Shown one piece after another: positions 1 through 64,000 of a stretch of DNA of 64,000 nucleotides. This stretch comes from Gammaproteobacteria bacterium (GTDB taxonomy: Bacteria > Pseudomonadota > Gammaproteobacteria > JAABTG01), in NCBI GenBank assembly GCA_034522055.1, contig JAXHLS010000006.1:608116-672115 (forward strand), written 5' to 3'. The notes beneath the pieces were generated by a model. It ran no database searches, was not told where the DNA came from, and was given only the letters and a program-made list of their open reading frames with translations. Position numbers and translations under genes: made by a program. How positions within the stretch are numbered: position 1 is the stretch's first letter; every line of letters begins with the position of its first letter.

Positions 1-584
1 CCGTCCATGGCGCGGGCCGTGGCGTAGTCATGGAAATGGCTGAGGTCGGAACTCACCACGATGAGGGTCTCCGGCCCGCCCCACAGGCGTTTGAGCACCT
101 CGGATACCTGCTCCGCCGAGGCCTCCCCCACCACCAGCGGTACCAGGGTGAAGTCCTCCAGGAGGGTCTGCAGGAAGGGCAGATGAACCTCCAGGCTGTG
201 TTCCTGGGCGTGGGCCTCGTCGAGGACGCCCACCCAGGGCAGATCCGCGAGTTCGTCCATGGCCGCCCGGTCCAGCGCCACGGCCCCCAGGGGTGTCACG
301 AATTCGTCGGCGCTCGACAGGGCGATGCCCCGGAAGGGCACGCGGTGGCTCGGTCCCAGCAGCACTACCCGCCGGATGGTCTTGCCCAGGGGGGCGATGC
401 GGGCATAGATGCGGGCGGCCACGGGGCCTGAATAGACATAACCCGCGTGGGGCGCCACCAGGGCCTTGGGGGGCGTGCCGTCGGCCCCGGCCGCGGCCAG
501 ATAGCCCTCCACGGTGCGGCGCAGCTCATCGGGATCTGCGGTGTAGAAGGTGCCGGCCACGGCCGGCTGTCGTTGGATTGTCAT
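1..584 (-). CDS. amrB: AmmeMemoRadiSam system protein B (MEMO1 family), 3' end cut by window edge
   Basis: Reverse-strand frame starting at an ATG at 584 and still open at base 1, so the C-terminus is missing. The translation begins MTIQRQPAVAGTFYTADPDE and carries the MEMO-family signatures VAPHAGYVYSG near residue 45, HAQEHSLEVHLPFLQ near residue 125 and SSDLSHFHDY near residue 175. MEMO proteins are related to class III extradiol dioxygenases, but the reaction in bacteria is not established. It is divergent from the partner radical-SAM gene only 85 bp away, which supports the family call. No Shine-Dalgarno sequence is strong here. Confidence 0.88.
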   Translation of the reverse strand, partial: MTIQRQPAVAGTFYTADPDELRRTVEGYLAAAGADGTPPKALVAPHAGYVYSGPVAARIYARIAPLGKTIRRVVLLGPSHRVPFRGIALSSADEFVTPLGAVALDRAAMDELADLPWVGVLDEAHAQEHSLEVHLPFLQTLLEDFTLVPLVVGEASAEQVSEVLKRLWGGPETLIVVSSDLSHFHDYATARAMD

Positions 585-669
585 AACGCAATTCCCATCT
601 TGTACATGCCTACTAAAATTATAGATAGAGACAACCACTTCGCAGGAGTGTTGCGTAGGAGCAGGAAGA

Positions 670-1785
670 ATGACCACAGAGGCAGCCGAGATCAGATTGA
701 ATGATCCGGGGGTGGTGCCCACCCGGTTCTGGCACGAACTCGAGGACGGGCGGATCCAGTGTGATGTCTGCCCCCGCTACTGCAAGCTGCACGAGGGCCA
801 GCGCGGCCTGTGCTTCGTGCGCGCCCGGGTGGAGAACCAGGTGGTGCTCACCAGCTACGGGCGCTCCAGCGGCTTCTGCGTCGACCCCATCGAGAAGAAA
901 CCCCTCAATCATTTCCTGCCCGGCACGCCGGTGCTGTCCTTCGGCACCGCCGGCTGCAACCTGGCCTGCAAGTTCTGTCAGAACTGGGACATGAGCAAGT
1001 CCCGCGAGCTGGACACCCTGATGGACCAGGCAGAACCCGAGACCCTGGCCAGCGCCGCGCGGGCCCTCGGGTGTCGCAGCATCGCCTTCACCTACAACGA
1101 CCCGGTGATCTTCCTCGAATACGCCGTGGATACCGCCCGGGCCTGCCATGAGGTCGGCATCAAGTCCGTGGCCGTCACCGCAGGCTACGTGGCCGAAGAG
1201 GTGCGACGGGAGTTCTTCCAGCACATGGACGCCGCCAACGTGGACCTCAAAGCCTTCACGGACCGCTTCTATCACCGGGTGTGCGGCGGCCGCCTCGAGC
1301 CGGTGCTGGACACCCTGCGCTACCTCAGGCACGACACCGACGTGTGGATGGAACTCACCACCCTGCTCATCCCGGGCGAGAACGACTCCCCGGAGGAACT
1401 CGACCAGATGACGCGCTGGGTAGTCGAGGAACTGGGGCCGGACGTGCCCATGCATTTCACCGCCTTCCATCCCGACTGGAAGATGATGGACATACCCCCG
1501 ACCCCGTTGTCCACCCTGGAGCAGGCCCGCGAGATCGCCCTCGCCAACGGCGTACGCTACGCCTATACGGGTAATGTCCACGACAAGGCCGGCGAGAGCA
1601 CCTATTGTCACGGCTGCGGCCAGCGTCTCATCGGCCGGGACTGGTACGAGTTGTCTGAATGGAACCTCACGGCGGACGGCCGCTGTAAGCGCTGCGGCAC
1701 GCCCTGCGCCGGCGTCTTCGAGGCCGAGCCCGGCCAGTGGGGCTCCCGGCGCCAACCCGTGCGGCTGGCGGACTTCCGGCCATGA
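670..1785 (+). CDS. amrS: AmmeMemoRadiSam system radical SAM enzyme
   Basis: 371 aa. The radical-SAM cluster motif CNLACKFC (CxxxCxxC) lies at about residues 95-102, preceded by SFGTAG. An N-terminal Cys cluster (CDVCPRYCKLHEGQRGLC) and a C-terminal zinc-ribbon-like part (CHGCGQ, CKRCGTPC) are typical of this PflA-like family. Start at ATG 670 follows a purine-rich GGAGCAGGAAG. It is divergent from the MEMO-type gene; the pair (with an AMMECR1 protein that is not in view) defines the AmmeMemoRadiSam system, whose substrate is unknown. Length is normal and no defect is visible. Confidence 0.93.
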   Translation: MTTEAAEIRLNDPGVVPTRFWHELEDGRIQCDVCPRYCKLHEGQRGLCFVRARVENQVVLTSYGRSSGFCVDPIEKKPLNHFLPGTPVLSFGTAGCNLACKFCQNWDMSKSRELDTLMDQAEPETLASAARALGCRSIAFTYNDPVIFLEYAVDTARACHEVGIKSVAVTAGYVAEEVRREFFQHMDAANVDLKAFTDRFYHRVCGGRLEPVLDTLRYLRHDTDVWMELTTLLIPGENDSPEELDQMTRWVVEELGPDVPMHFTAFHPDWKMMDIPPTPLSTLEQAREIALANGVRYAYTGNVHDKAGESTYCHGCGQRLIGRDWYELSEWNLTADGRCKRCGTPCAGVFEAEPGQWGSRRQPVRLADFRP

Positions 1786-1873
1786 GGTCCAGCCCGGGGT
1801 GTTCTGCCATGAAATGAAAGGTTGAGCATGGTTGATGGCGAAAGTTAATCGGAGTATTCTTATGGACTTCAGG

Positions 1874-1950
1874 TGCGGGGTGGAGCAGTCTGGCAGCTCG
1901 TCGGGCTCATAACCCGAAGGTCGCAGGTTCAAATCCTGCCCCCGCTACCA
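1874..1950 (+). tRNA. tRNA-fMet (CAT), CCA encoded
   Basis: Full cloverleaf of 77 nt. The D arm has GAGC/GCTC. The anticodon stem TCGGG/CCCGA carries three consecutive G:C pairs around a CAT anticodon, which is the hallmark of the initiator. The T arm is GCAGG/CCTGC and the 3' end is CCA. The acceptor stem pairs GCGGGG with CCCCGC, leaving position 1 opposite position 72 unpaired (T opposite T). An unpaired 1:72 is expected for an initiator, but C:A is the usual combination. Confidence 0.95.
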
Positions 1951-1960
1951 CCTTCCAAAG

Positions 1961-1995
1961 ACGCCCCTGGGCCACGCCGGCCCAGGGGCGTTTTG
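1961..1995 (+). terminator. Rho-independent terminator of tRNA-fMet
   Basis: A 13-bp perfect inverted repeat (1961-1973 with 1979-1991) with a 5-nt loop, followed by TTTT and a further T-rich stretch. It lies 10 bp after the tRNA CCA end. Confidence 0.85.
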
Positions 1996-2029
1996 CTTTG
2001 TCTCCGGGCTCAGGCTTGGCAACCCCGGC

Positions 2030-2055
2030 GAAGGTCGCAGGTTCAAATCCTGCCC
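2030..2055 (+). repeat. 3' fragment of the initiator tRNA (possible attachment-site footprint)
   Basis: Twenty-six bases repeat the 3' half of the tRNA gene: the end of the anticodon stem, the whole T arm and the start of the acceptor strand (1916-1941). No D arm or anticodon is present, so this is not a second gene. Duplicated tRNA 3' ends are classic products of tyrosine-recombinase integration at a tRNA. No integrase is seen here, so the element is gone or was elsewhere. Confidence 0.7.
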
Positions 2056-2058
2056 CGG

Positions 2059-2172
2059 CACCCAGACCTCACGGGCAAAGTAGTGCAGCAGATCGAGATG
2101 GCGGCTGCGGGTGAGGAAAATCAGCGGGGAGGCGTCGATGATCGCGGCAGCTGCCGTCTGCGGTTCAGCCAC
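2059..2172 (-). pseudogene. PIN-domain toxin (DUF3368-like), only N-terminus left
   Basis: Reverse frame from GTG 2172 reads VAEPQTAAAAIIDASPLIFL and continues to EVWVP, the first strand-helix unit of a PIN ribonuclease with its first catalytic Asp (IIDASP). The coding sequence stops abruptly where the tRNA 3' fragment begins, so about three quarters of the domain, including the remaining acidic residues, is missing. The GTG overlaps the stop of the upstream antitoxin frame (GTGGCTGA), the usual coupling for such pairs. Non-functional. Confidence 0.65.
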
Positions 2173-2365
2173 GCGCCAGCTCGCGGTCCAAATCCTCGAA
2201 ATCCACGCTGAACGAGTCCTTGCCCAAGCGTGCCAGCGCCAGCAGGAAATCGGTGCGATCCAAGCCGGCGATCTCGGCCGCTGCCTCCTGAGAGATACGG
2301 CCCTGGCTGTACCATTGCACGGCGGCCGGCGCCAGGGGCGGGGCATCGTCTCCAGGCCGCCCCAA
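2165..2365 (-). pseudogene. UPF0175-family antitoxin, N-terminally shortened
   Basis: 66 aa. The core QWYSQGRISQEAAAEIAGL, then a DRTDFLLALARLGKDSFSVD-type stretch, matches the helix-turn-helix half of UPF0175 antitoxins, which commonly pair with DUF3368 PIN toxins. Family members are around 80-90 aa; roughly 20-30 N-terminal residues are missing or replaced by a proline-rich leader. It sits directly upstream of the truncated PIN frame on the same strand. Probably a decaying antitoxin. Confidence 0.6.
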
Positions 2366-2756
2366 GCTTGTGATGATCGGCCCGGCGGCGAAGCCTTGCT
2401 ATATTGCGAGCCGTGGAACGCGGGTCAACTAGAGCCTGCGCCGTCACCTCGAGCCTGCCGCGACACCCTATCTGATCGAGAGGTTCGGCCTTCGCCGGGA
2501 CTGCGCCCATGGGCTCGGCCTGCCGCCCACCGCCCTGGGGTGGGGCAGACCATTGCCCGCCGCGGCCGGCCTGTGGCCCGCGGCGGCGGCCCGTCGATGA
2601 TGGCGTGGCGGATTCGGCCCGGCAGCTCCCCCAATCCCGTCCGGCGAGGGCTGGCCGTTTGGCGGTATGAGAATCGTTCACCCTCTAGAAGACGAATCGC
2701 CGAGGGGGCTCGGCTCCATGGATGAATCGCCGAGGGGGCTCGGTTCCTACCGGGGG
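2366..2756. other. gene-poor stretch with short tandem duplication
   Basis: No frame here has a recognisable product. The only structure seen is a 20-bp exact direct repeat (GAATCGCCGAGGGGGCTCGG at 2694-2713 and 2724-2743, 30-bp period), each unit containing the inverted repeat CCGAG/CTCGG. Confidence 0.5.
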
Positions 2757-2761
2757 GGTAC

Positions 2762-2859
2762 GATTTGCGATGTAGGAGGCCAGCCCTCTGGCCAATCTCA
2801 TCCCGGTCCTGATGGAGCGACCGGACCATGTCTATCTGGTGTGCTCGGCGGACAGGTGA
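2762..2859 (+). pseudogene. scrap resembling the N-terminus of a DUF1887/Card1-type CARF protein
   Basis: Conceptual translation in two frames gives TICDVGGQP, then LANLIPVLMERPDHVYLVCS, ending at a stop at 2857. That layout (hydrophobic strand, G/S-x-QP, NLIPVL, PD-x-V-x-L-V-x-S) is what I know from the start of Card1/DUF1887 cyclic-oligoadenylate-sensing proteins. A one-base frameshift after GGQP and the early stop show that it is dead. The fragment is short, so the family call is tentative. Confidence 0.4.
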
Positions 2860-2887
2860 GTGGTTTCTGTTGGCTCGGCCTCCCTGC

Positions 2888-3013
2888 GGCTTGACCCTCC
2901 CCCTAACCGGCAGCCGGCTGGCATTGGGCACCTGGCAGGGCATCTACCTGCGCGAGCACCGGGACGGGGCTGATGGCGCGCGCGTTGTGGCTACCTTGCA
3001 GGGGCAGTGGTAG
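2888..3013 (+). pseudogene. C-terminal scrap of a YjbQ (UPF0047) family protein
   Basis: The frame reads LTLPLTGSRLALGTWQGIYL then REHRDG..RVVATLQG before a stop at 3013. GRLALGTWQGI(W/Y)L-EHRD is the conserved C-terminal block of YjbQ/UPF0047 proteins. Everything upstream of this block is absent; the frame runs back into the Card1-like scrap. A relic only. Confidence 0.6.
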
Positions 3014-3134
3014 TGGTTGTATTGCCGGCGGTGAACCAAGCTGGCAGGATAAGCAAAAGTAAGCGAATTTTTGCATGCGCACATAAACACTCACTAGCTT
3101 GAAAACAGTAGCTTTGTCCCCACCTAACTCTCAT

Positions 3135-3180
3135 GGCGATACGCGCCGTCCAAGATGATGAAGGAAGAGCGCGTATCGCC
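3135..3180. repeat. 12-bp perfect inverted repeat
   Basis: GGCGATACGCGC at 3135-3146 and its exact reverse complement at 3169-3180, 22 bp apart, upstream of lemA. A second short hairpin (CCCTCTCCC/GGGAGAGGG, about 3190-3210) follows at once. No T-tract. Function unknown. Confidence 0.6.
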
Positions 3181-3314
3181 TTGTTCGTTCCCTCTCCCAA
3201 AGGGAGAGGGTGAGTTCGTGCTTCGCGACTTTCACGTTAAGCGTAGTTCGATGCTTCCGCCTACGGGCCGGGCATCTCCCCTTCTTCATGCAACCACCTA
3301 CGGCACAGAGCACT

Positions 3315-3932
3315 ATGGGAATCCTTCACAAACCCTTTCAACAACGGACGTTCTGGCAGTTGACGTCGCTGATGGCGCTGGTTTTGTTACTCAGTGGCTG
3401 TGGGATCAATAACATTCCCACGTATGATGAGAGAGTCACCGCCGCCTGGGCCCAGGTGGAAAACCAATACCAGCGCCGCGCCGACCTGATTCCCAACCTG
3501 GTGGAAACCGTCAAGGGTTTCGCGGCCCAGGAGCAGGAAACCCTGACGGCGGTCATTGAGGCGCGCTCCAGGGCCACGTCGATCCAGGTGGACGAGAGCA
3601 TTCTCAATAATCCCGAGAAGCTGCAGCAGTTCCAGCAGGCCCAGGGTGAGCTGAGCAGCGCCCTGAGCCGCCTGATGGCGGTGTCCGAGCGTTACCCGGA
3701 CCTGAAGTCGAACCAGAACTTTCTGGTCTTGCAGTCACAGCTTGAAGGCACGGAGAACCGAATTGCCGTGGCGCGGCGGGATTTCATTCAGGCGGTGGAG
3801 CGCTACAACACCGAACTGCGTACCTTCCCGGGGAAAATCTGGCACAGCCTCCTGTATAGCGATCTAGAGCCTCGCGCCAACTTTGAAGCCACCACGGAAA
3901 ATGCGGAAGACGCACCGGCAGTGCAATTCTGA
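3315..3932 (+). CDS. LemA family lipoprotein
   Basis: 205 aa. The chosen ATG gives a lipoprotein signal MGILHKPFQQRTFWQLTSLM then ALVLLLSGC, with lipobox Cys at residue 28. The LemA core follows: YDERVTAAWAQVENQYQRRA, DLIPNLVETVKGFA and a long coiled-coil-like helix (ELSSALSRLMAVSERYPDLK). Known LemA proteins are helical membrane-anchored proteins of uncertain function, often next to TPM/YgcG proteins, as here. The stop overlaps the next ATG (TGATG), so translation is coupled. Confidence 0.9.
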   Translation: MGILHKPFQQRTFWQLTSLMALVLLLSGCGINNIPTYDERVTAAWAQVENQYQRRADLIPNLVETVKGFAAQEQETLTAVIEARSRATSIQVDESILNNPEKLQQFQQAQGELSSALSRLMAVSERYPDLKSNQNFLVLQSQLEGTENRIAVARRDFIQAVERYNTELRTFPGKIWHSLLYSDLEPRANFEATTENAEDAPAVQF

Positions 3933-4693
3933 TGGCTGCGTTGCTCCGCCGAAGTCTGCTGCTGGCGTTACTGCTGCTGCTCCCGGCCACCGTTTGGGCC
4001 CAGTCTACACCGGAGTTTCCCGAACTGACTGGTCGCGTGGTGGACCAGGCGGAGATGCTTTCTCCGGAAGTGGAAGCGCGCCTGAGCCAGATGCTTCAGG
4101 TTCACGAGCAGGCCAGTACCGAACAGGTTGTGGTGGTCACCTTGCCGAACCTGCAGGGTTTTCCGATAGAGGATTTTGGCTATCAGCTGGGCAGGCACTG
4201 GGGTATCGGTCAGGAGGGCGAGGATAACGGCGCCCTGCTGATCGTGGCGCGGGATGAACGCGAGGTTCGCATAGAAGTGGGCTATGGCCTTGAAGGCCGG
4301 CTCACCGATGCCGACTCCTCTGTCATCATCAATCGCGTGATCACCCCGGCTTTCCGTCAGGGGGATTTTCAGGCCGGTATCGTCAACGGCGCCGCCGCCA
4401 TGATCCAGGTGCTTGGCGGCAAGCCCATGGCGGTTCCCCAGGGTCAGCAGCCCCGTGCAGCCCAGGAAAAGCCCGATGCCGGCTTGGTGGGGCTGATGTT
4501 TATCGGCATGCTGGCGGTGGTGTTCTTTATTGGCAGTCGCGGTGGCCGTGGTGGGCGCGGGGGCGCTGCCCTGGTCGGCGCGGCTCTGCTTGGTGCCGCC
4601 ATGGGCGGTCGTGGCGGTGGCGGCTTCGGTGGTGGTGGTTTTGGCGGCGGCGGTGGCGGCTTTGGCGGTGGCGGTGCCTCCGGTGGCTGGTAA
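3932..4693 (+). CDS. TPM-domain (YgcG-like) protein with Gly-rich tail
   Basis: 253 aa. Cleavable signal (LLLALLLLLPATVWAQ), then a TPM domain at about residues 28-150 (GRVVDQAEMLSPEVEARLSQ; GQEGEDNGALLIVARDERE; RIEVGYGLEG). A transmembrane helix (GLMFIGMLAVVFFIG, about 185-200) comes next, then an extremely Gly-rich C-terminus after GRGGRGG that ends in SGGW. This matches YgcG-type proteins, with the TPM domain in the periplasm. Middle gene of a three-gene operon. Confidence 0.88.
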   Translation: MAALLRRSLLLALLLLLPATVWAQSTPEFPELTGRVVDQAEMLSPEVEARLSQMLQVHEQASTEQVVVVTLPNLQGFPIEDFGYQLGRHWGIGQEGEDNGALLIVARDEREVRIEVGYGLEGRLTDADSSVIINRVITPAFRQGDFQAGIVNGAAAMIQVLGGKPMAVPQGQQPRAAQEKPDAGLVGLMFIGMLAVVFFIGSRGGRGGRGGAALVGAALLGAAMGGRGGGGFGGGGFGGGGGGFGGGGASGGW

Positions 4694-4753
4694 CTCCGCA
4701 TTGGTATTCGCGGGCGCTGAACTCCCTTAGCTGACAATGAGAACCACAGAATC

Positions 4754-5371
4754 ATGACATTACTAAGCAAAAGGGATCAGGAAGCCGTTACCGCTGCCAT
4801 CAACGAGGTGGAACGGCAAACCGACGCCGAACTGGTCACCGTGTTGACGGCCCAGTCCGACAACTACGCCTATATCCCCTTACTCTGGGCCGGCATCCTG
4901 GCGTTGCTGATGCCGGGTATTGGCAATTACTTCGGCGGCTGGTTCGGTGCCGACATGCTGTTGCTGGTGCAGTGGGGTACTTTCATTCTGCTCAGCTTGC
5001 TGTTCCGAGTGCCCGGCATCAACACCCGCCTGATTCCCCGGCAGGTGCGTTACTGGCGGGCCTCCAACCTGGCGCGGCGGCAGTTCCTGGAGCAGAACCT
5101 GCATCATACCGATGGCGCCACCGGCATGCTGATCTTCGTCTCTGAGGCGGAGCGCTATGTGGAGATCCTGGTGGACCAGGGCATTGCTGACGTCCTGGAC
5201 GACTCGGTATGGGAAGACATAGTGGCGGACTTTACTGCCAGGGTGCGCCAGGGCCAGACCCGGCAGGGATTTCTCGACTGCATTGCTGCCTGCGGCAAGC
5301 TCCTGAAAGAGCACGTACCCGCCACCCACGAACGCAACGAACTGCCCAATCACCTGGTGATCCTGCCATAA
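4754..5371 (+). CDS. TPM-domain membrane protein
   Basis: 205 aa, no signal peptide. The N-terminal helix EAVTAAINEVERQTDAELVT matches the TPM fold start. Two hydrophobic segments (YIPLLWAGILALLMPGIG; LLLVQWGTFILLSLLF) interrupt it, then the rest of the domain (TGMLIFVSEAERYVEILVDQ; VWEDIVADFTARV) follows. It resembles the second TPM paralogue typically found after LemA-YgcG. Spacing to the upstream gene is 60 bp. Confidence 0.8.
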   Translation: MTLLSKRDQEAVTAAINEVERQTDAELVTVLTAQSDNYAYIPLLWAGILALLMPGIGNYFGGWFGADMLLLVQWGTFILLSLLFRVPGINTRLIPRQVRYWRASNLARRQFLEQNLHHTDGATGMLIFVSEAERYVEILVDQGIADVLDDSVWEDIVADFTARVRQGQTRQGFLDCIAACGKLLKEHVPATHERNELPNHLVILP

Positions 5372-5407
5372 CCACGACGGCGGCCAGATGGCTGCCTCGT
5401 GGTCTTT
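5371..5407 (+). terminator. imperfect terminator after the LemA-TPM operon
   Basis: ACCACGA at 5371 pairs with TCGTGGT (5397-5403) and inner GGCGGCC pairs imperfectly with GGCTGCC. A weak CTTT follows. It starts at the stop codon of the last TPM gene. Confidence 0.45.
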
Positions 5408-5587
5408 ACTCGACACCCTGATAACCGATGAGTGGCTGACCCAGGCGTTTACGCACCTGGTGCTCATAAGCGCGGCGTACAATCTCAACAGAACCCTCGG
5501 GGGTTAGCTTGCGTCCGGTGGCCGACCAAACCGGAGCTGCCGCAAACATAGAGAAGAGGATCCAGCAGTAGCGAGGAGAAGAACGGC

Positions 5588-6949
5588 ATGAAGAACTACG
5601 ACGTCATTTTGATCGGAACGGGACAGGCGACGGGAACTATGCTTTCGGTCTTTCTCGAGATGGGTAAGTCCGTTGCGACCGTGGAAAAGGAGCGAGTCGG
5701 AGGCACCTGCGTCAATTGGGGATGCACACCCACGAAGACCCTTGTCGCCGGGGCCCGGGTGGCGCATATGGTTGGCCGGGCGGGAGATTTCGGCATCGAA
5801 GTTTCCGAGTTCAGAATCAACTTCGCTAAGGTGATGGAGCGGCAGAAGAAGAACCGGGAGAGTTCCAGCACCGGCTTCGAGCAGTGGCTCAGGGAGGCCA
5901 CCGACTTCTACAAAGGCGAGGCGAAGTTTACGGGCGCTCATGAAGTACAGGTGGGGGACGAGACGATTTGGGGAGAGACGATCTACATCCATACCGGTGC
6001 CACCGCCCGAATTCCCCCGATCCCTGGTATCGAAAGCGTGGACTACCTCGACAACAAGGGCATTCTCAGTCTCGACGAATTGCCGGAACATCTCATCGTC
6101 GTGGGCGGCAGCTACGTGGGTCTCGAGTTCAGCCAAATCTTCCGTCGTTTCGGTAGCAAGGTTACCGTTCTCGAGCGCGGTCCCCGAATCATGTCTCGGG
6201 AGGACGAGGACGTCGCGGCGGAAGCGAGCCGGATCCTCACCGGCGAAGGGATAGAGATTCTGCACAACGTGCAGGTGGAGTCGGTTTCCCCGGAGGGCGG
6301 AGTGACGGTGAGTGCAACGGTGGGCGGCAAGAAGAGAGCAATCACCGGCTCCCATATTCTCCTTGCTACCGGGCGGGTTCCCCTAACAGAGGCGCTCAAT
6401 TTACCCGCCGCCGGCGTTGAGGTAAACGAGCCGGGCTTTATCAGGGTAAACGAGTATCTCCAGACGACCACCCCCCACATTTACGCGGTGGGCGATGTCA
6501 ACGGCGGTGGCGCCTTTACCCACACGTCCGTTCACGACGGGCAGATTATCGTTAAGAATCTCAAAGGAGAGAACTGGCGTCAGAGTGACCGCATCCCGGT
6601 CTACTCCATGTTTATCGATCCTCCCATGGGCCGAGTCGGCATGAGTGAAATCCAGGCGAAGCAGAGTGGCCGGGAGATACTCAAGGGTACCATGGCGATG
6701 AGCAGCATCAATCGCGCCCGGGAAAAGGACGAGACCGGCGGACTGGTTAAGGTGCTTGTGGACGCGAAGACCGGGCAACTTCTGGGAGCGACCGTCTTCG
6801 GAACCGGCGGAGACGAAGTGATCAACATGTTCGCCTCCTGGATGTACACTCACCTCCCCTACACGGAGTTTCAAAAGGCGGTTCTGGTCCATCCAACCGT
6901 CTCGGAACTGATGCCATACGTATTCGAAAACCTGGAGCCCATCGGGTAG
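5588..6949 (+). CDS. FAD-dependent pyridine nucleotide-disulfide oxidoreductase (mercuric reductase/dihydrolipoyl dehydrogenase-like)
   Basis: 453 aa. FAD-binding N-terminus (VILIGTGQATGT), redox-active disulfide GGTCVNWGCTPTKT at about residue 40, NAD(P) motif VVGGSYVGLEF near 172, FAD motif YAVGDVNGGGAFTH near 300, and a C-terminal dimerisation domain with the active-site base motif HPTVSELMP. The disulfide spacing fits class I flavin disulfide reductases. No MerA metal-binding HMA domain and no neighbouring lipoyl complex are present, so the substrate is unknown. The gene stands alone, with weak intergenic sequence on both sides. Confidence 0.85.
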   Translation: MKNYDVILIGTGQATGTMLSVFLEMGKSVATVEKERVGGTCVNWGCTPTKTLVAGARVAHMVGRAGDFGIEVSEFRINFAKVMERQKKNRESSSTGFEQWLREATDFYKGEAKFTGAHEVQVGDETIWGETIYIHTGATARIPPIPGIESVDYLDNKGILSLDELPEHLIVVGGSYVGLEFSQIFRRFGSKVTVLERGPRIMSREDEDVAAEASRILTGEGIEILHNVQVESVSPEGGVTVSATVGGKKRAITGSHILLATGRVPLTEALNLPAAGVEVNEPGFIRVNEYLQTTTPHIYAVGDVNGGGAFTHTSVHDGQIIVKNLKGENWRQSDRIPVYSMFIDPPMGRVGMSEIQAKQSGREILKGTMAMSSINRAREKDETGGLVKVLVDAKTGQLLGATVFGTGGDEVINMFASWMYTHLPYTEFQKAVLVHPTVSELMPYVFENLEPIG

Positions 6950-7130
6950 TTAAAGTTTTTACTCTCATCCTGCGTCTAGGCGGCGACGGTCGCGCCGCGG
7001 TGGTCCACGCCGTGAACTACGAGCCCCCATGCCGGACCTAGAGGCCATTTCCAGGTCTGGCCGCTGCCGTCTGGTGCTCATCAGCCTCGGCATCTTTCCG
7101 GGCGGCTGGCGGGGTTTTTCCGCAACGAAT
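6950..7130. other. intergenic, nothing recognised
   Basis: No convincing frame, RNA gene or terminator seen between the reductase and the long repeat. Confidence 0.5.
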
Positions 7131-7447
7131 AACAGGCTCTCGCCAAGAACGCGAAGAACGCCAAGAAAGCTTCAGCTTATCGTTTTTCGTTGTATTCGTG
7201 GCCTGTTCGCTGTTGATCAAAAAGTACTATCTCTCACGGAGGCACTTCAGGCACAGAGCACTGAGATTATGGGCCTTACCAAGCCTGTCTTGTGTCGAGG
7301 GTGCTCAATATCCCGCGGCCCCGGGGGCAAGACGAACGGCATTCAGTGTCAAGCATTCAGTGTCAAGGATGATCCTAACTTGGCGCTCTTGGCGACTTGG
7401 CGAGAGGAAATTCTCCTCTCTACACCCACGAATTCTGCTAACGAGCC
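7131..7447 (+). repeat. left arm of a long dispersed inverted repeat (partner at 59021-59252)
   Basis: Both ends of this 317-bp segment match the reverse complement of 59021-59252. The left end is AACAGGCTCTCGCCAAGAAC plus GCGAAGAACGCCA and AAGCTTCAGCTTAT. The middle shares CAATATCCCG(C/T)GGCCCCGG and ACGAACGGC. The right end shares CTTGGCGACTTGGCGAGAGG and CGAATTCTGCT. This copy has about 100 extra bp inside (around 7205-7300). No transposase frame is present. It looks like a non-autonomous mobile unit or intergenic repeat family. Confidence 0.8.
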
Positions 7448-7652
7448 AGATCAAGAACTAAGGAGGCAGCACGGTGACGTATTCACCGTCGGAGGATTTC
7501 CACCCTTCGCCGGTGGCGGTCTGCCCCACACCACTTCTGCCGGAGGCCTCGACAAGGCTGAGGCAGGCAGCTCACATCCGAACGACAATAAGCGGTTGTC
7601 TCTTTCGCGCAATTTCGGTCTTTCGCGGTTACCGGTTTTTTGCCGTATCGCC
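7448..7652. other. intergenic, no supported gene
   Basis: A GTG at about 7474 has an AAGGAGG upstream, but the frame that follows has no recognisable protein and runs antisense into the GntR gene. I do not call it. Confidence 0.4.
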
Positions 7653-8363
7653 TCAGGCGTTCGCCCGCTTGGCCATGATCTCTGCCAAGGCAGGGGCACA
7701 GACCTCGGCGGTGCGGCGGATGTGTTGCTCGTTGGCCGCCAGGGCCGCCTTGGCATCTCTTTTCAGGGCGGCCTCTTTGATGGCGATGTGCTCGCCGTGG
7801 ATGTCCCGCGGCACGTTATGGGCCAGCCGGGCCATGTTGCGGTAGCGCTTGTGCTGGTCATAGAGCACGTCGTAGAAGCGGCGCAGCCAGCTCGAGGTAC
7901 AGGCCGAGATGAGGGCCAGGTGGAACTCGGCATTGCGGGCCTCCCAGTCGATGAGGTCCGGCTCCGGGGCCAGCTCCACCTTGGTCAGCCGGTGGAAGGC
8001 CGCCACCACGTTGGATTCCCACGCATCGTCACCCTTGATCATGCTCTGGGCGAGGGCCATGCCCTCCAGGGTGATGCGCATGTTCGTGATGTCCATGAGA
8101 TCAGCCATGGAGACCTCGGTGACCCGGAAACCGCGCTGGCCCTCGGAGGTGACGAAGCCCTCGCTGGTGAGGCGGCTCAGGGCCTCCCGCAGGGGTGTCG
8201 CCCCCACCTCGTACTGCTGGCGCAGGGCTTCGATGCGCAGTTTGCTGCCGGGCTCCAGGCGGCCGTGGATGATGTCGTTCCGGAGCCGGCGATAGACGGC
8301 ATCGGTGAGGGTGCGGGCCGGCGAGCGGCCGTTGACATCGGCCCGGTTTGAGACTGCTTCCAT
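7653..8363 (-). CDS. GntR-family (FCD domain) transcriptional regulator
   Basis: 236 aa from ATG 8363 (an upstream ATG at 8420 would add 19 unrelated residues). The winged HTH at about residues 10-75 includes LRNDIIHGRLEPGSKLRIEA, GATPLREALSRLTSEGFV and RGFRVTEVS. The FCD all-helical effector domain has its metal/acid-binding residues in NAEFHLALIS and GEHIAIKEAAL. It is divergent from the meta-cleavage operon across a short A+T-rich gap, so it most likely controls that operon in response to a carboxylic acid intermediate (inference). Confidence 0.9.
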   Translation of the reverse strand: MEAVSNRADVNGRSPARTLTDAVYRRLRNDIIHGRLEPGSKLRIEALRQQYEVGATPLREALSRLTSEGFVTSEGQRGFRVTEVSMADLMDITNMRITLEGMALAQSMIKGDDAWESNVVAAFHRLTKVELAPEPDLIDWEARNAEFHLALISACTSSWLRRFYDVLYDQHKRYRNMARLAHNVPRDIHGEHIAIKEAALKRDAKAALAANEQHIRRTAEVCAPALAEIMAKRANA

Positions 8364-8397
8364 CTTCTGCGTTCCTTCCGCTAGGCGATTTAAATCG

Positions 8398-8440
8398 AGT
8401 ATAGTAAAAAATATCGACAAAAGTATTGATTATCGAGCAT
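8398..8440. promoter_or_regulatory. A+T-rich divergent control region, candidate GntR operator
   Basis: The only A+T-rich patch between the regulator and the operon. It contains two ATCGA blocks about 20 bp apart within AATATCGACAAAAG and TTGATTATCGAG. No perfect palindrome is visible, so the operator call rests mainly on position. Confidence 0.35.
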
Positions 8441-8524
8441 TACCCGTTATGCTTGGTTTTATGACTCTGGTGCAGGGCGCAGTCCGAGGGGCGACCTGCC
8501 ATCGCTCGGGAGAAGGTACACCAC

Positions 8525-10003
8525 ATGAAAGAGATTAAGAACTTCATCAACGGAGAGTATGTCGCTGCGACGTCGGGCAAGACCTTTCCCAATGTGTGCC
8601 CCGCCGACGGGCGCACCCTGTCCATGGTTCACGAGGCCGGTCGCCATGAGGTGGACGCGGCCGTGACCGCCGCCCGCGGCGCGTTGAAGGGGGAGTGGGG
8701 GCGGATGTCCGTGAACGAGCGGGTGGCCATCCTCTACAAGGTGGCCGATGGCATCAACGCCCGCTTCGACGAGTTCCTGGAGGCCGAGTGCCTGGACACC
8801 GGCAAGCCCAAGTCCCTGGCCAGCCACATCGATATCCCTCGCGGCGCCGCCAACTTCAAGATCTTCGCCGACACCATCAAGAACGCCGGCACCGAGACCT
8901 TCGTCATGGATACCCCCGACGGCACGGGTGCCATCAACTACGCCCTGCGCCAGCCCAAGGGGGTCATCGCCGTCGTATGTCCCTGGAACCTGCCCCTGCT
9001 GCTCATGACGTGGAAGGTGGGCCCGGCCCTGGCGTGCGGCGACACCGTGGTGGTGAAGCCTTCCGAGGAGACGCCTTCCACCGCCACCCTGCTGGGGGAG
9101 GTGATGAACGAGGCCGGGGTGCCGCCGGGTGTCTACAACGTGGTGAACGGCTTCGGTCCCGATTCCGCCGGCGCCTTCCTCACCAGCCACCCGGGGGTGG
9201 ATGCCATTACCTTCACCGGCGAGACGGTGACGGGCGAGCACATCATGCAGGCCGCCGCCGTGGGCCTGCGGGACATCTCCCTGGAGTGCGGGGGCAAGAA
9301 CGCCGGCATCGTGTTCGCCGATGCCGACCTGGACAAGGCCGTGGAGGGCACCCTGCGCTCGGCCTTCGCCAACTGCGGCCAGGTGTGCCTGGGCACCGAG
9401 CGGGTCTACGTGGAACGGCCCATCTTCGACGAGTTCGTGGCGCGCCTGAAGCGCGGTGCGGAGAACATGAGCCTCGGTGCCTGGGACGACCCCGCCACCA
9501 CCATGGGCCCCCTCATCAGCGAGGAGCACCGCAACAAGGTGCTGTCGTACTACAGGAAGGCCGAGGAACTGGGCGCCACCGTGGTTACCGGGGGCGGCGT
9601 GCCCGACATGCCCGACATGCCCGACATGCCCGGCAACCTGGCCGCCGGCTGGTGGATCCAACCCACCATCTGGACCGGTCTCACCGAGGACTCGGCCATC
9701 GTCAAGGAGGAGATCTTCGGCCCCTGTTGCCATGTCGCCCCCTTCGATGACGAGGACGAGGTCATCGCCATGGCCAACGACACCCAGTACGGCCTCGCCT
9801 CGGCCCTGTGGACCGAGAACGTCACCCGCCTGCACCGCGTGGCTGCCCAAATCGACGCCGGCATCGTGTGGACCAACAGCTGGTTCCTGCGCGACCTGCG
9901 CACCCCCTTCGGTGGCATGAAGATGTCGGGGATCGGGCGCGAGGGCGGGCATTACTCCCTCGAGTTCTATACCGAACTCAAGAACGTGTGCGTGAAGCTG
10001 TAG
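8525..10003 (+). CDS. dmpC: 2-hydroxymuconic semialdehyde dehydrogenase
   Basis: 492 aa aldehyde dehydrogenase. Catalytic pieces are VCPWNLPLLLMTWK (Asn near 158), LECGGKNAGIVFADADLDKA (Glu) and FANCGQVCLGTERVYVE (nucleophilic Cys). It fits the XylG/DmpC/PraB group because every following gene belongs to the catechol meta-cleavage lower pathway. It oxidises the ring-fission semialdehyde to 4-oxalocrotonate with NAD+. Oddity: a perfect 9-bp tandem duplication encodes VPDMPDMPDMP at about residues 359-369, an insertion in a surface region. The stop overlaps the next GTG. Confidence 0.85.
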   Translation: MKEIKNFINGEYVAATSGKTFPNVCPADGRTLSMVHEAGRHEVDAAVTAARGALKGEWGRMSVNERVAILYKVADGINARFDEFLEAECLDTGKPKSLASHIDIPRGAANFKIFADTIKNAGTETFVMDTPDGTGAINYALRQPKGVIAVVCPWNLPLLLMTWKVGPALACGDTVVVKPSEETPSTATLLGEVMNEAGVPPGVYNVVNGFGPDSAGAFLTSHPGVDAITFTGETVTGEHIMQAAAVGLRDISLECGGKNAGIVFADADLDKAVEGTLRSAFANCGQVCLGTERVYVERPIFDEFVARLKRGAENMSLGAWDDPATTMGPLISEEHRNKVLSYYRKAEELGATVVTGGGVPDMPDMPDMPGNLAAGWWIQPTIWTGLTEDSAIVKEEIFGPCCHVAPFDDEDEVIAMANDTQYGLASALWTENVTRLHRVAAQIDAGIVWTNSWFLRDLRTPFGGMKMSGIGREGGHYSLEFYTELKNVCVKL

Positions 10004-10848
10004 TGAGTACCCCGACTACCGACGACCCGGAGATCGGCCGCACCGTCAGGGCCGACGGGCTGGCCACCAACTATCACGACATGGGCCAGGGTTTCCCCGC
10101 CGTGTTCATCCACGGCTCGGGACCGGGAGTGGGTGCCTGGGCCAACTGGCGGCTCAACCTGCCAGTGATTTCCAAGGGGCTGCGGGCCATCGCCCCGGAC
10201 ATGGCCGGCTTCGGTTTCACCGAGCGCCCGGCCGACAACGCCTACGACATGGATCTGTGGATCGGGCATCTGCTGGCTTTCCTCGATGCCCTGGACCTGC
10301 CCCGGGTGGACCTGGTGGGCAATTCCTACGGTGGCTCCCTGGCCCTGCAGTTCGCCATCCGCCATCCCCGGCGGGTGCGGCGGATGGTCCTCATGGGCGC
10401 GGTGAGCCTGCCCTTCGACCTCACCAACGGCCTGGATGCCACCTGGGGTTACGAGCCGTCCATCGAGAACATGCGCCGTCTCCTCGACCTGTTCGCCTAT
10501 GACCGCTCCCTGGTCAGCGACGAGCTGGCGGAGCTGCGCTTTCGGGCGGCCTCCAGGGAGGGCGTGCAGGAGGCCTTCAGTGCCATGTTTCCGGCCCCGC
10601 GCCAGCGCTGGGTGGACCACCTGGCCAGCGCCGAGGAGGACATCCGGGCCCTGGACCACGAGATGCTCATCATCCACGGCCGGGAGGACCTCATCATCCC
10701 GGTGGGGGTCTCCCAGGCCCTGTTTGCCATCACCGATCGCTCCCAGCTTCACCTGTTCGGGCGCTGCGGCCATTGGACCCAGATCGAGCATGCGGGGCGT
10801 TTCAATCGCCTGGTAAGCGATTTCCTGACCGCGGACGAGGGGAGATAA
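10003..10848 (+). CDS. dmpD: 2-hydroxymuconic semialdehyde hydrolase (alpha/beta hydrolase)
   Basis: 281 aa from GTG 10003, which shares a base with the upstream TAG stop. Catalytic triad visible: HGSGPGVGAWANWR oxyanion loop, nucleophile elbow LVGNSYGGSLA, acid GREDLIIPVG, base GRCGHWTQIEH. This is the C-C hydrolase branch of meta cleavage, used when the ring-fission product is a ketone or semialdehyde. Having both this and the dehydrogenase means both branches are possible. Confidence 0.87.
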   Translation: MSTPTTDDPEIGRTVRADGLATNYHDMGQGFPAVFIHGSGPGVGAWANWRLNLPVISKGLRAIAPDMAGFGFTERPADNAYDMDLWIGHLLAFLDALDLPRVDLVGNSYGGSLALQFAIRHPRRVRRMVLMGAVSLPFDLTNGLDATWGYEPSIENMRRLLDLFAYDRSLVSDELAELRFRAASREGVQEAFSAMFPAPRQRWVDHLASAEEDIRALDHEMLIIHGREDLIIPVGVSQALFAITDRSQLHLFGRCGHWTQIEHAGRFNRLVSDFLTADEGR

Positions 10849-10852
10849 CGAG

Positions 10853-11638
10853 TTGGAACAGCAACGGATAAAAGAGCTGGGCGATGAACTCTACGGCGCC
10901 CTGCGGGCGCGCCGCATGGTGGAACCACTCACCGAGCGCGAGAGTGCCATCACCATCGAGGACGCCTATTACATCTCCCTGCGCCTGGTGGAGCGCCGCC
11001 AGGCCGATGGCGAGACCATCATCGGCAAGAAGATCGGCGTCACCTCCAAGGCGGTGCAGAACATGCTGAATGTGCACCAGCCCGACTTCGGTTACCTGAC
11101 GGACCGCATGGTCTACAGCAATGGCGACGAGGTGCCCATCGGCTCCGAACTCATTCAGCCCCGGGCGGAGGGCGAGATCGCCTTCATCCTCAAGCGCGAT
11201 CTCGCCGGCCCCGGCGTCACCAACGCCGATGTGCTGCGGGCCACGGAGGCGGTCATGCCGTGCTTCGAGATCGTGGATTCACGTATCCGCGACTGGAAGA
11301 TCCGCATCCAGGACACGGTGGCGGATAACGCCTCCTGCGGGCTGTTCGTGCTGGGGGATCGGGCCGTGGATCCGCGGCGGGTGGATCTCGCCACCTGCGG
11401 CATGGTGGTGGAGAAGAACGGTGATCTCCTGTCCACCGGCGCCGGCGCGGCGGCGCTGGGCTCGCCGGTGAACTGTGTCAGCTGGCTGGCCAACACCCTG
11501 GGTCGCTTCGGCATCGCCCTGAAGGCCGGTGAGGTGATCCTGTCGGGCTCCCTGGTGCCCCTGGAGCCGGTGAAGCCCGGGGACCACATGCGGGTGGCCA
11601 TCGGCGGTATCGGATCGGCCTCGGTACGCTTCACCTGA
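10853..11638 (+). CDS. dmpE: 2-oxopent-4-enoate hydratase
   Basis: 261 aa starting at TTG 10853, preceded by GAGGGGAGATAAC. Fumarylacetoacetase-fold hydratase of the MhpD/DmpE group: [35 protein letters not shown] (metal ligands), [11 protein letters not shown] and [12 protein letters not shown]. It adds water to 2-hydroxypenta-2,4-dienoate to give 4-hydroxy-2-oxovalerate. It is a paralogue of the decarboxylase at 13.6 kb. Gap to the upstream gene is 4 bp. Confidence 0.9.
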
Positions 11639-11664
11639 CATCGGATTCGAGCGAGGAAGTTCTC

Positions 11665-12573
11665 ATGAAAGTGAATGCAGCATTGATTGGTTCCGGCAAC
11701 ATCGGCACGGATCTGCTCTACAAGGCGTTGCGCAGCGACCGGGTCAATCCCGTGTGGATGGTGGGCATCGACGCGAAGTCGGATGGCCTGTCACGGGCCC
11801 GCAAGCTCGGGCTCAAGACCACCCATGAAGGGGTGGACGGCCTGGTGCCCCACATGCGTGACGACAACATCCAGATCTGCTTCGACGCCACCTCGGCCTA
11901 TGTCCACAAAGACAACTCCGAAAAGGTCATCGCCCAGGGCGCCATGATGATCGACCTCACGCCTGCGGCCATTGGTCCCTACTGCGTACCGCCCGTGAAC
12001 CTCAAGGAGCACGTGGGCAAGCGGGAACTCAACGTCAACATGGTGACCTGCGGCGGCCAGGCCACCATTCCCATGGTGGCGGCGGTGTCGCGGGTGCAGC
12101 CGGTGGCTTACGGGGAGATCGTGGCCACCGTGGCCTCCAAGTCCGCCGGCCCCGGCACCCGCAAGAATATCGACGAGTTCACCCAGACCACCGCGCGGGC
12201 GGTCTCCGGCGTGGGCGGTGCCGAGCGCGGCAAGGCCATCATCATCCTCAACCCCGCCGAGCCGCCCCTCATCATGCGGGACACCATCCACTGCCTGACC
12301 CAGGACGAGCCCGACCAGCAGGCCATCACCGATTCCATCCACGAGATGGTGAAGGAGGTGCAGAAGTACGTGCCGGGCTACACCCTGCGTAACGGCCCCG
12401 TGTTCGAGGGCAACCGGGTATCGGTGTTCATGGAGGTGAGCGGGTTGGGGGATTACCTGCCCAAGTACGCGGGCAACCTGGACATCATGACGGCGGCGGC
12501 CCTGCGTACCGCGGAGATGTTCGCCGAGGAAATCATCGACGGCTCGCTGGTGCTCGAGCCCCAAGTCGCCTGA
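11665..12573 (+). CDS. dmpF: acetaldehyde dehydrogenase (acylating)
   Basis: 302 aa. Rossmann start [19 protein letters not shown], catalytic Cys in [20 protein letters not shown] near residue 131, and a C-terminal aldolase-contact helix. Converts acetaldehyde channelled from the aldolase to acetyl-CoA with NAD+. Size and order (F before G) match the DmpFG/BphJI complex. GAGGAAG is the ribosome site. Confidence 0.95.
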
Positions 12574-12584
12574 GGAGCAGAGCT

Positions 12585-13643
12585 ATGGACCTGAAGGGTA
12601 AGAAAGTAACGCTGCACGACATGAGCCTGCGCGACGGCATGCACGCCAAGCGCCACCAGTTCTCCATCGACGACATGGTGCGGGTGGCCACGGGCCTGGA
12701 CGAGGCCGGCGTGCCCCTCATCGAGGTGACCCACGGTGACGGCCTCGCCGGGGCCTCCCTGAATTACGGCTTCCCCGCCCATACCGACGAGGAATACCTG
12801 CGCGCCGTCATCCCGCGGATGAAGAACGCCAGGGTATCGGCCCTGCTGTTGCCCGGTATCGGCACCGTGGAGGAACTGAAGATGGCCCGGGACTGCGGTG
12901 TGGCCACCATCCGCGTGGCCACCCACTGCACCGAGGCCGACGTGTCCGAGCAACACATCGGCTACGCCGCCAGCATGGGCATGGACACGGTGGGCTTCCT
13001 CATGATGTCCCACATGGTGGGCCCGGAGAAGATCCTGGAGCAGGCGCAACTCATGGTGGGTTACGGCGCCAACTGTGTCTACATGACGGACTCCGCCGGC
13101 TACATGCTGCCCGATGACGTCACCGCCCGCATCGGGCTGCTGCGCGCGGAAATCGATCCGGCGGTGGAGATCGGTTTCCACGGCCATCACAACCTCGCCA
13201 TGGGGGTGGCCAACTCCATGGCGGCCATCGACGCCGGGGCCAGCCGCATCGACGGCTCGGTGGCAGGCATGGGGGCCGGCGCCGGCAACACGCCCCTGGA
13301 GGTGTTCGCCGCCGTGCTGGACCGCATGGGGGTGGAGCACGGTATCGATCTCTTCAAGATCATGGACGTGGCCGAAGACCTCATGGTGCCCCTCATGGAG
13401 CACCAGGTGCGGGTGGACAGGGATTCCCTGATCCTGGGCTACGCCGGGGTTTATTCATCGTTCCTGCTCCATGCCAAGCGGGCCGAGAAGCGCTACGGCA
13501 TCCAGGCCCGTGACGTGCTCGTGGCCCTCGGCGAACGCGGCATGATCGGCGGCCAGGAGGACATGATTGAAGACGTGGCCCTGGAACTGTCCCGGGCCCG
13601 CAACGAGGCCATGGCCGAGGTGGAGCCGGGGGACATGGCATGA
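12585..13643 (+). CDS. dmpG: 4-hydroxy-2-oxovalerate aldolase
   Basis: 352 aa. TIM-barrel HMGL-like aldolase: [16 protein letters not shown] (metal Asp and catalytic His), [25 protein letters not shown] (metal HxH), [11 protein letters not shown], and the C-terminal DmpG communication domain. It splits 4-hydroxy-2-oxovalerate into pyruvate and acetaldehyde. It ends inside the start of the next gene (ATGA overlap at 13640). Confidence 0.95.
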
Positions 13644-14428
13644 CCACGGTGTCTCCGGAGGTGGTGGCGGAACTGGCGGCGTACCTGGAGAGTGCCGAGC
13701 TGGAGGCCCGGGACGTGGTGAAGATCACCGACAACTATCCGGACCTCGATTTCGAGGACGCCTACGATATCCAGTGGGCGATCCGGCGCCGCAAGCTCGA
13801 ACGGGGTACCCACCTGGCGGGCCTCAAGGCCGGTCTCACCTCCCGCGCCAAGATGAAGCAGATGGGCGTCGAGACCCCCATCTACGGCTTCCTGGCGGAT
13901 TATTTCGAGCGCCCCGAGGGCGGCGAGATCGCCACCTCCGATCTCATCCATCCCAAGGTGGAGGCCGAGATCGCCGTGGTGACTAAGTACGAGCTGCGGG
14001 GGCCCTGCCACATGGGGCAGGCCCTGGCCGCCATAGATTTCGTGTTGCCGGCGGTGGAGATCATCGACTCCCGCTACGAGAACTTCCGCTTCGACCTGGT
14101 GAGCGTCATCGCCGACAACGCCTCGTCGTCCCGCTTCGTGCTGGGGGGACGCATGGCGGGGCTGGGGGACGTGGACCTGCCCACCCTCGGCGTGGTGATG
14201 GAGAAGAACGGCGAGATCGTGCAGCTGGGCGCCGGGGCGGCGGTGCTCAACCATCCGGTGAACAGCGTGGTGCTGCTGGCCAACATGCTGGCCGAGCGCG
14301 ACGAGGTGATCCCGGAGGGCGCCCTGATCCTGACGGGCGGCATCACCGCCGCGGTGGCGGTGGCGGCGGGGGATGCCATCAACGTCCGCTACCAGGGCCT
14401 CGGCAGCGTATCCATGCGCTTCGTTTGA
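13640..14428 (+). CDS. dmpH: 2-oxo-3-hexenedioate (4-oxalocrotonate) decarboxylase
   Basis: 262 aa, same fold as the hydratase. [56 protein letters not shown] and [14 protein letters not shown] are typical of DmpH/XylI. It decarboxylates the product of the dehydrogenase branch and usually forms a complex with the hydratase. The 4-oxalocrotonate tautomerase that normally precedes this step is not present in the window. Confidence 0.88.
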
Positions 14429-14453
14429 CGACGGGGGTCAGGCAGTGACATTC

Positions 14454-15425
14454 ATGACGACGTTACGCAGGCGAGGAAGGCAGGGCGCCGCGCTCTTGTT
14501 GCTGGGGGCGCTGGTGCTGCTGGCCGGCTGCGAGGCCCCGCTGGAACTCGAGCGGGTCGAAGCGGAGCGCGAGCGCCCCATCCACCGTTACGACCAGTTC
14601 AAGGCTCTGGCCCGCAACGACGACGTCATCATGGCGGTTGGCGACTACGGGGTGGTGGTCACCAGCACCGATAACGGCGCCAGTTGGCGGCGCCATGTCC
14701 TGCCGGGGCGGCGCGCCATGCTGTCCGTCGGCAGCTGCCCGGACGGCAGCTTCGCCGCCCTCGACAGCCGCCGCGGGGTGTGGCTTGCCAGCGCGCGGGG
14801 CGGGGACTTCGAGCGCCGGGAGGCGGATACCCGGGAAGTGCTGTCCAGCGTCACCTGCGCCCCCGACGGCACCCTCTGGCTCACCGGCAGCTTCAGCACC
14901 CTGGTGTACAGCCGGGACCGGGGCCGGACCTGGGAATCCGTAACCCAGGACGAGGACCTGCAGTTCTCGGTGCTGCAGTTCTTCGACGAGGACAATGGCG
15001 TGGTAGTGGGTGAGTTCGGTGGCTTCATGTTCACCGAAGACGGCGGCGCCACCTGGGAGCGGGGGGCGGACATCCCCAGGGAGTTCTATCCCCTGGGCAT
15101 GTATTTTCGGGACCGCGATAACGGCTGGGTGGCGGGCCTCGGTGGGGTCGTCCTGGCCACCATGGACGGCGGCGAGAGCTGGCAGGAGCAGGAGACGTCC
15201 ACCCGGGTGCCCCTGTACCGCGTGGTGCCGGTCAATGGCCATGTCTACGTCCTGGGGGACAGTGGCACCCTGCTGGCCCTGGACGACGGCGGTCGCTGGG
15301 CCCCGGTGCCCGACGCCCCGCGGTTGCTCTCCTATCTCATCGACGCCGTGGTGCTGGACGACGACACCTTCGTCGTGGCCGGGGGCAACGGCATGCTGAG
15401 CGACGTGCAATACGGAACCCATTGA
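14454..15425 (+). CDS. YCF48-like lipoprotein (BNR/Asp-box beta propeller)
   Basis: 323 aa from ATG 14454 (a GTG at 14445 is possible). Lipoprotein signal LLLLGALVLLAGCEAP with lipobox Cys. Then repeated Asp-box-like blades: STDNGASWRRH, SRDRGRTWESV, TEDGGATWERG and TMDGGESWQEQ, as in YCF48/HCF136 photosystem-assembly-like proteins. Proteins of this kind are commonly encoded beside MMPL-RND, DUF1302 and DUF1329 genes. It is probably an outer- or inner-membrane-attached periplasmic partner of the transporter encoded next (inference). Confidence 0.82.
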   Translation: MTTLRRRGRQGAALLLLGALVLLAGCEAPLELERVEAERERPIHRYDQFKALARNDDVIMAVGDYGVVVTSTDNGASWRRHVLPGRRAMLSVGSCPDGSFAALDSRRGVWLASARGGDFERREADTREVLSSVTCAPDGTLWLTGSFSTLVYSRDRGRTWESVTQDEDLQFSVLQFFDEDNGVVVGEFGGFMFTEDGGATWERGADIPREFYPLGMYFRDRDNGWVAGLGGVVLATMDGGESWQEQETSTRVPLYRVVPVNGHVYVLGDSGTLLALDDGGRWAPVPDAPRLLSYLIDAVVLDDDTFVVAGGNGMLSDVQYGTH

Positions 15426-15453
15426 ACGCGACCCCGGAAGCAGGGCGGAGACC

Positions 15454-17871
15454 ATGACCAGACAGCATCGTTTCACTCACTTTCTGCACAACATCGATGA
15501 TGCCGTCTTCAGGCATCCGAAGACGTTGCTGGCCGTCATTCTCGCGGTCACGGTGTTCTTCGCCCTGCAGATCCCCAAGGTGCAGATGTACTCGGACTTC
15601 GCCGATCTGCTGCCCCAGGAACATCCTTATATCCAGCTTCACAACAGCATTCGCGACACCTTCGGCGGTGCCAACAACGTGGTGATGTCCGTGGTGGTGG
15701 AGGAGGGGGATATCTTCACCAACGACACCCTGGCGCGCATCCATCGCCTCACCCAGAAGGTGGATGAGTCCCCCGGCGTCAATCACAACCTGGTGTCGAG
15801 CCTGACCCATCGCACCACCCGCAAGGTCTGGCTCACCGAGACTGGGGACATCAACTCCCAGCCCTACTACGACCCCACCGCCGACGCCCTGGACGGCCGC
15901 CAGCTCGAGGCCCTGCGCAAGGATGTCATGGCCAACCCGCGGGTCTTCGGCCTGCTGGTATCGCCGGACCTCAAGGCCGCTCTCATCAAGGCCCAGTTCA
16001 ACGAGGGGCAGCTGGACTACCCGGCCATATTCGAACACCTGGAGGAGGTGAGGGCCGAGGAGGCGGCCCCGGGGCTCTCCATCTATGCCACCGGGCAGCC
16101 CATGTTGTGGGGCTGGGTCTACAGCTACCTGGACCAGATCCTGCTGATCTTCAGCACCACCCTGGCCATCATGTTCCTGTTGCTGGTGCTCTATTTCCGC
16201 CGCGCCTACGGCATCCTGCTGCCCCTGGTGGGCATCGCCATCTCCGCCACCTGGGGCCTCGGCATCGTGTCGCTGCTGGGCTATAACCTCGACCCCCTGA
16301 CCCTGGTCATCCCCTTCCTCATCTCAGCCCGCGCCATGTCCCACGGCATCCAGCTGGTGGAGCGCTACTACACCGAGCTGGAGGCCGTCCATGACGCTCG
16401 CATGGCGGCCCAGGAGACCTTCGATTCCCTGTTCCGGCCGGGTTCTCTCGGCATCGTGTCCGACGCCATCGGGCTGCTGCTCATCGCCCTCGGCTCGGTA
16501 CCCATCAACGTCAAGCTCGGCATCTACGCCTCCCTGTGGGCGGCCTGCGTGGTCATCACCGTCCTCGTCGCCGTGCCCCTGATGCTGTCCCTGCTGCCGA
16601 AGCCGCAGCACGGCAAGCCCCGGCGCCGTGCCGAGGACGCGGTGTTCGGGCGTTTCGCGGCGATACTGGCCAACCCACAGGGCAGTCGCCGCATGCTGTG
16701 GGCGGCCCTGGCCGTGCTCGTGGGCTCCATGTATCTCAGCTCCCATGTGGAGATCGGGGAATCGGAGCCCGGTTCACCCATCCTCTATCCCGGCCACGAC
16801 TACAACGTCTCGTCCAAGATTATCAACGAGAAGTTTCCCGGCTCCGAAGAGCTGTACGTGGTGGCGCGCACGGATGAGAAGGGGGGCATGAAACGCCCGG
16901 AGGTGCTGCAGGCCATCGCCGAATTCCAGATCCACATGCTCACCGACCCGGAACTCGGCGGGGCCAAGTCCCTGCCCGACCTGGTGAAGCAGGTGAACCG
17001 CATCTTTCATCAGGACGACCCGCGCTGGGCCATCATTCCGGACACCCAGGCCTACGTCGGTGGCCTGATGTTCGCCTACATGGCCTCCAGCCCCATACCG
17101 GGGGCCCTCAAGGAGTTCGTGGATACGGATGACCAGACGGCCAACATCGTGCTGTTCTACAAGGACCACCAGGCCACCACCATCCGCCGCGCCATCCACA
17201 TGGCCAAGCAGTGGATAGAGAACCCGGCCAACCAAGTGCCGGGGCTTACTTTCGAGCTGGCCGGCGGCCTCGTCGGGGTCACGGCGGCCATGAACGAGTC
17301 GGCCTTCCAGAGCAATATGCTCATCATCCCCCTGGTGCTGGCCCTTATCTTCTTCTTCGTGACGTGGTTCTACTGGTCCTTTCACGCCGGCGGCATCATG
17401 TTCCTCACCATGGCCTTCTGCACCACCGCCACCTATGCCTACATGGGCCTGGCGGGGATCGGCATCAACGTCAACACGGTGCCCATCATCGCGGTGGGCA
17501 TCGGCGTGGGCATCGACTACTCCATCTACATGATGGACCGCATCCGCGAGGAGACGGCCAACGCCAACGGCGTGCTGGAGCGGGCGGTACTGCGGGCCAT
17601 GTCCACCACCGGCAAGGCCGTGGGCTTCACCGCCACCTGCCTCATCGGCGGCGTCATCATGTGGGTGTTCATCTCCGACCTGCGCTTCCAGGCCGATGCG
17701 GCCCTGCTGCTGGTGGTGATGCTGATCCTCAATGCCCTGGCTGCCATGTTCCTGGTGCCGTCCTGGATCATGACCTTCAAGCCCCGCTTCATCACCCGGG
17801 TTCACTACGACGAGAACGGGGTGCTGCAAACGGACGAGGCCGACCCGATGTTGCAGAAACGCAGCGCCTGA
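15454..17871 (+). CDS. MMPL/RND-superfamily transporter
   Basis: 805 aa. Cytoplasmic N-terminus, TM1 (TLLAVILAVTVFFALQ), a large periplasmic loop (SDFADLLPQEHPYIQLHNSI) and a first bundle of helices (LLIFSTTLAIMFLLLVLYF onward). A second periplasmic loop (GESEPGSPILYPGHDYNVSS) and a second bundle with VGIGVGIDYSIYMMDRIREE follow; the GxGxDY is the proton-relay-like motif of MMPL proteins. It falls in the hydrophobe-exporter-like group. Its setting between the YCF48 lipoprotein and DUF1302/DUF1329 points to transport of a lipid-like or aromatic compound. Confidence 0.88.
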   Translation: MTRQHRFTHFLHNIDDAVFRHPKTLLAVILAVTVFFALQIPKVQMYSDFADLLPQEHPYIQLHNSIRDTFGGANNVVMSVVVEEGDIFTNDTLARIHRLTQKVDESPGVNHNLVSSLTHRTTRKVWLTETGDINSQPYYDPTADALDGRQLEALRKDVMANPRVFGLLVSPDLKAALIKAQFNEGQLDYPAIFEHLEEVRAEEAAPGLSIYATGQPMLWGWVYSYLDQILLIFSTTLAIMFLLLVLYFRRAYGILLPLVGIAISATWGLGIVSLLGYNLDPLTLVIPFLISARAMSHGIQLVERYYTELEAVHDARMAAQETFDSLFRPGSLGIVSDAIGLLLIALGSVPINVKLGIYASLWAACVVITVLVAVPLMLSLLPKPQHGKPRRRAEDAVFGRFAAILANPQGSRRMLWAALAVLVGSMYLSSHVEIGESEPGSPILYPGHDYNVSSKIINEKFPGSEELYVVARTDEKGGMKRPEVLQAIAEFQIHMLTDPELGGAKSLPDLVKQVNRIFHQDDPRWAIIPDTQAYVGGLMFAYMASSPIPGALKEFVDTDDQTANIVLFYKDHQATTIRRAIHMAKQWIENPANQVPGLTFELAGGLVGVTAAMNESAFQSNMLIIPLVLALIFFFVTWFYWSFHAGGIMFLTMAFCTTATYAYMGLAGIGINVNTVPIIAVGIGVGIDYSIYMMDRIREETANANGVLERAVLRAMSTTGKAVGFTATCLIGGVIMWVFISDLRFQADAALLLVVMLILNALAAMFLVPSWIMTFKPRFITRVHYDENGVLQTDEADPMLQKRSA

Positions 17872-18093
17872 GGCCGGGAGGCGCGGCCTCAGGCGGAAGG
17901 AGAAATGATGAAGGCTTCACGAAAACATCAACCATGATGACGAAATCATCGATATTTTTGCTGAGGGAATAGTGATAGACCGGCAGGGCGGCCAAAAAAC
18001 AACATGTTGCAGCGTGGTACTTTTTTTGCAGCCGTTCACCAACCTGTGACTTGACTGTTCACATTCGTTTGGGATGTTGGGAGGAGACGAACA
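17872..18093. other. intergenic, probable promoter region for DUF1302/DUF1329
   Basis: A+T-rich for this genome; runs such as ACTTTTTTTGCAG. No confident -35/-10 pair or terminator identified. Confidence 0.35.
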
Positions 18094-20055
18094 ATGAATC
18101 ATTCGCCGTTCAGGGCCCCGCTGGTCGCGTCGGCCGTCATCGCTTTACTGGGAGGGGGCTTCGGGGCGACCGGGGCCGTGGCCGCAGATGCCGAGTGGGC
18201 GGGGTTCGTGGAGAACGCCAGCTTTTATCGCCAGCGCACCGGGCTCTCCAAATCGCGCAACACCCTGCAAATGGAGATGGGTAAGGAGATCGGCCAGGTG
18301 GGGGCGTTTCGCCGCGTCTTTATCGGCGGCACCTTCCGCGGCACCTACGATGCCGTCTATGACCTCAACGACAACGACTTCGGGGACGATGCGGGTGGGG
18401 CGTTGACCTTTGAGTCAACGTTTCTACCGGGTGGTGGTAATACGCTGTGGGGACAGTCCCCGGTTTCGACGGGCGCGTTTGGCTTCGGCTTCGATACGAA
18501 TAATAACCCCAATGAAGGCATGAAGCTGTTGGGCAGCGAACTCCATGGCCCTGATGGTGGTGTCGGCCTGGGCGTGCCCGTCAGGCCCTGTGACAAAGAC
18601 TCCCGCGGCTGCATCGACGGTTATCTCGATTTCGACGAGAACGACCTCAGATATCCGGAATTCAACTCCCGCCTCGACTTCCTGCGCGAGCTTTACGTGG
18701 ATGCCATCCTGCCCCAGGACGACGGATCCGAGTGGGCCTTCCGCCTCGGGCGCCAGCAGGTGGTGTGGGGGCGCACGGATCTGTTCCGGGTGCTGGACGT
18801 GTTGAACCCCGTGGACTTCTCCCGTCACAACATCTATGACGAGTTGGAGGACATCCGCATCCCCATGTGGATGCTTACCGCCGAGAAGCGCTGGGGGCCC
18901 ACCGGCGTCTTCGGCGACCTGAACTTCCAGGTGGTGTGGAACTTCGACAAGTTTCGCCCTCACAGCCTGGGCCAGGGCGGTACCCCCTATGCCATCCTCC
19001 AGGCCGGCGACTTCTTCCGCGCCATGAACAACTGCTGGGATAACGGTTGCACGGTGTCCAACTTTGCCTTCGGTAATCTGGCCACGGACTTCCCGCGTCA
19101 CACCATCGGCATCCGCAAGGCCAACCTGCCGTCGTGGTCCCTGGACAACGGCCAACTGGGCCTCAAGCTGGAGGGGACCTACGAGAGCGTCGGCTTTTCC
19201 CTCAACTACCTTCACTACCGCAGCCAGCTGCCGTCCCTTCGTGGAGGTATCCCCGCTCGAAATCCTTTTATAGCTGATAACGTAACAGGACCTGGAGGTG
19301 AAGTCGGTGGTCAGGAGTTGCCAAGGGATTACCTCATCGCCTTCGATATCGACTTCCCCCGCATCAACCTCTACGGCGGTTCCCTGGACTTCTACGTCGA
19401 TGCCATCAAGTCGGTGTTCCGCGTGGAGGCGGCCTATACCAGCGGCGAGGAATTCGCCAATACCCTGGAGCCCAGGCTGTTCTCCGAGTCCGACGTGGCC
19501 CGCTGGGTGGTGGGCTGGGACCGTCCCACCTTCATCCCGTTCCTCAACAAGCGCCGTGCCTTCCTCATCTCCGCCCAGTTGTTCGGCCAGCACCTGCTGG
19601 ACCACGAGCAGAAGACTCTGACGGACCCCAGCGGAAATACGTTCAAGGTGGGCATGCCCGACCACGAGGACAACTACATCATGACCCTGTTGCTGAAGGG
19701 CTGGTATAAGGCCGACACCATCAGTCCCCAGATCATCGTCGCCCACGACTTCGAGGGCCAGGCCACAACCGTGGCCCCCTCGGTGGACTGGCTCATCAGC
19801 AACAACTGGCGCCTCGTGGCGGGGGCCAACTTCAAGTTCGCCAACCAGGTGGATGACTTCGACGACTGCCGCCAGTGCAACCCTTTCCCGCCCTTCACAG
19901 GACCTGTCGGTGCCGAGGGGGACTTGGGTGTTCGCGCGGCTTCAGGTGCGATGGCCGCCAGTGGCATCGAGCCCCTGGGTCGCTTCACGTCCGGCCCCAT
20001 CGGCATGGCCCGGGACGAGGACGAGTTCCAGGTCACCCTGCGCTATCGATTTTAA
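18094..20055 (+). CDS. DUF1302 domain outer-membrane protein
   Basis: 653 aa. Signal peptide to about residue 30 (VASAVIALLGGGFGATGAVA A), then a beta-rich sequence ending in the aromatic FQVTLRYRF expected of an outer-membrane barrel. Internal signatures are LRELYVDAILPQDDGSEWAF, RLGRQQVVWGRTDLFRVLDV and DFSRHNIYDELEDIRIPMWM. DUF1302 proteins are paired with DUF1329 proteins. Oddity: two stretches (about 18405-18490 and 19245-19325) have visibly lower G+C and relaxed codon choice and fall in predicted loops, suggesting rapidly changing surface loops or recombination there. Confidence 0.88.
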   Translation: MNHSPFRAPLVASAVIALLGGGFGATGAVAADAEWAGFVENASFYRQRTGLSKSRNTLQMEMGKEIGQVGAFRRVFIGGTFRGTYDAVYDLNDNDFGDDAGGALTFESTFLPGGGNTLWGQSPVSTGAFGFGFDTNNNPNEGMKLLGSELHGPDGGVGLGVPVRPCDKDSRGCIDGYLDFDENDLRYPEFNSRLDFLRELYVDAILPQDDGSEWAFRLGRQQVVWGRTDLFRVLDVLNPVDFSRHNIYDELEDIRIPMWMLTAEKRWGPTGVFGDLNFQVVWNFDKFRPHSLGQGGTPYAILQAGDFFRAMNNCWDNGCTVSNFAFGNLATDFPRHTIGIRKANLPSWSLDNGQLGLKLEGTYESVGFSLNYLHYRSQLPSLRGGIPARNPFIADNVTGPGGEVGGQELPRDYLIAFDIDFPRINLYGGSLDFYVDAIKSVFRVEAAYTSGEEFANTLEPRLFSESDVARWVVGWDRPTFIPFLNKRRAFLISAQLFGQHLLDHEQKTLTDPSGNTFKVGMPDHEDNYIMTLLLKGWYKADTISPQIIVAHDFEGQATTVAPSVDWLISNNWRLVAGANFKFANQVDDFDDCRQCNPFPPFTGPVGAEGDLGVRAASGAMAASGIEPLGRFTSGPIGMARDEDEFQVTLRYRF

Positions 20056-20082
20056 TACGATTCAATCAGGAGGAGATTTTTC

Positions 20083-21399
20083 ATGAAGCGCATTGCGAGA
20101 AGCATGGTATCGATGGCGGCCGTCGCCGCCTTCACCGCCGGGGGCGTGGTCCAGGCCGCGACCCTGGAGGACGTGGAGCGATCCTTCTATCCGTACAAGG
20201 ACGGTGTTCCCAGCTATCCGGGGCTGCAGGTGGGGACGGTGATCAACCAGTCCAATGTGGATCAGTTCAAGGAGGTACTGGTGTCCGCGGATTATGACTT
20301 CATCAAGAAGGGCTGGACCGAGATGGAGGTGGGCGAGACCACCTCCTTCGATCTGCATCCCAACTACGTGGAGGCCACCCGCAAGTATCTCAACGAGCCC
20401 AAGCTGGGGGAGAGTCTCGGGCAGCTCGAGAATTTCATCGCCGGCCGGCCCTTCCCGGAAGAACCCGACGCCAATGACCCCCGGGCCGGCGAGAAGATGG
20501 CCTGGAACTACAAGTACGGCTACAACTGGGGCGACAACGCGGCCATCGACCCCTTCTACTGGAAGTTCAGGGACCTCAACAGCGGCAAGCTGGAGCGGAC
20601 CATCATGTTCGACTTCCATTTTCTTAACTTCATGCACCGGGTCAATCAGGAGCCGCTGCCCGAGTTCGAGAACAATCCCCAGCAGGTGTTCCGGGGCATC
20701 TATGTCAACGTGAACGAGCCCTTCGATGTCAAGAACACCCAGCTCCTGATTCACCGTTACGAGGACGATCTCCGGCGCGATGACGCGTGGCTGTATCTCG
20801 GCTTCCAGCGGCGGGTGCGGCGCCTCGCCACGGGCCAGATCACCGACTCCTTCCTGGGGTCCGACCTCATGATCGAGGACTTCGAGGGCTACAACGGCCG
20901 GGTATCCGATATGAACTGGACCTACAAGGGTACGGTGAACGTGATGCTGCCCTTCTACAATCACAACGATCTGGAACTCTCCGACGAGCATCCCACGGAC
21001 GATGGCTACCAGTTCGTGGCCATGGGCGGCCAGGGCGGCTGCTTCCCCCAGATCACCTGGCAGCTCCGCAAGGCCTATGTTCTCGAGTCGGACCCGGTGG
21101 ACGACAACCACCCCATCAGCAAGCGGGTCCATTATATCGATGCCCAGACCTACACCATCCCGCGCACCCTGATCTACGACCGCAAGGGGGACCTGTGGAA
21201 GTCCTTCATCATCGGCCAGGCCCATCCGGACCATCATCTGGAGAAGAACAAGGGTTCCGGCGTGTCCCTGGATGACTCCTTCCACATGCTGGATGTGCAG
21301 GCGGCCCACTGCACCACCGGCCAGTTCAAGGGGCAGATAGACCCCTCCATGAACCCCGAGCGCCTGTTTACCGTGCAGCACATGCGCTCGGGCCGCTAA
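20083..21399 (+). CDS. DUF1329 domain periplasmic/outer-membrane protein
   Basis: 438 aa, preceded by AGGAGGAG at 20069. Signal peptide (MAAVAAFTAGGVVQA). The rest is the LolA/LolB-like beta fold described for DUF1329: FDVKNTQLLIHRYEDDLRRD, DAWLYLGFQRRVRRLATGQ, DSFLGSDLMIEDFEGYNGRV, then a WQLRKAYVLES and RVHYIDAQTY section. Immediately downstream of DUF1302; the two are presumed to act together on a hydrophobic substrate. Confidence 0.9.
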   Translation: MKRIARSMVSMAAVAAFTAGGVVQAATLEDVERSFYPYKDGVPSYPGLQVGTVINQSNVDQFKEVLVSADYDFIKKGWTEMEVGETTSFDLHPNYVEATRKYLNEPKLGESLGQLENFIAGRPFPEEPDANDPRAGEKMAWNYKYGYNWGDNAAIDPFYWKFRDLNSGKLERTIMFDFHFLNFMHRVNQEPLPEFENNPQQVFRGIYVNVNEPFDVKNTQLLIHRYEDDLRRDDAWLYLGFQRRVRRLATGQITDSFLGSDLMIEDFEGYNGRVSDMNWTYKGTVNVMLPFYNHNDLELSDEHPTDDGYQFVAMGGQGGCFPQITWQLRKAYVLESDPVDDNHPISKRVHYIDAQTYTIPRTLIYDRKGDLWKSFIIGQAHPDHHLEKNKGSGVSLDDSFHMLDVQAAHCTTGQFKGQIDPSMNPERLFTVQHMRSGR

Positions 21400-21412
21400 G
21401 TCCGGGAAACAG

Positions 21413-21449
21413 GCTCTCCCGGCGAGGATTGCCGGGAGAGCTTTTTTTT
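21413..21449 (+). terminator. Rho-independent terminator after DUF1329
   Basis: Eleven-bp perfect stem (GCTCTCCCGGC with GCCGGGAGAGC), 7-nt loop, then eight T residues. It closes the 14.4-21.4 kb transcription unit. Confidence 0.92.
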
Positions 21450-21525
21450 CTTTACGAGTTTCCTTTGCGAGCTTTGCGCCTTGACGAGAGAATGGCGCTA
21501 ATCTACTCAACAACGGGGAAAATCC

Positions 21526-22119
21526 ATGGTCGAGCCTGCCGACGTCTATTTGTACTTCAACTTCCGCAGCCCCTACTGTTACCTCGCCAGCAAGACCATG
21601 TTTGACGTGCTGGACGACTTCCACGTGAACGTCCTGTGGCGGCCCCTGGGGGGCTGGGAGGGCCGCTCGCCTCCCGATGTGGCCAAGGTGAAAGTGCCGG
21701 TGGCACGCCAGGACGTGGCACGCATAGCCCGGCGCATGGGGATTCCGGTGAACCCCCCCCCCATCACCACCGATCCCACCCTGGCGGGGGCCGCCTCCCT
21801 GCTGGCGGAGCAGCAGGGGGTCCTGCGGGAATACGTGGTGGAGATGATGCGCCGGGAATGGGCCGACGGCGCCGATATCGGTGATCTCGACGTGCTCCTG
21901 GAAGTGGGGGAGGGGGTCGGTCTTCATCGTGGAGCCCTTGAAGCCGCGGTCAAAGACGAGAACAATCTGCATCGGCTCGAGGCCAACTGGACCGAGGCCC
22001 AGGCCAAGGGCGTCATCGGCGTGCCCACCTTCGTGGTGGGGGACGAGATCTTCTGGGGTCAGGACCGCATCGATTATCTCGAGGAGCACCTGACCGAACT
22101 GAGACTGGCAAGACTTTAG
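21526..22119 (+). CDS. 2-hydroxychromene-2-carboxylate isomerase-like (DsbA/kappa-GST family)
   Basis: 197 aa. YLYFNFRSPYCYLASKTMFD is the kappa-GST/NahD active-site opening; KVPVARQDVARIARRMGIPV, LREYVVEMMRREWADGADIG and GVPTFVVGDEIFWGQDRIDY match the family. NahD isomerises a bicyclic hemiketal in naphthalene degradation with glutathione. A GST follows 8 bp downstream and meta-cleavage genes lie 7 kb upstream, so a role in aromatic catabolism is reasonable, but the substrate is not shown by the sequence. Confidence 0.82.
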   Translation: MVEPADVYLYFNFRSPYCYLASKTMFDVLDDFHVNVLWRPLGGWEGRSPPDVAKVKVPVARQDVARIARRMGIPVNPPPITTDPTLAGAASLLAEQQGVLREYVVEMMRREWADGADIGDLDVLLEVGEGVGLHRGALEAAVKDENNLHRLEANWTEAQAKGVIGVPTFVVGDEIFWGQDRIDYLEEHLTELRLARL

Positions 22120-22126
22120 AGGGATT

Positions 22127-22753
22127 ATGATCAAACTCTACGACAAGGCGGAGTGCCCCTTCTGTTGGAAGGTGCGGCTCGCCCTGAAGCACTGTGGCGT
22201 GGAATTCGCCGCCCTGGCTTTCGACGACCCGACCAACAAGGCGGCGTGGGAGAAGCTCACCCCCTTCGGCACCGTACCCGTGATGGAGGCGGGAGACATC
22301 GTCATCGACCAGTCGGGCATCATGCTCGATTTCCTCGAGGACCGTTACCATTGCCTGCTGCCCCAGGAGGAGGCCCCGCGGGTGAGGGCCCGGACCCTGG
22401 TCTACTACTCCGACAACGTCATCGGACGGGGCACCAAGGACGTGGTGTTCGAGAAGCGCGGGAGACCGGAAGGGGAGTGGGACCTGGACGTCATCGAGAA
22501 GGGCCGGCGGCAGTGGGAGGAGGACCTGCCCTACGTGGCGGATGCCCTCGGGGACCAGCCCTACATGGCAGGGGAGTACTCCATGGCCGATTGTGCCCTG
22601 GCGGCCCGCTTCGGCATGGCCGGTGCCTACGGCCTCGCGATCCCGGAACGCCACGCCAACCTGCGGCAATGGTTCGCCCGAGTAGTGGACGGCGACCACG
22701 GTTTCCGGGAGACGGCCCCGCCGGTGGTCCTCGAGTGGCTGGCCAGGGCCTGA
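22127..22753 (+). CDS. glutathione S-transferase family protein
   Basis: 208 aa. Thioredoxin-fold N-domain with CPFCWKVRLALKHCGVEF, TPFGTVPVMEAGDIVIDQSG and an all-helical C-domain (YMAGEYSMADCALAARF). The CPFC motif resembles stringent-starvation/omega-type GSTs. The stop overlaps the ATG of the next gene (TGATG). Likely the glutathione-using partner of the neighbouring isomerase. Confidence 0.85.
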   Translation: MIKLYDKAECPFCWKVRLALKHCGVEFAALAFDDPTNKAAWEKLTPFGTVPVMEAGDIVIDQSGIMLDFLEDRYHCLLPQEEAPRVRARTLVYYSDNVIGRGTKDVVFEKRGRPEGEWDLDVIEKGRRQWEEDLPYVADALGDQPYMAGEYSMADCALAARFGMAGAYGLAIPERHANLRQWFARVVDGDHGFRETAPPVVLEWLARA

Positions 22754-23349
22754 TGGTCGAGGAAGGGGGGCGGGGCAGTCCGGCGGCGGACGACGATCCG
22801 CCGGTAACCGTCCTGGTCACCCGTTCCCCCAAGCCCGGCATGGAGAAGGAGTTCGAGGAATACCTGTCGGGCATCACCGAGGCGGCGATGCGCCAGCCCG
22901 GCCACAAGGGCACCACCATCTTCCGGCCCTCGTCGCCCGGGGATCGCAGCTACCAGATCATTTTTAAGTTCGACCGCGAGAGCCAGTTGAAGGGCTGGGA
23001 GTCCTCGGCGGAGCGCGCCCGCTGGCGCGAACTGGCGGAAAAGGTGAGCGAACCGCCCGAGCGCAAGGTGGTTACCGGCCTCGAGGGTTGGTTCAGTCTG
23101 CCCGCCCGTCCCCTCAACGTGCCGCCGCCGCGCTACAAGATGACCGTCATCATCTGGCTCGGGATCCTCGGCCTGTCCGCGGCCACCCAGTACGTCGTCG
23201 GGCCCCATATCGAGCACTTCCCCCTGATGGCCCGGGTGCTGGTGACCACCACCATCGTGGTGCCTCTCATGACCATGGTGGTGATGCCCCTGCTCACCCG
23301 CCTCTTCGCCTGGTGGTTGTACCCCCGGCGCGGGGAGGTGCCGGACTGA
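22753..23349 (+). CDS. ABM-domain protein with C-terminal membrane helices
   Basis: 198 aa. An antibiotic-biosynthesis-monooxygenase-like ferredoxin fold at about residues 18-105 (VTVLVTRSPKPGMEKEFEEY; ITEAAMRQPGHKGTTIFRPS; YQIIFKFDRESQLKGWE). Two hydrophobic helices (VIIWLGILGLSAATQYVVG; VLVTTTIVVPLMTMVVMPLL) and a basic end follow. This soluble-domain-plus-two-helix layout recurs in proteobacterial ABM proteins of unknown role. Start codon overlaps the GST stop. Confidence 0.75.
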   Translation: MVEEGGRGSPAADDDPPVTVLVTRSPKPGMEKEFEEYLSGITEAAMRQPGHKGTTIFRPSSPGDRSYQIIFKFDRESQLKGWESSAERARWRELAEKVSEPPERKVVTGLEGWFSLPARPLNVPPPRYKMTVIIWLGILGLSAATQYVVGPHIEHFPLMARVLVTTTIVVPLMTMVVMPLLTRLFAWWLYPRRGEVPD

Positions 23350-23425
23350 CGCGGCCGAATGTCTGCTGCCGGCGGTGCCCGACAGGACACCGTGGGTGGC
23401 CGGCGTGCCGGGCCCCACGGCCATC

Positions 23426-24238
23426 ATGGAACCCATCCTCCTTTTCTACTATGCCCTCATCGGGGTGGTGGCCGGCGTGGCCGCCGGCCTGCTGGGTATC
23501 GGCGGGGGCCTCATCATCATCGCGCCCCTTGCCGCCCTCTACCGCCTGCAGGGTTTTCCGGAGGAGATCCTGATGCAACTGGCCGTGGGCACATCCCTGG
23601 CCACCATCGTCGTGACCTCCCTGGCCTCGGCCCGCGCCCATCACCGGCGGGGGGCGGTGCTGTGGCCGCTGCTCGGGCGCTTCATCCCGGGCGTCATGGT
23701 CGGTTGTCTCCTGGGTGCCCTGGCGGCGGACCGGGTGTCGAGCCGGGGACTGGAGATCTTCGTGGGGAGCTTCGCCGCCGTGGCGGGCCTGCGCATGCTG
23801 GTGCGCGTCAACCCGCCGCCCCATCGGACACTGCCCGGCACGGTGGTATTGCTCATGGCCGGCGTGGTCATCGGCGCCGTATCCACCCTGGTGGGGATCG
23901 GCGGCGGCCTCATGACGGTGCCCCTGCTGGTGTGGGGCAGCGTGCCCGTGCGCCACGCCATCGGCACCTCGTCGGCCCTGGGCTTCCCTATCGCCCTGTT
24001 CGGCGCTGCCGGCATGATGGCGGTGGGCCATGGCCATCCCGACTTGCCGCCCCTGGCCACCGGCTACGTCTACTGGCCGGCGGTCCTGTCCATCGTCGCC
24101 GCCACCGTGTTGTTCGCCCCCGTGGGGGCCCATCTCACCCATGTGTTGCCCACCCGCCTGGTGGCGGTATTCTTCGCCTTCGTGCTGTTCGCGGTGGCCG
24201 CACGCCTCGTCAGCGGCGGGCAATGGCCATCCCTTTGA
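23426..24238 (+). CDS. TauE/SafE-family anion permease
   Basis: 270 aa from ATG 23426, where the hydrophobic start MEPILLFYYALIGVVAGVAA begins. Duplicated membrane halves each carry the family G-IGGG signature: GLLGIGGGLIIIAPLAAL and LVGIGGGLMTVPLLVWGS. About eight helices. Members export or import sulfite, sulfoacetate or other organic sulfonates and acids; the substrate here is not known. Last gene of the 21.5 kb operon. Confidence 0.87.
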   Translation: MEPILLFYYALIGVVAGVAAGLLGIGGGLIIIAPLAALYRLQGFPEEILMQLAVGTSLATIVVTSLASARAHHRRGAVLWPLLGRFIPGVMVGCLLGALAADRVSSRGLEIFVGSFAAVAGLRMLVRVNPPPHRTLPGTVVLLMAGVVIGAVSTLVGIGGGLMTVPLLVWGSVPVRHAIGTSSALGFPIALFGAAGMMAVGHGHPDLPPLATGYVYWPAVLSIVAATVLFAPVGAHLTHVLPTRLVAVFFAFVLFAVAARLVSGGQWPSL

Positions 24239-24290
24239 CGGATGGCCTTTGAAGGGATGGGCTTTGACGGGCTGGCTTTTTGATGGGGTG
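24225..24290. repeat. degenerate ~15-bp tandem repeat at the end of the TauE gene
   Basis: Four imperfect units built on (C)TTTGA-GG-TGG: CTTTGACGGATGGC, CTTTGAAGGGATGGG, CTTTGACGGGCTGGC, TTTTTGATGGGGTGGC. GGCCATCC/GGATGGCC at its left end can form an 8-bp hairpin across the stop codon. No T-tract. Confidence 0.6.
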
Positions 24291-24352
24291 GCGGGCCTGA
24301 CCGCCCGCGTCCGCCGCGTCCCAGTGGAATCGGCAGGAGGACCGCGAGCGTT

Positions 24353-25174
24353 ATGCAGAAACGACCGGTATTCATCGTCTCCGATCGCACCGGCATCACC
24401 GCCGAGACCCTGGGCCACAGCCTCTTGACCCAGTTCCCGAAGATCAGCTTCGAGACCACCATCCTGCCGTTCGTGGATACGGAGGAGAAGATCTTCAGTG
24501 CGGTGTTGCAGATCGACCGCGCCGCCGAGGTTTACGGGGTGAGGCCCCTGGTGTTCACCACCTTCGCCAGCCCCGAACACAACAACCGGCTGTTCGCCGC
24601 CAACGGCATCTTCTTCGACCTCTTCGATACCTTTCTCGACCGTCTCGAGAAGGAGCTGGGACAGGAGTCGGCCCACAGCGCCGGCATGTCCCACGGCATC
24701 CGCGACCACGACAGCTATACCGCCCGCATCAGCGCCGTGAATTTCTCGGTGCACTGCGACGACGGCCTCCATCCCGAGGCCTACAGCCAGGCGGAACTTA
24801 TCCTTATGGGGGTGTCCCGCTCGGGCAAGACCCCCACCTCCCTATACATGGCCATGCATTTCGGCCTGTTCTGCGCCAACTACCCCCTCACCGAGGAAGA
24901 CCTGGAGGCCGGTGTCATGCCCAAGGCCATGAAGCCCCATCGTGACCGTATCTTCGGGCTCACCATCGATCCTGTCCGCCTCCAGGTGATCCGCCAGGAG
25001 CGCCGCAGCCGCGGGCAGTACGCCGACCTCAAGCAGTGCCGCTTCGAGGTGCGCCAGGCCGAGGCCGTGTTCCACGACGGCAAGGTGCCCTACGTCGATA
25101 CCAGCGCCGCCTCCATCGAGGAGATCGCCACCACCATCATCGCCCAGAAGCAGCTGCGCCGCGGGTATCGCTGA
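24353..25174 (+). CDS. ppsR: phosphoenolpyruvate synthase regulatory protein (bifunctional kinase/pyrophosphorylase, DUF299)
   Basis: 273 aa. Starts RPVFIVSDRTGITAETLGHS and carries the P-loop GVSRSGKTPTSLYMAM near residue 150. The C-terminal part includes FGLTIDPVRLQVIRQERR and PYVDTSAASIEEIATTI. This family phosphorylates PEP synthase on Thr with ADP and reverses the step with phosphate. The ppsA partner is not in the window. Confidence 0.95.
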   Translation: MQKRPVFIVSDRTGITAETLGHSLLTQFPKISFETTILPFVDTEEKIFSAVLQIDRAAEVYGVRPLVFTTFASPEHNNRLFAANGIFFDLFDTFLDRLEKELGQESAHSAGMSHGIRDHDSYTARISAVNFSVHCDDGLHPEAYSQAELILMGVSRSGKTPTSLYMAMHFGLFCANYPLTEEDLEAGVMPKAMKPHRDRIFGLTIDPVRLQVIRQERRSRGQYADLKQCRFEVRQAEAVFHDGKVPYVDTSAASIEEIATTIIAQKQLRRGYR

Positions 25175-25302
25175 ATCTCATCTCCACCGTCATGCCGGCG
25201 CACGCCGGTATTCGACGCTGGGTACCCGGCAAGCCGACGTTTTCGCTCCGGCCTTGGGATGTCTCGTGGACCTGGGGTCGGGTAAGCAGGGTAGAGCGGC
25301 GT

Positions 25303-25698
25303 TTACCGATACCAGTCTTCAAGCCGTAGGGTATCGATGCGGGCAAATTCCCGTGTGTTCCGGCTGACCAGAATGGCGCCGTGGGCCAGTGCGGTTCCGG
25401 CGATGAGGGTGTCGTAAGGGCCAATGGAGGTGCCCTGTTTTTCCAGTGTCGCACGGATATCCGCAGCAGCTTTGGCCTCCTGCTGGTGGAAGGGCAGCAC
25501 CTGAACCACCGACGTCAACTCGGCAAGCTGGTTTGTCCGCTTCTCAGGCGAGGAAGACTTGGCGATGCCCACTTCCAGCTCATAGAGCACAATGGCGGGG
25601 ATACCGATATCCGCGGGTGCTTTGCGGAGTAGCGATTCGGCCACCATGCCCTCGCCCTTGAAAAAGTAGATCAGGGTATTGGTGTCCAGCACCCACAT
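25303..25698 (-). CDS. PIN-domain ribonuclease toxin (VapC-like)
   Basis: 131 aa. MWVLDTNTLIYFFKGEG (first Asp), IVLYELEVGIAK (Glu), YDTLIAGTALAHGAILVSRN (later Asp residues) give the acidic PIN active site. Its ATG overlaps the antitoxin stop (TAATG). Complete length, so likely an active toxin controlled by the preceding ribbon-helix-helix protein. Confidence 0.9.
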   Translation of the reverse strand: MWVLDTNTLIYFFKGEGMVAESLLRKAPADIGIPAIVLYELEVGIAKSSSPEKRTNQLAELTSVVQVLPFHQQEAKAAADIRATLEKQGTSIGPYDTLIAGTALAHGAILVSRNTREFARIDTLRLEDWYR

Positions 25699-25928
25699 TA
25701 CAGGGATTCCCGTTCGACGTCTGTCTCGCCTGATGCGCGAAGCTCATCCAATGACGGGAAATCCCGCCAGCTTCCCGGTAGCTCCCGAATCGTCGCCGGC
25801 CACTCATCCACCAGTTTTTCCCGGATCAGATTGGCTATCCATTTGCTTTTCGAGAGCTTCATGGCCTTGGCATTGGCAACCATTTTCTGCTCGGTTTCAT
25901 CGTCCAGATAAATCGTGACCTGGCCCAT
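25698..25928 (-). CDS. ribbon-helix-helix antitoxin for the PIN toxin
   Basis: 76 aa. GQVTIYLDDETEQKMVANAK is a classic RHH strand-helix start, followed by LSKSKWIANLIREKLVDEWP. The C-terminal tail would wrap the toxin. First gene of the pair. The A+T-rich ATATATGTGGAAGTATATGT just upstream (about 25951-25970) contains paired ATAT blocks suitable for autoregulation. Confidence 0.85.
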   Translation of the reverse strand: MGQVTIYLDDETEQKMVANAKAMKLSKSKWIANLIREKLVDEWPATIRELPGSWRDFPSLDELRASGETDVERESL

Positions 25929-26054
25929 GGCATTGACCTCAAAAAAAGCATATATGTGGAAGTATATGTTAATCTATTTGAGCGTCGAGCGCTGTCCATG
26001 CAATTTCGCCCGCTTCGCTACTCACCGTTGGTCGGCTGCTCCCGGCAGCCGACG

Positions 26055-26597
26055 TTACACTCCGGCGCCATAACGGGCGCTGACATAACAGCTGCGGCCC
26101 ATGGGGAACCAGCGGGCCTCCATGACCACGGGGCCGACGCGCAGCCGGTGCTCCGTGGATACCGGCTTGGTGACGGTCCAGGCCTCGCCGGCGGGGCCGA
26201 AGCGGGCCAGGAATGGGCGCGCGAAATCGTCCCGCAGGGTGAGGCAGGCGGCCTCGTCGGCGGCGCGGGTGGGGGTGTCCAGCATGAAGTCAATCTCTGC
26301 CAGGCTGCCCCCGTGGGCCATCCCCATCACGCTGACGGGTGACTCCCTCAGACGGGCGCGGTAACGGACTTCGTCCAGTCCGTTGCAGCCCACGCCCGCG
26401 AAGGCGGAGTCCGGTGCCACGCGCCGTGCGGCGGCCACGGCCGCTGGATAGTCGTCACCGAGGCGAAGCGGCCCGATGCCCTGGGCCGCCACGGCGACGG
26501 GATTCATTTCACCGGGCGCTTCCACCGGCCACAGGGTACCCGCCGCGAACCCCGCGGCGAGGCCTCCCAGGAGGACCAGGGGTAGCTGCGGCGTCAC
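26055..26597 (-). CDS. hypothetical exported protein
   Basis: 180 aa, family not recognised. Hydrophobic start LPLVLLGGLAAGFAAGTLWP suggests a signal or anchor. The body contains AAQGIGPLRLGDDYPAAVAA and two Cys-bearing segments (GVGCNGLDEVRYRARL; EAACLTLRDDFARPFL) plus a final RSCYVSARYGAG. The repeated pattern of a small periplasmic domain is plausible. It follows sodC by 4 bp on the same strand, so it is probably co-transcribed with it. Confidence 0.6.
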   Translation of the reverse strand: MTPQLPLVLLGGLAAGFAAGTLWPVEAPGEMNPVAVAAQGIGPLRLGDDYPAAVAAARRVAPDSAFAGVGCNGLDEVRYRARLRESPVSVMGMAHGGSLAEIDFMLDTPTRAADEAACLTLRDDFARPFLARFGPAGEAWTVTKPVSTEHRLRVGPVVMEARWFPMGRSCYVSARYGAGV

Positions 26598-26601
26598 GGG
26601 C

Positions 26602-27141
26602 CTATTTTGTTATCACGCCACAGCCGATGCGGGGCCCCGCGCCGCCGATGGGCTGGGTGATGTGGTCATCGCGGTTCTGGTGGATGACGAAGGCCGCGCC
26701 GTCCTCGTCGAGGATCTGCGGCCGCCCGCCGTGGCCGCCCAGGGAGGCCAGGGCGGTGAAAAACTCGGCCTCGAAGGTGCCGTCTTCCCGCACGTAGAGG
26801 TTGGGCAGGTCGCCGCCGTCGGGGCCATCCGGGTTCATCAGGCCGTGCTTCTTACCGTCGGGATTGAGGTGCCCGGTGGAGGCCTTGAAGCCCGCCTCGG
26901 GATCATCGCAGGTACCCACGCTATGGATGTGGATGGCCTTCGGGCCCGGGGGCAGGCCGTGGAGGTCGAGATGGATCAGCACCCCGTGGGGGCTTTCGGC
27001 CAGGGTGGCGGTGCCGATGGGGTTCTTCTCCCGATCGATGAACTCGGCGCTGGCCCGCTCTGCACCGGCATGGGTCGCCTGGGCGGCCAGGGCGGTCAAT
27101 GCAGCGGCGGCGAGAACGGATAGGGTGGGTGTCGTCTTCAT
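26602..27141 (-). CDS. sodC: periplasmic Cu,Zn superoxide dismutase
   Basis: 179 aa with a signal peptide (LSVLAAAALTALAAQATHA). Copper ligands are in KAIHIHSVGTC and VIHQNRDDHI, the bridging His in ASTGHLNPDGKKHG, zinc ligands in GLMNPDGPDGGDLPNL, and the conserved disulfide/Arg loop is GGAGPRIGCGVI. Converts superoxide to O2 and H2O2 in the periplasm. All key residues are visible. Confidence 0.95.
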   Translation of the reverse strand: MKTTPTLSVLAAAALTALAAQATHAGAERASAEFIDREKNPIGTATLAESPHGVLIHLDLHGLPPGPKAIHIHSVGTCDDPEAGFKASTGHLNPDGKKHGLMNPDGPDGGDLPNLYVREDGTFEAEFFTALASLGGHGGRPQILDEDGAAFVIHQNRDDHITQPIGGAGPRIGCGVITK

Positions 27142-27392
27142 GGCATGACTCCTTTGGGTGGTGGATTTGTCGCGGCTATACGGCGCGGACCGCGCCGGTC
27201 ACACGCGGTTGTGACCGAGTATAGTTCGATCGTGGCGAAACGGGCGGGGCCAGGCAACAGCGGTATCAGGACCACGCTTCCAGGCCATCCATGGAGACCC
27301 CCGCCTGCGATGGTGCCCGGGCCGCTTGTGGCCCGCTCGCCACCGGTGCTATGAATAGGGAAACATGAAATCCTTCCCCGGGGCATTGATAA

Positions 27393-27977
27393 ATGACCAT
27401 GCGATTGATCATCGGCATGTCCGGTGCCAGCGGACTGCCCTACGGCATCCGGCTGCTGGAGATCCTGCGCGGGCTGCCGGACGTGGAGACCCACCTGGTG
27501 CTCTCCGAGGCGGCGCGGCTCAACATCACCATCGAGACGGCCTACACCGTGGAGGCGGTTAAGGAGATGGCCCATGAAGTGCACAGTGTCCGGAACATCG
27601 GCGCCAGCATCGCCAGCGGTTCCTACCGCACCGACGGCATGATCGTGGCGCCCTGCTCCATGAAGACCCTGTCGGCCATCGCCAACTCCTACGCCGACAA
27701 TCTCCTCACCCGGGCGGCCGATGTGGTGCTGAAGGAGCGCCGCAGACTGGTGCTCATGCCCCGGGAGACGCCCCTGCACGCGGGTCACTGCAAGCTTATG
27801 TACGAGGCCTCCCTGATGGGGGCCATCCTGTGCCCCCCCATTCCCGCCTTCTACAACCACCCCCGCACCATCGACGATATCGTCACCGCCTCGGTGGCCC
27901 GGGTGCTCGAACTTTTCGACGTGGATACCGGCCTCATACGTCCCTGGACCGGAACCATGGAGCGTCACGGGGACTGA
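27393..27977 (+). CDS. ubiX: flavin prenyltransferase UbiX/Pad1
   Basis: 194 aa. LIIGMSGASGLPYGIRLLEI is the FMN-binding start; GMIVAPCSMKTLSAIANSYA, NLLTRAADVVLKERRRLVLM and MPRETPLHAGHCKLMYEAS are the conserved prenyl/FMN site. It makes prenylated FMN for UbiD-type decarboxylases. No ubiD or phenolic-acid decarboxylase subunit is adjacent, so it may serve ubiquinone synthesis. Confidence 0.93.
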   Translation: MTMRLIIGMSGASGLPYGIRLLEILRGLPDVETHLVLSEAARLNITIETAYTVEAVKEMAHEVHSVRNIGASIASGSYRTDGMIVAPCSMKTLSAIANSYADNLLTRAADVVLKERRRLVLMPRETPLHAGHCKLMYEASLMGAILCPPIPAFYNHPRTIDDIVTASVARVLELFDVDTGLIRPWTGTMERHGD

Positions 27978-28065
27978 TTCCGGCTGTCAAAAGCGATTTA
28001 TCTCGCGGCGACGCAGCGGCGCAGCTGGTCCTATGGCGGGCCAGGGCGTTAGTTCGCCCGGTCGG

Positions 28066-28785
28066 TTACCGGAACCAGCGCCGCAGGCGTCCCGCCAGAT
28101 GGTCGCTGTTGATGACCACGATGAACACCTTGCGCAGGGCGTCCTGCGGACAGTGGATCGGCTTGACGCCATGCCACGAGTTGCCCTGGCGCCGAAACAG
28201 CAGGGACTGGTTGCCGAGGGTGGGGGCCGAGTAGCTGTGGTCGAAGGCATCGAAAGCGGGCGCGCTGTTGCGGCTGAAGCGCCCGCCATCGTCGAGGATC
28301 AGGGTCTCGCCGCCCCAGCCGGGGTCCCAGTCATCCGCGGTGTTGAAGTAGAAGATGTGGGAACCGAGCTTGTGGCGGGCATCGCAGTGGGGCGATACGG
28401 AACAGCCGTTGGGGGTGTAGTGCCAGTGGTAGCCGAGGCGGAGCCTGGAGGTGCCGAACAGTCGCGCCAGCCAGTCCCGGTAGGATGGGGCCTCCAGTTC
28501 GGCGATGAACTGGTGCCAGGACGCCGCCACCGGCAGATCCCGATGGTACTCCAGCACGTAGCGGTCATGGGGCTGCTGGCCGTGGGCCCGTTTGCGCCCG
28601 AAGCTCTGGTCCATCATGGATACCGGCGGCAAATCGCTGCGTAACTGCTCGAAGGCGGCGGGCGTCAGCATGCCCTCCAGCCCCAGCCAGGGGTAGGGAT
28701 GGGCATCGCAGAAGCGGGCCGTCTCCACGGCCGCCAGTCGTTGCGGGTCCAACAGCCCATGCTGCGTGGTCGCGGGCAGGGTCAT
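28066..28785 (-). CDS. 2OG-Fe(II) oxygenase (prolyl-hydroxylase-like)
   Basis: 239 aa from ATG 28785 (an upstream ATG at 28875 adds a Pro/Ala-rich leader that looks untranslated). Fe ligands are HxD in SVSPHCDARHKLGSHIFYFN and a distal His in GNSWHGVKPIHCP; the 2OG-binding basic residue is in ALRKVFIVVINS. The domain is the double-stranded beta-helix of the 2OG-FeII_Oxy family. Substrate unknown. Confidence 0.85.
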   Translation of the reverse strand: MTLPATTQHGLLDPQRLAAVETARFCDAHPYPWLGLEGMLTPAAFEQLRSDLPPVSMMDQSFGRKRAHGQQPHDRYVLEYHRDLPVAASWHQFIAELEAPSYRDWLARLFGTSRLRLGYHWHYTPNGCSVSPHCDARHKLGSHIFYFNTADDWDPGWGGETLILDDGGRFSRNSAPAFDAFDHSYSAPTLGNQSLLFRRQGNSWHGVKPIHCPQDALRKVFIVVINSDHLAGRLRRWFR

Positions 28786-28906
28786 CTCATGGTAATCAGG
28801 GTGCGGGCCAGCGCGAATGATAGGGGCAGAGGACGGGGAGGGTCCAATCCCGGCTGCAAGGGAGCGGGCGTTCATCGGAGAGGGCGGCGGTACGGGTTCG
28901 TGGGCA

Positions 28907-30319
28907 TCAACCGTCGCCCCGGCGCAGGGTGAGGAGTGGCATCTCGCTCGGGCAGTTGAAGCGCAGGGGCACGCCGGAGGCGCCGGCGCCGCGGCTGGTG
29001 TAGCCGGTCATGCCGGCATGGCGCCATGGGCCCGCGGCCGTGAAGCGGGGCGCGCTGCTGTGGGTGAATACCGGGCCCACCCCCGGCAGGCAGATCTGGC
29101 CGCCGTGGGTGTGGCCGCACAGGTAGAGGCGGATGCCATGCTGCACCGCCTGGTCGTAGATCTCCGGCGAGTGGGCCAGCAGGATGCGGAACCCCGTGGC
29201 GGGGACATCCCGGCAGGCGTATTCCAGGTCGTCGCAACGATAGAAGTGAGGGTCATCCACCCCCACCACCCACAGTTCCTCGCCGTCGCGCCGGATGCAC
29301 GAGGCATCGTTCACCAGCATGTGGACCCCCGCCGCCTCCAGGTCAGGCAGCATCTCGATGCAATCGTGATTGCCCAGTACTCCGAGGGTGCCGTCCGCGG
29401 TCTGCACCTGCTCCACCACCCGGCGCAGCAGGCGCACCGAAGGGGCGATAGGGCCGTAGACCTCCATGCGGATATCGCCGCCCACCAGGCAGAGGTCCAC
29501 CGGCTGCCGGCGCACGCGCTCTATCAGGACATCGGTGAGGGGCTCCAGGCCATCCAGGTGCAGATCCGTGAGCAGCAGAATGCGGTAGCCATCGAAGGCC
29601 TCGGGGAGATCGGGGAACCACAGGGTGTGCTCCGGCAGTTCCACCGCCAGCACGTTGCGTACCCCCTGCTCATAACGACCGACGAGGCGGAAGAACCAGT
29701 GCAGCACCACCCGGTAGTAGACGAAGTTCTCGAAGTTGAACCAGCGGTGCCAGCGTGCCGAGGGCATATGGCAGGCCCGCCACTCGCGGATCCGGGAGGG
29801 GGCACGGATGATCCGCGGCTGTGCCTGCATGGAAGGGTGGTAGAGCAGATACTGCCAGAGGCGGGAGCCCAGGTACCCGAGCGGCACGAAGGTGGCCAGG
29901 GCCAGCGCGCCGATCCCGGCTGTCAGGCCCATGGCCGGCACCAGCAGGACCAGGGGCAGCAGGCCCTCCAGGCCGTGGTCCAGGGCGAACACGGGGCTGC
30001 CGCTGGGACGGTCCATGCGGCGCTTGACGAAGCTGGTGGCAAGGTCCCCTACCATGGCGAGGGCCGCCGCCCCCACCGCAGTGCCGAAACCGATGCCCAG
30101 TATGGGCGCCAGCACCACCCCACCGGCGAGGGCGGCGAGGATGCCGCGCAAGGTCTTGTGGGGGCCGAACAGGGGTCTGCCGTCCCGCCACCGCAGACCA
30201 CCATCCACCGCCCAACGGAACCTGTCGTGGAATATAAGGTGGGCCGCCAGGGGCAGAAAGTTCACCCCGATGAGAAAGAGCACCAGGGCACCGGCCTGGG
30301 TGGACGGATTCTCCATCAT
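28907..30319 (-). CDS. fusion of a CDP-archaeol-synthase-like (CarS/DUF46) membrane domain and a metallophosphoesterase
   Basis: 470 aa. Residues 1 to about 165 are membrane-spanning with the CarS/CDP-alcohol signature RPLFGPHKTLRGILAALAGG, then VGDLATSFVKRRMDRPSGSP. Residues about 235-470 are a calcineurin-like phosphoesterase: LLLTDLHLDGLEPL, LVGGDI, GVLGNHDCIE, LLAHSP and LCGHTHGGQICLPG cover every metal-binding block (D-x-H, GD, GNHD, H, GHTH). Known CarS proteins activate lipid alcohols with CTP, and YkuE-type phosphoesterases act at membranes. The fusion implies a lipid intermediate made or recycled at the membrane (inference). Confidence 0.82.
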   Translation of the reverse strand: MMENPSTQAGALVLFLIGVNFLPLAAHLIFHDRFRWAVDGGLRWRDGRPLFGPHKTLRGILAALAGGVVLAPILGIGFGTAVGAAALAMVGDLATSFVKRRMDRPSGSPVFALDHGLEGLLPLVLLVPAMGLTAGIGALALATFVPLGYLGSRLWQYLLYHPSMQAQPRIIRAPSRIREWRACHMPSARWHRWFNFENFVYYRVVLHWFFRLVGRYEQGVRNVLAVELPEHTLWFPDLPEAFDGYRILLLTDLHLDGLEPLTDVLIERVRRQPVDLCLVGGDIRMEVYGPIAPSVRLLRRVVEQVQTADGTLGVLGNHDCIEMLPDLEAAGVHMLVNDASCIRRDGEELWVVGVDDPHFYRCDDLEYACRDVPATGFRILLAHSPEIYDQAVQHGIRLYLCGHTHGGQICLPGVGPVFTHSSAPRFTAAGPWRHAGMTGYTSRGAGASGVPLRFNCPSEMPLLTLRRGDG

Positions 30320-30412
30320 GGTCGTGAGCGCTCTCCTCCGGCGGGGACGCCCCTACCTTAAACCCGTCGGCCCGAGGGCTGAAGCCAGCCGCCCGTGCGC
30401 GGGAATGCGGGC

Positions 30413-30439
30413 AAAAAAAAACGAGGCTTGCGCCTCGTT
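30413..30439 (-). terminator. terminator of the sulfur globule gene
   Basis: Eight-bp stem AACGAGGC/GCCTCGTT with TTGC loop. On the reverse strand it is followed by a run of at least eight U (A run at 30413-30420). It lies 60 bp past the stop of the gene at 30499. Confidence 0.88.
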
Positions 30440-30498
30440 CTTTTCGTTCGCGTCGTCGGGATCAATCCGTCACTGCCGGCATGTGTCCCGCGATACGC

Positions 30499-30813
30499 TT
30501 ACTGACCCTGGGTGGGAGCGGCCTGGGGGGCGACCATGCCCTGGGGCGCCATGCCGTAGGGGGCGGCGCCGTAGGGGGCACCATAGGGGGCGGCGCCGTA
30601 AGGGGCACCATAGGGCGCGTAACCGTAGTAGGGGGCGTTGTAGCCGTAACCGTTGCCGTAGGCGCGGGTGGAGGCGCTGGTGTTCATGTTGAAGCTCATG
30701 TTGCCGTCGCCGTAGCCGTCACCCAGGCCGTTGCCGAAGAAGGGGCCGCCCCAGAAGGCGTTGGCGGAGGTGGTGGCGAGGACCAGCGCGGAAGCTATGA
30801 TGAATTTTTTCAT
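30499..30813 (-). CDS. sulfur globule protein-like, Gly/Tyr/Ala/Pro-rich exported protein
   Basis: 104 aa. Signal peptide [19 protein letters not shown] followed at once by [20 protein letters not shown], then an Asn/Met segment (SFNMNTSAS) and a tandem repeat built on YGAPYGAAP. The FW-G start, Asn/Gly/Tyr richness and exported nature resemble Sgp coat proteins of intracellular sulfur globules in purple and other sulfur-oxidising gammaproteobacteria. No enzyme domain. It has its own strong promoter and terminator. Another structural exported protein remains possible. Confidence 0.7.
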
Positions 30814-30883
30814 GGTGTTCTCCAGGTTGTGGGTTGAGTCGATGGGTTGGAAATGTTTGCGTGAATGCCGTCCAACGAGAGGC

Positions 30884-30912
30884 ATAGTATTAGTAGATAG
30901 GAATATTGTCAA
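30884..30912 (-). promoter_or_regulatory. strong sigma-70 promoter of the sulfur globule gene
   Basis: On the reverse strand TTGACA (30907-30912), a 17-bp spacer and TACTAT (30884-30889). The -35 is perfect and the spacing ideal. It gives a leader of about 65 nt before the ATG at 30813. Confidence 0.8.
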
Positions 30913-31044
30913 TTACTTATTTACCATGTGGCGCCCGTGGCACATGTTCTACCCCTGCGGAATGCCCCGCGTACTTTTGCCCCGATACCTCGCTCATCCT
31001 CCGTCGCCACAGCCATGGCACGTTATTTGTAACCGGCAGCCGTC

Positions 31045-31917
31045 ATGACCGACCGAGACCCCAAGGATCTACTCCGCGTCATGCTGGTGGACGACAAGAT
31101 CCACCGGCGTGAGATGCTCCATGTGGCCCTCGACGAGGTGGGATGTGTGCTGGTCAACTGCGTGGCGGGCGATGGCGATCTCCTGTCCGCCGTGGAGGCA
31201 TCCAATCCGGATGTCATCCTCATAGACATCGAGACCCCGGGTCGCGATACCCTGGAGAGCCTCCAGACCGTCACCGACAAAGTGCCGCGGCCCATGGTGA
31301 TGTTTTCCCAGGACGACGACAACCGCACCATAAGGCAGGCCACGGAGGTGGGGGTCAGTGCCTACGTGGTGGATGGCCTGAGGCTCGAGCGTATCCGGCC
31401 CATCATCGACGCCGCGGTGGCGCGTTTTCAGTACTTCCAGCGCCTCGAGTCGGAACTCCAGAAGGCCCGTCGCCAGTTGTCGGAACGCAAGACCGTGGAG
31501 AAGGCCAAGGGCATCGTCATGCGCGAGCGTGGCCTGTCCGAAGAGGAGGCCTATAAGGCCCTGCGTCGTTTGGCCATGGACACGAACCGCAAGTTGTCGG
31601 ACGTGGCCCAGAGCATCATCGAGGCCGCCAGCATACTGTCACGCCAGTCCTTCCCTGCCATCCCTTGCCGGTGCACGTGCCTTTGCCTCGAGCGCGCCCT
31701 GTCCCCGGCGGGTTACGGCATTCCAGCGCCGCGGTGGGGGAAGGAATGGGGCGCTGCCGGCCCCGGCTGTCGAGTCGCGGACGACCTCAGACGAGGGCGC
31801 TCGCGGTGCACCAATAAGGTACAAGGATCATCATCCCTGCCCCTGATCCGCCCCCTGACGGTGCGTCGGCGGGCCTCATGGCGAGGGGGCAAGGGGGATG
31901 CCGGCGCACGCGGGTAA
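31045..31917 (+). CDS. ANTAR-domain response regulator (NasT-like) with an extra C-terminal tail
   Basis: 290 aa. Receiver-like domain (LRVMLVDDKIHRREMLHVAL; phospho-Asp in PDVILIDIETPG) at 10-125, then the ANTAR RNA-binding helices at about 135-200 (RRQLSERKTVEKAKGIVMRE; SEEEAYKALRRLAMDTNRKL; SDVAQSIIEAASIL). NasT-like proteins end here. The remaining ~90 residues are Arg/Pro/Cys-rich without a pattern, consistent with loss of the native stop. It lies 130 bp before a leader with hexaloop hairpins, its expected target, so it should antiterminate the nitrate operon. Confidence 0.9.
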   Translation: MTDRDPKDLLRVMLVDDKIHRREMLHVALDEVGCVLVNCVAGDGDLLSAVEASNPDVILIDIETPGRDTLESLQTVTDKVPRPMVMFSQDDDNRTIRQATEVGVSAYVVDGLRLERIRPIIDAAVARFQYFQRLESELQKARRQLSERKTVEKAKGIVMRERGLSEEEAYKALRRLAMDTNRKLSDVAQSIIEAASILSRQSFPAIPCRCTCLCLERALSPAGYGIPAPRWGKEWGAAGPGCRVADDLRRGRSRCTNKVQGSSSLPLIRPLTVRRRASWRGGKGDAGARG

Positions 31918-31997
31918 TGTCTGCTGCGGCCATAATCACCCTCTGAACAGTCTCTTGAAGCATTTTCTCCGTCCTGGCGGTGGCATGCCGTCGCTAT

Positions 31998-32013
31998 TGG
32001 CGCGTGGCTTGCG
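31998..32013 (+). promoter_or_regulatory. sigma-54 promoter of the nitrate assimilation operon
   Basis: TGGCGCGTGGCTTGCG matches the -24/-12 consensus TGGCACGnnnnTTGCw at all but two positions, with exact GG-to-GC spacing. Predicted start near 32024, upstream of the hexaloop leader. Sigma-54/NtrC control is standard for nitrate assimilation genes. Confidence 0.7.
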
Positions 32014-32050
32014 TTCCTTGCGGGCATTGCAACCCATCCCCGAGGGGACA

Positions 32051-32066
32051 GGCCCAACGGCGGGCC
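32051..32066 (+). promoter_or_regulatory. ANTAR target hairpin 1 (hexaloop)
   Basis: GGCCC-AACGGC-GGGCC: 5-bp stem with a six-base loop having A at position 1 and G at position 4, the recognition rule for ANTAR proteins. Confidence 0.75.
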
Positions 32067-32086
32067 GAGGGTGACAGGATAGACGG

Positions 32087-32104
32087 GCGGCCATCGCGGG
32101 CCGC
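32087..32104 (+). promoter_or_regulatory. ANTAR target hairpin 2 (hexaloop)
   Basis: GCGGCC-ATCGCG-GGCCGC: 6-bp perfect stem, hexaloop with A1 and G4. Separated from hairpin 1 by 20 nt. Confidence 0.75.
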
Positions 32105-32125
32105 AATCGGACAACGGCGTCCATT
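32105..32125 (+). promoter_or_regulatory. ANTAR target hairpin 3 (hexaloop)
   Basis: AAT(C)GGAC-AACGGC-GTCCATT: 4-bp inner stem extended by 3 A/T pairs across a one-base bulge. Its hexaloop is identical to that of hairpin 1 (A1, G4). It abuts hairpin 2 directly. Confidence 0.6.
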
Positions 32126-32134
32126 CTCCAACGA

Positions 32135-32169
32135 GCCTCCAGGCTCCACGGAGGGTGGGCGTTTTTTTT
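32135..32169 (+). terminator. leader terminator of the nitrate operon
   Basis: An imperfect G+C-rich hairpin (GCC at 32135 with GGC at 32158; CCTCC with GGAGG inside) immediately followed by eight T residues. It precedes the first coding gene by about 50 bp, as in ANTAR-controlled attenuators. A separate 8-bp hairpin (32174-32194) follows. Confidence 0.65.
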
Positions 32170-32217
32170 GCCTGGCGGCAGCAGTTCTGCCGCCGCGACG
32201 TGGAAAGGACAGATCAC

Positions 32218-32934
32218 ATGGCTGAGGAAATGAGTAGGGGACGAGGAGTGGGGCGTGGATATATCCGCCGCTGGGCGCATGTCGCCGTGTTGGGCATCAC
32301 CCTCGGCGCGGCGCCGGCGGGCGGGGCTGCCGGGCCGGGGTTCCCGGAAAAGGAGGACCTCAAGTTCGGTTTCATCAAATTGACGGACATGGCGCCGCTG
32401 GCCATCGCCTATGAGAAGGGCTATTTCGAGGACGAAGGCCTGTACGTCCAGCTCGAGGCCCAGGCCAACTGGAAGGTGCTGCTGGACGGGGTCATCAACG
32501 GCCAGTTGGACGGCGCCCACATGCTGGCGGGACAACCCCTGGCCGGCACCTTCGAGTACGAGAAGGGCGACCGCCGCGCGGTGCCGGACTTCAATGTCTT
32601 CTTTCGTCACCACGCCACCTATCCCTACTACTCCGATGCCATGTGGTACCTCACCCAGATGCGGCGCTGGGGTCAGATCGCCGATGCCAAGTCCGATGAC
32701 TGGTACCGGGACACGGCCCGCGAGGTCTACCGGCCGGACATCTACCGCCGGGCGGCCGAGGCCCTCATCGCCGATAGCCTTTTCACGGCGGACGAGTTTC
32801 CCGATTTCGATGCCGAGAGCGGTTATCGCCCGCCCCAGTCCGAGTTCATCGACGGCGTGACCTTCGATGGCCGGGCGCCCAACGCCTACCTCGAAGCCTT
32901 CGACTTCGGCCTCAAGGGCGACGACCGGTTATAG
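32218..32934 (+). pseudogene. nrtA: nitrate ABC transporter substrate-binding protein with a large internal deletion
   Basis: 238 aa; NrtA proteins are over 400 aa. The signal region and N-lobe are normal (DLKFGFIKLTDMAPLAIAYE; KGYFEDEGLYVQLEAQANWK; DGAHMLAGQPLAG), then the frame jumps straight to the C-terminal block (FNVFFRHHATYPYYSDAMWY; LTQMRRWGQIADAKSDDWYR). Aligned by eye with the homologous domain fused to nrtC, about 210 residues are missing at about 32541-32552, in frame. The ligand-binding hinge and second lobe are gone, so the protein is unlikely to bind nitrate. Confidence 0.8.
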
Positions 32935-32966
32935 GGCCCGCGAGCGACAAACCCACATGGACCCCC

Positions 32967-33998
32967 ATGGAGGAATCGAGAATGACGAGTGGCCACTTGA
33001 GCGGTATCCGACGCACCGCGTCCCTGCAAAGCCTGGTGGCACTGCTGCCACCCATGGACCCCCGCTGGCTCGGCACCCGGGTGCTGGTGCCCCTGGCGGC
33101 CTTGCTGGTGTTCCTGCTGCTATGGAGTGCCGGGGCACGGAACGTGGAAACCTCCCTGGGGGTACTGCCGGGGCCGGCCCAGGTGTGGGAGCAGTCGGTG
33201 AGCCTGTATCAGGAGCACACCGCCGAACGCGTCCGGGCGGACGAGTTCGACCAGCGCATGGAGGAACGGGTCGTGCGCGCCGTCGCCGATGGCTGGCCCG
33301 AGGACCGCATCCAGCGTATACAGGAGCGCCGCTACAGCGGCCCGCCCACCTTCCTCGATCAGATCCTGACGAGCATCGTGACCGTGATGGCGGGCTTCAT
33401 GGTGGCGTCCCTCATCGCCATCCCCGTGGGGGTCGCGTGCGGCATGAGCCCCACCCTCTACAACGCGGTGAATCCGTTGATCCAGATCTTCAGGCCCGTG
33501 TCTCCCCTGGCCTGGCTGCCCCTGGTGACCATCGTGGTATCCGCCCTTTACGTCACCGATGATCCCGCCTTCTCGAAGTCCTTCCTCACCTCGGCCATCA
33601 CCGTCACCCTGTGCTGCCTGTGGCCCACCATCATCAATACCACGGTGGGCGTGGCGGCCGTGGACCAGGACCTCATCAACGTCAGCCGGGTGCTGCGCCT
33701 CAATGCCTTCACCAAGACCATGAAGGTCATCCTGCCCTCGGCGGTGCCCATGATCTTCACCGGCCTGCGCCTGTCCCTCGGCATCGGCTGGATGGTGCTC
33801 ATCGCGGCGGAGATGCTGGCCCAGAATCCGGGGCTGGGGAAGTTCGTGTGGGATGAATTCCAGAACGGCAGCTCCGACTCCCTGGCCCGCATCATGGTGG
33901 CGGTGCTGGTGATCGGCTTCATCGGTTTTCTTCTGGACCGCGCCATGCTGGTGTTGCAGCGCGCCTTCAGTTGGGACAAGGACGCGGTCCTGCGCTAG
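32967..33998 (+). CDS. nrtB: nitrate ABC transporter permease
   Basis: 343 aa. N-terminal helix (VLVPLAALLVFLLLWSAG), an ~80-residue charged insert, then a BPD_transp_1 domain: VMAGFMVASLIAIPVGVACG, RPVSPLAWLPLVTIVVSALY and the EAA-like loop NVSRVLRLNAFTKTMKVILP, then GLRLSLGIGWMVLIAAEML. Appears complete. A start at ATG 32982 is also possible. Confidence 0.92.
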   Translation: MEESRMTSGHLSGIRRTASLQSLVALLPPMDPRWLGTRVLVPLAALLVFLLLWSAGARNVETSLGVLPGPAQVWEQSVSLYQEHTAERVRADEFDQRMEERVVRAVADGWPEDRIQRIQERRYSGPPTFLDQILTSIVTVMAGFMVASLIAIPVGVACGMSPTLYNAVNPLIQIFRPVSPLAWLPLVTIVVSALYVTDDPAFSKSFLTSAITVTLCCLWPTIINTTVGVAAVDQDLINVSRVLRLNAFTKTMKVILPSAVPMIFTGLRLSLGIGWMVLIAAEMLAQNPGLGKFVWDEFQNGSSDSLARIMVAVLVIGFIGFLLDRAMLVLQRAFSWDKDAVLR

Positions 33999-34066
33999 GT
34001 CCGCCGGGGCGGGGCCATCGTCCACCAAGCACCGCTCCGGAGCACCGGGGCACACAGGGATTAAAT

Positions 34067-36256
34067 ATGAACAGTTATCTCGACATCGATCACATCGGCA
34101 TCACCTTCCCCTCGGACCAGGGACCCATCAGGGTGCTCGAAGACTTCGACCTGCGGGTGGCCGAGGGCGAGTTCGTCTCCCTCATCGGCCATTCGGGATG
34201 CGGCAAGTCCACCGTGCTCAATATCGTGGCAGGCCTGCTCAAGGCCACGGAGGGCGGGGTGTTGCTGCAGAACCGGGAGGTGGACGAGCCCGGCCCCGAC
34301 CGTGCCGTGGTGTTCCAGCACCATGCCCTGATGCCCTGGCTCACGGTTTACGGCAACGTGCGCCTCGCCGTGGACCGAGTGTTCAGGCGCACCAAGACCC
34401 GCGCGGAGCGCCATCTCTGGACCCTCCAGAACCTGGAGCTGGTACATATGGATCACGCCCTGGATCGCAAGCCGGGGGAGATCTCCGGGGGCATGAAGCA
34501 GCGCGTGGGGATCGCTCGCGCCCTGGCCATGGAGCCCAAGGTACTGCTGATGGACGAGCCCTTCGGGGCCCGGGATTCGTTGACCCGCAGCCACATGCAG
34601 GATTCCCTCATCGAGATCCAGGGTCGGCTGCAGAACACCATCATCATGATCACCCATGACGTGGACGAGGCGGTGTTGCTGTCCGATCGCATCGTCATGA
34701 TGACCAATGGCCCGGCGGCCACCATCGGCGAGATCCTCGAGGTGGACCTGCCGAAGCCCCGCAGCCGCCTGGCCCTGGCCGAGAATCCCGTCTACAACCA
34801 CTATCGCGCCGAGGTGGTGCGTTTTCTCCATCGCAACCATCAGGCCCCGGCGCGGTCCGGCGACGGTGCCAGCGTGGTGGACTTGTCGGCCTGGATCCGC
34901 TCCACCCAGGCGGCCGGTGTGCGGCGCCTGGAGCGGCCGGAGCTGCGGCTGGGTTTCGTTCCCCTGACGGACTGCGCGCCCCTGGTGGTGGCCAAGGAGA
35001 AGGGTTTCTTCCTGGAACAGGGCCTGAACGTGGAATTGTCCCGGGAGAACTCCTGGGCCAACATCCGGGACAAGGTCGCGGTGGGTCTGCTGGACGGTGC
35101 CCAGATGCTGGCGGCCATGCCGCTGGCCAGCAACCTGGGTCTGGCGGGCTCGACACCCACGGTGGCCGCCATGAGCCTCGATCTCAACGGCAACGGCATC
35201 ACCGTGTCCAGCTCGCTCTACAAGCGCATGGCGGCCACCGGGGAGCCGGCCCTGGATACGCCCCTCGGCAGCGGGCGCGCCCTCAGGCGAGTCATCGACG
35301 CGCGCCGCGAGGCGGGCGAGGGGCCTCTCACCTTCGCCATGGTGTTTCCCTATTCCTCCCACAATTACCTGCTGCGTTACTGGCTCGCCGCCGCCGGCAT
35401 CGATCCGGATCGTGATCTGGAAATCATCGTGGTGCCGCCACCCCAGATGGTGAGTCACCTGGAAGCGGGCCTGATCTCCGGTTTTTCCGTGGGAGAACCC
35501 TGGAACACCATGGCGGTGTGCAACGGCCTCGGCCGCATCCTCGCCACCAGCCATGACATCTGGAACAACCATCCGGAGAAGGTGTTCGGTGTCTCCAGCG
35601 CCTGGGCCGCCGCCAACCCCAACACCCTGCGGGCTGTGGTCACGGCGCTGGCGCGGGCCTGCGCGTGGATCGACGAGACGGAGAACCGCCCCGAGGTCTG
35701 CCAGCTCCTGGCCAAGGGGCGGTACGTCAATGCGCCCCGCGAGGTCCTCGAGAATTCGCTCCTCGGCACCTTCCGCTTCGCCCACGACGAGGCCCCCGTG
35801 GCCCGTCCGGACTTCAACGTCTTCAGCCGCCATGCCGCCACCTTTCCCTGGCGTTCCCACGCGGTGTGGTTTCTCACTCAGATGGTGCGCTGGGGCCAGG
35901 TGGATCGGCCCGTGGATCTTCACCGGGTGGCGGCCATGGCCTACCGCCCCGAGTTCTACCGCCTGGCGGCACAGGATGGAGATATGTTGGTGCCGGAGGC
36001 GGACGTCAAGGACGAGGGCGTCCATGACGGACCCTGGGCCATGGAGGTACCCGGCGGTGTCCTGGACATGGGCCCGGACCGGTTCTTCGACGGCATGAGC
36101 TTCCACCCGGGTGACCCCGTGGGTTATCTGGAGGCGATGCCGATCAGACATCTGGCCATGGGCATGGCGGAACTGGCGGCCCTCAACCCGCCGCGGGACT
36201 TCGCCGCCCGGGCCATGGAGGCGCAAACACGGGTCAAAGGGGGGGCAAGACAATGA
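34067..36256 (+). CDS. nrtC: nitrate transport ATP-binding protein fused to an NrtA-like binding domain
   Basis: 729 aa from ATG 34067. ATPase half (1-265): Walker A GHSGCGKST, Q-loop VFQHHALMPW, signature ISGGMKQRVGIARAL, Walker B VLLMDEPFGARDSLT and H-loop TMIT-like MITHDVDEAVLL. From about residue 300 there is a complete NrtA-type binding domain (LRLGFVPLTDCAPLVVAKEK to the FFDGMSFHPGDP end), typical of NrtC. The attached domain is intact, unlike stand-alone nrtA. The stop overlaps the nirB ATG (ATGA). Confidence 0.93.
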   Translation: MNSYLDIDHIGITFPSDQGPIRVLEDFDLRVAEGEFVSLIGHSGCGKSTVLNIVAGLLKATEGGVLLQNREVDEPGPDRAVVFQHHALMPWLTVYGNVRLAVDRVFRRTKTRAERHLWTLQNLELVHMDHALDRKPGEISGGMKQRVGIARALAMEPKVLLMDEPFGARDSLTRSHMQDSLIEIQGRLQNTIIMITHDVDEAVLLSDRIVMMTNGPAATIGEILEVDLPKPRSRLALAENPVYNHYRAEVVRFLHRNHQAPARSGDGASVVDLSAWIRSTQAAGVRRLERPELRLGFVPLTDCAPLVVAKEKGFFLEQGLNVELSRENSWANIRDKVAVGLLDGAQMLAAMPLASNLGLAGSTPTVAAMSLDLNGNGITVSSSLYKRMAATGEPALDTPLGSGRALRRVIDARREAGEGPLTFAMVFPYSSHNYLLRYWLAAAGIDPDRDLEIIVVPPPQMVSHLEAGLISGFSVGEPWNTMAVCNGLGRILATSHDIWNNHPEKVFGVSSAWAAANPNTLRAVVTALARACAWIDETENRPEVCQLLAKGRYVNAPREVLENSLLGTFRFAHDEAPVARPDFNVFSRHAATFPWRSHAVWFLTQMVRWGQVDRPVDLHRVAAMAYRPEFYRLAAQDGDMLVPEADVKDEGVHDGPWAMEVPGGVLDMGPDRFFDGMSFHPGDPVGYLEAMPIRHLAMGMAELAALNPPRDFAARAMEAQTRVKGGARQ

Positions 36257-38859
36257 CGAGGCAGAAGCTGGTGGTGGTGGGTAATGGCATGGCGGGGATC
36301 CGTACCCTGGAGGAGATGTTGAAGCTGGCCCCGGCGATGTATGACATCACCGTCATCGGTGCCGAGCCCCATCCCAACTACAATCGCATCCTGCTCTCGC
36401 CGGTGCTGTCGGGAGACAAAGGGCTGGAAGATATCGTCCTCAACGGCCGCGAGTGGTACGAGGACCATGGCATCCGGCTCCTGACCGGCGATCCCGTGGT
36501 GGCCATCGATCGGGGGTCGCGCTACGTCGTTACCGCATCGGGGCACCGGGAACCCTATGATCGACTGTTGCTGGCCACCGGCTCCAAACCCTTCATGGTG
36601 CCCGTGCCGGGGGTCGAGCTGCCCGGGGTCATGGGTTTTCGCGATATCGCGGACGTGGCGGCCATGCTGGCCGCCGCCCGCAGCGGCGGCCGCGCCGTCG
36701 TCATCGGCGGCGGCCTGCTTGGCCTGGAGGCGGAGGCCGACCTGGTGGTGATGGCGGTGGGGATCCGTCCCAGCATCGAACTCGCCCGGGAGGCGGGCCT
36801 GTACTGCGACCGGGGCATCGTGGTCCATGACACCCTGCAGACCTTCGATCCGCGCATCTATGCCGTCGGGGAGTGCGTCCAGCATCGCGGCACCTGTTAT
36901 GGCCTCGTGGCCCCCCTGTTCGAGCAGGCGCGGGTGTGCGCCAGTCACCTGGCCCGTCTCGGCCACCAGCGTTACGAGGGCTCCGTCACCTCCACCAAGC
37001 TCAAGGTGACGGGCATCGATCTGTTCTCCGCCGGTGAGTTCAACGAGGAGGAGGGAGACGAGACCCTGGTGCTCCAGGACCCGGCCCAGGGCGTTTACAA
37101 GAAGCTCGTGCTGCGGGACAACCAGGTCAAGGGCGCGGTGCTGTTCGGCGACACCCTGGACGGCAGCTGGTATTTCCAGTTACTGCGGGAGGGCACCGAT
37201 GTCTCCGGTTTCCGCGGCACCCTGCTGTTCGGCCGCCACGACCTCGGCGATGCGGGCCACGGCGACGAGACACGGGTGGCGGCGCTGCCGGATGACGCAG
37301 AGATATGCGGCTGCAACGGCGTATGCAAGGGGGCGATCACCACCGCCATCGCCGCCAAGGGCCTGTTCACCGTGGACGACGTGCGCGCCCATACCAAGGC
37401 CTCCAGCTCCTGTGGCTCTTGCACCGGCCTGGTGGAGGCCCTGCTGGCCGCCACCGTGGGCCAGGGCTACGATCCGGCCCCCAGCCGCAAGCCCCTGTGC
37501 AAGTGCACCGAGCACAGCCACGACGACGTGATCCGTACCATCCGCGAGCACGGGCTGAAGACCATGCCGGCGGTGTTTGACTTCATGGAGTGGCAGACCC
37601 CCGACGGCTGCCACGTGTGCCGGCCGGCCCTCAACTACTATCTGCTGGCCGCCTGGCCGGGCGAGTACGTGGACGACGCCCAGTCGCGCTTCATCAACGA
37701 GCGGGCCCACGGCAACATCCAGAAGGACGGCAGCTATTCCGTGGTGCCCCGCTTCTTCGGCGGCCTCGTCAGGCCCGACGAGCTGCGGGCCATCGCCGAT
37801 GTGGCGGAGAAGTTCAAGGCCCGGGAGGTGAAGGTCACGGGCGGCCAGCGCATCGACCTCTTCGGCATCGCCAAGGAGGACCTGCCCGCGGTATGGGCGG
37901 ACCTGGGCCAGGCGGGCCTGGTCTCCGGCCATGCCTATGGCAAGGCCCTGCGCACCTGCAAGACCTGCGTCGGTTCCGAGTGGTGCCGCTTCGGCACCCA
38001 GGACTCCACTGCCCTGGGGGTGAGGCTGGAGGAGATGACGTGGGGTTCGTGGATGCCCCACAAGTTCAAGATGGCCGTCTCCGGCTGTCCGCGCAACTGC
38101 GCCGAGGCCACCATCAAGGACTTCGCCGTGGTGTGCGTGGAGTCGGGTTACGAGCTACACATCGGTGGCAACGGCGGCATCAAGGTGCGCACCACGGACA
38201 TCCTGTGCAAGGTGGACAGCGAGGAAAAGGTGCTGGAGTACTGTGCCGCCTTCATCCAGCTCTACCGCGAGGAGGCCCATTATCTGGAGCGCACGGCGCC
38301 GTGGGTGGAGCGGGTGGGGCTCGCCTATGTGAAGCAGCGGGTCCTGGAGGACACGGCGGGACGCTCGGCCCTGGTGGAGCGTTTCACCCTCAGCCAGCGC
38401 CATGCCCAGGTGGACCCCTGGGCGGAGCGGGTCCGCGGCGCCGCGGCCGGCGAGTTCACCCCCTGCGCATCGCCAACTGATGGCCGTAGCGCCATGGGCC
38501 GCGCGGCCATCAACCCGGAGTTTAAAACCATGAACGACTGGATCGTCATCGCCCGGCTGGAGGATATCCCACGCCTGGGGTCCCGCACCGTGGTCACCGA
38601 CACCCTGGCCATCGCCCTGTTCCGCACCCGCGACGACCGGGTCTTCGCCCTGCGGGACAGCTGTCCCCATCGCGGCGGCCCCCTGTCCCAGGGCATCGTC
38701 CACGGCACCACCGTCACCTGTCCGCTGCACAACTGGCAGATCGACCTCGCCAGCGGCCAGGTGCTGGGGCCGGACGAGGGCTGCGTCCACGCCTACGGAG
38801 TGAAGGTGGAAGAGGGGCTGGTGCACCTCAGCCTGACGGCCGGCCGGACGGCCGCCTGA
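36253..38859 (+). pseudogene. nirB: assimilatory nitrite reductase: NirB with deleted NADH-domain segment, fused to NirD
   Basis: 868 aa. FAD start KLVVVGNGMAGIRTLEEMLK is present. After AVVIGGGLLGLEAEA the frame goes straight to ADLVVMAVGIRP, so about 60-65 residues of the NAD-binding fold are missing, in frame (about 36724-36735). The BFD-like 2Fe-2S cysteines (CGCNGVCKGAI; SSCGSC), the siroheme-4Fe4S motif (CKTCVGSEWCRFG; SGCPRNC) and the rest are intact. From residue ~760 a Rieske NirD follows (CPHRGGPLSQ; CPLHNWQID) after a linker, with an internal ATG at 38530, so the nirB stop seems lost. NADH use is probably impaired. Confidence 0.8.
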
Positions 38860-38872
38860 CGGCCCACGGCCC

Positions 38873-41033
38873 ATGGCCAACGTACGCACCACCTGCCCGT
38901 ACTGCGGCGTCGGCTGTGGCCTGCTGGTGTCCCGCGATGGCACGGCGGGCTGGCAGGTCAGGGGCGACCCGGACCATCCCTCCAATCGCGGCCGGCTGTG
39001 CTCCAAAGGAGCGGCCCTCGCCCAGACCGTGGGGGACGACGGGCGCCTGAATACGCCGCAGGTGGCGGGCGTCCCGGTGTCCTGGGAACGCGCCCTCGAT
39101 ACCGTGGCGGATGGTTTCCGGCGCGTCATTGATACCCATGGCCCCGATGCCGTGGCCTTCTACGTCTCGGGGCAGTTGCTCACCGAGGACTACTACGTCG
39201 CCAACAAGCTCATGAAGGGCTTCATGGGCTCCGCCAACATCGACACCAACTCGCGGCTGTGCATGGCCTCCTCGGTGGCCGGCCACCGCCGGGCCTTCGG
39301 CAGCGACACCGTGCCCGGCTGTTACGAGGACTTCGAGCAGGCGGAACTCATCGTGCTGGTGGGCTCCAACACCGCGTGGTGCCATCCGGTGCTCTACCGG
39401 CGCATCGTGGCCGCGAAGCAGGACAATCCCGACCTGCGGGTGGTGGTGGTGGACCCCCGGACCACCGCCACCTGCGAGGCCGCCGATCTGCACCTGGCCC
39501 TGCGGTCCGGTACGGACGGCATCCTGTTCAGTGGCCTCCTTGCCTGGCTGCATGGCGCAGGGTGCATGGACGGTGCCTTCGTGGAGAACCATACTGAAGG
39601 GCTGGACCAGGCCCTGCAGCAGGCCCGCTGGTATGCCCCCTCCATCACCGCCGTGGCGACTCACTGCGGTCTCGACGAGGCCGATGTGGAGCGCCTCACG
39701 CACCATTTCCCGCCAGCGCCCCTTCCTGGAACACAAGGGTGCCGGCCGGCCCGATTGGTGGATCCTGTGCCAGGTGGCCGGGCGGCTGGGTTACGAGGGC
39801 TTCGATTACGGCCATCCGCGGGAGATCTTCGCCGAGCACGCCCGCCTGTCGGGCCTCAACAACGAGGGTACCCGGGGCTTCGATATCTCCGGCCTGGCCG
39901 CCCTGGAAGAACACCAATACGACGGCCTCGAGCCCGTGCAATGGTCGGTGCCGGCGGGGCGTCGCGACGGCACCCGCCGCGTGTTCGGCGACGGCCGCTT
40001 TCATACTCCCAGCGGGCGTGCCTGCTTCGTCGCCGTGACGCCCCGCCCGCCGGGGCACGGGGTGAGCGCGGCCTATCCCCTGGTACTCAACACCGGGCGC
40101 CTGCGGGACCAATGGCACACCATGACCCGCACCGGCATGGCGCCCCGCCTGTGGGCTCACCACCCCGAACCCTTCCTCGCCATCCATCCCGACGATGCCG
40201 CGGCCCGGGGAGTGGAGGAGGGCGGCCTGGTGCGGGTGGCGAGCGCCTGGGGCGAGGCGGTGGTGCGCTGCCGCCCGACCCGGGAGCAGCGCCCAGGCGA
40301 GGTCTTCATGCCCATGCACTGGAACCGGCAGTTCGCCAGTGCCGCCGGCGCCGGGGCGCTGGTGAATCCGGTCACGGATCCCGTGTCGGGCCAGCCGGAG
40401 TTCAAGCATACGCCCGTCGCCGTGGCCCCCTACCGGCCGGCGTGGCATGGATTCCTCTTGACCCGGGAGGCCGTCGCGGCACCCGCGGGCGCCAGTTACT
40501 GGAGCCGGGCACGGCGGGAAGGTCTGTGGCATTACGAGCTGGCGGGGGATGACCATGGGGACGACTGGTCTGAGGTGGCACGCTGCCTGGACCGCGGCCG
40601 GGAGGGGCAGTGGGCGGAGCTGATGGACCGCGCGGGGGGCCACTACCGGGGAGTCAGCGTCGTCGCCGACCGCCTCCAGATGTGTCTCTTCATCGGCCCC
40701 GATCACCGCCTGCCGGCCCGCGACTGGCTGGTGGGCCTGTTCACCCGCGATACCCTCGGCGCCCGGGAGCGCATGGACCTGCTGGCCGGGGTGCCCCGCG
40801 ATGCCGCGGCCGATGCCGGCGCCGTCGTCTGCGCCTGTTTCGGAGTGGGCGCCCGCACCCTGGAGAAGGCCATCCGGCAAGACGGCATGACCACCCCCGA
40901 GGCCATCGGTCACGCCCTGGGTGCCGGCACCAACTGCGGTTCCTGCCTGGCGGAGATCGGCGCGCTAATCGCCCGCCACCACGGCCACGCCGGCGTGGGC
41001 GACCAGGCGCAGGTAGTCGATGAAATGATCTGA
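38873..41033 (+). pseudogene. nasA: assimilatory nitrate reductase NasA, internal deletion with frameshift
   Basis: The first frame (38873 to about 39709) encodes TCPYCGVGCGLLVS (4Fe-4S), the Mo-ligand region NSRLCMASSVAGHRRAFGSD and on to ERLTHHF. The second frame (from about 39705 to 41033) resumes at ISRQRPFLEHKG and includes WWILCQVAGRLGYEGFDYG, LNTGRLRDQWHTMTRTGMAP (MopB C-lobe) and a BFD-like 2Fe-2S end VVCACFGVG...NCGSCLAEIG. About 180 residues of the central Mo-cofactor domain are absent and the frames are offset by one, so the gene is broken. Confidence 0.85.
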
Positions 41034-41052
41034 TGACTATGCCAGTGTACGC

Positions 41053-41083
41053 GTCATGCCGGGCTTGCCCCGGCATCCAGGGA
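41053..41083. repeat. REP-like palindrome
   Basis: ATGCCGGGCTTGCCCCGGCAT hairpin followed by CCAGGGA. It recurs at 41127 and, diverged, at 43389 and (reverse) 58778. Confidence 0.7.
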
Positions 41084-41121
41084 CCAGCGCCACCGGGGCC
41101 CGATTCCGCGCATCGACCTCC

Positions 41122-41420
41122 TTACCGTCGTGCCGGGCTTGCCCCGGCATCCAGGGAAGGCGGTACCACGGCCAGCCCCACCCGCGAGCCCCGCCGTGCC
41201 ATCAGCCCGGAATCACACACTGCATTCACTATATGCCCCCCGTAAACGTTCGGACCACTACGCCCCCAGGCAGCACCACTTGCAAATCCCGACCCAATGC
41301 GCAGGCCATTTGCACCGCCCCCCTGGGGCGCTATTTTTAACCGACATTGCCCTGGGAAGACCCACCATGCAGGCATCCGCCCCCACCGTTTCAATGACCT
41401 GCTGCTTTGCCACAATGACG
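41122..41420 (+). repeat. left copy of a ~300-bp imperfect direct repeat
   Basis: Collinear with 43383-43680. Shared blocks: REP-like GTC(G/A)TGCCGGGCTTG start, GAAGGCGG(T/C)ACCACGGCCAG, CCCGCCGTGCC, GGGCCATTTGCACCG (or GCCATTTGCACCG), GACGCTATTTT-like GGCGCTATTTT, CC(C/A)GGGAAGACCC and ATGCAGGCAT. No transposase inside. The two copies bracket the phenol hydroxylase remnant. Confidence 0.75.
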
Positions 41421-41544
41421 TCAAGACCACGCTGATCCCTACCCATGTCCTCAACCGAAAGCCGGTTAGTTAGCTTGAATGAGGTAAACATGGATGAATT
41501 AACAAAGCTTGTTAGCATCTATTCAGGCGGGGCATGGTTCGGGG

Positions 41545-41898
41545 TCAGGCCGTCAGGGTGGGAGTCTCGGGGGTGCGAAAGCGCAGCATGGACTTATGGC
41601 CGGCGCCCAGGGCGGCGAGGCTCTCGTGGTTGAGGGGCGCGATGTCCTTGCCATCAAGGTTCCAGCTTACGCGCTGCCAGTCCACCCGGGGCCAGTGGGG
41701 ATGGCCGGCGTAGGCAGGGGACAGAGCGTCGTCCCGGAACTCGCCGAAGGGGGTGTTCGGTGACACCTGGAGGGTGCCCGGGGCGCCGTAGAGCAAGTCG
41801 CCGTCCCACAACACGTAGAGCAGTATATTGCCATTGAAGTTGACCACGGCATCCACCACCTCGCCGTGGTGGCCGTCGTAGATTGCCTTGACGGTCAT
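41545..41898 (-). CDS. dmpO: phenol hydroxylase subunit P4
   Basis: 117 aa from ATG 41898. VNFNGNILLYVLWDGDLLYG and SPAYAGHPHWPRVDWQRVSW match the small DmpO/PhlP4 subunit of multicomponent phenol hydroxylases. It seems complete, but its catalytic partners upstream are wrecked and no dmpP reductase follows, so it is an orphan. Confidence 0.78.
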   Translation of the reverse strand: MTVKAIYDGHHGEVVDAVVNFNGNILLYVLWDGDLLYGAPGTLQVSPNTPFGEFRDDALSPAYAGHPHWPRVDWQRVSWNLDGKDIAPLNHESLAALGAGHKSMLRFRTPETPTLTA

Positions 41899-41948
41899 CT
41901 TGCGTCCCCTCCCATCATCGGTCGAGCTTTGCATGTCCTGGGTGTCAT

Positions 41949-42795
41949 TCAGGCCGCCTCTCCATCCTTCTTACCGCCCCCCGTCCATTCGTTCCAGTGG
42001 CGCTGGTCCTCGGAGCCCTCGTAATCCATGCCGTCCCGCTGGCCGTCGATGTGGTACCAGGCCAGCACCTCGTCGATGGTGGTGCCGCCACAGTGGCCCA
42101 TGTTGACCTGGTGGGTGGGCATCCAGGCCTGGACGTATTTCTCGGGCTCGTGGTCGAAAATGTCCTTGCAGCCATCGGAGCAGAAGGTGTAGCGCTCGTC
42201 GCGGTAGAGGCTGGTGCGCACGCAGATGGTGGTGGGATCACCGGGCTCGGTGAAGATGGTGAAGATCATGGGCACCTGGCAGATCTGGCACAGGGTGAAC
42301 AGCACCGGGTTGATGAAGCGCTTGCCCTGCTCGAAGCACATCTCCCAGGCCTCGGTCCAGGACATCACCCGCTTGGGTAGCATGTAATCCATCATGGCCG
42401 CCACCAGGGTCAGGACCCGGTAGCCGCGCCAGAACCACTTGTCGATCCAGCCCTGGATGATGGGCACGTTGTCCGGGTGCTGCTCCAGCAGGAACTTGAT
42501 GACCTCGAGGCCCAGGGTCATGTGGCGGGCCTCGTCCGACTGGGCGGAGAAGCCGAAAGTGACGGTGGCCATGTCGCCGTTGTAGGCGGCGCGCGACATG
42601 AAGGGCATGAGAATGAGGTTGGTGAGGACGTATTCGAAGGAGAAGCAGATGGCCACCACGTACTCGAAGGGCCCGGCGCTGAGGACGTCCTGGAAGAAGG
42701 ATTTGGGCACCGACAGGTACCAGATGCGCTCGTTGCTGAAGGCGGCGCCGGCGGCCGCCATCATGGCCGGAGCATGGTCGGCGAAGGCGGCTGCG
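41949..42795 (-). pseudogene. dmpN: phenol hydroxylase large (P3) subunit remnant
   Basis: The frame keeps SNERIWYLSVPKSFFQDVLS, NGDMATVTFGFSAQSDEARH (second E-xx-H of the di-iron site), WRGYRVLTLVAAMMDYMLPK and the C-terminal treble-clef Cys (CSDGCKDIFDHEPEKYVQAW). The N-terminal third, with the first di-iron Glu pair, is absent. After SWTEAWEM the chain jumps to EQGKRFINPVLFTLCQICQV, losing about 90 residues in frame (about 42330-42345). It cannot be active. Confidence 0.85.
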
Positions 42796-43085
42796 GTCAA
42801 GGGGCGAGGGCGTCGTGGCAGCGAGGATGCCAGTGGTCGAGCCAGCTACCGATGAGGGTCGCATTATCGGGGGACTCCGCCACGGGGCCCTCTTCATGAC
42901 CGCACCGGTCCAGCGGCCGTGCTCCTGGGCCCATTGCCGCATGAAGGCGGTGAGCAGGGTGAGAACCGGACCGCTGGCGGGGGCCAGGCGGTGGTCGAAC
43001 TCGCGGTAGACCAGGGGATACATGAGGCCGTCCAGCACCACGTCCTGGGCCACGAACAGCTCGAACCAGTCCTTCACCACTCTGG
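42796..43085 (-). pseudogene. dmpL: phenol hydroxylase P1 subunit remnant
   Basis: Reverse frame reads VVKDWFELFVAQDVVLDGLM, YPLVYREFDHRL and LLTAFMRQWAQEHGRWTGAV, a DmpL/P1 C-terminal signature. A one-base frameshift follows, then AESPDNATLIGSWLDHWH. The N-terminus is missing at the right junction, and the C-terminus runs directly into the dmpN remnant, so the dmpM gene that normally lies between them is gone. Confidence 0.72.
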
Positions 43086-43110
43086 CGGACCGCGACGGCC
43101 TGATCCACCG

Positions 43111-43329
43111 CGGCGCCTGTTCCCCGCCACCGACATCTCCCTGCCCCTGCACTTCCCGGCGGCGGGCCGGGAGCCCCGGGACACCGAGGGCCTGGTGGCG
43201 GAACTGCTGGATGCCGGCGAGGGCTTCGAGGCCGTGGAAGCGGCCATGTTCCGGGAGGCCGTACGCCGCTGCGGCGGCAACCACAGCGAAGCCGCCAAAC
43301 GCCTTGGCCTGACCCGGGACACCCTCTGA
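43111..43329 (+). pseudogene. C-terminal tail of an NtrC-family activator (DmpR-like)
   Basis: The frame ends GFEAVEAAMFREAVRRCGGN then HSEAAKRLGLTRDTL before a stop. This is the Fis-type HTH at the C-terminus of sigma-54 activators; the last residues (usually RYRL-type) are missing. The whole sensor and AAA+ domains are absent. Its orientation, divergent from the phenol hydroxylase pieces, fits the dmpR/dmpKLMNOP arrangement. Confidence 0.65.
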
Positions 43330-43382
43330 TCCCTCTGCCGTCCGATCCCTCTGCCGTCTGGCACCTCCGTCTCTGCACCCTC

Positions 43383-43680
43383 CACCGTCATGCCGGGCTT
43401 GAACCGGCATCCTCGGAAGGCGGCACCACGGCCAGCCTCACCCGAGAGTCCCGCCGTGCCGTCTGCCCGGAATTGCTCGCTGTACTCGCTACACGCTCCC
43501 CCGCGGGCGTTCGATGCGCTACACGCTCAACTTGTACTTCCTCCGAATCGAGAACCCGCCGCGGGCCATTTGCACCGTCACCGCCAGGACGCTATTTTCA
43601 GCCGATATTGTCCAGGGAAGACCCCCTATGCAGGCATTTGCGACCGCTGCTTCAACGAACCACGCTTCGCAACGGGCAGT
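43383..43680 (+). repeat. right copy of the ~300-bp imperfect direct repeat
   Basis: Partner of 41122-41420; same order of conserved blocks, roughly two-thirds identical by eye, beginning with a REP-like palindrome at 43389. About 2.26 kb from the first copy. Confidence 0.75.
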
Positions 43681-43917
43681 GACTGCGGCAGTATTGTCGA
43701 TGCGGTAGTTTCGATCGCTGCGAGGAAGCTCTTCGGGGCGGGCTCACCGTGGTATCGGATTGCATTGGAAGGCGAGTGAAGTGCGGCGACCGTCAAACAA
43801 CCGGCTGAACCCCCCGGTCGATCCCGTCACCGCCGTTGCAAGGGACGCAACGGCCACACCGGTCTCGCTCGCGGGTTTGCCGGGCGTTATGATTCATGAA
43901 AATCGGAGGTAAAGACA

Positions 43918-44124
43918 ATGAGCACGAAGGAGCTGTTAGATGAGGCAATGAAACTGAAACCAGAGGAGCGGTTCACCTTGGTTGAAGGTCTGATAAAGAG
44001 CCTAGATGAACCGGACAAAAGGCTCGATGAAATATGGGCTGAAGAAGTGGAAAAGAGACTCAAGGCTTATCGGGAAGGAAAGCTCAAAGGTGTCCCGATG
44101 GAGGAAATATTTAACGAAAAATGA
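43918..44124 (+). CDS. addiction module antitoxin (TIGR02574/RelB-like)
   Basis: 68 aa. STKELLDEAMKLKPEERFTL, then LVEGLIKSLDEPDK and a helical KRLKAYREGKLKGVPMEEIF tail are typical of the small addiction-module component family. Preceded by ATCGGAGGT. The stop overlaps the toxin start (ATGATG). Codon use is A+T-richer than the surrounding genome, which suggests transfer. Confidence 0.85.
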   Translation: MSTKELLDEAMKLKPEERFTLVEGLIKSLDEPDKRLDEIWAEEVEKRLKAYREGKLKGVPMEEIFNEK

Positions 44125-44420
44125 TGCGCGTCATATTCACCAGGATAGCGAGGCAGGAGCTGGAAGATGCGACCCGTTACTATGAGCTCGAATATTCAGG
44201 GCTTGGGCGCAGATTCAAGGAAGAAGTGAGAAAGGCCGCATTACGAATTGCCGAGTATCCTAAAGCGTGGTCCATAGAGCGGGGTGAAGCACGGAAGTGC
44301 CTCCTGCACAAGTTTCCGTATAAATTGATGTACTCCGTGGAAGAAGACCATATTCTTGTTATCGCGGTAGCCCACCAGCACCGGAAGCCGGACTACTGGG
44401 TTGGTCGAGATGAAACATAG
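44121..44420 (+). CDS. RelE/ParE-family toxin
   Basis: 99 aa. MRVIFTRIARQELEDATRYY, EYSGLGRRFKEEVRKAALRI and LHKFPYKLMYSVEEDHILVI follow the ParE/RelE fold with its C-terminal AHQHRKPDYW. Complete and translationally coupled to the antitoxin. Likely an active pair. Confidence 0.87.
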   Translation: MMRVIFTRIARQELEDATRYYELEYSGLGRRFKEEVRKAALRIAEYPKAWSIERGEARKCLLHKFPYKLMYSVEEDHILVIAVAHQHRKPDYWVGRDET

Positions 44421-44462
44421 CGAATAAGGATAGATCGCGCGTAGCCGCGATCTTATCCCGGT

Positions 44463-44690
44463 GTTGTCGGCCACCCACTTTGCGGGCAGCCGCGTCGGGA
44501 TTGGCAGGGCCTCGGCATTGATGGCAGCGAGAAAGCGGGCCCGGAATACCCAGGCCAGGGCGAATTCATTGAACAGGCAGTTGCCCTTGAGCTTTTTCCA
44601 CTGTTTGCGCCTGCGGTCGATGGCGCCGCCGGGCACGACGACATGGCAGTGGGGGTGATAGTCGAGCTTTCGTGAGTGGTTTGCCCAGTG
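44463..44690 (-). mobile_element. IS91-family transposase remnant
   Basis: The reverse frame contains KLDYHPHCHVVVPGGAIDRR, with the HUH motif (HCH) and flanks of IS91/IS801 Y2 transposases, then QWKKLKGNCLFNEFALAWVF. Only ~75 residues remain; the zinc N-terminus and the catalytic tyrosines are missing. No insertion ends identified. Confidence 0.75.
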
Positions 44691-44858
44691 TGATGCAAAA
44701 GCGTGGAGCCAGAAACTGGAACAAGATGTTGAGGCCGGCAAATTGGACGCGCTTGCCGAATGTGGACTACGTGATCACAAGGCAGGAAAAAGCCACGAAC
44801 TATGAAACACTTTGCTTCGCCGCAGTTAAAGCAAACCAGTACACGAGGAGGATGTGCA

Positions 44859-45149
44859 ATGAACTATTCAACGCAGGACGCCCGTGAAGAACGGCACATG
44901 CCTTACGTTGTCGATGGCATTCGATTGGACATTGTCGTTACTAAGATGGGAAACGACGAATGGTCTCTAGCAGTCTTTAATGAACGAGGAATCTTCTCGA
45001 CGTGGTGTGAATATTTTCAAAGCCCAGACATCGCCATAAGAACGGCGATCAAAGCGATGCGCGAAGAAGGCATTGAAGAGTTTACAAGTATCGAGGGCTT
45101 CGAGTATCTGGAGGAAAATCACGAAGACGTATGGCGAGATAAGTACTGA
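44859..45149 (+). CDS. hypothetical protein
   Basis: 96 aa from ATG 44859 with GGAGG 10 bp upstream. Not recognised. The chain alternates strands and helices (PYVVDGIRLDIVVTKMGNDE; WSLAVFNERGIFSTWCEYF; IAIRTAIKAMREEGIEEFTS) and ends in acidic EYLEENHEDVW. A+T-rich relative to neighbours and sited among toxin-antitoxin genes and a transposase scrap, so probably acquired. Confidence 0.6.
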   Translation: MNYSTQDAREERHMPYVVDGIRLDIVVTKMGNDEWSLAVFNERGIFSTWCEYFQSPDIAIRTAIKAMREEGIEEFTSIEGFEYLEENHEDVWRDKY

Positions 45150-45203
45150 GGAACTTAGCAACAAGCTACTCCAACCCGTTAAAGAAATGTTTTCGGCTTA
45201 CGC

Positions 45204-45415
45204 AAAGCATTTTAATTGGAATGTATGCTTGCGCAAATTCGCGGCAATGTATTCGCAGGAAACGCCGAGTGTTGGACCATCGGCCAACTGGTGGAAAGCA
45301 TCGTCCATCCCTTTGAAGTATTGCTTACGCTGTTCCCGTCCCCATCGTTCTTCCGTAAACCTTGCGATATTTTTCAAGTCAGCCTTGGCGGCGTTCGATA
45401 CCGAAAAAGAAGCCC
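45204..45415 (-). pseudogene. ParE toxin remnant, start codon lost and C-terminus cut
   Basis: Reverse frame reads GASFSVSNAAKADLKNIARF, TEERWGREQRKQYFKGMDDA and FHQLADGPTLGV...LRKHTF before a stop. It is the correct partner for the upstream ParD, but no ATG/GTG/TTG precedes the conserved start (GGG stands where ATG is expected), and the last strand is missing. Confidence 0.65.
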
Positions 45416-45655
45416 CTAGCCAAACTCTTTGTCCAGTTCCGCCATGAAGTTCTCATAGCTGTACTCGGCTGTCCCGCTCTTGCGGCCTTCGTCAATCAAT
45501 CTGCGCAACGCGTCCAATTTCACTTCTTCGGTTTCGAGCAAACGCAAGCCGGCGCGCACTACCTCGGTAGCAGAGCCATATCGCCCTTTTTCAAGCTGGG
45601 CGGCAATAAACTGATCGAAGTGCTCACCCAAGCTTACGCTGGTGTTCTTGGCCAT
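45416..45655 (-). CDS. ParD/CopG-family antitoxin
   Basis: 79 aa from ATG 45655. MAKNTSVSLGEHFDQFIAAQ is the ParD ribbon-helix-helix start; LEKGRYGSATEVVRAGLRLL and LDALRRLIDEGRKSGTAEYS complete the family pattern. The adjoining parE is broken, so the antitoxin is an orphan that might still bind DNA or counter related toxins. Confidence 0.85.
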   Translation of the reverse strand: MAKNTSVSLGEHFDQFIAAQLEKGRYGSATEVVRAGLRLLETEEVKLDALRRLIDEGRKSGTAEYSYENFMAELDKEFG

Positions 45656-45828
45656 AAGGAAAACCTCGTCTGCACTAATAAATACCAAATTATGGTAGCG
45701 GCACATAACCAAGGACTCAAGGGGACGCTGGTAAATCCGCGCCGCGCAAAACACCCCACACCTGGCGGTGCGAGGGTCCCTCTCAGGTAAGGGTTGCCCA
45801 ACCCGGGCGTTTACCGGGTCGGGTGGCG

Positions 45829-45867
45829 CGGTTTAATCGTCGATCCGGGGCGGGATGGATTAAACCG
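45829..45867. repeat. 10-bp inverted repeat downstream of the formate dehydrogenase genes
   Basis: CGGTTTAATC at 45829 and GATTAAACCG at 45858, separated by 19 nt, about 25 bp past the fdhA stop. It could act as a weak terminator or stabiliser; no T-tract. Confidence 0.4.
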
Positions 45868-45891
45868 GTGTTTCCGCGGGGAGCCGCCTGT

Positions 45892-48684
45892 TCAGGCGCT
45901 GGCGGCCTGCTGCTCCGGCCGGGACGCGGCCGGCGCGGCGGGACGTACGCGGATGGCGCAGTATTTGAACTCGGGGATCTTGCCGTAGGGGTCGAGGGCC
46001 TCGTTGGTCAGGAGATTGGCGGCAGCCTCGTGGTAGCAGAACGGCATGAACACCGAGCGCCGGGCCATGCCGCGGTCGGCGCGCGCGGTGGCCGTGATCT
46101 CGCCGCGCCGTGAGGTGATGGTCACCCGCTCGCCGGGGCGGATCCCCAGTTCCTGCATGTCCTGGGGGTGGAGGCTGGCCACCGCCTCGGGCTCTATGGC
46201 GTCCAGCACCGTGGCATGGCGGGTCATGCTGCCGGTGTGCCAGTGCTCCAACTGGCGGCCGGTGGTGAACACGAAGGGATAGTCGGTGTCCGGCACCTCG
46301 TCGGCATGGATGTGCTGGGCGGGGACGAAGCGGGCGCGGCCGCTGGCGGTGGGGAAGCCCTGCTGGAAGATGATGGGTTCGCCGGGGTCGCCTTCGTGGG
46401 TCAGGGGATAGGTGAGGGTGTCTTCCGCACTGAGGCGCTCCCAGGTCATGCCCGCGAGGCTGGGGGTCGCGTGGCGCATCTCCTCGAACACGTCGCTCAC
46501 GGACTCATAGGACCACTGCAGCCCCAGACCCTTGGCCATCTGCTGGATGATCCACAGGTCCTGGCGGGCGTCGCCGGGGGGATCGATGGCCTGGCGGCCG
46601 AGCTGGACGCGGCGGTCGGTGTTGGTGAAGGTGCCGGTCTTCTCGGGGAAGGCGGAGGCGGGCAGGATGACATCGGCGAAGCCCGCGGTCTCGGTGAAGA
46701 AGATGTCCTGCACCACCAGGTGATCGAGGCGCGCCAGGGCCTCCCGGGCGTGGTTCAGGTTGGGGTCCGACATGGCGGGGTTCTCCCCCATGATGTACAT
46801 GCCGTGGAGCCGGTCCTCGTGGATGGCGTTCATGATCTCCACCACCGTGAGCCCCGGCTTGGGGTCCAGGGGTGTGTCCCACAGCTGCTCGAACTTCTTC
46901 TGGATCACCGGGTCGTCCACCCGCTGGTAGTCGGGGTAGACCATAGGGATGAGGCCCACGTCCGAGGCCCCCTGGACGTTGTTCTGGCCGCGCAGGGGAT
47001 GCAGGCCGGTGCCGGGGCGGCCGATCTGGCCCGTGAGCAGAGCCAGGGCGATGAGACAGCGGGCGTTGTCGGTGCCGTGGATGTGCTGGGAGATCCCCAT
47101 GCCCCAGAAGATCATGGCCCCCTTGGCGGTGGCATAGAGACGGGCCACCTCGCGGATGGTCTGGGCCGGGATGCCGGTGATGGCCGCCACCTGCTCCGGC
47201 GGGTAGTCCATGACGTTCTGCTTCAGGGCCTCGTAACCCTCGGTATGGTCGCGGATGTAGGCGTCGTTCTGCAGGCCCTCCTCGATGATGGTGTACATCA
47301 TGGCGTTCAACAGGGGTACGTCGGTGTCGGCGTTGAACTGCAGGGAATAGCTGGCATGGCGGGCCAACTCGGAGCGGTAGGGGTCCATGAGGACGAGCTT
47401 CTTGCCGCTCTTGGCCGCGTTCTTCATGAAGGTGGCGGCCACCGGGTGATTCACCGTGGGCCGGGCGCCGATGATGATGATGACCTCGGCCTCGGCCACG
47501 TCGGCCACCTGGTTGGAGACGGAGCCCGAGCCGATGGTCTCCAGCATGGCGGCCACGGAGGAGGCGTGGCACAGACGGGTGCAGTGGTCGACGTTGTTGG
47601 TATGGAAGCCGGTGCGCACCAGCTTCTGGAACAGGTAGGCCTCCTCGTTGCTGCCTTTGGCGGAGCCGAAGCCGGCCAGGGCCTGGCCGCCCTTGTCGTC
47701 ACGGATGCGCGTGAGGCCACCCGTGGCCACCGCCAGGGCCTCTTCCCAACTCGCCTCGCGGAAATACTCGTGCAGCCGGTCATGCCCCAGTATCTCGGGG
47801 GTCTTGGGCATGCCTTCGCGGCGGATGAGGGGGGTGGTCAGGCGGTTGGCGTGATGGACATAGTCGAAGCCGTAGCGGCCCTTGACGCACAGGCGGCTGT
47901 GGTTGGAGGGGCCGTCGCGGCCGTTCGTATAGAGAATTGTGTCGTCCTTCACATGATAGGTGAGCAGGCAGCCCACGCCACAGTAGGGGCACACGGACTT
48001 CACCTGCCTGTCCGACGCCACTTGGCCCACCTCATGGGCGGGCATCAGGGCACCCGTGGGGCAGGCCTGGACGCACTCGCCGCAGGTGACGCAGGTGCTG
48101 TCTCCCATGGGGTCATCGAGGTCGAAGACGATCTTGGAATGCTCGCCGCGGAAGGCATAGCCGATGACATCGTTGACCTGTTCCTCACGGCAGGCGCGCA
48201 CGCAACGGGTACACTGGATACAGGTATCCAGGTTCACGGCGATGGCGGCGTTGCTGAGGTCGGGGGTGGGCTGGGGGCGCTGCCCGAAGCGGGGCCGGCC
48301 CACGCCGAGCTTGCCGGCCCAGTGGTCGAGCTCGGAGTTCGGTGTATGGGGAGAGGTCGTCTGTTCGGGCATGTCCGCCAGCAGCAGTTCGAGCACCATG
48401 CGCTGGGACAGCCGGGCGCGATCGCTGTCGCTGCGCACGGTCATGCCGTCCCTGGGCGCCCGGCAGCAGGAAGGTGCCAGGACCCGCTCGCCGTCGATCT
48501 CCACCATGCAGGAGCGGCAGTTGCCGACCTCGCGATAGCCCTCCTTGAAGCACAGGCTGGGGATCTCGACGCCGATGCGCCGGGCGGCCTGGAGGATGGT
48601 CTCGCCCTCCAGGGCCTCCACGGGCTGGCCGTTGAGGTCGAATCGGATGGTGCTCGCGGCGACGGTTTGGGGGTTGGCAGCCAT
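45892..48684 (-). CDS. fdhA: NAD-linked formate dehydrogenase, molybdenum/tungsten catalytic alpha subunit
   Basis: 930 aa from ATG 48684. Domains in order: 2Fe-2S ferredoxin domain (CFKEGYREVGNCRSCMVEID), His/Cys and 4Fe-4S clusters (CIQCTRCVRAC; CVTCGECVQACPTGAL), the catalytic MopB domain opening KSVCPYCGVGCLLTYH, the active-site region HCTRLCHASSVAAMLETIGS (Cys ligand, not Sec), and a C-terminal MopB cap (TTGRQLEHWHTGSMTRHATV). Oxidises formate to CO2. Size and two-subunit organisation match FDH1 of methylotrophs. The ATG overlaps the beta-subunit stop (TAATG). Confidence 0.93.
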   Translation of the reverse strand: MAANPQTVAASTIRFDLNGQPVEALEGETILQAARRIGVEIPSLCFKEGYREVGNCRSCMVEIDGERVLAPSCCRAPRDGMTVRSDSDRARLSQRMVLELLLADMPEQTTSPHTPNSELDHWAGKLGVGRPRFGQRPQPTPDLSNAAIAVNLDTCIQCTRCVRACREEQVNDVIGYAFRGEHSKIVFDLDDPMGDSTCVTCGECVQACPTGALMPAHEVGQVASDRQVKSVCPYCGVGCLLTYHVKDDTILYTNGRDGPSNHSRLCVKGRYGFDYVHHANRLTTPLIRREGMPKTPEILGHDRLHEYFREASWEEALAVATGGLTRIRDDKGGQALAGFGSAKGSNEEAYLFQKLVRTGFHTNNVDHCTRLCHASSVAAMLETIGSGSVSNQVADVAEAEVIIIIGARPTVNHPVAATFMKNAAKSGKKLVLMDPYRSELARHASYSLQFNADTDVPLLNAMMYTIIEEGLQNDAYIRDHTEGYEALKQNVMDYPPEQVAAITGIPAQTIREVARLYATAKGAMIFWGMGISQHIHGTDNARCLIALALLTGQIGRPGTGLHPLRGQNNVQGASDVGLIPMVYPDYQRVDDPVIQKKFEQLWDTPLDPKPGLTVVEIMNAIHEDRLHGMYIMGENPAMSDPNLNHAREALARLDHLVVQDIFFTETAGFADVILPASAFPEKTGTFTNTDRRVQLGRQAIDPPGDARQDLWIIQQMAKGLGLQWSYESVSDVFEEMRHATPSLAGMTWERLSAEDTLTYPLTHEGDPGEPIIFQQGFPTASGRARFVPAQHIHADEVPDTDYPFVFTTGRQLEHWHTGSMTRHATVLDAIEPEAVASLHPQDMQELGIRPGERVTITSRRGEITATARADRGMARRSVFMPFCYHEAAANLLTNEALDPYGKIPEFKYCAIRVRPAAPAASRPEQQAASA

Positions 48685-50390
48685 TAGCGGTCGAACTCCT
48701 GGGGAAAATATTTGAGGGCACAGCGCAGCGGGTTCGGGGCCGCCTGACCCAGGCCGCAGATGGAGGCGTCTACCATGGCGGTGGACAGCTCCTCGAGCAA
48801 CGCCTCGTCCCAGGTCTCCTGCTCCATCAGGGCCACGGCCTTGACCGTCCCCACGCGGCACGGTGTGCACTGTCCGCAGGATTCGTGGGCGAAGAAGCGC
48901 ATGGCATTGAGGGCGGCCTGGCGGGCGCTGTCGTGGTCGGACAGCACGATGATGGCGGCCGAACCGATGAAGCAGCTGGAATCCACCTCCTGGAGGGTGT
49001 CGAAGTCCAGGGGCACGTCGGCCTTGGATGCGGGGAGGATGCCGCCGGAGGCGCCGCCGGGGAAATAACCGTACAGGGTGTGGCCGTCCAGCATGCCGCC
49101 ACAGTACTCATCGATGAGTTCCCGCAGGGTGATACCGGCGGGGGCCAGGTGGACGCCCGGACGTTTCACCCGGCCGCTGACGGAGAAGGAGCGCAGGCCG
49201 TGGCGGCCGTGGCGACCCTGGCCGGCGAACCACTCCGGGCCCTTTTCCAGGACATCCCGCACCCAGTACATGGTCTCCAGGTTTTGTTCCAGGGTGGGTC
49301 GCCCGAAGACGCCCACCTGGGCCACCAGGGGCGGGCGCAGGCGGGGCATGCCGCGTTTGCCTTCGATGGACTCCACCATGGCCGATTCTTCGCCACAGAT
49401 ATAGGCGCCGGCGCCCCGCCGGATATGGACCCGGGGCAGGGGACAGGGCGGATTAGCTTCCAGGTCTGCCACCGCCTGGTGGAGGATACCCTCGGCGGTG
49501 GCGTATTCGTCCCGCAGGTAGAGATAGACATCGGGGGCGTTGACGGCCCAGGCGCCGATGAGGCTGCCCTCCAGGAAACGGTGGGGGTCACGCTCCAGAT
49601 AATGGCCATCCTTGAAGGTCCCGGGCTCGCCCTCGTCGATGTTGATGGTGACATAGCGGGGCTCGGGCTCGTCGCGCAATGCACGCCACTTGCGCCCTGC
49701 CGGAAAGCCGGCGCCCCCCAGGCCCCGCAGCTTGGCGTTCTCCAGGGTGGTGATGATGTCCTCCACGTCGCGCCGGCCCGCCACACACTCGGCCAGCAAC
49801 TCATAGCCCCCCTCCTGGCGGTAGGCGGCGTAATGGGTGACTCCCGCGGGCGCCGGAGGCTTCACCGACCCGGCATCGACGGCGGCGGCCACCGTCTCCG
49901 GCGTGGCGTGGCCGATGGGGTTGCGCCCCAGCACGACCACGGGGGCCTCGTGGCAGCGGCCCACGCAGGGCACGGGCTGGATGCGCACGCCGGGTCCCAG
50001 CTTCGCTTTCAGGGTGGCCATGAGTTCGTCGCAACCGTACATCTCACAGGTCACGGAGTCGCACACGCGCACGGTCAGCGGCGGCGGCGGGGTGTCCCCC
50101 GGTTTGATGACATCGAAATGATGATAGAAGGTGGCGACCTCGTAGACCTCGGTCATGGCGAGGCCGAGTTCGTGGGCCAGGGCCACCATGTGGGCGGCGG
50201 AGATATGCCTGTAGCCGTCCTGGATGAGGTGCAGGTACTCGATGAGCAGGTCGCGGCGGCGGGGGCCGTCCCCCAGCAAGACCCTTACTTCGGCCAGGGC
50301 CTGTTCTTGCGGCTGCCGGCCTTTCAGATGTCCGCGTTTCTTGCCACTTCCTTTGCGAGGAAGAGTCTTCGATTGAGCGACGTTCGTCAT
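48684..50390 (-). CDS. fdhB: formate dehydrogenase beta subunit (NuoE-NuoF fusion, FMN/NADH site)
   Basis: 568 aa from ATG 50390. N-part: thioredoxin-like 2Fe-2S domain with CDSVTCEMYGCDE and VPCVGRCHEAP. C-part: NuoF with GLGGAGFPAGRKW, INIDEGEPGTFKDGHYLERD (FMN), RGAGAYICGEESAMVESIEG and the 4Fe-4S ESCGQCTPCRVG. It passes electrons from the alpha subunit to NAD+. Overlaps the alpha subunit by the TAATG junction. Confidence 0.93.
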   Translation of the reverse strand: MTNVAQSKTLPRKGSGKKRGHLKGRQPQEQALAEVRVLLGDGPRRRDLLIEYLHLIQDGYRHISAAHMVALAHELGLAMTEVYEVATFYHHFDVIKPGDTPPPPLTVRVCDSVTCEMYGCDELMATLKAKLGPGVRIQPVPCVGRCHEAPVVVLGRNPIGHATPETVAAAVDAGSVKPPAPAGVTHYAAYRQEGGYELLAECVAGRRDVEDIITTLENAKLRGLGGAGFPAGRKWRALRDEPEPRYVTINIDEGEPGTFKDGHYLERDPHRFLEGSLIGAWAVNAPDVYLYLRDEYATAEGILHQAVADLEANPPCPLPRVHIRRGAGAYICGEESAMVESIEGKRGMPRLRPPLVAQVGVFGRPTLEQNLETMYWVRDVLEKGPEWFAGQGRHGRHGLRSFSVSGRVKRPGVHLAPAGITLRELIDEYCGGMLDGHTLYGYFPGGASGGILPASKADVPLDFDTLQEVDSSCFIGSAAIIVLSDHDSARQAALNAMRFFAHESCGQCTPCRVGTVKAVALMEQETWDEALLEELSTAMVDASICGLGQAAPNPLRCALKYFPQEFDR

Positions 50391-50813
50391 GTGCGGTGCT
50401 GCGACCTCCACCATGGTACGGACGCAGGGGTACGTCCGATGCTTCGTACTGCCCAGCAAAGGGTATGCCAGAGGAGCCGATAGCGGGGCGTGTGTGCGCT
50501 CTCCCTTGGCGCCAACCGACCCCACGGTATCGGCAAAACAACGACAGCGCCCCGGGTTAGGGTCGGCCATGGCCAAGGCCAAGGCGGCGCAAGGGCGGCA
50601 TGGCTTCCCGTCGCGCGTGGACCCGGTGTGACGCCCGTGGAGCGACCCCGTGGCTATTGTGCCACCACCGTTACATGCTTCTGCGCCATTGGCTCGTGGC
50701 GTGGCCGCCTGGTCGGAATCCGCAGCCCTTATGGGCCGTGCCCCGAGCCTCGGGGGTACTCGGCGCCGGGAAGCGAGCGCCTGTCCGGAACCCGTCTTGA
50801 CGCGCGTGTTCCC
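50391..50813. other. intergenic, nothing recognised
   Basis: No frame with a recognisable product, no RNA gene and no clear promoter consensus in these ~420 bp upstream of fdhB. Confidence 0.5.
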
Positions 50814-51368
50814 TCAGGAACAGGCGTGGCCATCCTCGGTGGCGTCTTCACGCGCACGTTCCAGGGAGGCCTCGTAGGTGTCCCTGGAGAGGTCCAGGCG
50901 TGCCAGATAGCGGCCTACGGTGGTCTCGGGTTCGAGGCGGTCGGCATGGAAGCGCGCCGCAAGGGCCTCGTTGTCGTTGAGATAGGCCGCCACCGCGGCG
51001 AAGCTCAGGCCCAGGCGAAAGTCGAAATTGCGGAATGCGTTGCTGTCCGGGTCCGGCGCCGGCATGGCGGCCGCCATTTCCTCGAAGGTCTGCGCGAAGC
51101 TCAGAAGGTGCTGGCGGGTGGCCGCCTCCAGGTCGTACTCCGCCACGATCTGGCGCAACATGGCGGCCACTTCGAGTCGGGTGTGGTTGTACGCATCGAG
51201 GTGTTGCTCCAGGGATTGCCTGCGGGTGAGCCATGAACCCTTGTCACACTCGCCGGCCAGCCGGTGGCTGGGGTAATCGGCGGGGAGTCTGGGGGCCACA
51301 TCGGCCCATACGAGGCCGGTGGTCGCTCCGGCCAGCAGAGCGGCCAGCAGGGTATGTGCATATCTCAT
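50814..51368 (-). CDS. hypothetical exported helical protein
   Basis: 184 aa, not recognised. Signal peptide MRYAHTLLAALLAGATTGLV to WA, then mostly alpha-helical sequence (SLEQHLDAYNHTRLEVAAML; RQIVAEYDLEAATRQHLLSF; TYEASLERAREDATEDGHAC) with single Cys residues near the start (GECDKGSW) and end. It sits downstream of SCO and the ferredoxin on the same strand, so a role in the periplasmic methanethiol oxidase locus is possible but unproven. Confidence 0.6.
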   Translation of the reverse strand: MRYAHTLLAALLAGATTGLVWADVAPRLPADYPSHRLAGECDKGSWLTRRQSLEQHLDAYNHTRLEVAAMLRQIVAEYDLEAATRQHLLSFAQTFEEMAAAMPAPDPDSNAFRNFDFRLGLSFAAVAAYLNDNEALAARFHADRLEPETTVGRYLARLDLSRDTYEASLERAREDATEDGHACS

Positions 51369-51474
51369 ATCACGGAGTTCCCGTTGTTTGGCGTCGGTGA
51401 GTTTTCCAGGAAGAAGGCCATGGAATCATGTCGCGGGCGCCGGGGCGCCTGCAATCATGAGTCCATGGCTCCAT

Positions 51475-51654
51475 TCATTCCTCGATGGTCAGGGCGCCCG
51501 ACGGACACATGGCCACGACTTCGCGCAGGCGCCCTTCATCGGCGGCCTCCGGATAGATGGCCAGGGTATCGTTCTCGATCTTGAATACCTCGGGCAGGTT
51601 GCCCACGCACTTGCCGGCGTGAATACAGACATTGGAATCCCAATTGACTTTCAT
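51475..51654 (-). CDS. divergent single-cluster 4Fe-4S ferredoxin (Fer4_19-like), 59 aa
   Basis: Short frame from ATG 51654: MKVNWDSNVCIHAGKCVGNL, then PEVFKIENDTLAIYPEAADE and VVAMCPSGALTIEE. C-x5-C ... CPSGAL spacing with the lone downstream Cys-Pro matches the divergent mono-cluster ferredoxin family. It lies 16 bp after the SCO gene stop. It may carry electrons to or from an enzyme of this locus; the partner is unknown. Confidence 0.8.
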   Translation of the reverse strand: MKVNWDSNVCIHAGKCVGNLPEVFKIENDTLAIYPEAADEGRLREVVAMCPSGALTIEE

Positions 51655-51669
51655 GGTGTGGTTGCTCCT

Positions 51670-52227
51670 CTAGGGTGATGTCGACCCGGCACGGTTGAGT
51701 GCGTGGTCGAGGGTGTTGACCAGGACCTCGGAAGGCAGGCCGTCGGGAATCATGCGCATCAGCCGTCCATCGGTCCCGATGACGTAGATGCTGCTGCCAT
51801 GGTCGACGGTGTAGTCCTCTGACGCGCCCGTGTCGTTGACGCTGAATTGCACCCGATACTGACGGGCCACCTGCAGGAGGGCCTCGGGTGAGCCCGTCAG
51901 GCCCTTGATGGCGGGGTGGAACCAGCGGACATACTCCCGCAGCCGCTCGGGGGTGTCACGGGCCGGGTCGACGGACACGAACACGGGTACCACCTGCTCC
52001 GCCCGCGGCCCCAGGGCCCTGAGGGCCTCGGCCATCCTGGCCAGCATCATGGGGCAGACGTCGGGACAGTGGGTGTAACCGAAGGCCATCACGACTACCT
52101 TGCCTCGGGCGTCCTCCAGCGCGAAGGTGGTACCGTCATGGGCTGTCAGGCGGAAGTCTCCGCCCAGGGCCCAACCTGTGGTGGCGGGCCCGATGACGAG
52201 CCAGAAAGCCAGAAGTATCGAGCGCAT
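51670..52227 (-). CDS. SCO1/SenC-family copper chaperone
   Basis: 185 aa from ATG 52227, with signal MRSILLAFWLVIGPATTGWA. Thioredoxin fold with the Cu site C-x3-C in GYTHCPDVCPMMLARM and the distal His in YTVDHGSSIYVIG. Delivers copper to periplasmic cuproenzymes. Divergent from mtoX; an SCO gene next to mtoX is known from Hyphomicrobium, where MtoX is copper-dependent. Confidence 0.9.
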   Translation of the reverse strand: MRSILLAFWLVIGPATTGWALGGDFRLTAHDGTTFALEDARGKVVVMAFGYTHCPDVCPMMLARMAEALRALGPRAEQVVPVFVSVDPARDTPERLREYVRWFHPAIKGLTGSPEALLQVARQYRVQFSVNDTGASEDYTVDHGSSIYVIGTDGRLMRMIPDGLPSEVLVNTLDHALNRAGSTSP

Positions 52228-52445
52228 GGACAATCTTGTTAGCACTATTCGTTCCAGGCTGCCCTGATCCTCCATGACGGGCCCAACGGCGTGCAGTTCG
52301 GCGCCTGGATGCAGGGGGATGTTCCTTCAATACGTGCCGCACGTTGCACATCTTGAGAGGACTGTGTCACTGCCGCGGCACACTCGAATCACCAAGGCGA
52401 CTGACGAGCGTAGTGAAATCGCGGGGTAGCCGTTGCGCCAATGAT
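52228..52445. other. divergent regulatory gap between SCO and mtoX
   Basis: No gene. An upstream activator site would be expected 80-200 bp before the sigma-54 promoter at 52446, but I see no clear palindrome that I would defend. Confidence 0.35.
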
Positions 52446-52461
52446 TGGCACCCTAGTTGCA
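52446..52461 (+). promoter_or_regulatory. sigma-54 promoter of mtoX
   Basis: TGGCACCCTAGTTGCA fits TGGCACGnnnnTTGCw at every position but one, with correct spacing. The predicted start is near 52473, 124 nt before the mtoX ATG. Confidence 0.78.
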
Positions 52462-52596
52462 CGCAATTTCCAGTGAATCTGCCGATCCCTGGCTGGTATG
52501 GCAGATACCTTTTTGCATTTGCACCCTTAAGAAATCGGCCGATGGTGGAATGCCAGCCGATTCAAAGATGTACCAAAAGCACAATTGGAGGAGTCT

Positions 52597-54006
52597 ATGA
52601 AAACACCTATCACCCCACGGCATGGCCTGCGTCGGTCTCTTACCGCGCTCGCCCTGGCGACCTCTTCGGCCCTGGCTATCGGGATGCTCCCGGTTACGGC
52701 CAGCGCCGACGAGACGTGCGTCTCACCTTATTCGCCGAAGATCACGGGCCAGGAGCAGTTTGTGCACGTCTGGACCCTGGGCGTGAAGGGCGTAGGCGAT
52801 GAGCAGGACAAGCTCGTGACCATCGATACGGATCCCAAGTCGGACACCTTCGGCGAGGTCATCCATACCGTCTCGGTGGGCGGGCGCAACGAGGCCCATC
52901 ACTCGGGCTACAGCGATGATCGGCGCTACCTGTGGGCCGGCACCCTGGATACCAACAAGATCTTCATCTTCGACGTCCATACGGATCCGAGCAAACCGAA
53001 ACTGCACAAGGTCATAGACGACTTCGTCAAGGCCAGCGGTGGCGTGGTGGGCCCCCACAGCTTCTTCGCCCTGCCCGGGCGCATGATGATCAGCGCCCTG
53101 TCCAACAACAAGGACCACGGCGGCCGCACGGCGATGGTGGAATACACCAACGAAGGCGAGTTCGTGGAAACCTACTGGATGCCCACGGACGACAACCTGC
53201 GGGGTGCCGAGAAGACCGGCAAGTACGCCGATGGCTACGGCTACGACGTACGCTTCCTGCCGGCCAAGAACATCATGGTGACCAGTTCCTTCACCGGCTG
53301 GTCCAACTACATGATGGACTTCGGCAAGATGCTGAACGATCCCGAGGCCATGAAGCGCTTCGGCAACACCGCCATGGTATGGGACCTTCACAAGCGCAAG
53401 CCCCTGAAGGTCTTCGACATCCCCGGTGCCCCCCTGGAGATCCGCTGTGCCTGGGGCAGCAACTACTGCTTCACCACCACGGCCCTGACCTCCAAGATCT
53501 GGCTGATCTATGAGGACAAGGAAAAGGGCTGGACCACCAAGGAGATCGGGACCATCGGCGACCCCTCCAAGGTGCCGCTGCCCGTGGCCTTCTCCATCAC
53601 GGCAGACGACAGCCAACTGTGGGTCAATACCTTCATGGATGGCACGACCCGGCGGTTCGATGTCTCGGATCCATTCAATGCCAAGCTGATGAGCGAGCAC
53701 AAGATCGGTTCCCAGGTGAACATGGTCTCCCAGAGTTGGGACGGTGAGCGCCTGTACTTCACGTCTTCCCTGCTGGGTAACTGGGACAAGAAGGGCGAAG
53801 CCGACGAGCAATACCTCAAGATGTACAACTGGGACGGGGAAAACCTGACCAAGGTGTTCGAGGTGGACTTCTACAAGGAAAAGCTGGGGCGTGCCCATCT
53901 CATGACCTTCAACTCCAATGAGCTGTTCGAGACCAATATCGCCGAAAAGCAGGAGCTGAAAGATAAGCTGGGTGATGCCGTGGCTGCGGTGGATCCGGCC
54001 GACTGA
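52597..54006 (+). CDS. mtoX: methanethiol oxidase (SBP56 family)
   Basis: 469 aa from ATG 52597 with GGAGG 6 bp upstream. Signal peptide (LRRSLTALALATSSALAIGM ... TASA) makes it periplasmic. The SBP56 propeller includes GRNEAHHSGYSDDRRYLWAG, GGVVGPHSFFALPGRMMISA, DIPGAPLEIRCAWGSNYCFT and LYFTSSLLGNW. MtoX oxidises methanethiol to formaldehyde, H2S and H2O2. Flanking SCO and MauG genes, as in Hyphomicrobium, support MtoX rather than a generic selenium-binding protein. Confidence 0.88.
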   Translation: MKTPITPRHGLRRSLTALALATSSALAIGMLPVTASADETCVSPYSPKITGQEQFVHVWTLGVKGVGDEQDKLVTIDTDPKSDTFGEVIHTVSVGGRNEAHHSGYSDDRRYLWAGTLDTNKIFIFDVHTDPSKPKLHKVIDDFVKASGGVVGPHSFFALPGRMMISALSNNKDHGGRTAMVEYTNEGEFVETYWMPTDDNLRGAEKTGKYADGYGYDVRFLPAKNIMVTSSFTGWSNYMMDFGKMLNDPEAMKRFGNTAMVWDLHKRKPLKVFDIPGAPLEIRCAWGSNYCFTTTALTSKIWLIYEDKEKGWTTKEIGTIGDPSKVPLPVAFSITADDSQLWVNTFMDGTTRRFDVSDPFNAKLMSEHKIGSQVNMVSQSWDGERLYFTSSLLGNWDKKGEADEQYLKMYNWDGENLTKVFEVDFYKEKLGRAHLMTFNSNELFETNIAEKQELKDKLGDAVAAVDPAD

Positions 54007-54063
54007 GATCGTTGGCCGTGTCGTAACAGACACCAACGGGACTGAAGTGTCCCTGGCAGGATG

Positions 54064-54101
54064 ACCGCCCGGCCACAGTGTGGTCGGGCGGTTTCTGTTT
54101 A
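54064..54101 (+). terminator. terminator after mtoX
   Basis: ACCGCCCGGCCA/TGGTCGGGCGGT stem (one mismatch) with CAGTG loop and a TTTCTGTTT tail, 58 bp after the stop. Readthrough to the SCO-MauG gene is possible. Confidence 0.72.
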
Positions 54102-54144
54102 CAGCCCGTGACCGGGCGTGCCGGCCGAGGAGTCCGATACTTTA

Positions 54145-56019
54145 ATGTTTTTGAGCAAACCCAGTTATCCAACCGCGTTCGCCTTCCTCTTGAGTTGCGC
54201 CTTGGGTCCCATCTCATCCGCCCCGGCGGTCGAGACCAAGAGTGAGATAAAGGGCGCCATCGATCGTCCTCAGGTCCTGGCGCCGGGGTATACGGCCCTG
54301 CGTTTCGATCCACCGGATGCCGGCACCTACCGCCTGCCCCCCATCGCCAAGGCGCCCGATGGGACCGTCCTCAAGACCGACGGCACCGAGGGTCGTCTCC
54401 ATGATTTGTTCGATGGCAAATACGTGGTGCTGAGCTTCATTTACAGCACCTGCGACGACGTCAATGGCTGTCCCCTGGCGACCTATGTCCTGTATCGCCT
54501 GTACCAGACCATGCAGAAGAATCCCGAGTTGGCAGAGAACATGCGCCTGCTCAGCCTCAGTTTCGATCCGCAGAATGACACCCCGGAGGTGATGCGCCTG
54601 TATGCCGAGAACTTCAGCGGCAAGGGGGCGGACTGGCTGTTCCTCACCGCCGAATCCAACGATGTCCTCGACCCCATCCTCGCGGACTACGGCCAGGGCG
54701 TGAACAGGGTCTATAACGAAAAAGGCGAAAATACCGGGCAGATCTCCCACGTGCTGCGGGTGTTCCTCATCGATCCCGAGCGCCGGATTCGCAACATCTA
54801 CAGCGTTTCCTTCCTGCACCCCGATCTCGTGCTGGCGGACGTGCGCACCCTGATGCAGGAGGCCGCAGCCGGCGGCTGGCAGGCGGCGGCCGCGAAGGCG
54901 AAGCCGCCCCTGCGGACCCGGGAACTGGTGGCCCAGGCCAGCCACAGCCCCCTGGGGCTGCCGCCCATGGCGGTGCCCGAGGGGCAGGAGATCACCGCGG
55001 CCCGGGTGGACCTGGGGCGCAAACTGTTCTTCGACCGGCGCCTGTCGGGCAACGAGACCCTGTCTTGCGCCATGTGTCACATCCCGGACCAGGGTTTCAC
55101 CAACAACGCCATGTCCAGGGCCGTGGGCATGGAGGGCCAATCCCTGCGGCGTAACGCCGCAAGCCTCTATAACCTGGCCTGGACGGATCCCCTGTTCGTG
55201 GATGGCCGTGAGCGCCATCTCCATACCCTCACCTGGAGTGAGTTGCTGGATCTCAAGCGCATGGGCAACCGTGCCGTGGGGGTCGTGCTGGACAAGCTGC
55301 GTGGCCTGCCAGACTACGAAGGCCTCTTCGAGGAGGCCTTCGATGGCCGGGGTGCAGACATGATGACCACGGGTACGGCCATGGCCAGCTATCTGCGTAC
55401 CCTCGTATCCGGCAATTCTACCTTCGATCGCTGGCGCTTCGGCGGCGAGGAAGGGGCCATGACCCCGGCCGCCGCCCGCGGCTTCGAATTGTTCACCGGC
55501 CGCGCCGGCTGTGCCTCGTGCCATGAGGTGAACGAGGACCATGCCCTGTTCACCGACAACGAACCGCACGACACGGGCATCGGCTGGCATCATTCCATGG
55601 GCAAGGCGCCCGACCAGCGGATCATGGACCTGGGTGGCGGCATCCGCATCGAGCTCGACATGGCCGCGGTGGCGGATACCGCCGAACGCGCCTACAACGA
55701 TCTGGGATTGTACGAGGCCACCCAGGATCCGGCGGACCGCTGGAAATTCCGCACCCCCGGCCTGCGCAACGTGACCAAGACGGCGCCCTATATGCATGAC
55801 GGTTCCCTGCCTACGTTGGAAACGGTGGTGGACTTCTACGACCAGGGTGGATTCGAGCATCCGGAGCAGGACGAGCGCATACGCCCCCTCGGCCTCTCCG
55901 ATGGCGACAAGGCGGATCTGGTGGCCTTCCTGCGGTCTCTGACGGGTGACAATCTGGACCTTTTCGAGGCGGATGCCGAGGCGGCCCCCGTCGGCGTGCC
56001 GGCGGGGGACGGATCATGA
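54145..56019 (+). CDS. SCO copper-chaperone domain fused to a MauG-type di-heme cytochrome c peroxidase
   Basis: 624 aa. Exported (SYPTAFAFLLSCALGPISSA). Residues ~85-250 form an SCO-like thioredoxin domain (HDLFDGKYVVLSFIYSTCDD; VNGCPLATYVL; C-x5-C), ending with the conserved GQISHVLRVFLIDPERRIR. Residues ~280-615 are a bacterial di-heme peroxidase/MauG with heme sites CAMCH and CASCH and the distal blocks FFDRRLSGNETLS and FRTPGLRNVTKTAPYMHDGS. MauG proteins mature protein-derived cofactors. It probably both delivers copper to and oxidatively matures MtoX (inference). The stop overlaps the next ATG. Confidence 0.88.
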   Translation: MFLSKPSYPTAFAFLLSCALGPISSAPAVETKSEIKGAIDRPQVLAPGYTALRFDPPDAGTYRLPPIAKAPDGTVLKTDGTEGRLHDLFDGKYVVLSFIYSTCDDVNGCPLATYVLYRLYQTMQKNPELAENMRLLSLSFDPQNDTPEVMRLYAENFSGKGADWLFLTAESNDVLDPILADYGQGVNRVYNEKGENTGQISHVLRVFLIDPERRIRNIYSVSFLHPDLVLADVRTLMQEAAAGGWQAAAAKAKPPLRTRELVAQASHSPLGLPPMAVPEGQEITAARVDLGRKLFFDRRLSGNETLSCAMCHIPDQGFTNNAMSRAVGMEGQSLRRNAASLYNLAWTDPLFVDGRERHLHTLTWSELLDLKRMGNRAVGVVLDKLRGLPDYEGLFEEAFDGRGADMMTTGTAMASYLRTLVSGNSTFDRWRFGGEEGAMTPAAARGFELFTGRAGCASCHEVNEDHALFTDNEPHDTGIGWHHSMGKAPDQRIMDLGGGIRIELDMAAVADTAERAYNDLGLYEATQDPADRWKFRTPGLRNVTKTAPYMHDGSLPTLETVVDFYDQGGFEHPEQDERIRPLGLSDGDKADLVAFLRSLTGDNLDLFEADAEAAPVGVPAGDGS

Positions 56020-57329
56020 AAATTCGGAATTTCTCGTGCCGGGATGCACACCGGATGGCTCGCGCCTGCGGGGGGAGCCTGACGCTCATTTTCGGCCTTG
56101 CAGTGGGGGCGGCCGAACCGGTGACGGATGGTCCCGGGGACTACAAGGGTAATTACGATAGCCCGGACTACGTCACCCGCTCCGTCTCCCTGGAGGCGCG
56201 GGTGGGCCGGAAGGCCGATCTGCTGGCCATCGCCCGCCATCCCCCCCTCGGCCTGCCTCCGCAGCCGGTACCGGAGGACAACCCCTTGACGCGGGAGAAG
56301 GTGGAGCTGGGACGCAAGCTGTTCTTCGACCGCCGCCTGTCCCTCAACGGCACCCAGTCCTGCGCCATGTGCCATATACCCGAGCAGGGCTTCACCAACA
56401 ACGAACTGGCCACGGCCGTGGGGCTTGAGGGCAGGGACGTGGGACGCAACGCGCCCACCCTCTACAACGTGGGCTACAAGACCCGCATGTTCCACGACGC
56501 CCGGGAATCCAGCCTGGAGCAGCAGGCGTGGCAGCCCATAGTCAATCCCCTGGAAATGGCCAGCCCGTCCATCGGCTGGACGTTGGAACGGATCCGCAAT
56601 CTGAAGGATTATGACGGCCTGTTCGAAGCCGCCTTCGATGGCAGCGGCCCCGATATGAACACGGTTGCCGATGCCCTGGCCAGTTATCAGCGCACCCTGC
56701 TGGCGGCCGATTCCCCCTTCGACCGCTGGTATTACGGTGACGAAGAGAACGCCCTCGATGCTTCGGCGCAGCGGGGTTTCGAGTTGTTCACCGGCCGCGG
56801 AAACTGCAGCAGTTGCCATCTCATCGGTGAGGACCATGCCCTGTTCACCGACGACGTCGTTCACAACACCGGGACCGGCTATAGGCGGGCCATGGAAGCG
56901 GCACCCGGGCCGCGGCGGGTGGCCCTGGCTCCGGGTGTCTTCGTGGATGTGGCCCCGGAAATCGTAGCGGGGGTATCCGGCCCCGGCGCGGGCAACGACC
57001 TGGGGCGTTACGAGGTGACCGGGGACCCCGCAGACCGCTGGCACTACAAGACCCCCACCCTGCGCAACGTGGCCCTCACTGCGCCCTACATGCATGACGG
57101 GTCGTTGCTCACCCTGGCGGACGTGGTGGACTTTTACGATCGGGGAGGCGTACCCAATCCGCTGCTAGATCCACGCATTCGTCCCCTCGGTCTCAGTGAG
57201 AGGGAAAGAGCCGATCTCCTGGCCTTCCTCGAGGCCCTGACGGGCGACTATCGCCCCCTGGTACTCGACGCCTTCGTGGCCCCGGTAGGGGACGTGGGCA
57301 GCCGCTATGAAGACACCACCTCACCCTGA
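56016..57329 (+). CDS. MauG-type di-heme cytochrome c peroxidase
   Basis: 437 aa. Signal peptide (LTLIFGLAVGAA). Heme motifs CAMCH near residue 120 and CSSCH near 268; FFDRRLSLNGTQS, FTNNELATAVGLEG and TPTLRNVALTAPYMHDGSLL match the peroxidase/MauG fold. It is a close paralogue of the C-terminal half of the preceding fusion, so the two arose by duplication. ATGA overlap with the upstream gene. Confidence 0.9.
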   Translation: MKIRNFSCRDAHRMARACGGSLTLIFGLAVGAAEPVTDGPGDYKGNYDSPDYVTRSVSLEARVGRKADLLAIARHPPLGLPPQPVPEDNPLTREKVELGRKLFFDRRLSLNGTQSCAMCHIPEQGFTNNELATAVGLEGRDVGRNAPTLYNVGYKTRMFHDARESSLEQQAWQPIVNPLEMASPSIGWTLERIRNLKDYDGLFEAAFDGSGPDMNTVADALASYQRTLLAADSPFDRWYYGDEENALDASAQRGFELFTGRGNCSSCHLIGEDHALFTDDVVHNTGTGYRRAMEAAPGPRRVALAPGVFVDVAPEIVAGVSGPGAGNDLGRYEVTGDPADRWHYKTPTLRNVALTAPYMHDGSLLTLADVVDFYDRGGVPNPLLDPRIRPLGLSERERADLLAFLEALTGDYRPLVLDAFVAPVGDVGSRYEDTTSP

Positions 57330-57342
57330 AACAGGAGTTCCC

Positions 57343-57876
57343 ATGATTCCATTGAAGACCGCATTACCCGGCGCGCTCCTGGCGTGCCTCCTCCTGGTAA
57401 CGGCCCAGGCCACGGCGGCCGAGCGCACCATGGACCCTGAATCCGGACGCCCAATGGCCGGCGACTTCGTCCTCGGGAGCGTGAGCGGAGATGACTATCG
57501 CCTCGAGGATCTACGGGGACAGTGGGTGCTGGTGAGCTTCTGGGCCACCTGGTGCTCGCCCTGCCTGAAGGAGATGCCCACCATGGAGCGGTTGTACCAG
57601 GATATGGCCGATGAGGGCCTGGAGATCCTGGCGGTACACGCCGGTCCCGGCGGTGCCAAGGTGGGAGAATTCCTGGAACAGGTCCCCGTCAGTTTTCCTA
57701 TCCTGCTGGACGAGGACCTGTCCCTCGGTGGCTGGGAGGTCATGGCCCTGCCCACCGCCGTCCTCGTGGACCCCACCGGCCGCCAGGTGTATCGGGCCGT
57801 GGGTCCGCGGGATTGGGACACTCCGGCCATGAAGGCCTTCCTGCGCGACCTGATGGCCGCCCCTGACGCCGGCTGA
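57343..57876 (+). CDS. TlpA-like periplasmic thioredoxin
   Basis: 177 aa from ATG 57343 with CAGGAG upstream. Signal (LPGALLACLLLVTAQATAA), then a TlpA/ResA fold: LEDLRGQWVLVSFWATWCSP then CLKEMPTME (WCSPC active site) and VMALPTAVLVDPTGRQV (cis-Pro). A reductant for copper sites or heme-binding Cys of the neighbouring proteins is a natural role. Confidence 0.9.
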   Translation: MIPLKTALPGALLACLLLVTAQATAAERTMDPESGRPMAGDFVLGSVSGDDYRLEDLRGQWVLVSFWATWCSPCLKEMPTMERLYQDMADEGLEILAVHAGPGGAKVGEFLEQVPVSFPILLDEDLSLGGWEVMALPTAVLVDPTGRQVYRAVGPRDWDTPAMKAFLRDLMAAPDAG

Positions 57877-57889
57877 TGCCGTCCATCCG

Positions 57890-57913
57890 GGGCCTCCTTC
57901 CCGAAGGAGGCCC
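57890..57913. other. perfect hairpin without T-tract
   Basis: GGGCCTCCTT-CCCG-AAGGAGGCCC, 10-bp stem, 13 bp after the TlpA-like stop. It may protect the transcript 3' end. Confidence 0.5.
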
Positions 57914-57945
57914 GACGCCCAGTCCCCAGGACACCCATAATCTTG

Positions 57946-57987
57946 CCATTCACCATTCACCATTCACCATTCACCATTCACCATTCA
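57946..57987. repeat. heptanucleotide tandem repeat (CCATTCA)6
   Basis: Six uninterrupted copies of CCATTCA between the TlpA-like gene and the gcvH promoter. Non-coding. Pure short repeats like this can change length by slippage. Confidence 0.95.
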
Positions 57988-58073
57988 CTATGTGCATGGA
58001 GCCGTGACGCCGATATCCACGCGGGTGACTCGATTCATTTTTTCACCTGTGGAGCAAACCGAGTCTTTCGGGA

Positions 58074-58145
58074 ATCAGTAGTTTTACAAACCCACTCCGT
58101 AGTCCTGCGAATATTCGCACAGCTCACATCGATCTATTGTCTGGC
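58074..58145 (+). promoter_or_regulatory. promoter element shared with the osmC promoter
   Basis: Upstream of gcvH. Blocks in order: GTAGTTTTAC, CCGTAGT, GCGAATATTCG, TCACATC, CTATTGT. The same blocks with the same spacing occur on the reverse strand at 61471-61535 upstream of osmC. Likely a common activator site. Confidence 0.7.
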
Positions 58146-58236
58146 TCGGTGGCGTACGCCGAAGCCCTGCAGGAGGCCGCGGAAAACGCCCTCGGGCAGG
58201 CTCTACACAACCCACGTACCCAACAGGAGGGCAGGC

Positions 58237-58623
58237 ATGAGCCAGCCATCAGCATGTAGGTTTCATGAGAACCATCTGTGGTGTAGGCCACGGGGCGACG
58301 GGGCCTTCGTCGTCGGCATGAGCGATTACTCTCAGGAGAACCTCGGCGACATCATGTGCTTCGAACTTCCGGGGCCCGGGACCTCCATCACCACCGGCGA
58401 ATCCTTCGGTACGGTGGAATCGGTCAAGGTGGTCAATGATCTGATCGCGCCTTTGGGGGGCGAAGTGGTGGAGACCAATCCGGCCATTGAAGACGATCCG
58501 ACACTGGCCAACACCGACCCCTACGGTGACGGCTGGCTCCTGGTGGTTCGCGCCGACAGCGACCAGCCCGATGGATTGATGGATGAAGACGCCTACAGAG
58601 ACTACCTCCAGCGCGAGGCATGA
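58237..58623 (+). CDS. gcvH: GcvH-like lipoyl carrier protein
   Basis: 128 aa from ATG 58237, AGGAGGG upstream. Lipoyl domain with the modified Lys in GTVESVKVVNDLIAPLGGEV, preceded by GMSDYSQENLGDIMCFELPG. No other glycine-cleavage gene is nearby. In sulfur oxidisers, H-protein relatives (LbpA) serve the sHdr sulfur oxidation pathway, so this may not be a glycine-cleavage protein. Sequence alone does not decide. Confidence 0.8.
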   Translation: MSQPSACRFHENHLWCRPRGDGAFVVGMSDYSQENLGDIMCFELPGPGTSITTGESFGTVESVKVVNDLIAPLGGEVVETNPAIEDDPTLANTDPYGDGWLLVVRADSDQPDGLMDEDAYRDYLQREA

Positions 58624-59020
58624 TTACTCTTTCTCTCTCGTCATTGCGGCGCAGGCCGTACAAAAGCGCAGCGTTGAACACCCGCAGGGCGGCCCGAAGG
58701 GCGAGCGCAGCGAGTAATCCAGGGCCGCAGGAGCCACCTGGACCAGGGGCACCGTCCCGGCCGCCACGCTTGCCGCCCTGGATACCGGGTCAGGCCCGGC
58801 ATGACGGTGGAACACCGGTGGATGCATGCTGTAATCCTCGTGTAACACTCTGGGATCTGGCTGAAGAAGGCTGATCAATAAATTCAATGATCTGAGATCC
58901 AGCGCATCGGCTGGCATGGCAATTGCCGTATATCTAGGGTGACCCTCCAGAGGTGAAGACAGGTCCGGCGAGTCGGCGGTTTTTTGTTTTCCCGCCCCGC
59001 GAGGGGCGGGCTTTTTTTGG
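58624..59020. other. intergenic with a REP-like palindrome and terminator
   Basis: A diverged REP-like palindrome (58778-58808, reverse orientation to those at 41 kb) and one strong terminator (separate entry). No gene seen. Confidence 0.6.
58991..59018 (+). terminator. Rho-independent terminator
   Basis: CCCGCCCC-GCGA-GGGGCGGG stem then CTTTTTTT. Probably ends the gcvH transcript; lies next to the long repeat. Confidence 0.88.
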
Positions 59021-59252
59021 CTTGTCAGCAGAATTCGTGAGTGTAGATGAGGAGAATCTCCTCTCGCCAAGTCGCCAAGAACGCCAAGTTAGCCCGGGTT
59101 AGAAAACATCCTTGGTACCCCCTCAATCAGGGTAGACGCCGTTCGTCCTGCCCCCCGGGGCCACGGGATATTGAACAGGGCACGAATACATCGAAAAACA
59201 TAAGCTGAAGCTTTCCTGGCGTTCTTCGCGTTCTTGGCGAGAGCCTGTTGTT
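59021..59252 (-). repeat. right arm of the long dispersed inverted repeat (partner at 7131-7447)
   Basis: Reverse complement of the 7.1 kb copy at both ends and in the middle, lacking the ~100-bp internal segment of that copy. No coding frame. Confidence 0.8.
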
Positions 59253-59557
59253 CGTTTTTTATCCATATACATCACTGCTTGGCGCTAGCCGCGAGCGAGC
59301 CATTCACTCACCGATTCTGCGGACGGGCCTTCTTTTCTAACATTCCACCCGTTCGTCAATGGCGAGCCATCCGGTGTCGCCGAACATGCCGGCATCGCGC
59401 CATCCTTCTGCGGCACGGTGGCCGCCCCTAGCCGGGCATCATAGCGGGTGTATCGTGAGGCGCCGTTAAGCCGGCGCGGGGGGAGGCAGGGGGCCGCCTG
59501 CGGGCGCCGGCAGGGGACAGCCCATGCCGGTGCCACACAGGCGGGGTTTACATCAGG
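59253..59557. other. intergenic, nothing recognised
   Basis: About 300 bp between the repeat and the porin stop; G+C-rich dyads but no clear terminator or gene. Confidence 0.45.
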
Positions 59558-60829
59558 TCACTTGAAATTCCAGGTGAGGGCGGCGCCCAGGTGCTTGGAC
59601 CAGGTGTCGGCTTCGGTGTGGCCACCGAAGGTCCGGCTCTCCGCGAATTCCCAGCCGAGGCCGACATCCACGTCCAGACCGGGCATCAGGAAGTTCCGGT
59701 AGCCGAAGCCGAGACCGGCCCGCCACTCGTAGATGATGACGGTCTGCGTGGCCTGCAGGAACGGTACGGTGACCGTATTGATGGGTACGACATTGGCCAG
59801 AAGTGGGTTACCGCCGCCGGCAGGCCCCGCCACCACCTGGGTCAGATCGCCGAGCTTACTGGCGTCGCTGCGGTTCGGGTCCTCCGCGAAACCCACGCCG
59901 GCCCGCCACACCCAGTTGCGCTTGCCCGGGTTCCACTGCAGGCCAAGGCTGAATACATCCTGGTCCTCCCACACATCCTGCCAGAAGGCGGCGTCGCCGT
60001 AGGCCTTGTGGATGTAATCGAAGGCCACGAGCAGGTCCCCGTTCAGGAGGTCGGAATTGGCGATGCTGATGCCGACGTTCCAGGGCTGCTCGATCTTCTG
60101 ATTGGAAAAGGTGGGAAATCCATCACCATCAACGCCGGTCTGGAACAGGTTGTCGAAATTATGCTTCTGTTCTGTCTGCCCCCACAGGCCGATGGTGGTG
60201 TTGCCGATGTCGTAGGTGAGCCCGGCGGTCAGGCGTAGGCCGAGGTCATGGGTCTCCTTGGAGGTGGAGGACAGGCCGGCATCGATCTGAGCGAAGCTGA
60301 TGGTGGCCATGGCCCCCAGGGAGAGATTCTCGGTGATGGGAAAACCCGCGCCGGCGTTGACACCGAAGACGATGAACTCTGCCCCCGCGCCGAGGGACTT
60401 CGGATCGTCGACGAATGTCGCGCCCACGCCGGAGGTGGCCGTGACCCCCAGTCCCAGCACCGCCGGTATACCCAGCCCCTGCAGGTCCTGGGCGACGCCC
60501 ACGATGGGCACCGGAAAGACGTCGGTGCCCGATTTCTCACGGAAGGGAAAGCCACCATTAACCGTGCCATCATGATCAATCACCACCTGGGGCATGTAGA
60601 AGGACGCACCGAAGGTGAAGCGGGTGCCGCCGTCATACTGGGTCAGGGTGGCCGGATTGCCGAAGATGGCCGACGGCAGGTCCTGGGGCCGGGCATGGCT
60701 GGTGCCCGCCATGGCCTGGGAGGCCGGCATGATGGTGTTGTGCAGGTCAAAACCGTGGGGCCCCGCCCAGGCGTTGGATGTCACCGACATCGCACTGATC
60801 ATGGCTAACACCAGTGGTTGTTTTTTCAT
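59558..60829 (-). CDS. FadL/OmpP1-family outer-membrane porin
   Basis: 423 aa from ATG 60829. Signal (LVLAMISAMSVTSNAWA), plug region ASQAMAGTSHARPQDLPSAI then FGNPATLTQYDGGTRFTFGA (the FadL NPA signature), beta-strand pairs throughout and a C-terminal ALTWNFK. Family members admit fatty acids or aromatic hydrocarbons by diffusion. Downstream of osmC on the same strand. Confidence 0.87.
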   Translation of the reverse strand: MKKQPLVLAMISAMSVTSNAWAGPHGFDLHNTIMPASQAMAGTSHARPQDLPSAIFGNPATLTQYDGGTRFTFGASFYMPQVVIDHDGTVNGGFPFREKSGTDVFPVPIVGVAQDLQGLGIPAVLGLGVTATSGVGATFVDDPKSLGAGAEFIVFGVNAGAGFPITENLSLGAMATISFAQIDAGLSSTSKETHDLGLRLTAGLTYDIGNTTIGLWGQTEQKHNFDNLFQTGVDGDGFPTFSNQKIEQPWNVGISIANSDLLNGDLLVAFDYIHKAYGDAAFWQDVWEDQDVFSLGLQWNPGKRNWVWRAGVGFAEDPNRSDASKLGDLTQVVAGPAGGGNPLLANVVPINTVTVPFLQATQTVIIYEWRAGLGFGYRNFLMPGLDVDVGLGWEFAESRTFGGHTEADTWSKHLGAALTWNFK

Positions 60830-60854
60830 TACGTATCCCCCTTTGTCGGGCCGC

Positions 60855-61400
60855 TCAGGCCGCGTTCTTGTCGAGTGTGACGAGTTGCTTCCCATTGGCC
60901 CTGGCGGTGCCCGTGACCTGTTGCGCGGTACTCAGGATATCGAGGACGGGGCAATGGCTCTCCACCATCTCGATTAACTTCGTCAACTCTTCGTCGCTCG
61001 CCGGACTCTGGATCTCGGTCTCGAACTTGATGCGCTTGTAGCCTGCGGGGATGCTGTCATCCATGCCGAGAAGGCCCTTCAGATCCAGGTAGCCGCGGAC
61101 ATTCACCTTCACCGCATCGAGCTTGATGCCCATCACGGATGCATAGGCGGCATACATGATCTCCTGGCAGGTGCCCAGGGCCACCAACACCAGTTCCACG
61201 GGATTGACGGCCGCATCCTGGCCTCCCAACTCCGGCGGCTCATCGATGGTCATGGGGGCGAAATTCCGCACCGTGGCACTGCATCGCACGTCTTCGACCC
61301 ACTGAGTCTCGGCGCGGAATACCACGCTCGAGCTGGCGGGGTTTTGCTTGATTGAATCGATGGTCGTTACCAGAGCCGCTTGGACGCTTTCCTGGGACAT
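60855..61400 (-). CDS. OsmC-family peroxiredoxin-like protein
   Basis: 181 aa. The two reactive Cys are in NPVELVLVALGTCQEIMYAA and MVESHCPVLDILS, with the fold around DAVKVNVRGYLDLKGLLGMD. OsmC proteins reduce organic hydroperoxides. Being next to an H2O2-producing MtoX locus and sharing a promoter element with gcvH suggests co-regulation. Confidence 0.88.
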   Translation of the reverse strand: MSQESVQAALVTTIDSIKQNPASSSVVFRAETQWVEDVRCSATVRNFAPMTIDEPPELGGQDAAVNPVELVLVALGTCQEIMYAAYASVMGIKLDAVKVNVRGYLDLKGLLGMDDSIPAGYKRIKFETEIQSPASDEELTKLIEMVESHCPVLDILSTAQQVTGTARANGKQLVTLDKNAA

Positions 61401-61470
61401 GTTTCACTCCTTTTCTCTTTGGTGGTAGGTCGTATGGCGGGCGATCTGTGCCGCCCTGCGCTTCCTGAAC

Positions 61471-61535
61471 AATAGGCAGATGTGGAGTGAACGAGTATTC
61501 GCGAGACTACGGCGTGGTTACGTAAAACTACCGAT
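61471..61535 (-). promoter_or_regulatory. promoter element of osmC shared with gcvH
   Basis: Reverse strand: GTAGTTTTACGTAACC, CCGTAGT, GCGAATACTCG, CCACATC, CCTATTGT. Matches the block order and spacing at 58074-58145. TTACGTAA is an added dyad in this copy. Confidence 0.7.
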
Positions 61536-61547
61536 GTTTTGAGTGAT

Positions 61548-62162
61548 TCATGTCATATCCGGGAGGGACATGAGCGTTCTGGCGAGGGCCACGGCCGATG
61601 TGACCTCCATCTTGCGCAGGACATTGGCGCGATGGGCCTCCACGGTGCGTGGGCTGATCTTGAGCCGGGCGGCGATGACCTTGTTGGGCTCACCCTCAGC
61701 CAGCATTGCCGCGATCTCTTTCTCCCGAGTCGTCAGTTCGGCATAACGTTCGCGGATGGCCGCGTGGGCATGGTGGCGGGCGCGCCACTCGGCATCGATC
61801 TCGAGGGCTTCACGAACGAGCCGAAGCATCACATGGTTACGGAAGGGTTTCTCGAGAAAATCCAGGGCCCCCTCCCGGACCATGTGCACGGACATTGGGA
61901 TATCCCCATGGCCGGATATGACGATGATGGGCAGGGTTGAATTCCTTTCCTTCAGTATCCGTTGCAGGGCCATGCCGTCGATTCCCGCCAGACAGACGTC
62001 GGTTATCAGGCAACCGGGCTGGTCTTTGTCGTAGGCGGCGAGAAAGGCATCGGCGGATTCGAAACCCCGGGAATGAAGATTCATGGAGCTTAGCAGTACC
62101 GCGAGTGCATCCCGCACCGCCGGGTCGTCATCCACGATGAAGACACAGGGCTCGGTACTCAT
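61548..62162 (-). CDS. FixJ/LuxR-type response regulator
   Basis: 204 aa. Receiver: FIVDDDPAVRDALAVL, phospho-Asp in CLITDVCLAGIDG, switch Thr/Ser and Lys in VISGHGDIPMSVHMV and FLEKPFRNHV. LuxR HTH: LTTREKEIAAMLAEGEPNKV, SPRTVEAHRANVLRKMEV. Overlaps the kinase stop by 4 bp. A likely controller of the gcvH and osmC promoters. Confidence 0.92.
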   Translation of the reverse strand: MSTEPCVFIVDDDPAVRDALAVLLSSMNLHSRGFESADAFLAAYDKDQPGCLITDVCLAGIDGMALQRILKERNSTLPIIVISGHGDIPMSVHMVREGALDFLEKPFRNHVMLRLVREALEIDAEWRARHHAHAAIRERYAELTTREKEIAAMLAEGEPNKVIAARLKISPRTVEAHRANVLRKMEVTSAVALARTLMSLPDMT

Positions 62163-63388
62163 GCCTTTGATGCGGGCAGGTGGAAATAGAAACAGGCCCC
62201 GCCATCGGGTGCATCCCGGTAGCCGATGATGCCGCCATGGGCCTCGATGATCGAGCGACTGATGGCCAGGCCCATTCCCATGCCTCGTTCCTTGGTGGTG
62301 AAGAACGGCAGGAAAAGGCCCTGGACGACATGGGCGGGGATTGGCTCGCCGTGATTACATAATGAGAACTCTACGGTCTTGCCGGGGATTTTGGAGACGG
62401 CGAGTGAGAGCCGGCGTTGGTCATAAGGCAGGTTTCCCATGGCCTGTATGGCATTGGTGACGAGATTGACCAGGACCTGTTCGATCTGGATGCGATCGGC
62501 CAGCAACTGGGGCAGGTCATCTTCGAGCCATAAATCGAGTTCGATGTGCTGGTGGCGCCGTTCCGCCTCCACCAGCTGCATGGTCTCTTCCACCAGGGTG
62601 GCGGGTGCCGTGGGCTGTGGCCGTGGTCCCTGCTTGCGGACGAATTCCCTTGCGCGATGAATGATCTGGCTGGCACGCTCCGACTGGAAGACGATCTTGT
62701 CCAGCAGCCCCCGGAGTTCCAGATGCTCTTCGCCGCATAACAACTGTGCTGATTCGGCATAACTGGAGATGGCACAAAGGGGTTGATTGAGCTCGTGGGC
62801 AAGGCCCGAAGCCATTTCCCCCATGGTGCTCAAACGACAGACATGCGCCAGTTCCGTCTGTTGCCGGCGTAATTGTTCCTCGTAATGCTTGCGTTCATTG
62901 ATGTCGCGGGTGACCGCCAGCAGCGCCGACACCCCGCCTTCGCTGTCGAGAAGCGGAGCGGCGTGGGTCTCCAGCCAACGCCGTTCCCCGTGAAGGCTCA
63001 ATACCTCGAATTCCATCGTGGCCCGTTGTCCACGGAAGACCTGGTCACTCAGGGCACGATAGCCATCCTGGTATTCAGGAATGAGAAAGTCGTAGATCGT
63101 TCTGCCGATCACCTCACCCGGTGCGGAGGCATCCAGCAGGTTCAGACCGGCGGGATTCATCTCCAGGATGACGCCGTCGCGATCCTGGAGTTTCACGCAT
63201 TCGGGCTCGGATTCGATAATCGTACGCAGGCGGTTGTGCTGTTGCTCTATGAGCCGGCCGTATTTTCCCTTTGCCGCCGCCATTTCCGCGATCCACCGGG
63301 CCCGGTTGAAGCGGGCCACCGTCCAACCCACTCCGAGGCCCAACAACAGACCGAGAACGAGATAAATGCCGAATAACGGATGGGTCAT
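62159..63388 (-). CDS. membrane-anchored PAS sensor histidine kinase (FixL/TodS-like)
   Basis: 409 aa. One N-terminal helix (PLFGIYLVLGLLLGLGVGWT), a PAS domain at ~55-175 (EPECVKLQDRDGVILEMNPA; RWLETHAAPLLDSEGGVSAL), phospho-acceptor His in ASGLAHELNQPLCAISSYAE, and an ATPase domain with NLVTNAIQAMGN and GMGMGLAISRSIIEAHGG. PAS fits sensing of a small molecule, redox state or gas. Confidence 0.92.
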   Translation of the reverse strand: MTHPLFGIYLVLGLLLGLGVGWTVARFNRARWIAEMAAAKGKYGRLIEQQHNRLRTIIESEPECVKLQDRDGVILEMNPAGLNLLDASAPGEVIGRTIYDFLIPEYQDGYRALSDQVFRGQRATMEFEVLSLHGERRWLETHAAPLLDSEGGVSALLAVTRDINERKHYEEQLRRQQTELAHVCRLSTMGEMASGLAHELNQPLCAISSYAESAQLLCGEEHLELRGLLDKIVFQSERASQIIHRAREFVRKQGPRPQPTAPATLVEETMQLVEAERRHQHIELDLWLEDDLPQLLADRIQIEQVLVNLVTNAIQAMGNLPYDQRRLSLAVSKIPGKTVEFSLCNHGEPIPAHVVQGLFLPFFTTKERGMGMGLAISRSIIEAHGGIIGYRDAPDGGACFYFHLPASKA

Positions 63389-63399
63389 GTACCTTCCAT

Positions 63400-64000
63400 T
63401 CAGACCGCTATCAACACCTCCCCCATCCCTTCTTCCGCCAGGTCGCCGAGGAAGCGACTGAAGGGGTCGGCGTCGTTAGCCATGAGGGGAGCCCATGCGC
63501 TACCGAGCAGGGGGCGAAAGAGGGCAAGGAAGCCGGGGGGACGGGGGCCGTTGGCGTTGAAGGTGGCGGGCATGGATGCGGGTTGCCGGGCCAGGATCAG
63601 AGTGCCCCGGCGCATCCCCGAGCCGCACCAGGTGCCGGCGCGTCCGGCCACCGCGATGGTGCCGGCGATCATGTTCGCCCCGAGATAATCTCCGGCATCG
63701 CCGTCGATGACCACGAGCCCGCGGCGCAGGCGCTCGCCGGCGCGGTGGCCGGCGCTGCCGCCTACCCGGATCATGCCACCGGCCATGCCGTGGGTAGTGC
63801 CGATGAGGGGGCCGCCCAGGCAATCACCGCAGCTCCCCGTGATCTCGAGGTTGCCGGCGACCATGCCGGCGCCGGCACGACCGCCGGCGTCGCCCTGGAC
63901 CCGGACATGGCCGCCGGCCAGGCCGCTGGCCGCCAGGGCTCCCGCATCGCCCTCCACCAGGAGTCGACCCCGGGTCATGCCGGCGCCGAGCTTGTCCAGG
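63400..64000 (-). CDS. fhcC: formyltransferase/hydrolase complex subunit C (formylmethanofuran dehydrogenase C-like), 5' end off the window
   Basis: 200 codons, open at the right edge. Repeated GXGXG-type beta-helix turns: LVEGDAGALAASGLAGGHVR, VQGDAGGRAGAGMVAGNLEI, GGMIRVGGSAGHRAGERLRR and IDGDAGDYLGANMIAGTIAV. The terminal GTWCGSGMRRGTLIL is characteristic of FmdC/FhcC. The GltB C-domain shares the fold but lacks this ending. The Fhc complex converts formyl-H4MPT to formate in C1 oxidation, fitting the nearby formate dehydrogenase and methanethiol oxidase. Confidence 0.85.
   Translation of the reverse strand, partial: LDKLGAGMTRGRLLVEGDAGALAASGLAGGHVRVQGDAGGRAGAGMVAGNLEITGSCGDCLGGPLIGTTHGMAGGMIRVGGSAGHRAGERLRRGLVVIDGDAGDYLGANMIAGTIAVAGRAGTWCGSGMRRGTLILARQPASMPATFNANGPRPPGFLALFRPLLGSAWAPLMANDADPFSRFLGDLAEEGMGEVLIAV

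Follow-up and report, generated by a model that had tools for sequence, protein, structure and literature searches.

The 64-kb stretch of gammaproteobacterial DNA analyzed here (the window) carries a nitrate operon preceded by a regulatory gene and an RNA leader, with all the features described on the forward strand. The regulatory gene (31045–31917) encodes a response-regulator receiver (Pfam Response_reg, E = 1.2e-10) and an ANTAR domain (Pfam ANTAR, E = 4.5e-21), so the ANTAR protein that the initial annotation had placed just upstream of the leader is indeed there. The best PDB matches of its product are 1s8n, a putative antiterminator, and 6wsh/6ww6 (EutV). The protein is called NasT-like because it adjoins nitrate genes, and the REC-like and ANTAR domains in this upstream reading frame are those of NasT in the NasS-NasT system. 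Between the gene and the leader lies a sigma-54-type promoter element, TGGCGC-GTGGC-TTGC (31998–32012), found by matching the pattern TGGCGC-N5-TTGC, which occurs 4 times in the window with 0.86 matches expected. Such an element is also found 5' of the leaders of many relatives at a comparable distance, and transcription presumably starts near 32024.

Downstream of the leader, an nrtA-like gene of a nitrate ABC transporter (32218–32934) is recognized by its N-terminal part only (NMT1_2, E = 6.2e-23) and by BLASTP and BLASTN matches to the NrtA of L010; L numbers label the loci and leaders that were compared. It is followed by an nrtB-like permease gene (32967–33998; BPD_transp_1, with TIGR01183 below its cut-off) and an nrtC-like ATPase gene (33971–36256; TIGR01184 above its cut-off), whose product has a C-terminal NrtA/NasS-like binding domain (NMT1_2, 1.3e-86, residues 320–581). 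A nirB-nirD fusion and nasA-like genes lie further downstream. No stand-alone NasS was identified in the genome, and no nasS lies beside nasT. Four further PF13379 matches were found in the genome: two look exported, as judged by eye from twin-arginine-like motifs, a third is the NrtC fusion, and the fourth match is weak. As NrtC contains a full NrtA/NasS-like domain, it could be the nitrate sensor that holds NasT. The same genome encodes a second receiver-ANTAR protein beside a histidine kinase (L002, contig C2, 1450–2439, reverse strand).

The leader contains three consecutive hairpins with loops of six nucleotides, which are present base for base as the initial annotation had described them. 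They are hairpin A (HP1; GGCCC-AACGGC-GGGCC, 32051–32066), P1 (HP2, or B; GCGGCC-ATCGCG-GGCCGC, 32087–32104), and P2 (HP3; GGAC-AACGGC-GTCC, 32109–32122). The loops AACGGC, ATCGCG, and AACGGC all have A at the first position and G at the fourth (A1/G4), as claimed, and all three hairpins are closed by a C-G pair. An intrinsic terminator follows at 32117–32169. Folding gives it a 13-bp stem (32117–32129 paired with 32150–32162) and an inner hairpin; the expected eight T residues (32162–32169) lie behind its 3' arm, and the stem and T run were also listed by a terminator scan. The 5' arm of the terminator starts inside the P2 loop and takes up the 3' strand of P2, with 32117–32122 common to both structures. 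Since the 3' half of P2 sits in the terminator stem, P2 and the terminator are mutually exclusive, and it is by such exclusion that the dual-hexaloop model defines P2 (PMC3369931, PMC3369936). The third hairpin is therefore the canonical antiterminator hairpin, and the second, 4 nt upstream of it, is the canonical P1. As the second and third hairpins make up the known P1-P2 pair, the first is the surplus one.

The P1 and P2 loops are 20 nt apart in the window and mostly 20–25 nt apart in the leaders inspected. The linker of 4 nt (32105–32108) falls within the 2–25 nt of an actinobacterial ANTAR survey and just below the 5–12 nt of the Enterococcus faecalis eut leaders, in which cutting the linker to 3 nt impaired induction (PMC3369931). 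The A1/G4 loops, the C:G closure, and the P2/terminator exclusion of the leader are traits of dual-hexaloop ANTAR target RNAs. The proposal that it is an ANTAR-type attenuator is thus well supported by the upstream ANTAR regulator, the P2 overlapping the terminator, and the nitrate genes downstream.

Folding calculations agree with such a switch. In a transcript ending at 32123, hairpin A, P1, and P2 all form; without protein, the terminator form is favored by 6.3 kcal/mol, and the probability of P2 is approximately zero once the terminator is complete. The folding energy of the pre-terminator stretch (32045–32135) is ordinary for its composition (z −0.5), and stretches that include P2 and the terminator exceed shuffles in stability (z −3.3 to −3.6). 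The initial annotation had suggested alternative pairings, an idea that the folding of the full leader does not support. Hairpin A has a pairing probability of 0.99 there, with the terminator present, and only the third hairpin competes. Hairpin A is therefore not an alternative-pairing partner, and its pairing with the terminator arm was rejected on the same grounds. In the minimum-energy fold it is part of a three-way-junction module (32032–32072). An enclosing helix of 4 bp (ACCC/GGGU, 32032–32035 with 32069–32072) surrounds hairpin A and a tetraloop hairpin (UCCC-CGAG-GGGA, 32037–32048). Equivalent enclosing helices of unrelated sequence, assessed by eye and folding alone, are found in L010, L013, L068, L076, and L018, while L019 favors another fold.

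The cluster of hexaloops is not a product of chance. Hairpins with an A1/G4 hexaloop and at least four Watson–Crick pairs are common in the 64-kb window (30 on the forward and 19 on the reverse strand), and the leader is the sole spot at which three of them lie within 130 nt. Among 20,000 dinucleotide shuffles of the leader, none contained three hexaloops and 25 contained two. These shuffles, together with the recurrence of the cluster in relatives, rule out a chance origin. A scan of the window leader and of the loci of ten relatives with Rfam, which the initial annotation had proposed, gave no family at the gathering score, and there was no sign that Rfam has an ANTAR family. The sole sub-threshold match, to a SAH riboswitch, scored 16.3 bits where 37 are required and was dismissed as chance.

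The genus, family, and order of the window organism together yielded only five genomes, and for this reason the class and the phylum were sampled. Leaders were sought with R1, a covariance model of P1, P2, and the terminator only, which is blind to the upstream part, although most of its training sequences carry hairpin A. R1 found 56 places in 47 of 369 gammaproteobacterial genomes; in the genome of the window, the leader described above was the single match. In total, 67 distinct leaders were inspected. About 24 of the 56 leaders from the class (roughly 40%, counted from tables), belonging to 17 families, have hairpin A, mostly 31–40 nt upstream of the P1 loop. Among leaders with a strict P1, the 60 nt before it contain an A1/G4 hexaloop hairpin in 23 of 41 cases, a count that is free of selection for pairing; in 500 shuffles, the count averaged 0.96 and never exceeded 4. 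When upstream hexaloop hairpins are sorted by loop positions 1 and 4, A/G occurs 26 times and every other letter pair at most 3 times, which is the background level. To the strict count can be added four Ca. Thiodiazotropha-type leaders whose P1 contains a G-U pair, and an independent phylum-wide sample yielded A, P1, and P2 in L123, L129, L130, and L131. The genes behind leaders with hairpin A mostly encode NMT1_2 nitrate-binding proteins, NirB-like reductases, and MFS (NarK-like) transporters. One three-hexaloop leader (L070, reverse complement, from position 1500) precedes a gene for a PilJ/HAMP methyl-accepting protein, and control of a receptor by NasT is possible there. Firmicutes ANTAR loci were also scanned for triple hexaloops; these loci contained hardly any dual leaders.

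The stem of hairpin A is maintained by pairing in these relatives. A definition of A that uses nothing but the loop and its closing pair (CAANGGCG, with one mismatch allowed) gave 47 sites spread over 38 of 79 leaders. At 41 of the 47, the three stem positions that follow were paired, a count likewise independent of any choice for pairing. With shuffled stem partners, a mean of 12.3 and a maximum of 21 of the 47 sites were paired. In the alignment of A, the C-G closing pair is invariant and the other stem positions show between four and six types of pair, although these counts come from hairpins chosen partly for pairing and are biased towards structure. An example is L068/L020, the closest relative that shares the gene order of the window, where hairpin A reads GACTC-AACGGC-GAGTC as against GGCCC-AACGGC-GGGCC in the window. 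The covariation that the initial annotation had proposed to look for is thus present: compensatory stem changes are kept in homologues, and the extra hexaloop is conserved with them. The features that stay constant are also those recovered when NasR was used for in vitro selection from random RNA, namely C:G closure and A1/G4 (PMC7496416).

The number of hexaloops differs from leader to leader. The upstream hexaloop recurs in homologues; the number three itself is not fixed, since two, three, or four hexaloops occur among the relatives. Hairpin A is missing from more than half of the leaders sampled, and even within one genus it can be present (L089) or absent (L106), which means that the mechanism does not depend on it. 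About 16 nt upstream of hairpin A, the majority of the Ca. Thiodiazotropha-type leaders (L010, L011, and L013–L017), L019, and L076 have yet another A1/G4 hairpin, their fourth. In several of these leaders, the enclosing helix surrounds both upstream hexaloop hairpins and so creates a three-way junction; in the window and in L018, the fourth hairpin has a tetraloop instead. In nine leaders (L022, L068, L083, L093, L103, L112, L117, L120, and L121), hairpin A keeps A1/G4 while the middle hairpin fails as an A1/G4 hexaloop, and A is therefore not simply a decaying member of the series.

Comparison with known systems places the leader close to the dual-hexaloop RNAs of E. faecalis eutP, Klebsiella oxytoca nasF, and Pseudomonas aeruginosa amiE (Ramesh et al. 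2012, PMC3369931). They share A1/G4 loops on C:G-closed stems, exclusion between P2 and the terminator, a nearby ANTAR gene, and downstream genes of nitrogen metabolism. The leader differs from them by its third hexaloop, which lies inside a three-way junction and, in the leaders that have it, mostly 31–40 nt upstream of the P1 loop; Ca. Thiodiazotropha and others add a fourth. The NasS-NasT systems of Paracoccus denitrificans and Bradyrhizobium (PMC3795266, PMC6759348) likewise have a REC-ANTAR NasT by nitrate assimilation genes with a leader RNA, and Paracoccus NasT binds its nasA leader (PMC3795266). In contrast, no separate nasS lies beside nasT here, and among candidate sensors the NrtA/NasS-like domain fused to NrtC is the nearest. 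For the leader of Paracoccus, hairpins are mentioned only as “data not shown”. The EutX/Rli55 small RNAs of E. faecalis and Listeria are similar in that one RNA combines a dual with a single hexaloop (EutX, PMC8934654), but they are regulatory RNAs that sequester EutV and not leaders with a hexaloop at a set distance upstream of P1. A literature search that covered Azotobacter, Pseudomonas, and Klebsiella leaders incompletely found no ANTAR leader with more than two hexaloops, and an earlier mention is possible.

The sequence is probably best read as a nitrate-responsive, NasT-type antitermination leader that has one further hexaloop for ANTAR binding. This reading builds on the anatomy of the leader, the exclusion between P2 and the terminator, and the recurrence and pairing of hairpin A in homologues. 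The identical loop and closing pair suggest that NasT also binds hairpin A, and such binding would raise the sensitivity or the efficiency of antitermination. An unlikely alternative is a plain two-hairpin attenuator, in which P1-P2 (32087–32122) alone are active and the first hairpin represents a neutral 5' structural element or a relic. P1-P2 alone fits the described motif, about half of the leaders have nothing more, and the full affinity of NasR is reached with two hairpins (PMC7496416). However, a structural element would need no A1/G4, yet the upstream loops show 26 A/G pairs and at most 3 of any other, and the nine leaders that keep A1/G4 upstream and not in the middle are the opposite of what a relic would produce.

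The same nine leaders bring up another arrangement, in which A and P2 form the functional ANTAR pair, with the middle hairpin serving mainly as a folded spacer that is optionally also bound. In L068/L020 the loop of A is AACGGC while the middle loop is GATGCA (G1), and several leaders with an intact A have a tetraloop or another non-ANTAR loop in the middle. This arrangement is nevertheless improbable. The middle loop of the window is a proper A1/G4 hexaloop, leaders without A most commonly have P1 at 20–25 nt as the single upstream hairpin, and antitermination by EutV was abolished when the linker was extended by 20 nt (PMC8934654). The least credible alternative is that of tandem attenuators, with A as the P2 of a second, upstream terminator. 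The hexaloops do stand in tandem, and a T run separates A from P1 in L010 and L011, but a run of five T is absent from this interval in 34 of 36 leaders with A, including the window, which has no terminator-like site between A and P1. The additional ANTAR-binding hexaloop remains the preferred reading.

With hairpin A as a binding hexaloop, the switch could work as follows. The sigma-54 promoter would start transcription, and the nascent RNA would form a three-way junction that presents hexaloop A first, followed by P1 and then P2. Without active NasT, the terminator stem would take the 3' half of P2, and transcription would stop at the T run. The upstream hexaloops would capture active NasT, which would then be handed over to the emerging P2 or bind next to it; P2 would persist, and the terminator would be unable to form. 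Hairpin A would most likely serve as an earlier, additional recruitment site. It emerges about 35 nt before P1 and could give NasT more time or a higher local concentration. In the model suggested by the structure of EutV with RNA, a single ANTAR dimer binds a single hexaloop, with P1 recruiting and P2 antiterminating (PMC8934654), so a second recruitment hairpin would need no new chemistry. Cooperative binding, which the initial annotation had raised, or repeated recruitment of the ANTAR protein by the extra hexaloop is possible. A more tentative version is a multivalent platform, in which three or four hexaloops at set distances might load several NasT dimers, or one oligomer of about six units, in the order of transcription, and the number of upstream hexaloops might set the threshold or steepness of the nitrate response. 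Such a platform for several subunits is conceivable because NasT of Paracoccus, once released from NasS, assembles into an oligomer of about six (PMC3795266).

The operon in the window is itself damaged. Compared with the NrtA of L010, nrtA (32218–32934) has an in-frame internal deletion of about 225–230 codons, with approximately 10 bases of matching sequence at the junction. Within 36253–41033, about 67 residues are missing from nirB near residue 160, and nasA is divided between two frames and has a gap of roughly 190 residues; these defects reflect either decay of the nitrate operon or an assembly fault. The nasT gene lacks its usual stop, and its segment 31657–31917 runs about 85 codons beyond the C-terminus of relatives into the intergenic region (L010 NasT ends near residue 206). 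In view of the damage to nrtA, nirB, nasA, and nasT, the window copy of the leader and operon may be a relic or non-functional, or part of it may be mis-assembled. For this reason, the general claim on hairpin A rests on the relatives.

The best reading of the family is that a leader with one or two additional recruitment hairpins is a new variant of ANTAR target RNA. For the nitrate leaders of a large bacterial class, an ANTAR search based on two hairpins gives an incomplete description, and the core of P1, P2, and terminator with the upstream hexaloop provides a model for RNAs that Rfam does not match. The structure of EutV with RNA leaves open why two hexaloops are needed if one dimer binds one (PMC8934654). 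Here, the number of hexaloops (two, three, or four) and their spacing vary in the same type of operon across many families. Given this natural variation, the models of recruitment, of simultaneous dimers, and of an oligomer could be separated with single-loop mutants of one leader. The findings suggest more than two recruitment sites for the activator in many nitrate switches.

Follow-up and report, generated by a model that had tools for sequence, protein, structure and literature searches.

The locus described here raises the question of why an SCO-type copper chaperone should be joined in one protein to a MauG-type di-heme domain beside mtoX, the gene for methanethiol oxidase, and which part of any maturation of MtoX each half would perform. 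MtoX has a key place in the organic sulfur cycle, and whether it carries an oxidised-tryptophan cofactor has been a question since 2017. According to Eyice et al. (PMC5739008), SCO1/senC and mauG genes, or one gene fusing both domains, often lie behind mtoX, and these authors suggested that MtoX is loaded with copper and acquires a TTQ cofactor. A study of Methylophaga thiooxydans described the fusion together with a TlpA-like gene, likely export and induction on DMS (PMC6548844). This organism shares the order and domains of mtoX, SCO-MauG fusion and TlpA-like gene with the DNA examined here and a maturation role has already been proposed (PMC5739008, PMC6548844), but the published accounts mention neither a second MauG nor a lost distal pocket. 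Hyphomicrobium sp. VS and Ruegeria pomeroyi carry the same three activities in one mtoX-SCO-mauG operon (consecutive genes for MtoX, SCO and a peroxidase in R. pomeroyi), with SCO and MauG as separate proteins, unlike those of the window, by which is meant the whole stretch of 64,000 nucleotides of gammaproteobacterial DNA analysed. The fusion and the maturation idea are thus published, whereas repeated pocket loss in a chaperone-fused MauG beside a second MauG is apparently undescribed. A search of the literature on MauG with methanethiol oxidase did not find this anatomy of two MauG proteins and a pocket-less fusion, though such two-MauG operons might be included, with no remark on them, in Table S7 of Eyice et al.

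The genes of the window run in the order mtoX, SCO-MauG fusion, second MauG and TlpA-like thioredoxin, Table 1, which places SCO and MauG beside mtoX as in the maturation operons of Eyice et al. The conserved copper-ligand His residues, paired Trp and Cys of the SBP56 family are all present in the MtoX of the window, their roles (putative copper His, paired Trp, reactive Cys) being taken from PMC5739008 and PMC10936201. Cys41, Trp235, Trp396, His101 and His434 are kept in 91 of 91 MtoX sequences, and His102 and His154 in 90. The start codon of the second MauG overlaps the stop codon of the fusion (ATGA). A relative of the TlpA-like gene also lies downstream at five other loci (L032, L033, L035, L040 and L149), and relatives of the separate, divergent SCO protein were found near several other mtoX loci.

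Table 1. Features of the mtoX locus, in coordinates of the window.
Feature	Position	Strand	Basis
Separate canonical SCO/SenC protein, CPDVCP (CX3C), divergent from mtoX	51670-52275	-	Pfam SCO1-SenC, 162 bits
mtoX, methanethiol oxidase, directly upstream of the fusion	52597-54006	+	Pfam SBP56
MtoX putative Cu ligands His101, His102, His154, His434; putative cofactor Trp235 and Trp396; Cys41	within 52597-54006	+	Conservation
SCO-MauG fusion, 624 aa, N-terminal hydrophobic signal sequence	54145-56019 (or from 54118)	+	ORF, Pfam, alignment, fold search
SCO1/SenC domain, residues 87-214	54403-54786	+	Pfam
CX5C putative copper Cys pair CDDVNGC, C103/C109	54451-54471	+	CX5CP in 118/118 MtoX-type SCO sequences
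Putative copper ligand His202	54748-54750	+	Invariant
Fused MauG domain, degenerate distal pocket	54907-55959	+	Pfam and alignments
First heme site CAMCH, equivalent of the MauG high-spin heme site	55066-55080	+	Alignment
Degenerate distal-pocket loop LHTLTWSELLDLKRM	55219-55263	+	Alignment to Paracoccus MauG and 121 relatives
Second heme site CASCH	55510-55524	+	Alignment
Axial Tyr523, equivalent of MauG Tyr294	55711-55713	+	Alignment to Paracoccus MauG
Second MauG, own signal sequence	56016-57329	+	Pfam CCP_MauG, 176 bits
Intact distal-pocket loop LEQQAWQPIVNPLEM of the second MauG	56514-56558	+	Alignment
TlpA-like thioredoxin, WCSPC	57343-57876	+	Pfam AhpC-TSA/Redoxin

The sequence-only reading had described a single protein joining an SCO domain, with its Cys pair, to a di-heme MauG with two CxxCH sites, and this description was borne out. 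A single frame is open throughout from ATG to stop, and both Pfam profiles match: SCO1-SenC with 56.4 bits against a cut-off of 22.8, and CCP_MauG from residues 286-433 onward with 141 bits against 25.6, which together with the two CxxCH sites assigns the fused copy to the CCP_MauG superfamily. A fold search with the fusion returned Sco structures (2k6v, 1wp0 and 1xzo) as well as MauG-like ones. In the structure model the SCO domain is well predicted and the surroundings of the hemes modestly so (mean pLDDT 68.6), and no pocket geometry is therefore argued from it. C103/C109, His202, the CxxCH sites at 308-312 and 456-460 and Tyr523 are all invariant in 26 aligned fusions, thus the fusion is neither chance nor the product of a missed stop. 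Its recurrence in dozens of genomes likewise excludes a sequencing error between the domains.

C103, C109 and H202, which from their sequence would be the copper ligands, are also invariant across 17 aligned SCO domains. The spacing of the cysteines is CX5C instead of the usual CX3C of SCO proteins, a spacing that is typical but not strictly defining. CX5CP, not CX3CP, was present in all 118 mtoX-type SCO sequences examined, a set fetched in part by a pattern containing the motif. A motif-independent search with the SCO domain of 369 genomes of the class Gammaproteobacteria gave a clear gap between mtoX-type SCO (E < about 1e-41, plus one split match at 2e-35) and ordinary SCO. Judged by sequence, the CX5CP SCO proteins of the MtoX type are a distinct subfamily, and the loop (CxDxNGCP) could serve as a sequence marker for it. 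Long SCO ORFs in L037, L038 and L045 were considered as other SCO-MauG fusions and rejected; they contain no heme sites and the SCO there is CX3C and unfused.

The order to which the window organism belongs comprises only five genomes. Relatives of the SCO domain of the window turned up at 493 loci when GTDB species genomes were scanned; the genomes named here come from the best 80 of the 493 by similarity to it, so that frequencies among them are not unbiased. In most of these loci SCO is fused to MauG and in some the two are separate but adjacent. Where a fused locus had enough upstream sequence, mtoX lay within 1 kb upstream in 66 of 80 cases and was absent there in 14. All but one of those 14 genomes (a 1.9 Mb MAG) nevertheless carry mtoX, in three of them 1.4-3.6 kb upstream of the fusion. 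The association with mtoX on which the sequence-only reading depended is therefore upheld, and a fusion widespread without mtoX, which would have told against it, was not what was found. In many Methylococcaceae (L103, L109, L120, L124 and L127) the fusion stands apart from mtoX in unrelated neighbourhoods, with mtoX elsewhere in the genome.

The two MauG copies of the window differ in the distal pocket. With a Paracoccus MauG (L150) as the reference for numbering, Gln103, Pro107 and Glu113 are replaced in the fused copy by Leu362, Glu366 and Arg372, whereas the second MauG keeps the equivalents of all three and of Tyr294. The distal Gln/Pro/Glu is shared by MauG, bCCP and BthA, and a Glu variant of BthA is impaired (PMC6405878). 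The fused copy lacks this trio of the catalytic CCP_MauG members and is probably unable to activate peroxide as MauG does. Both copies share the di-heme fold, the two CxxCH sites and the axial Tyr294 with the MauG of methylamine dehydrogenase, which acts in TTQ biosynthesis, but neither has its inter-heme Trp93 or electron-transfer Trp199; the equivalents are Val and Ala in the fused copy and His and Gly in the second MauG. Across the MauG sequences compared here, Trp199 is replaced by Ala or Gly in nearly all and Trp93 mostly by His, so the mechanism of MauG is not directly transferable to them.

These observations divide the proposal that copper insertion and oxidative maturation of MtoX act together. 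The linkage to mtoX is strong, but the single-protein form of the proposal probably fails here since the fused MauG lacks the residues for peroxide use, and any oxidation would fall to the second MauG. The CX5C spacing, the missing pocket and the intact MauG downstream had all been overlooked in the sequence-only reading.

Among 122 MauG sequences the pocket Gln/Pro/Glu is intact in all 34 separate copies and in 75 of 77 one-copy fusions, and altered in 8 of 11 tandem fusions. L046 (Glu to Lys), one of the altered fusions first scored as one-copy, in fact carries a separate, intact MauG next to mtoX at another place in the genome. With L046 accordingly moved to the two-copy group, and a distant, unrelated peroxidase in L064 left out, a pocket-altered fused copy is found in 9 of 11 two-copy genomes against 1 of 57 assessable one-copy fusions. 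At positions 103/107/113 the fused copies of the window and of its three nearest relatives (L053, L054 and L055) have L/E/R, that of L034 has A/E/T, those of L087 and L058 have Q/P/M, that of L040 has L/Q/E and that of L046 has Q/P/K. The heme motifs and axial Tyr are intact in every pocket-altered copy. The two-copy exceptions, L056 and L033, keep an intact fused copy. The second MauG of L033 (L033:4296-5672) has its axial Tyr changed to Ser with the distal pocket intact, the reverse of the case in the window.

When the pocket loop was left out, the MauG tree united the degenerate fused copies of the window, L053, L054 (Thiohalocapsa), L055 (Thiorhodococcus drewsii) and L034 in one clade (support 100/99) and the separate partners of the window-clade fusions in another (99/96), and it placed Thiogranum (L087 and L058) and L040/L046 in different clades that are also well supported. 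In the SCO-domain tree four changes are required to explain pocket loss, and branches with good support force at least three of these. The trees thus indicate that pocket loss in the fused MauG arose at least three times. The events are too few for an independent-pairs test to reach significance. The dN/dS of the degenerate domain is about 0.16-0.23, similar to that of the intact copy, and it is therefore under purifying selection. The fused copies of the window clade also lack the linker PGDxKxGY...ADL, which the second copy retains.

The reading preferred here, to which a probability of roughly one half is given, is that the operon encodes a periplasmic maturation module for MtoX in which copper comes from the fusion and peroxide chemistry from the second MauG, with the degenerate domain serving in docking or relay. 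The CX5C SCO domain would carry copper to MtoX, and the TlpA-like thioredoxin is the likely reductant of its Cys pair, a role backed by the known TlpA-ScoI complex (4txo) among the fold matches of the fusion. The two MauG copies may have divided the work in this lineage: the separate MauG would perform any peroxide-driven oxidation, most likely of the conserved MtoX tryptophans, and the fused copy, which has kept its hemes and axial Tyr, would dock or relay electrons as a subunit attached to the copper chaperone. The mtoX linkage, the pattern of pocket loss, the selection on the degenerate domain and the conserved His, Trp and Cys of MtoX are consistent with such a module, while the two intact fused copies among 11 two-copy genomes and the absence of Trp93 and Trp199 are counterpoints. 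Recombinant SBP56 proteins from E. coli are active without MauG (PMC10362175, PMC10936201) and this, like the missing tryptophans, counts against an obligate oxidation step. Both the protein-derived cofactor of MtoX and the action of MauG upon it are putative. A more specific form of the module, offered tentatively and with less confidence, would cast the fused MauG as a pseudo-peroxidase that bears hemes, docks to MtoX and passes electrons on, so that the separate MauG oxidises MtoX through it and copper loading and Trp oxidation belong to one two-protein machine that arose several times. The two-copy lineages, with a pocket-less chaperone-fused MauG and an intact one, would be a natural separation-of-function test of whether active MtoX needs peroxide chemistry, heme relay or copper delivery alone.

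A serious rival is peroxide defence, because methanethiol oxidation is reported to make H2O2: MtoX would produce it in the periplasm, the MauG-like di-heme peroxidases would remove it, SCO alone would mature MtoX and the fusion would only couple expression. In M. thiooxydans methanethiol oxidation yields H2O2, and catalase and peroxiredoxin are induced on DMS (PMC6548844), although R. pomeroyi-type methanethiol oxidases are reported to make none (PMC10936201). The solved relatives of both MauG copies include many true peroxidases. One of these is BthA, a catalytic peroxidase of the same superfamily with Tyr-His ligation and no inter-heme Trp, which still turns H2O2 over to water despite its Tyr ligand (PMC6405878); it is a weaker sequence match (6nx0) and carries no chaperone domain. 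The activity of SBP56 proteins without MauG (PMC10362175, PMC10936201) also fits defence. It would however be odd for a peroxidase to be covalently joined to a copper chaperone in dozens of genomes, and a pocket-less peroxidase under purifying selection would have no use unless electrons were passed on. Defence is a possible explanation, less likely than the maturation module.

Since the closest solved relative is a copper-homeostasis protein, 6e1c (MbnH), a kynurenine-type modification is worth considering beside TTQ. MbnP, the partner of MbnH, binds copper through kynurenine, and the MauG pair might similarly convert a tryptophan of MtoX to a kynurenine-type copper ligand instead of a TTQ cross-link. 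Among PDB entries, 6e1c (title: MauG-like protein associated with microbial copper homeostasis) matches both MauG copies best by sequence and the fusion best by fold, but the identity of about 28% is not specific, 6e1c has no SCO domain and a different substrate protein, and Eyice et al. favour TTQ on the basis of a matching mass (PMC5739008). This modification is considered unlikely. That the fused MauG domain has no role and is decaying after duplication, as its lost distal pocket and inter-heme residue might suggest, is very improbable given its dN/dS, the intact heme motifs and axial Tyr of every altered copy and the repetition of the loss in at least three lineages.

Three further features of the window lie near this operon. 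Genes resembling an NAD-linked formate dehydrogenase are found at 45892-50582 on the reverse strand; MtoX releases formaldehyde, and formate oxidation encoded close by would be in keeping with that pathway. At 50817-51368, near the divergent SCO gene, lies the gene for a protein of 184 aa that has a signal-like N-terminus and matches no Pfam family. Beyond the TlpA-like gene, the ORF of a glycine cleavage H-protein (57943-58623) has a long N-terminal extension, probably the result of a wrong start.
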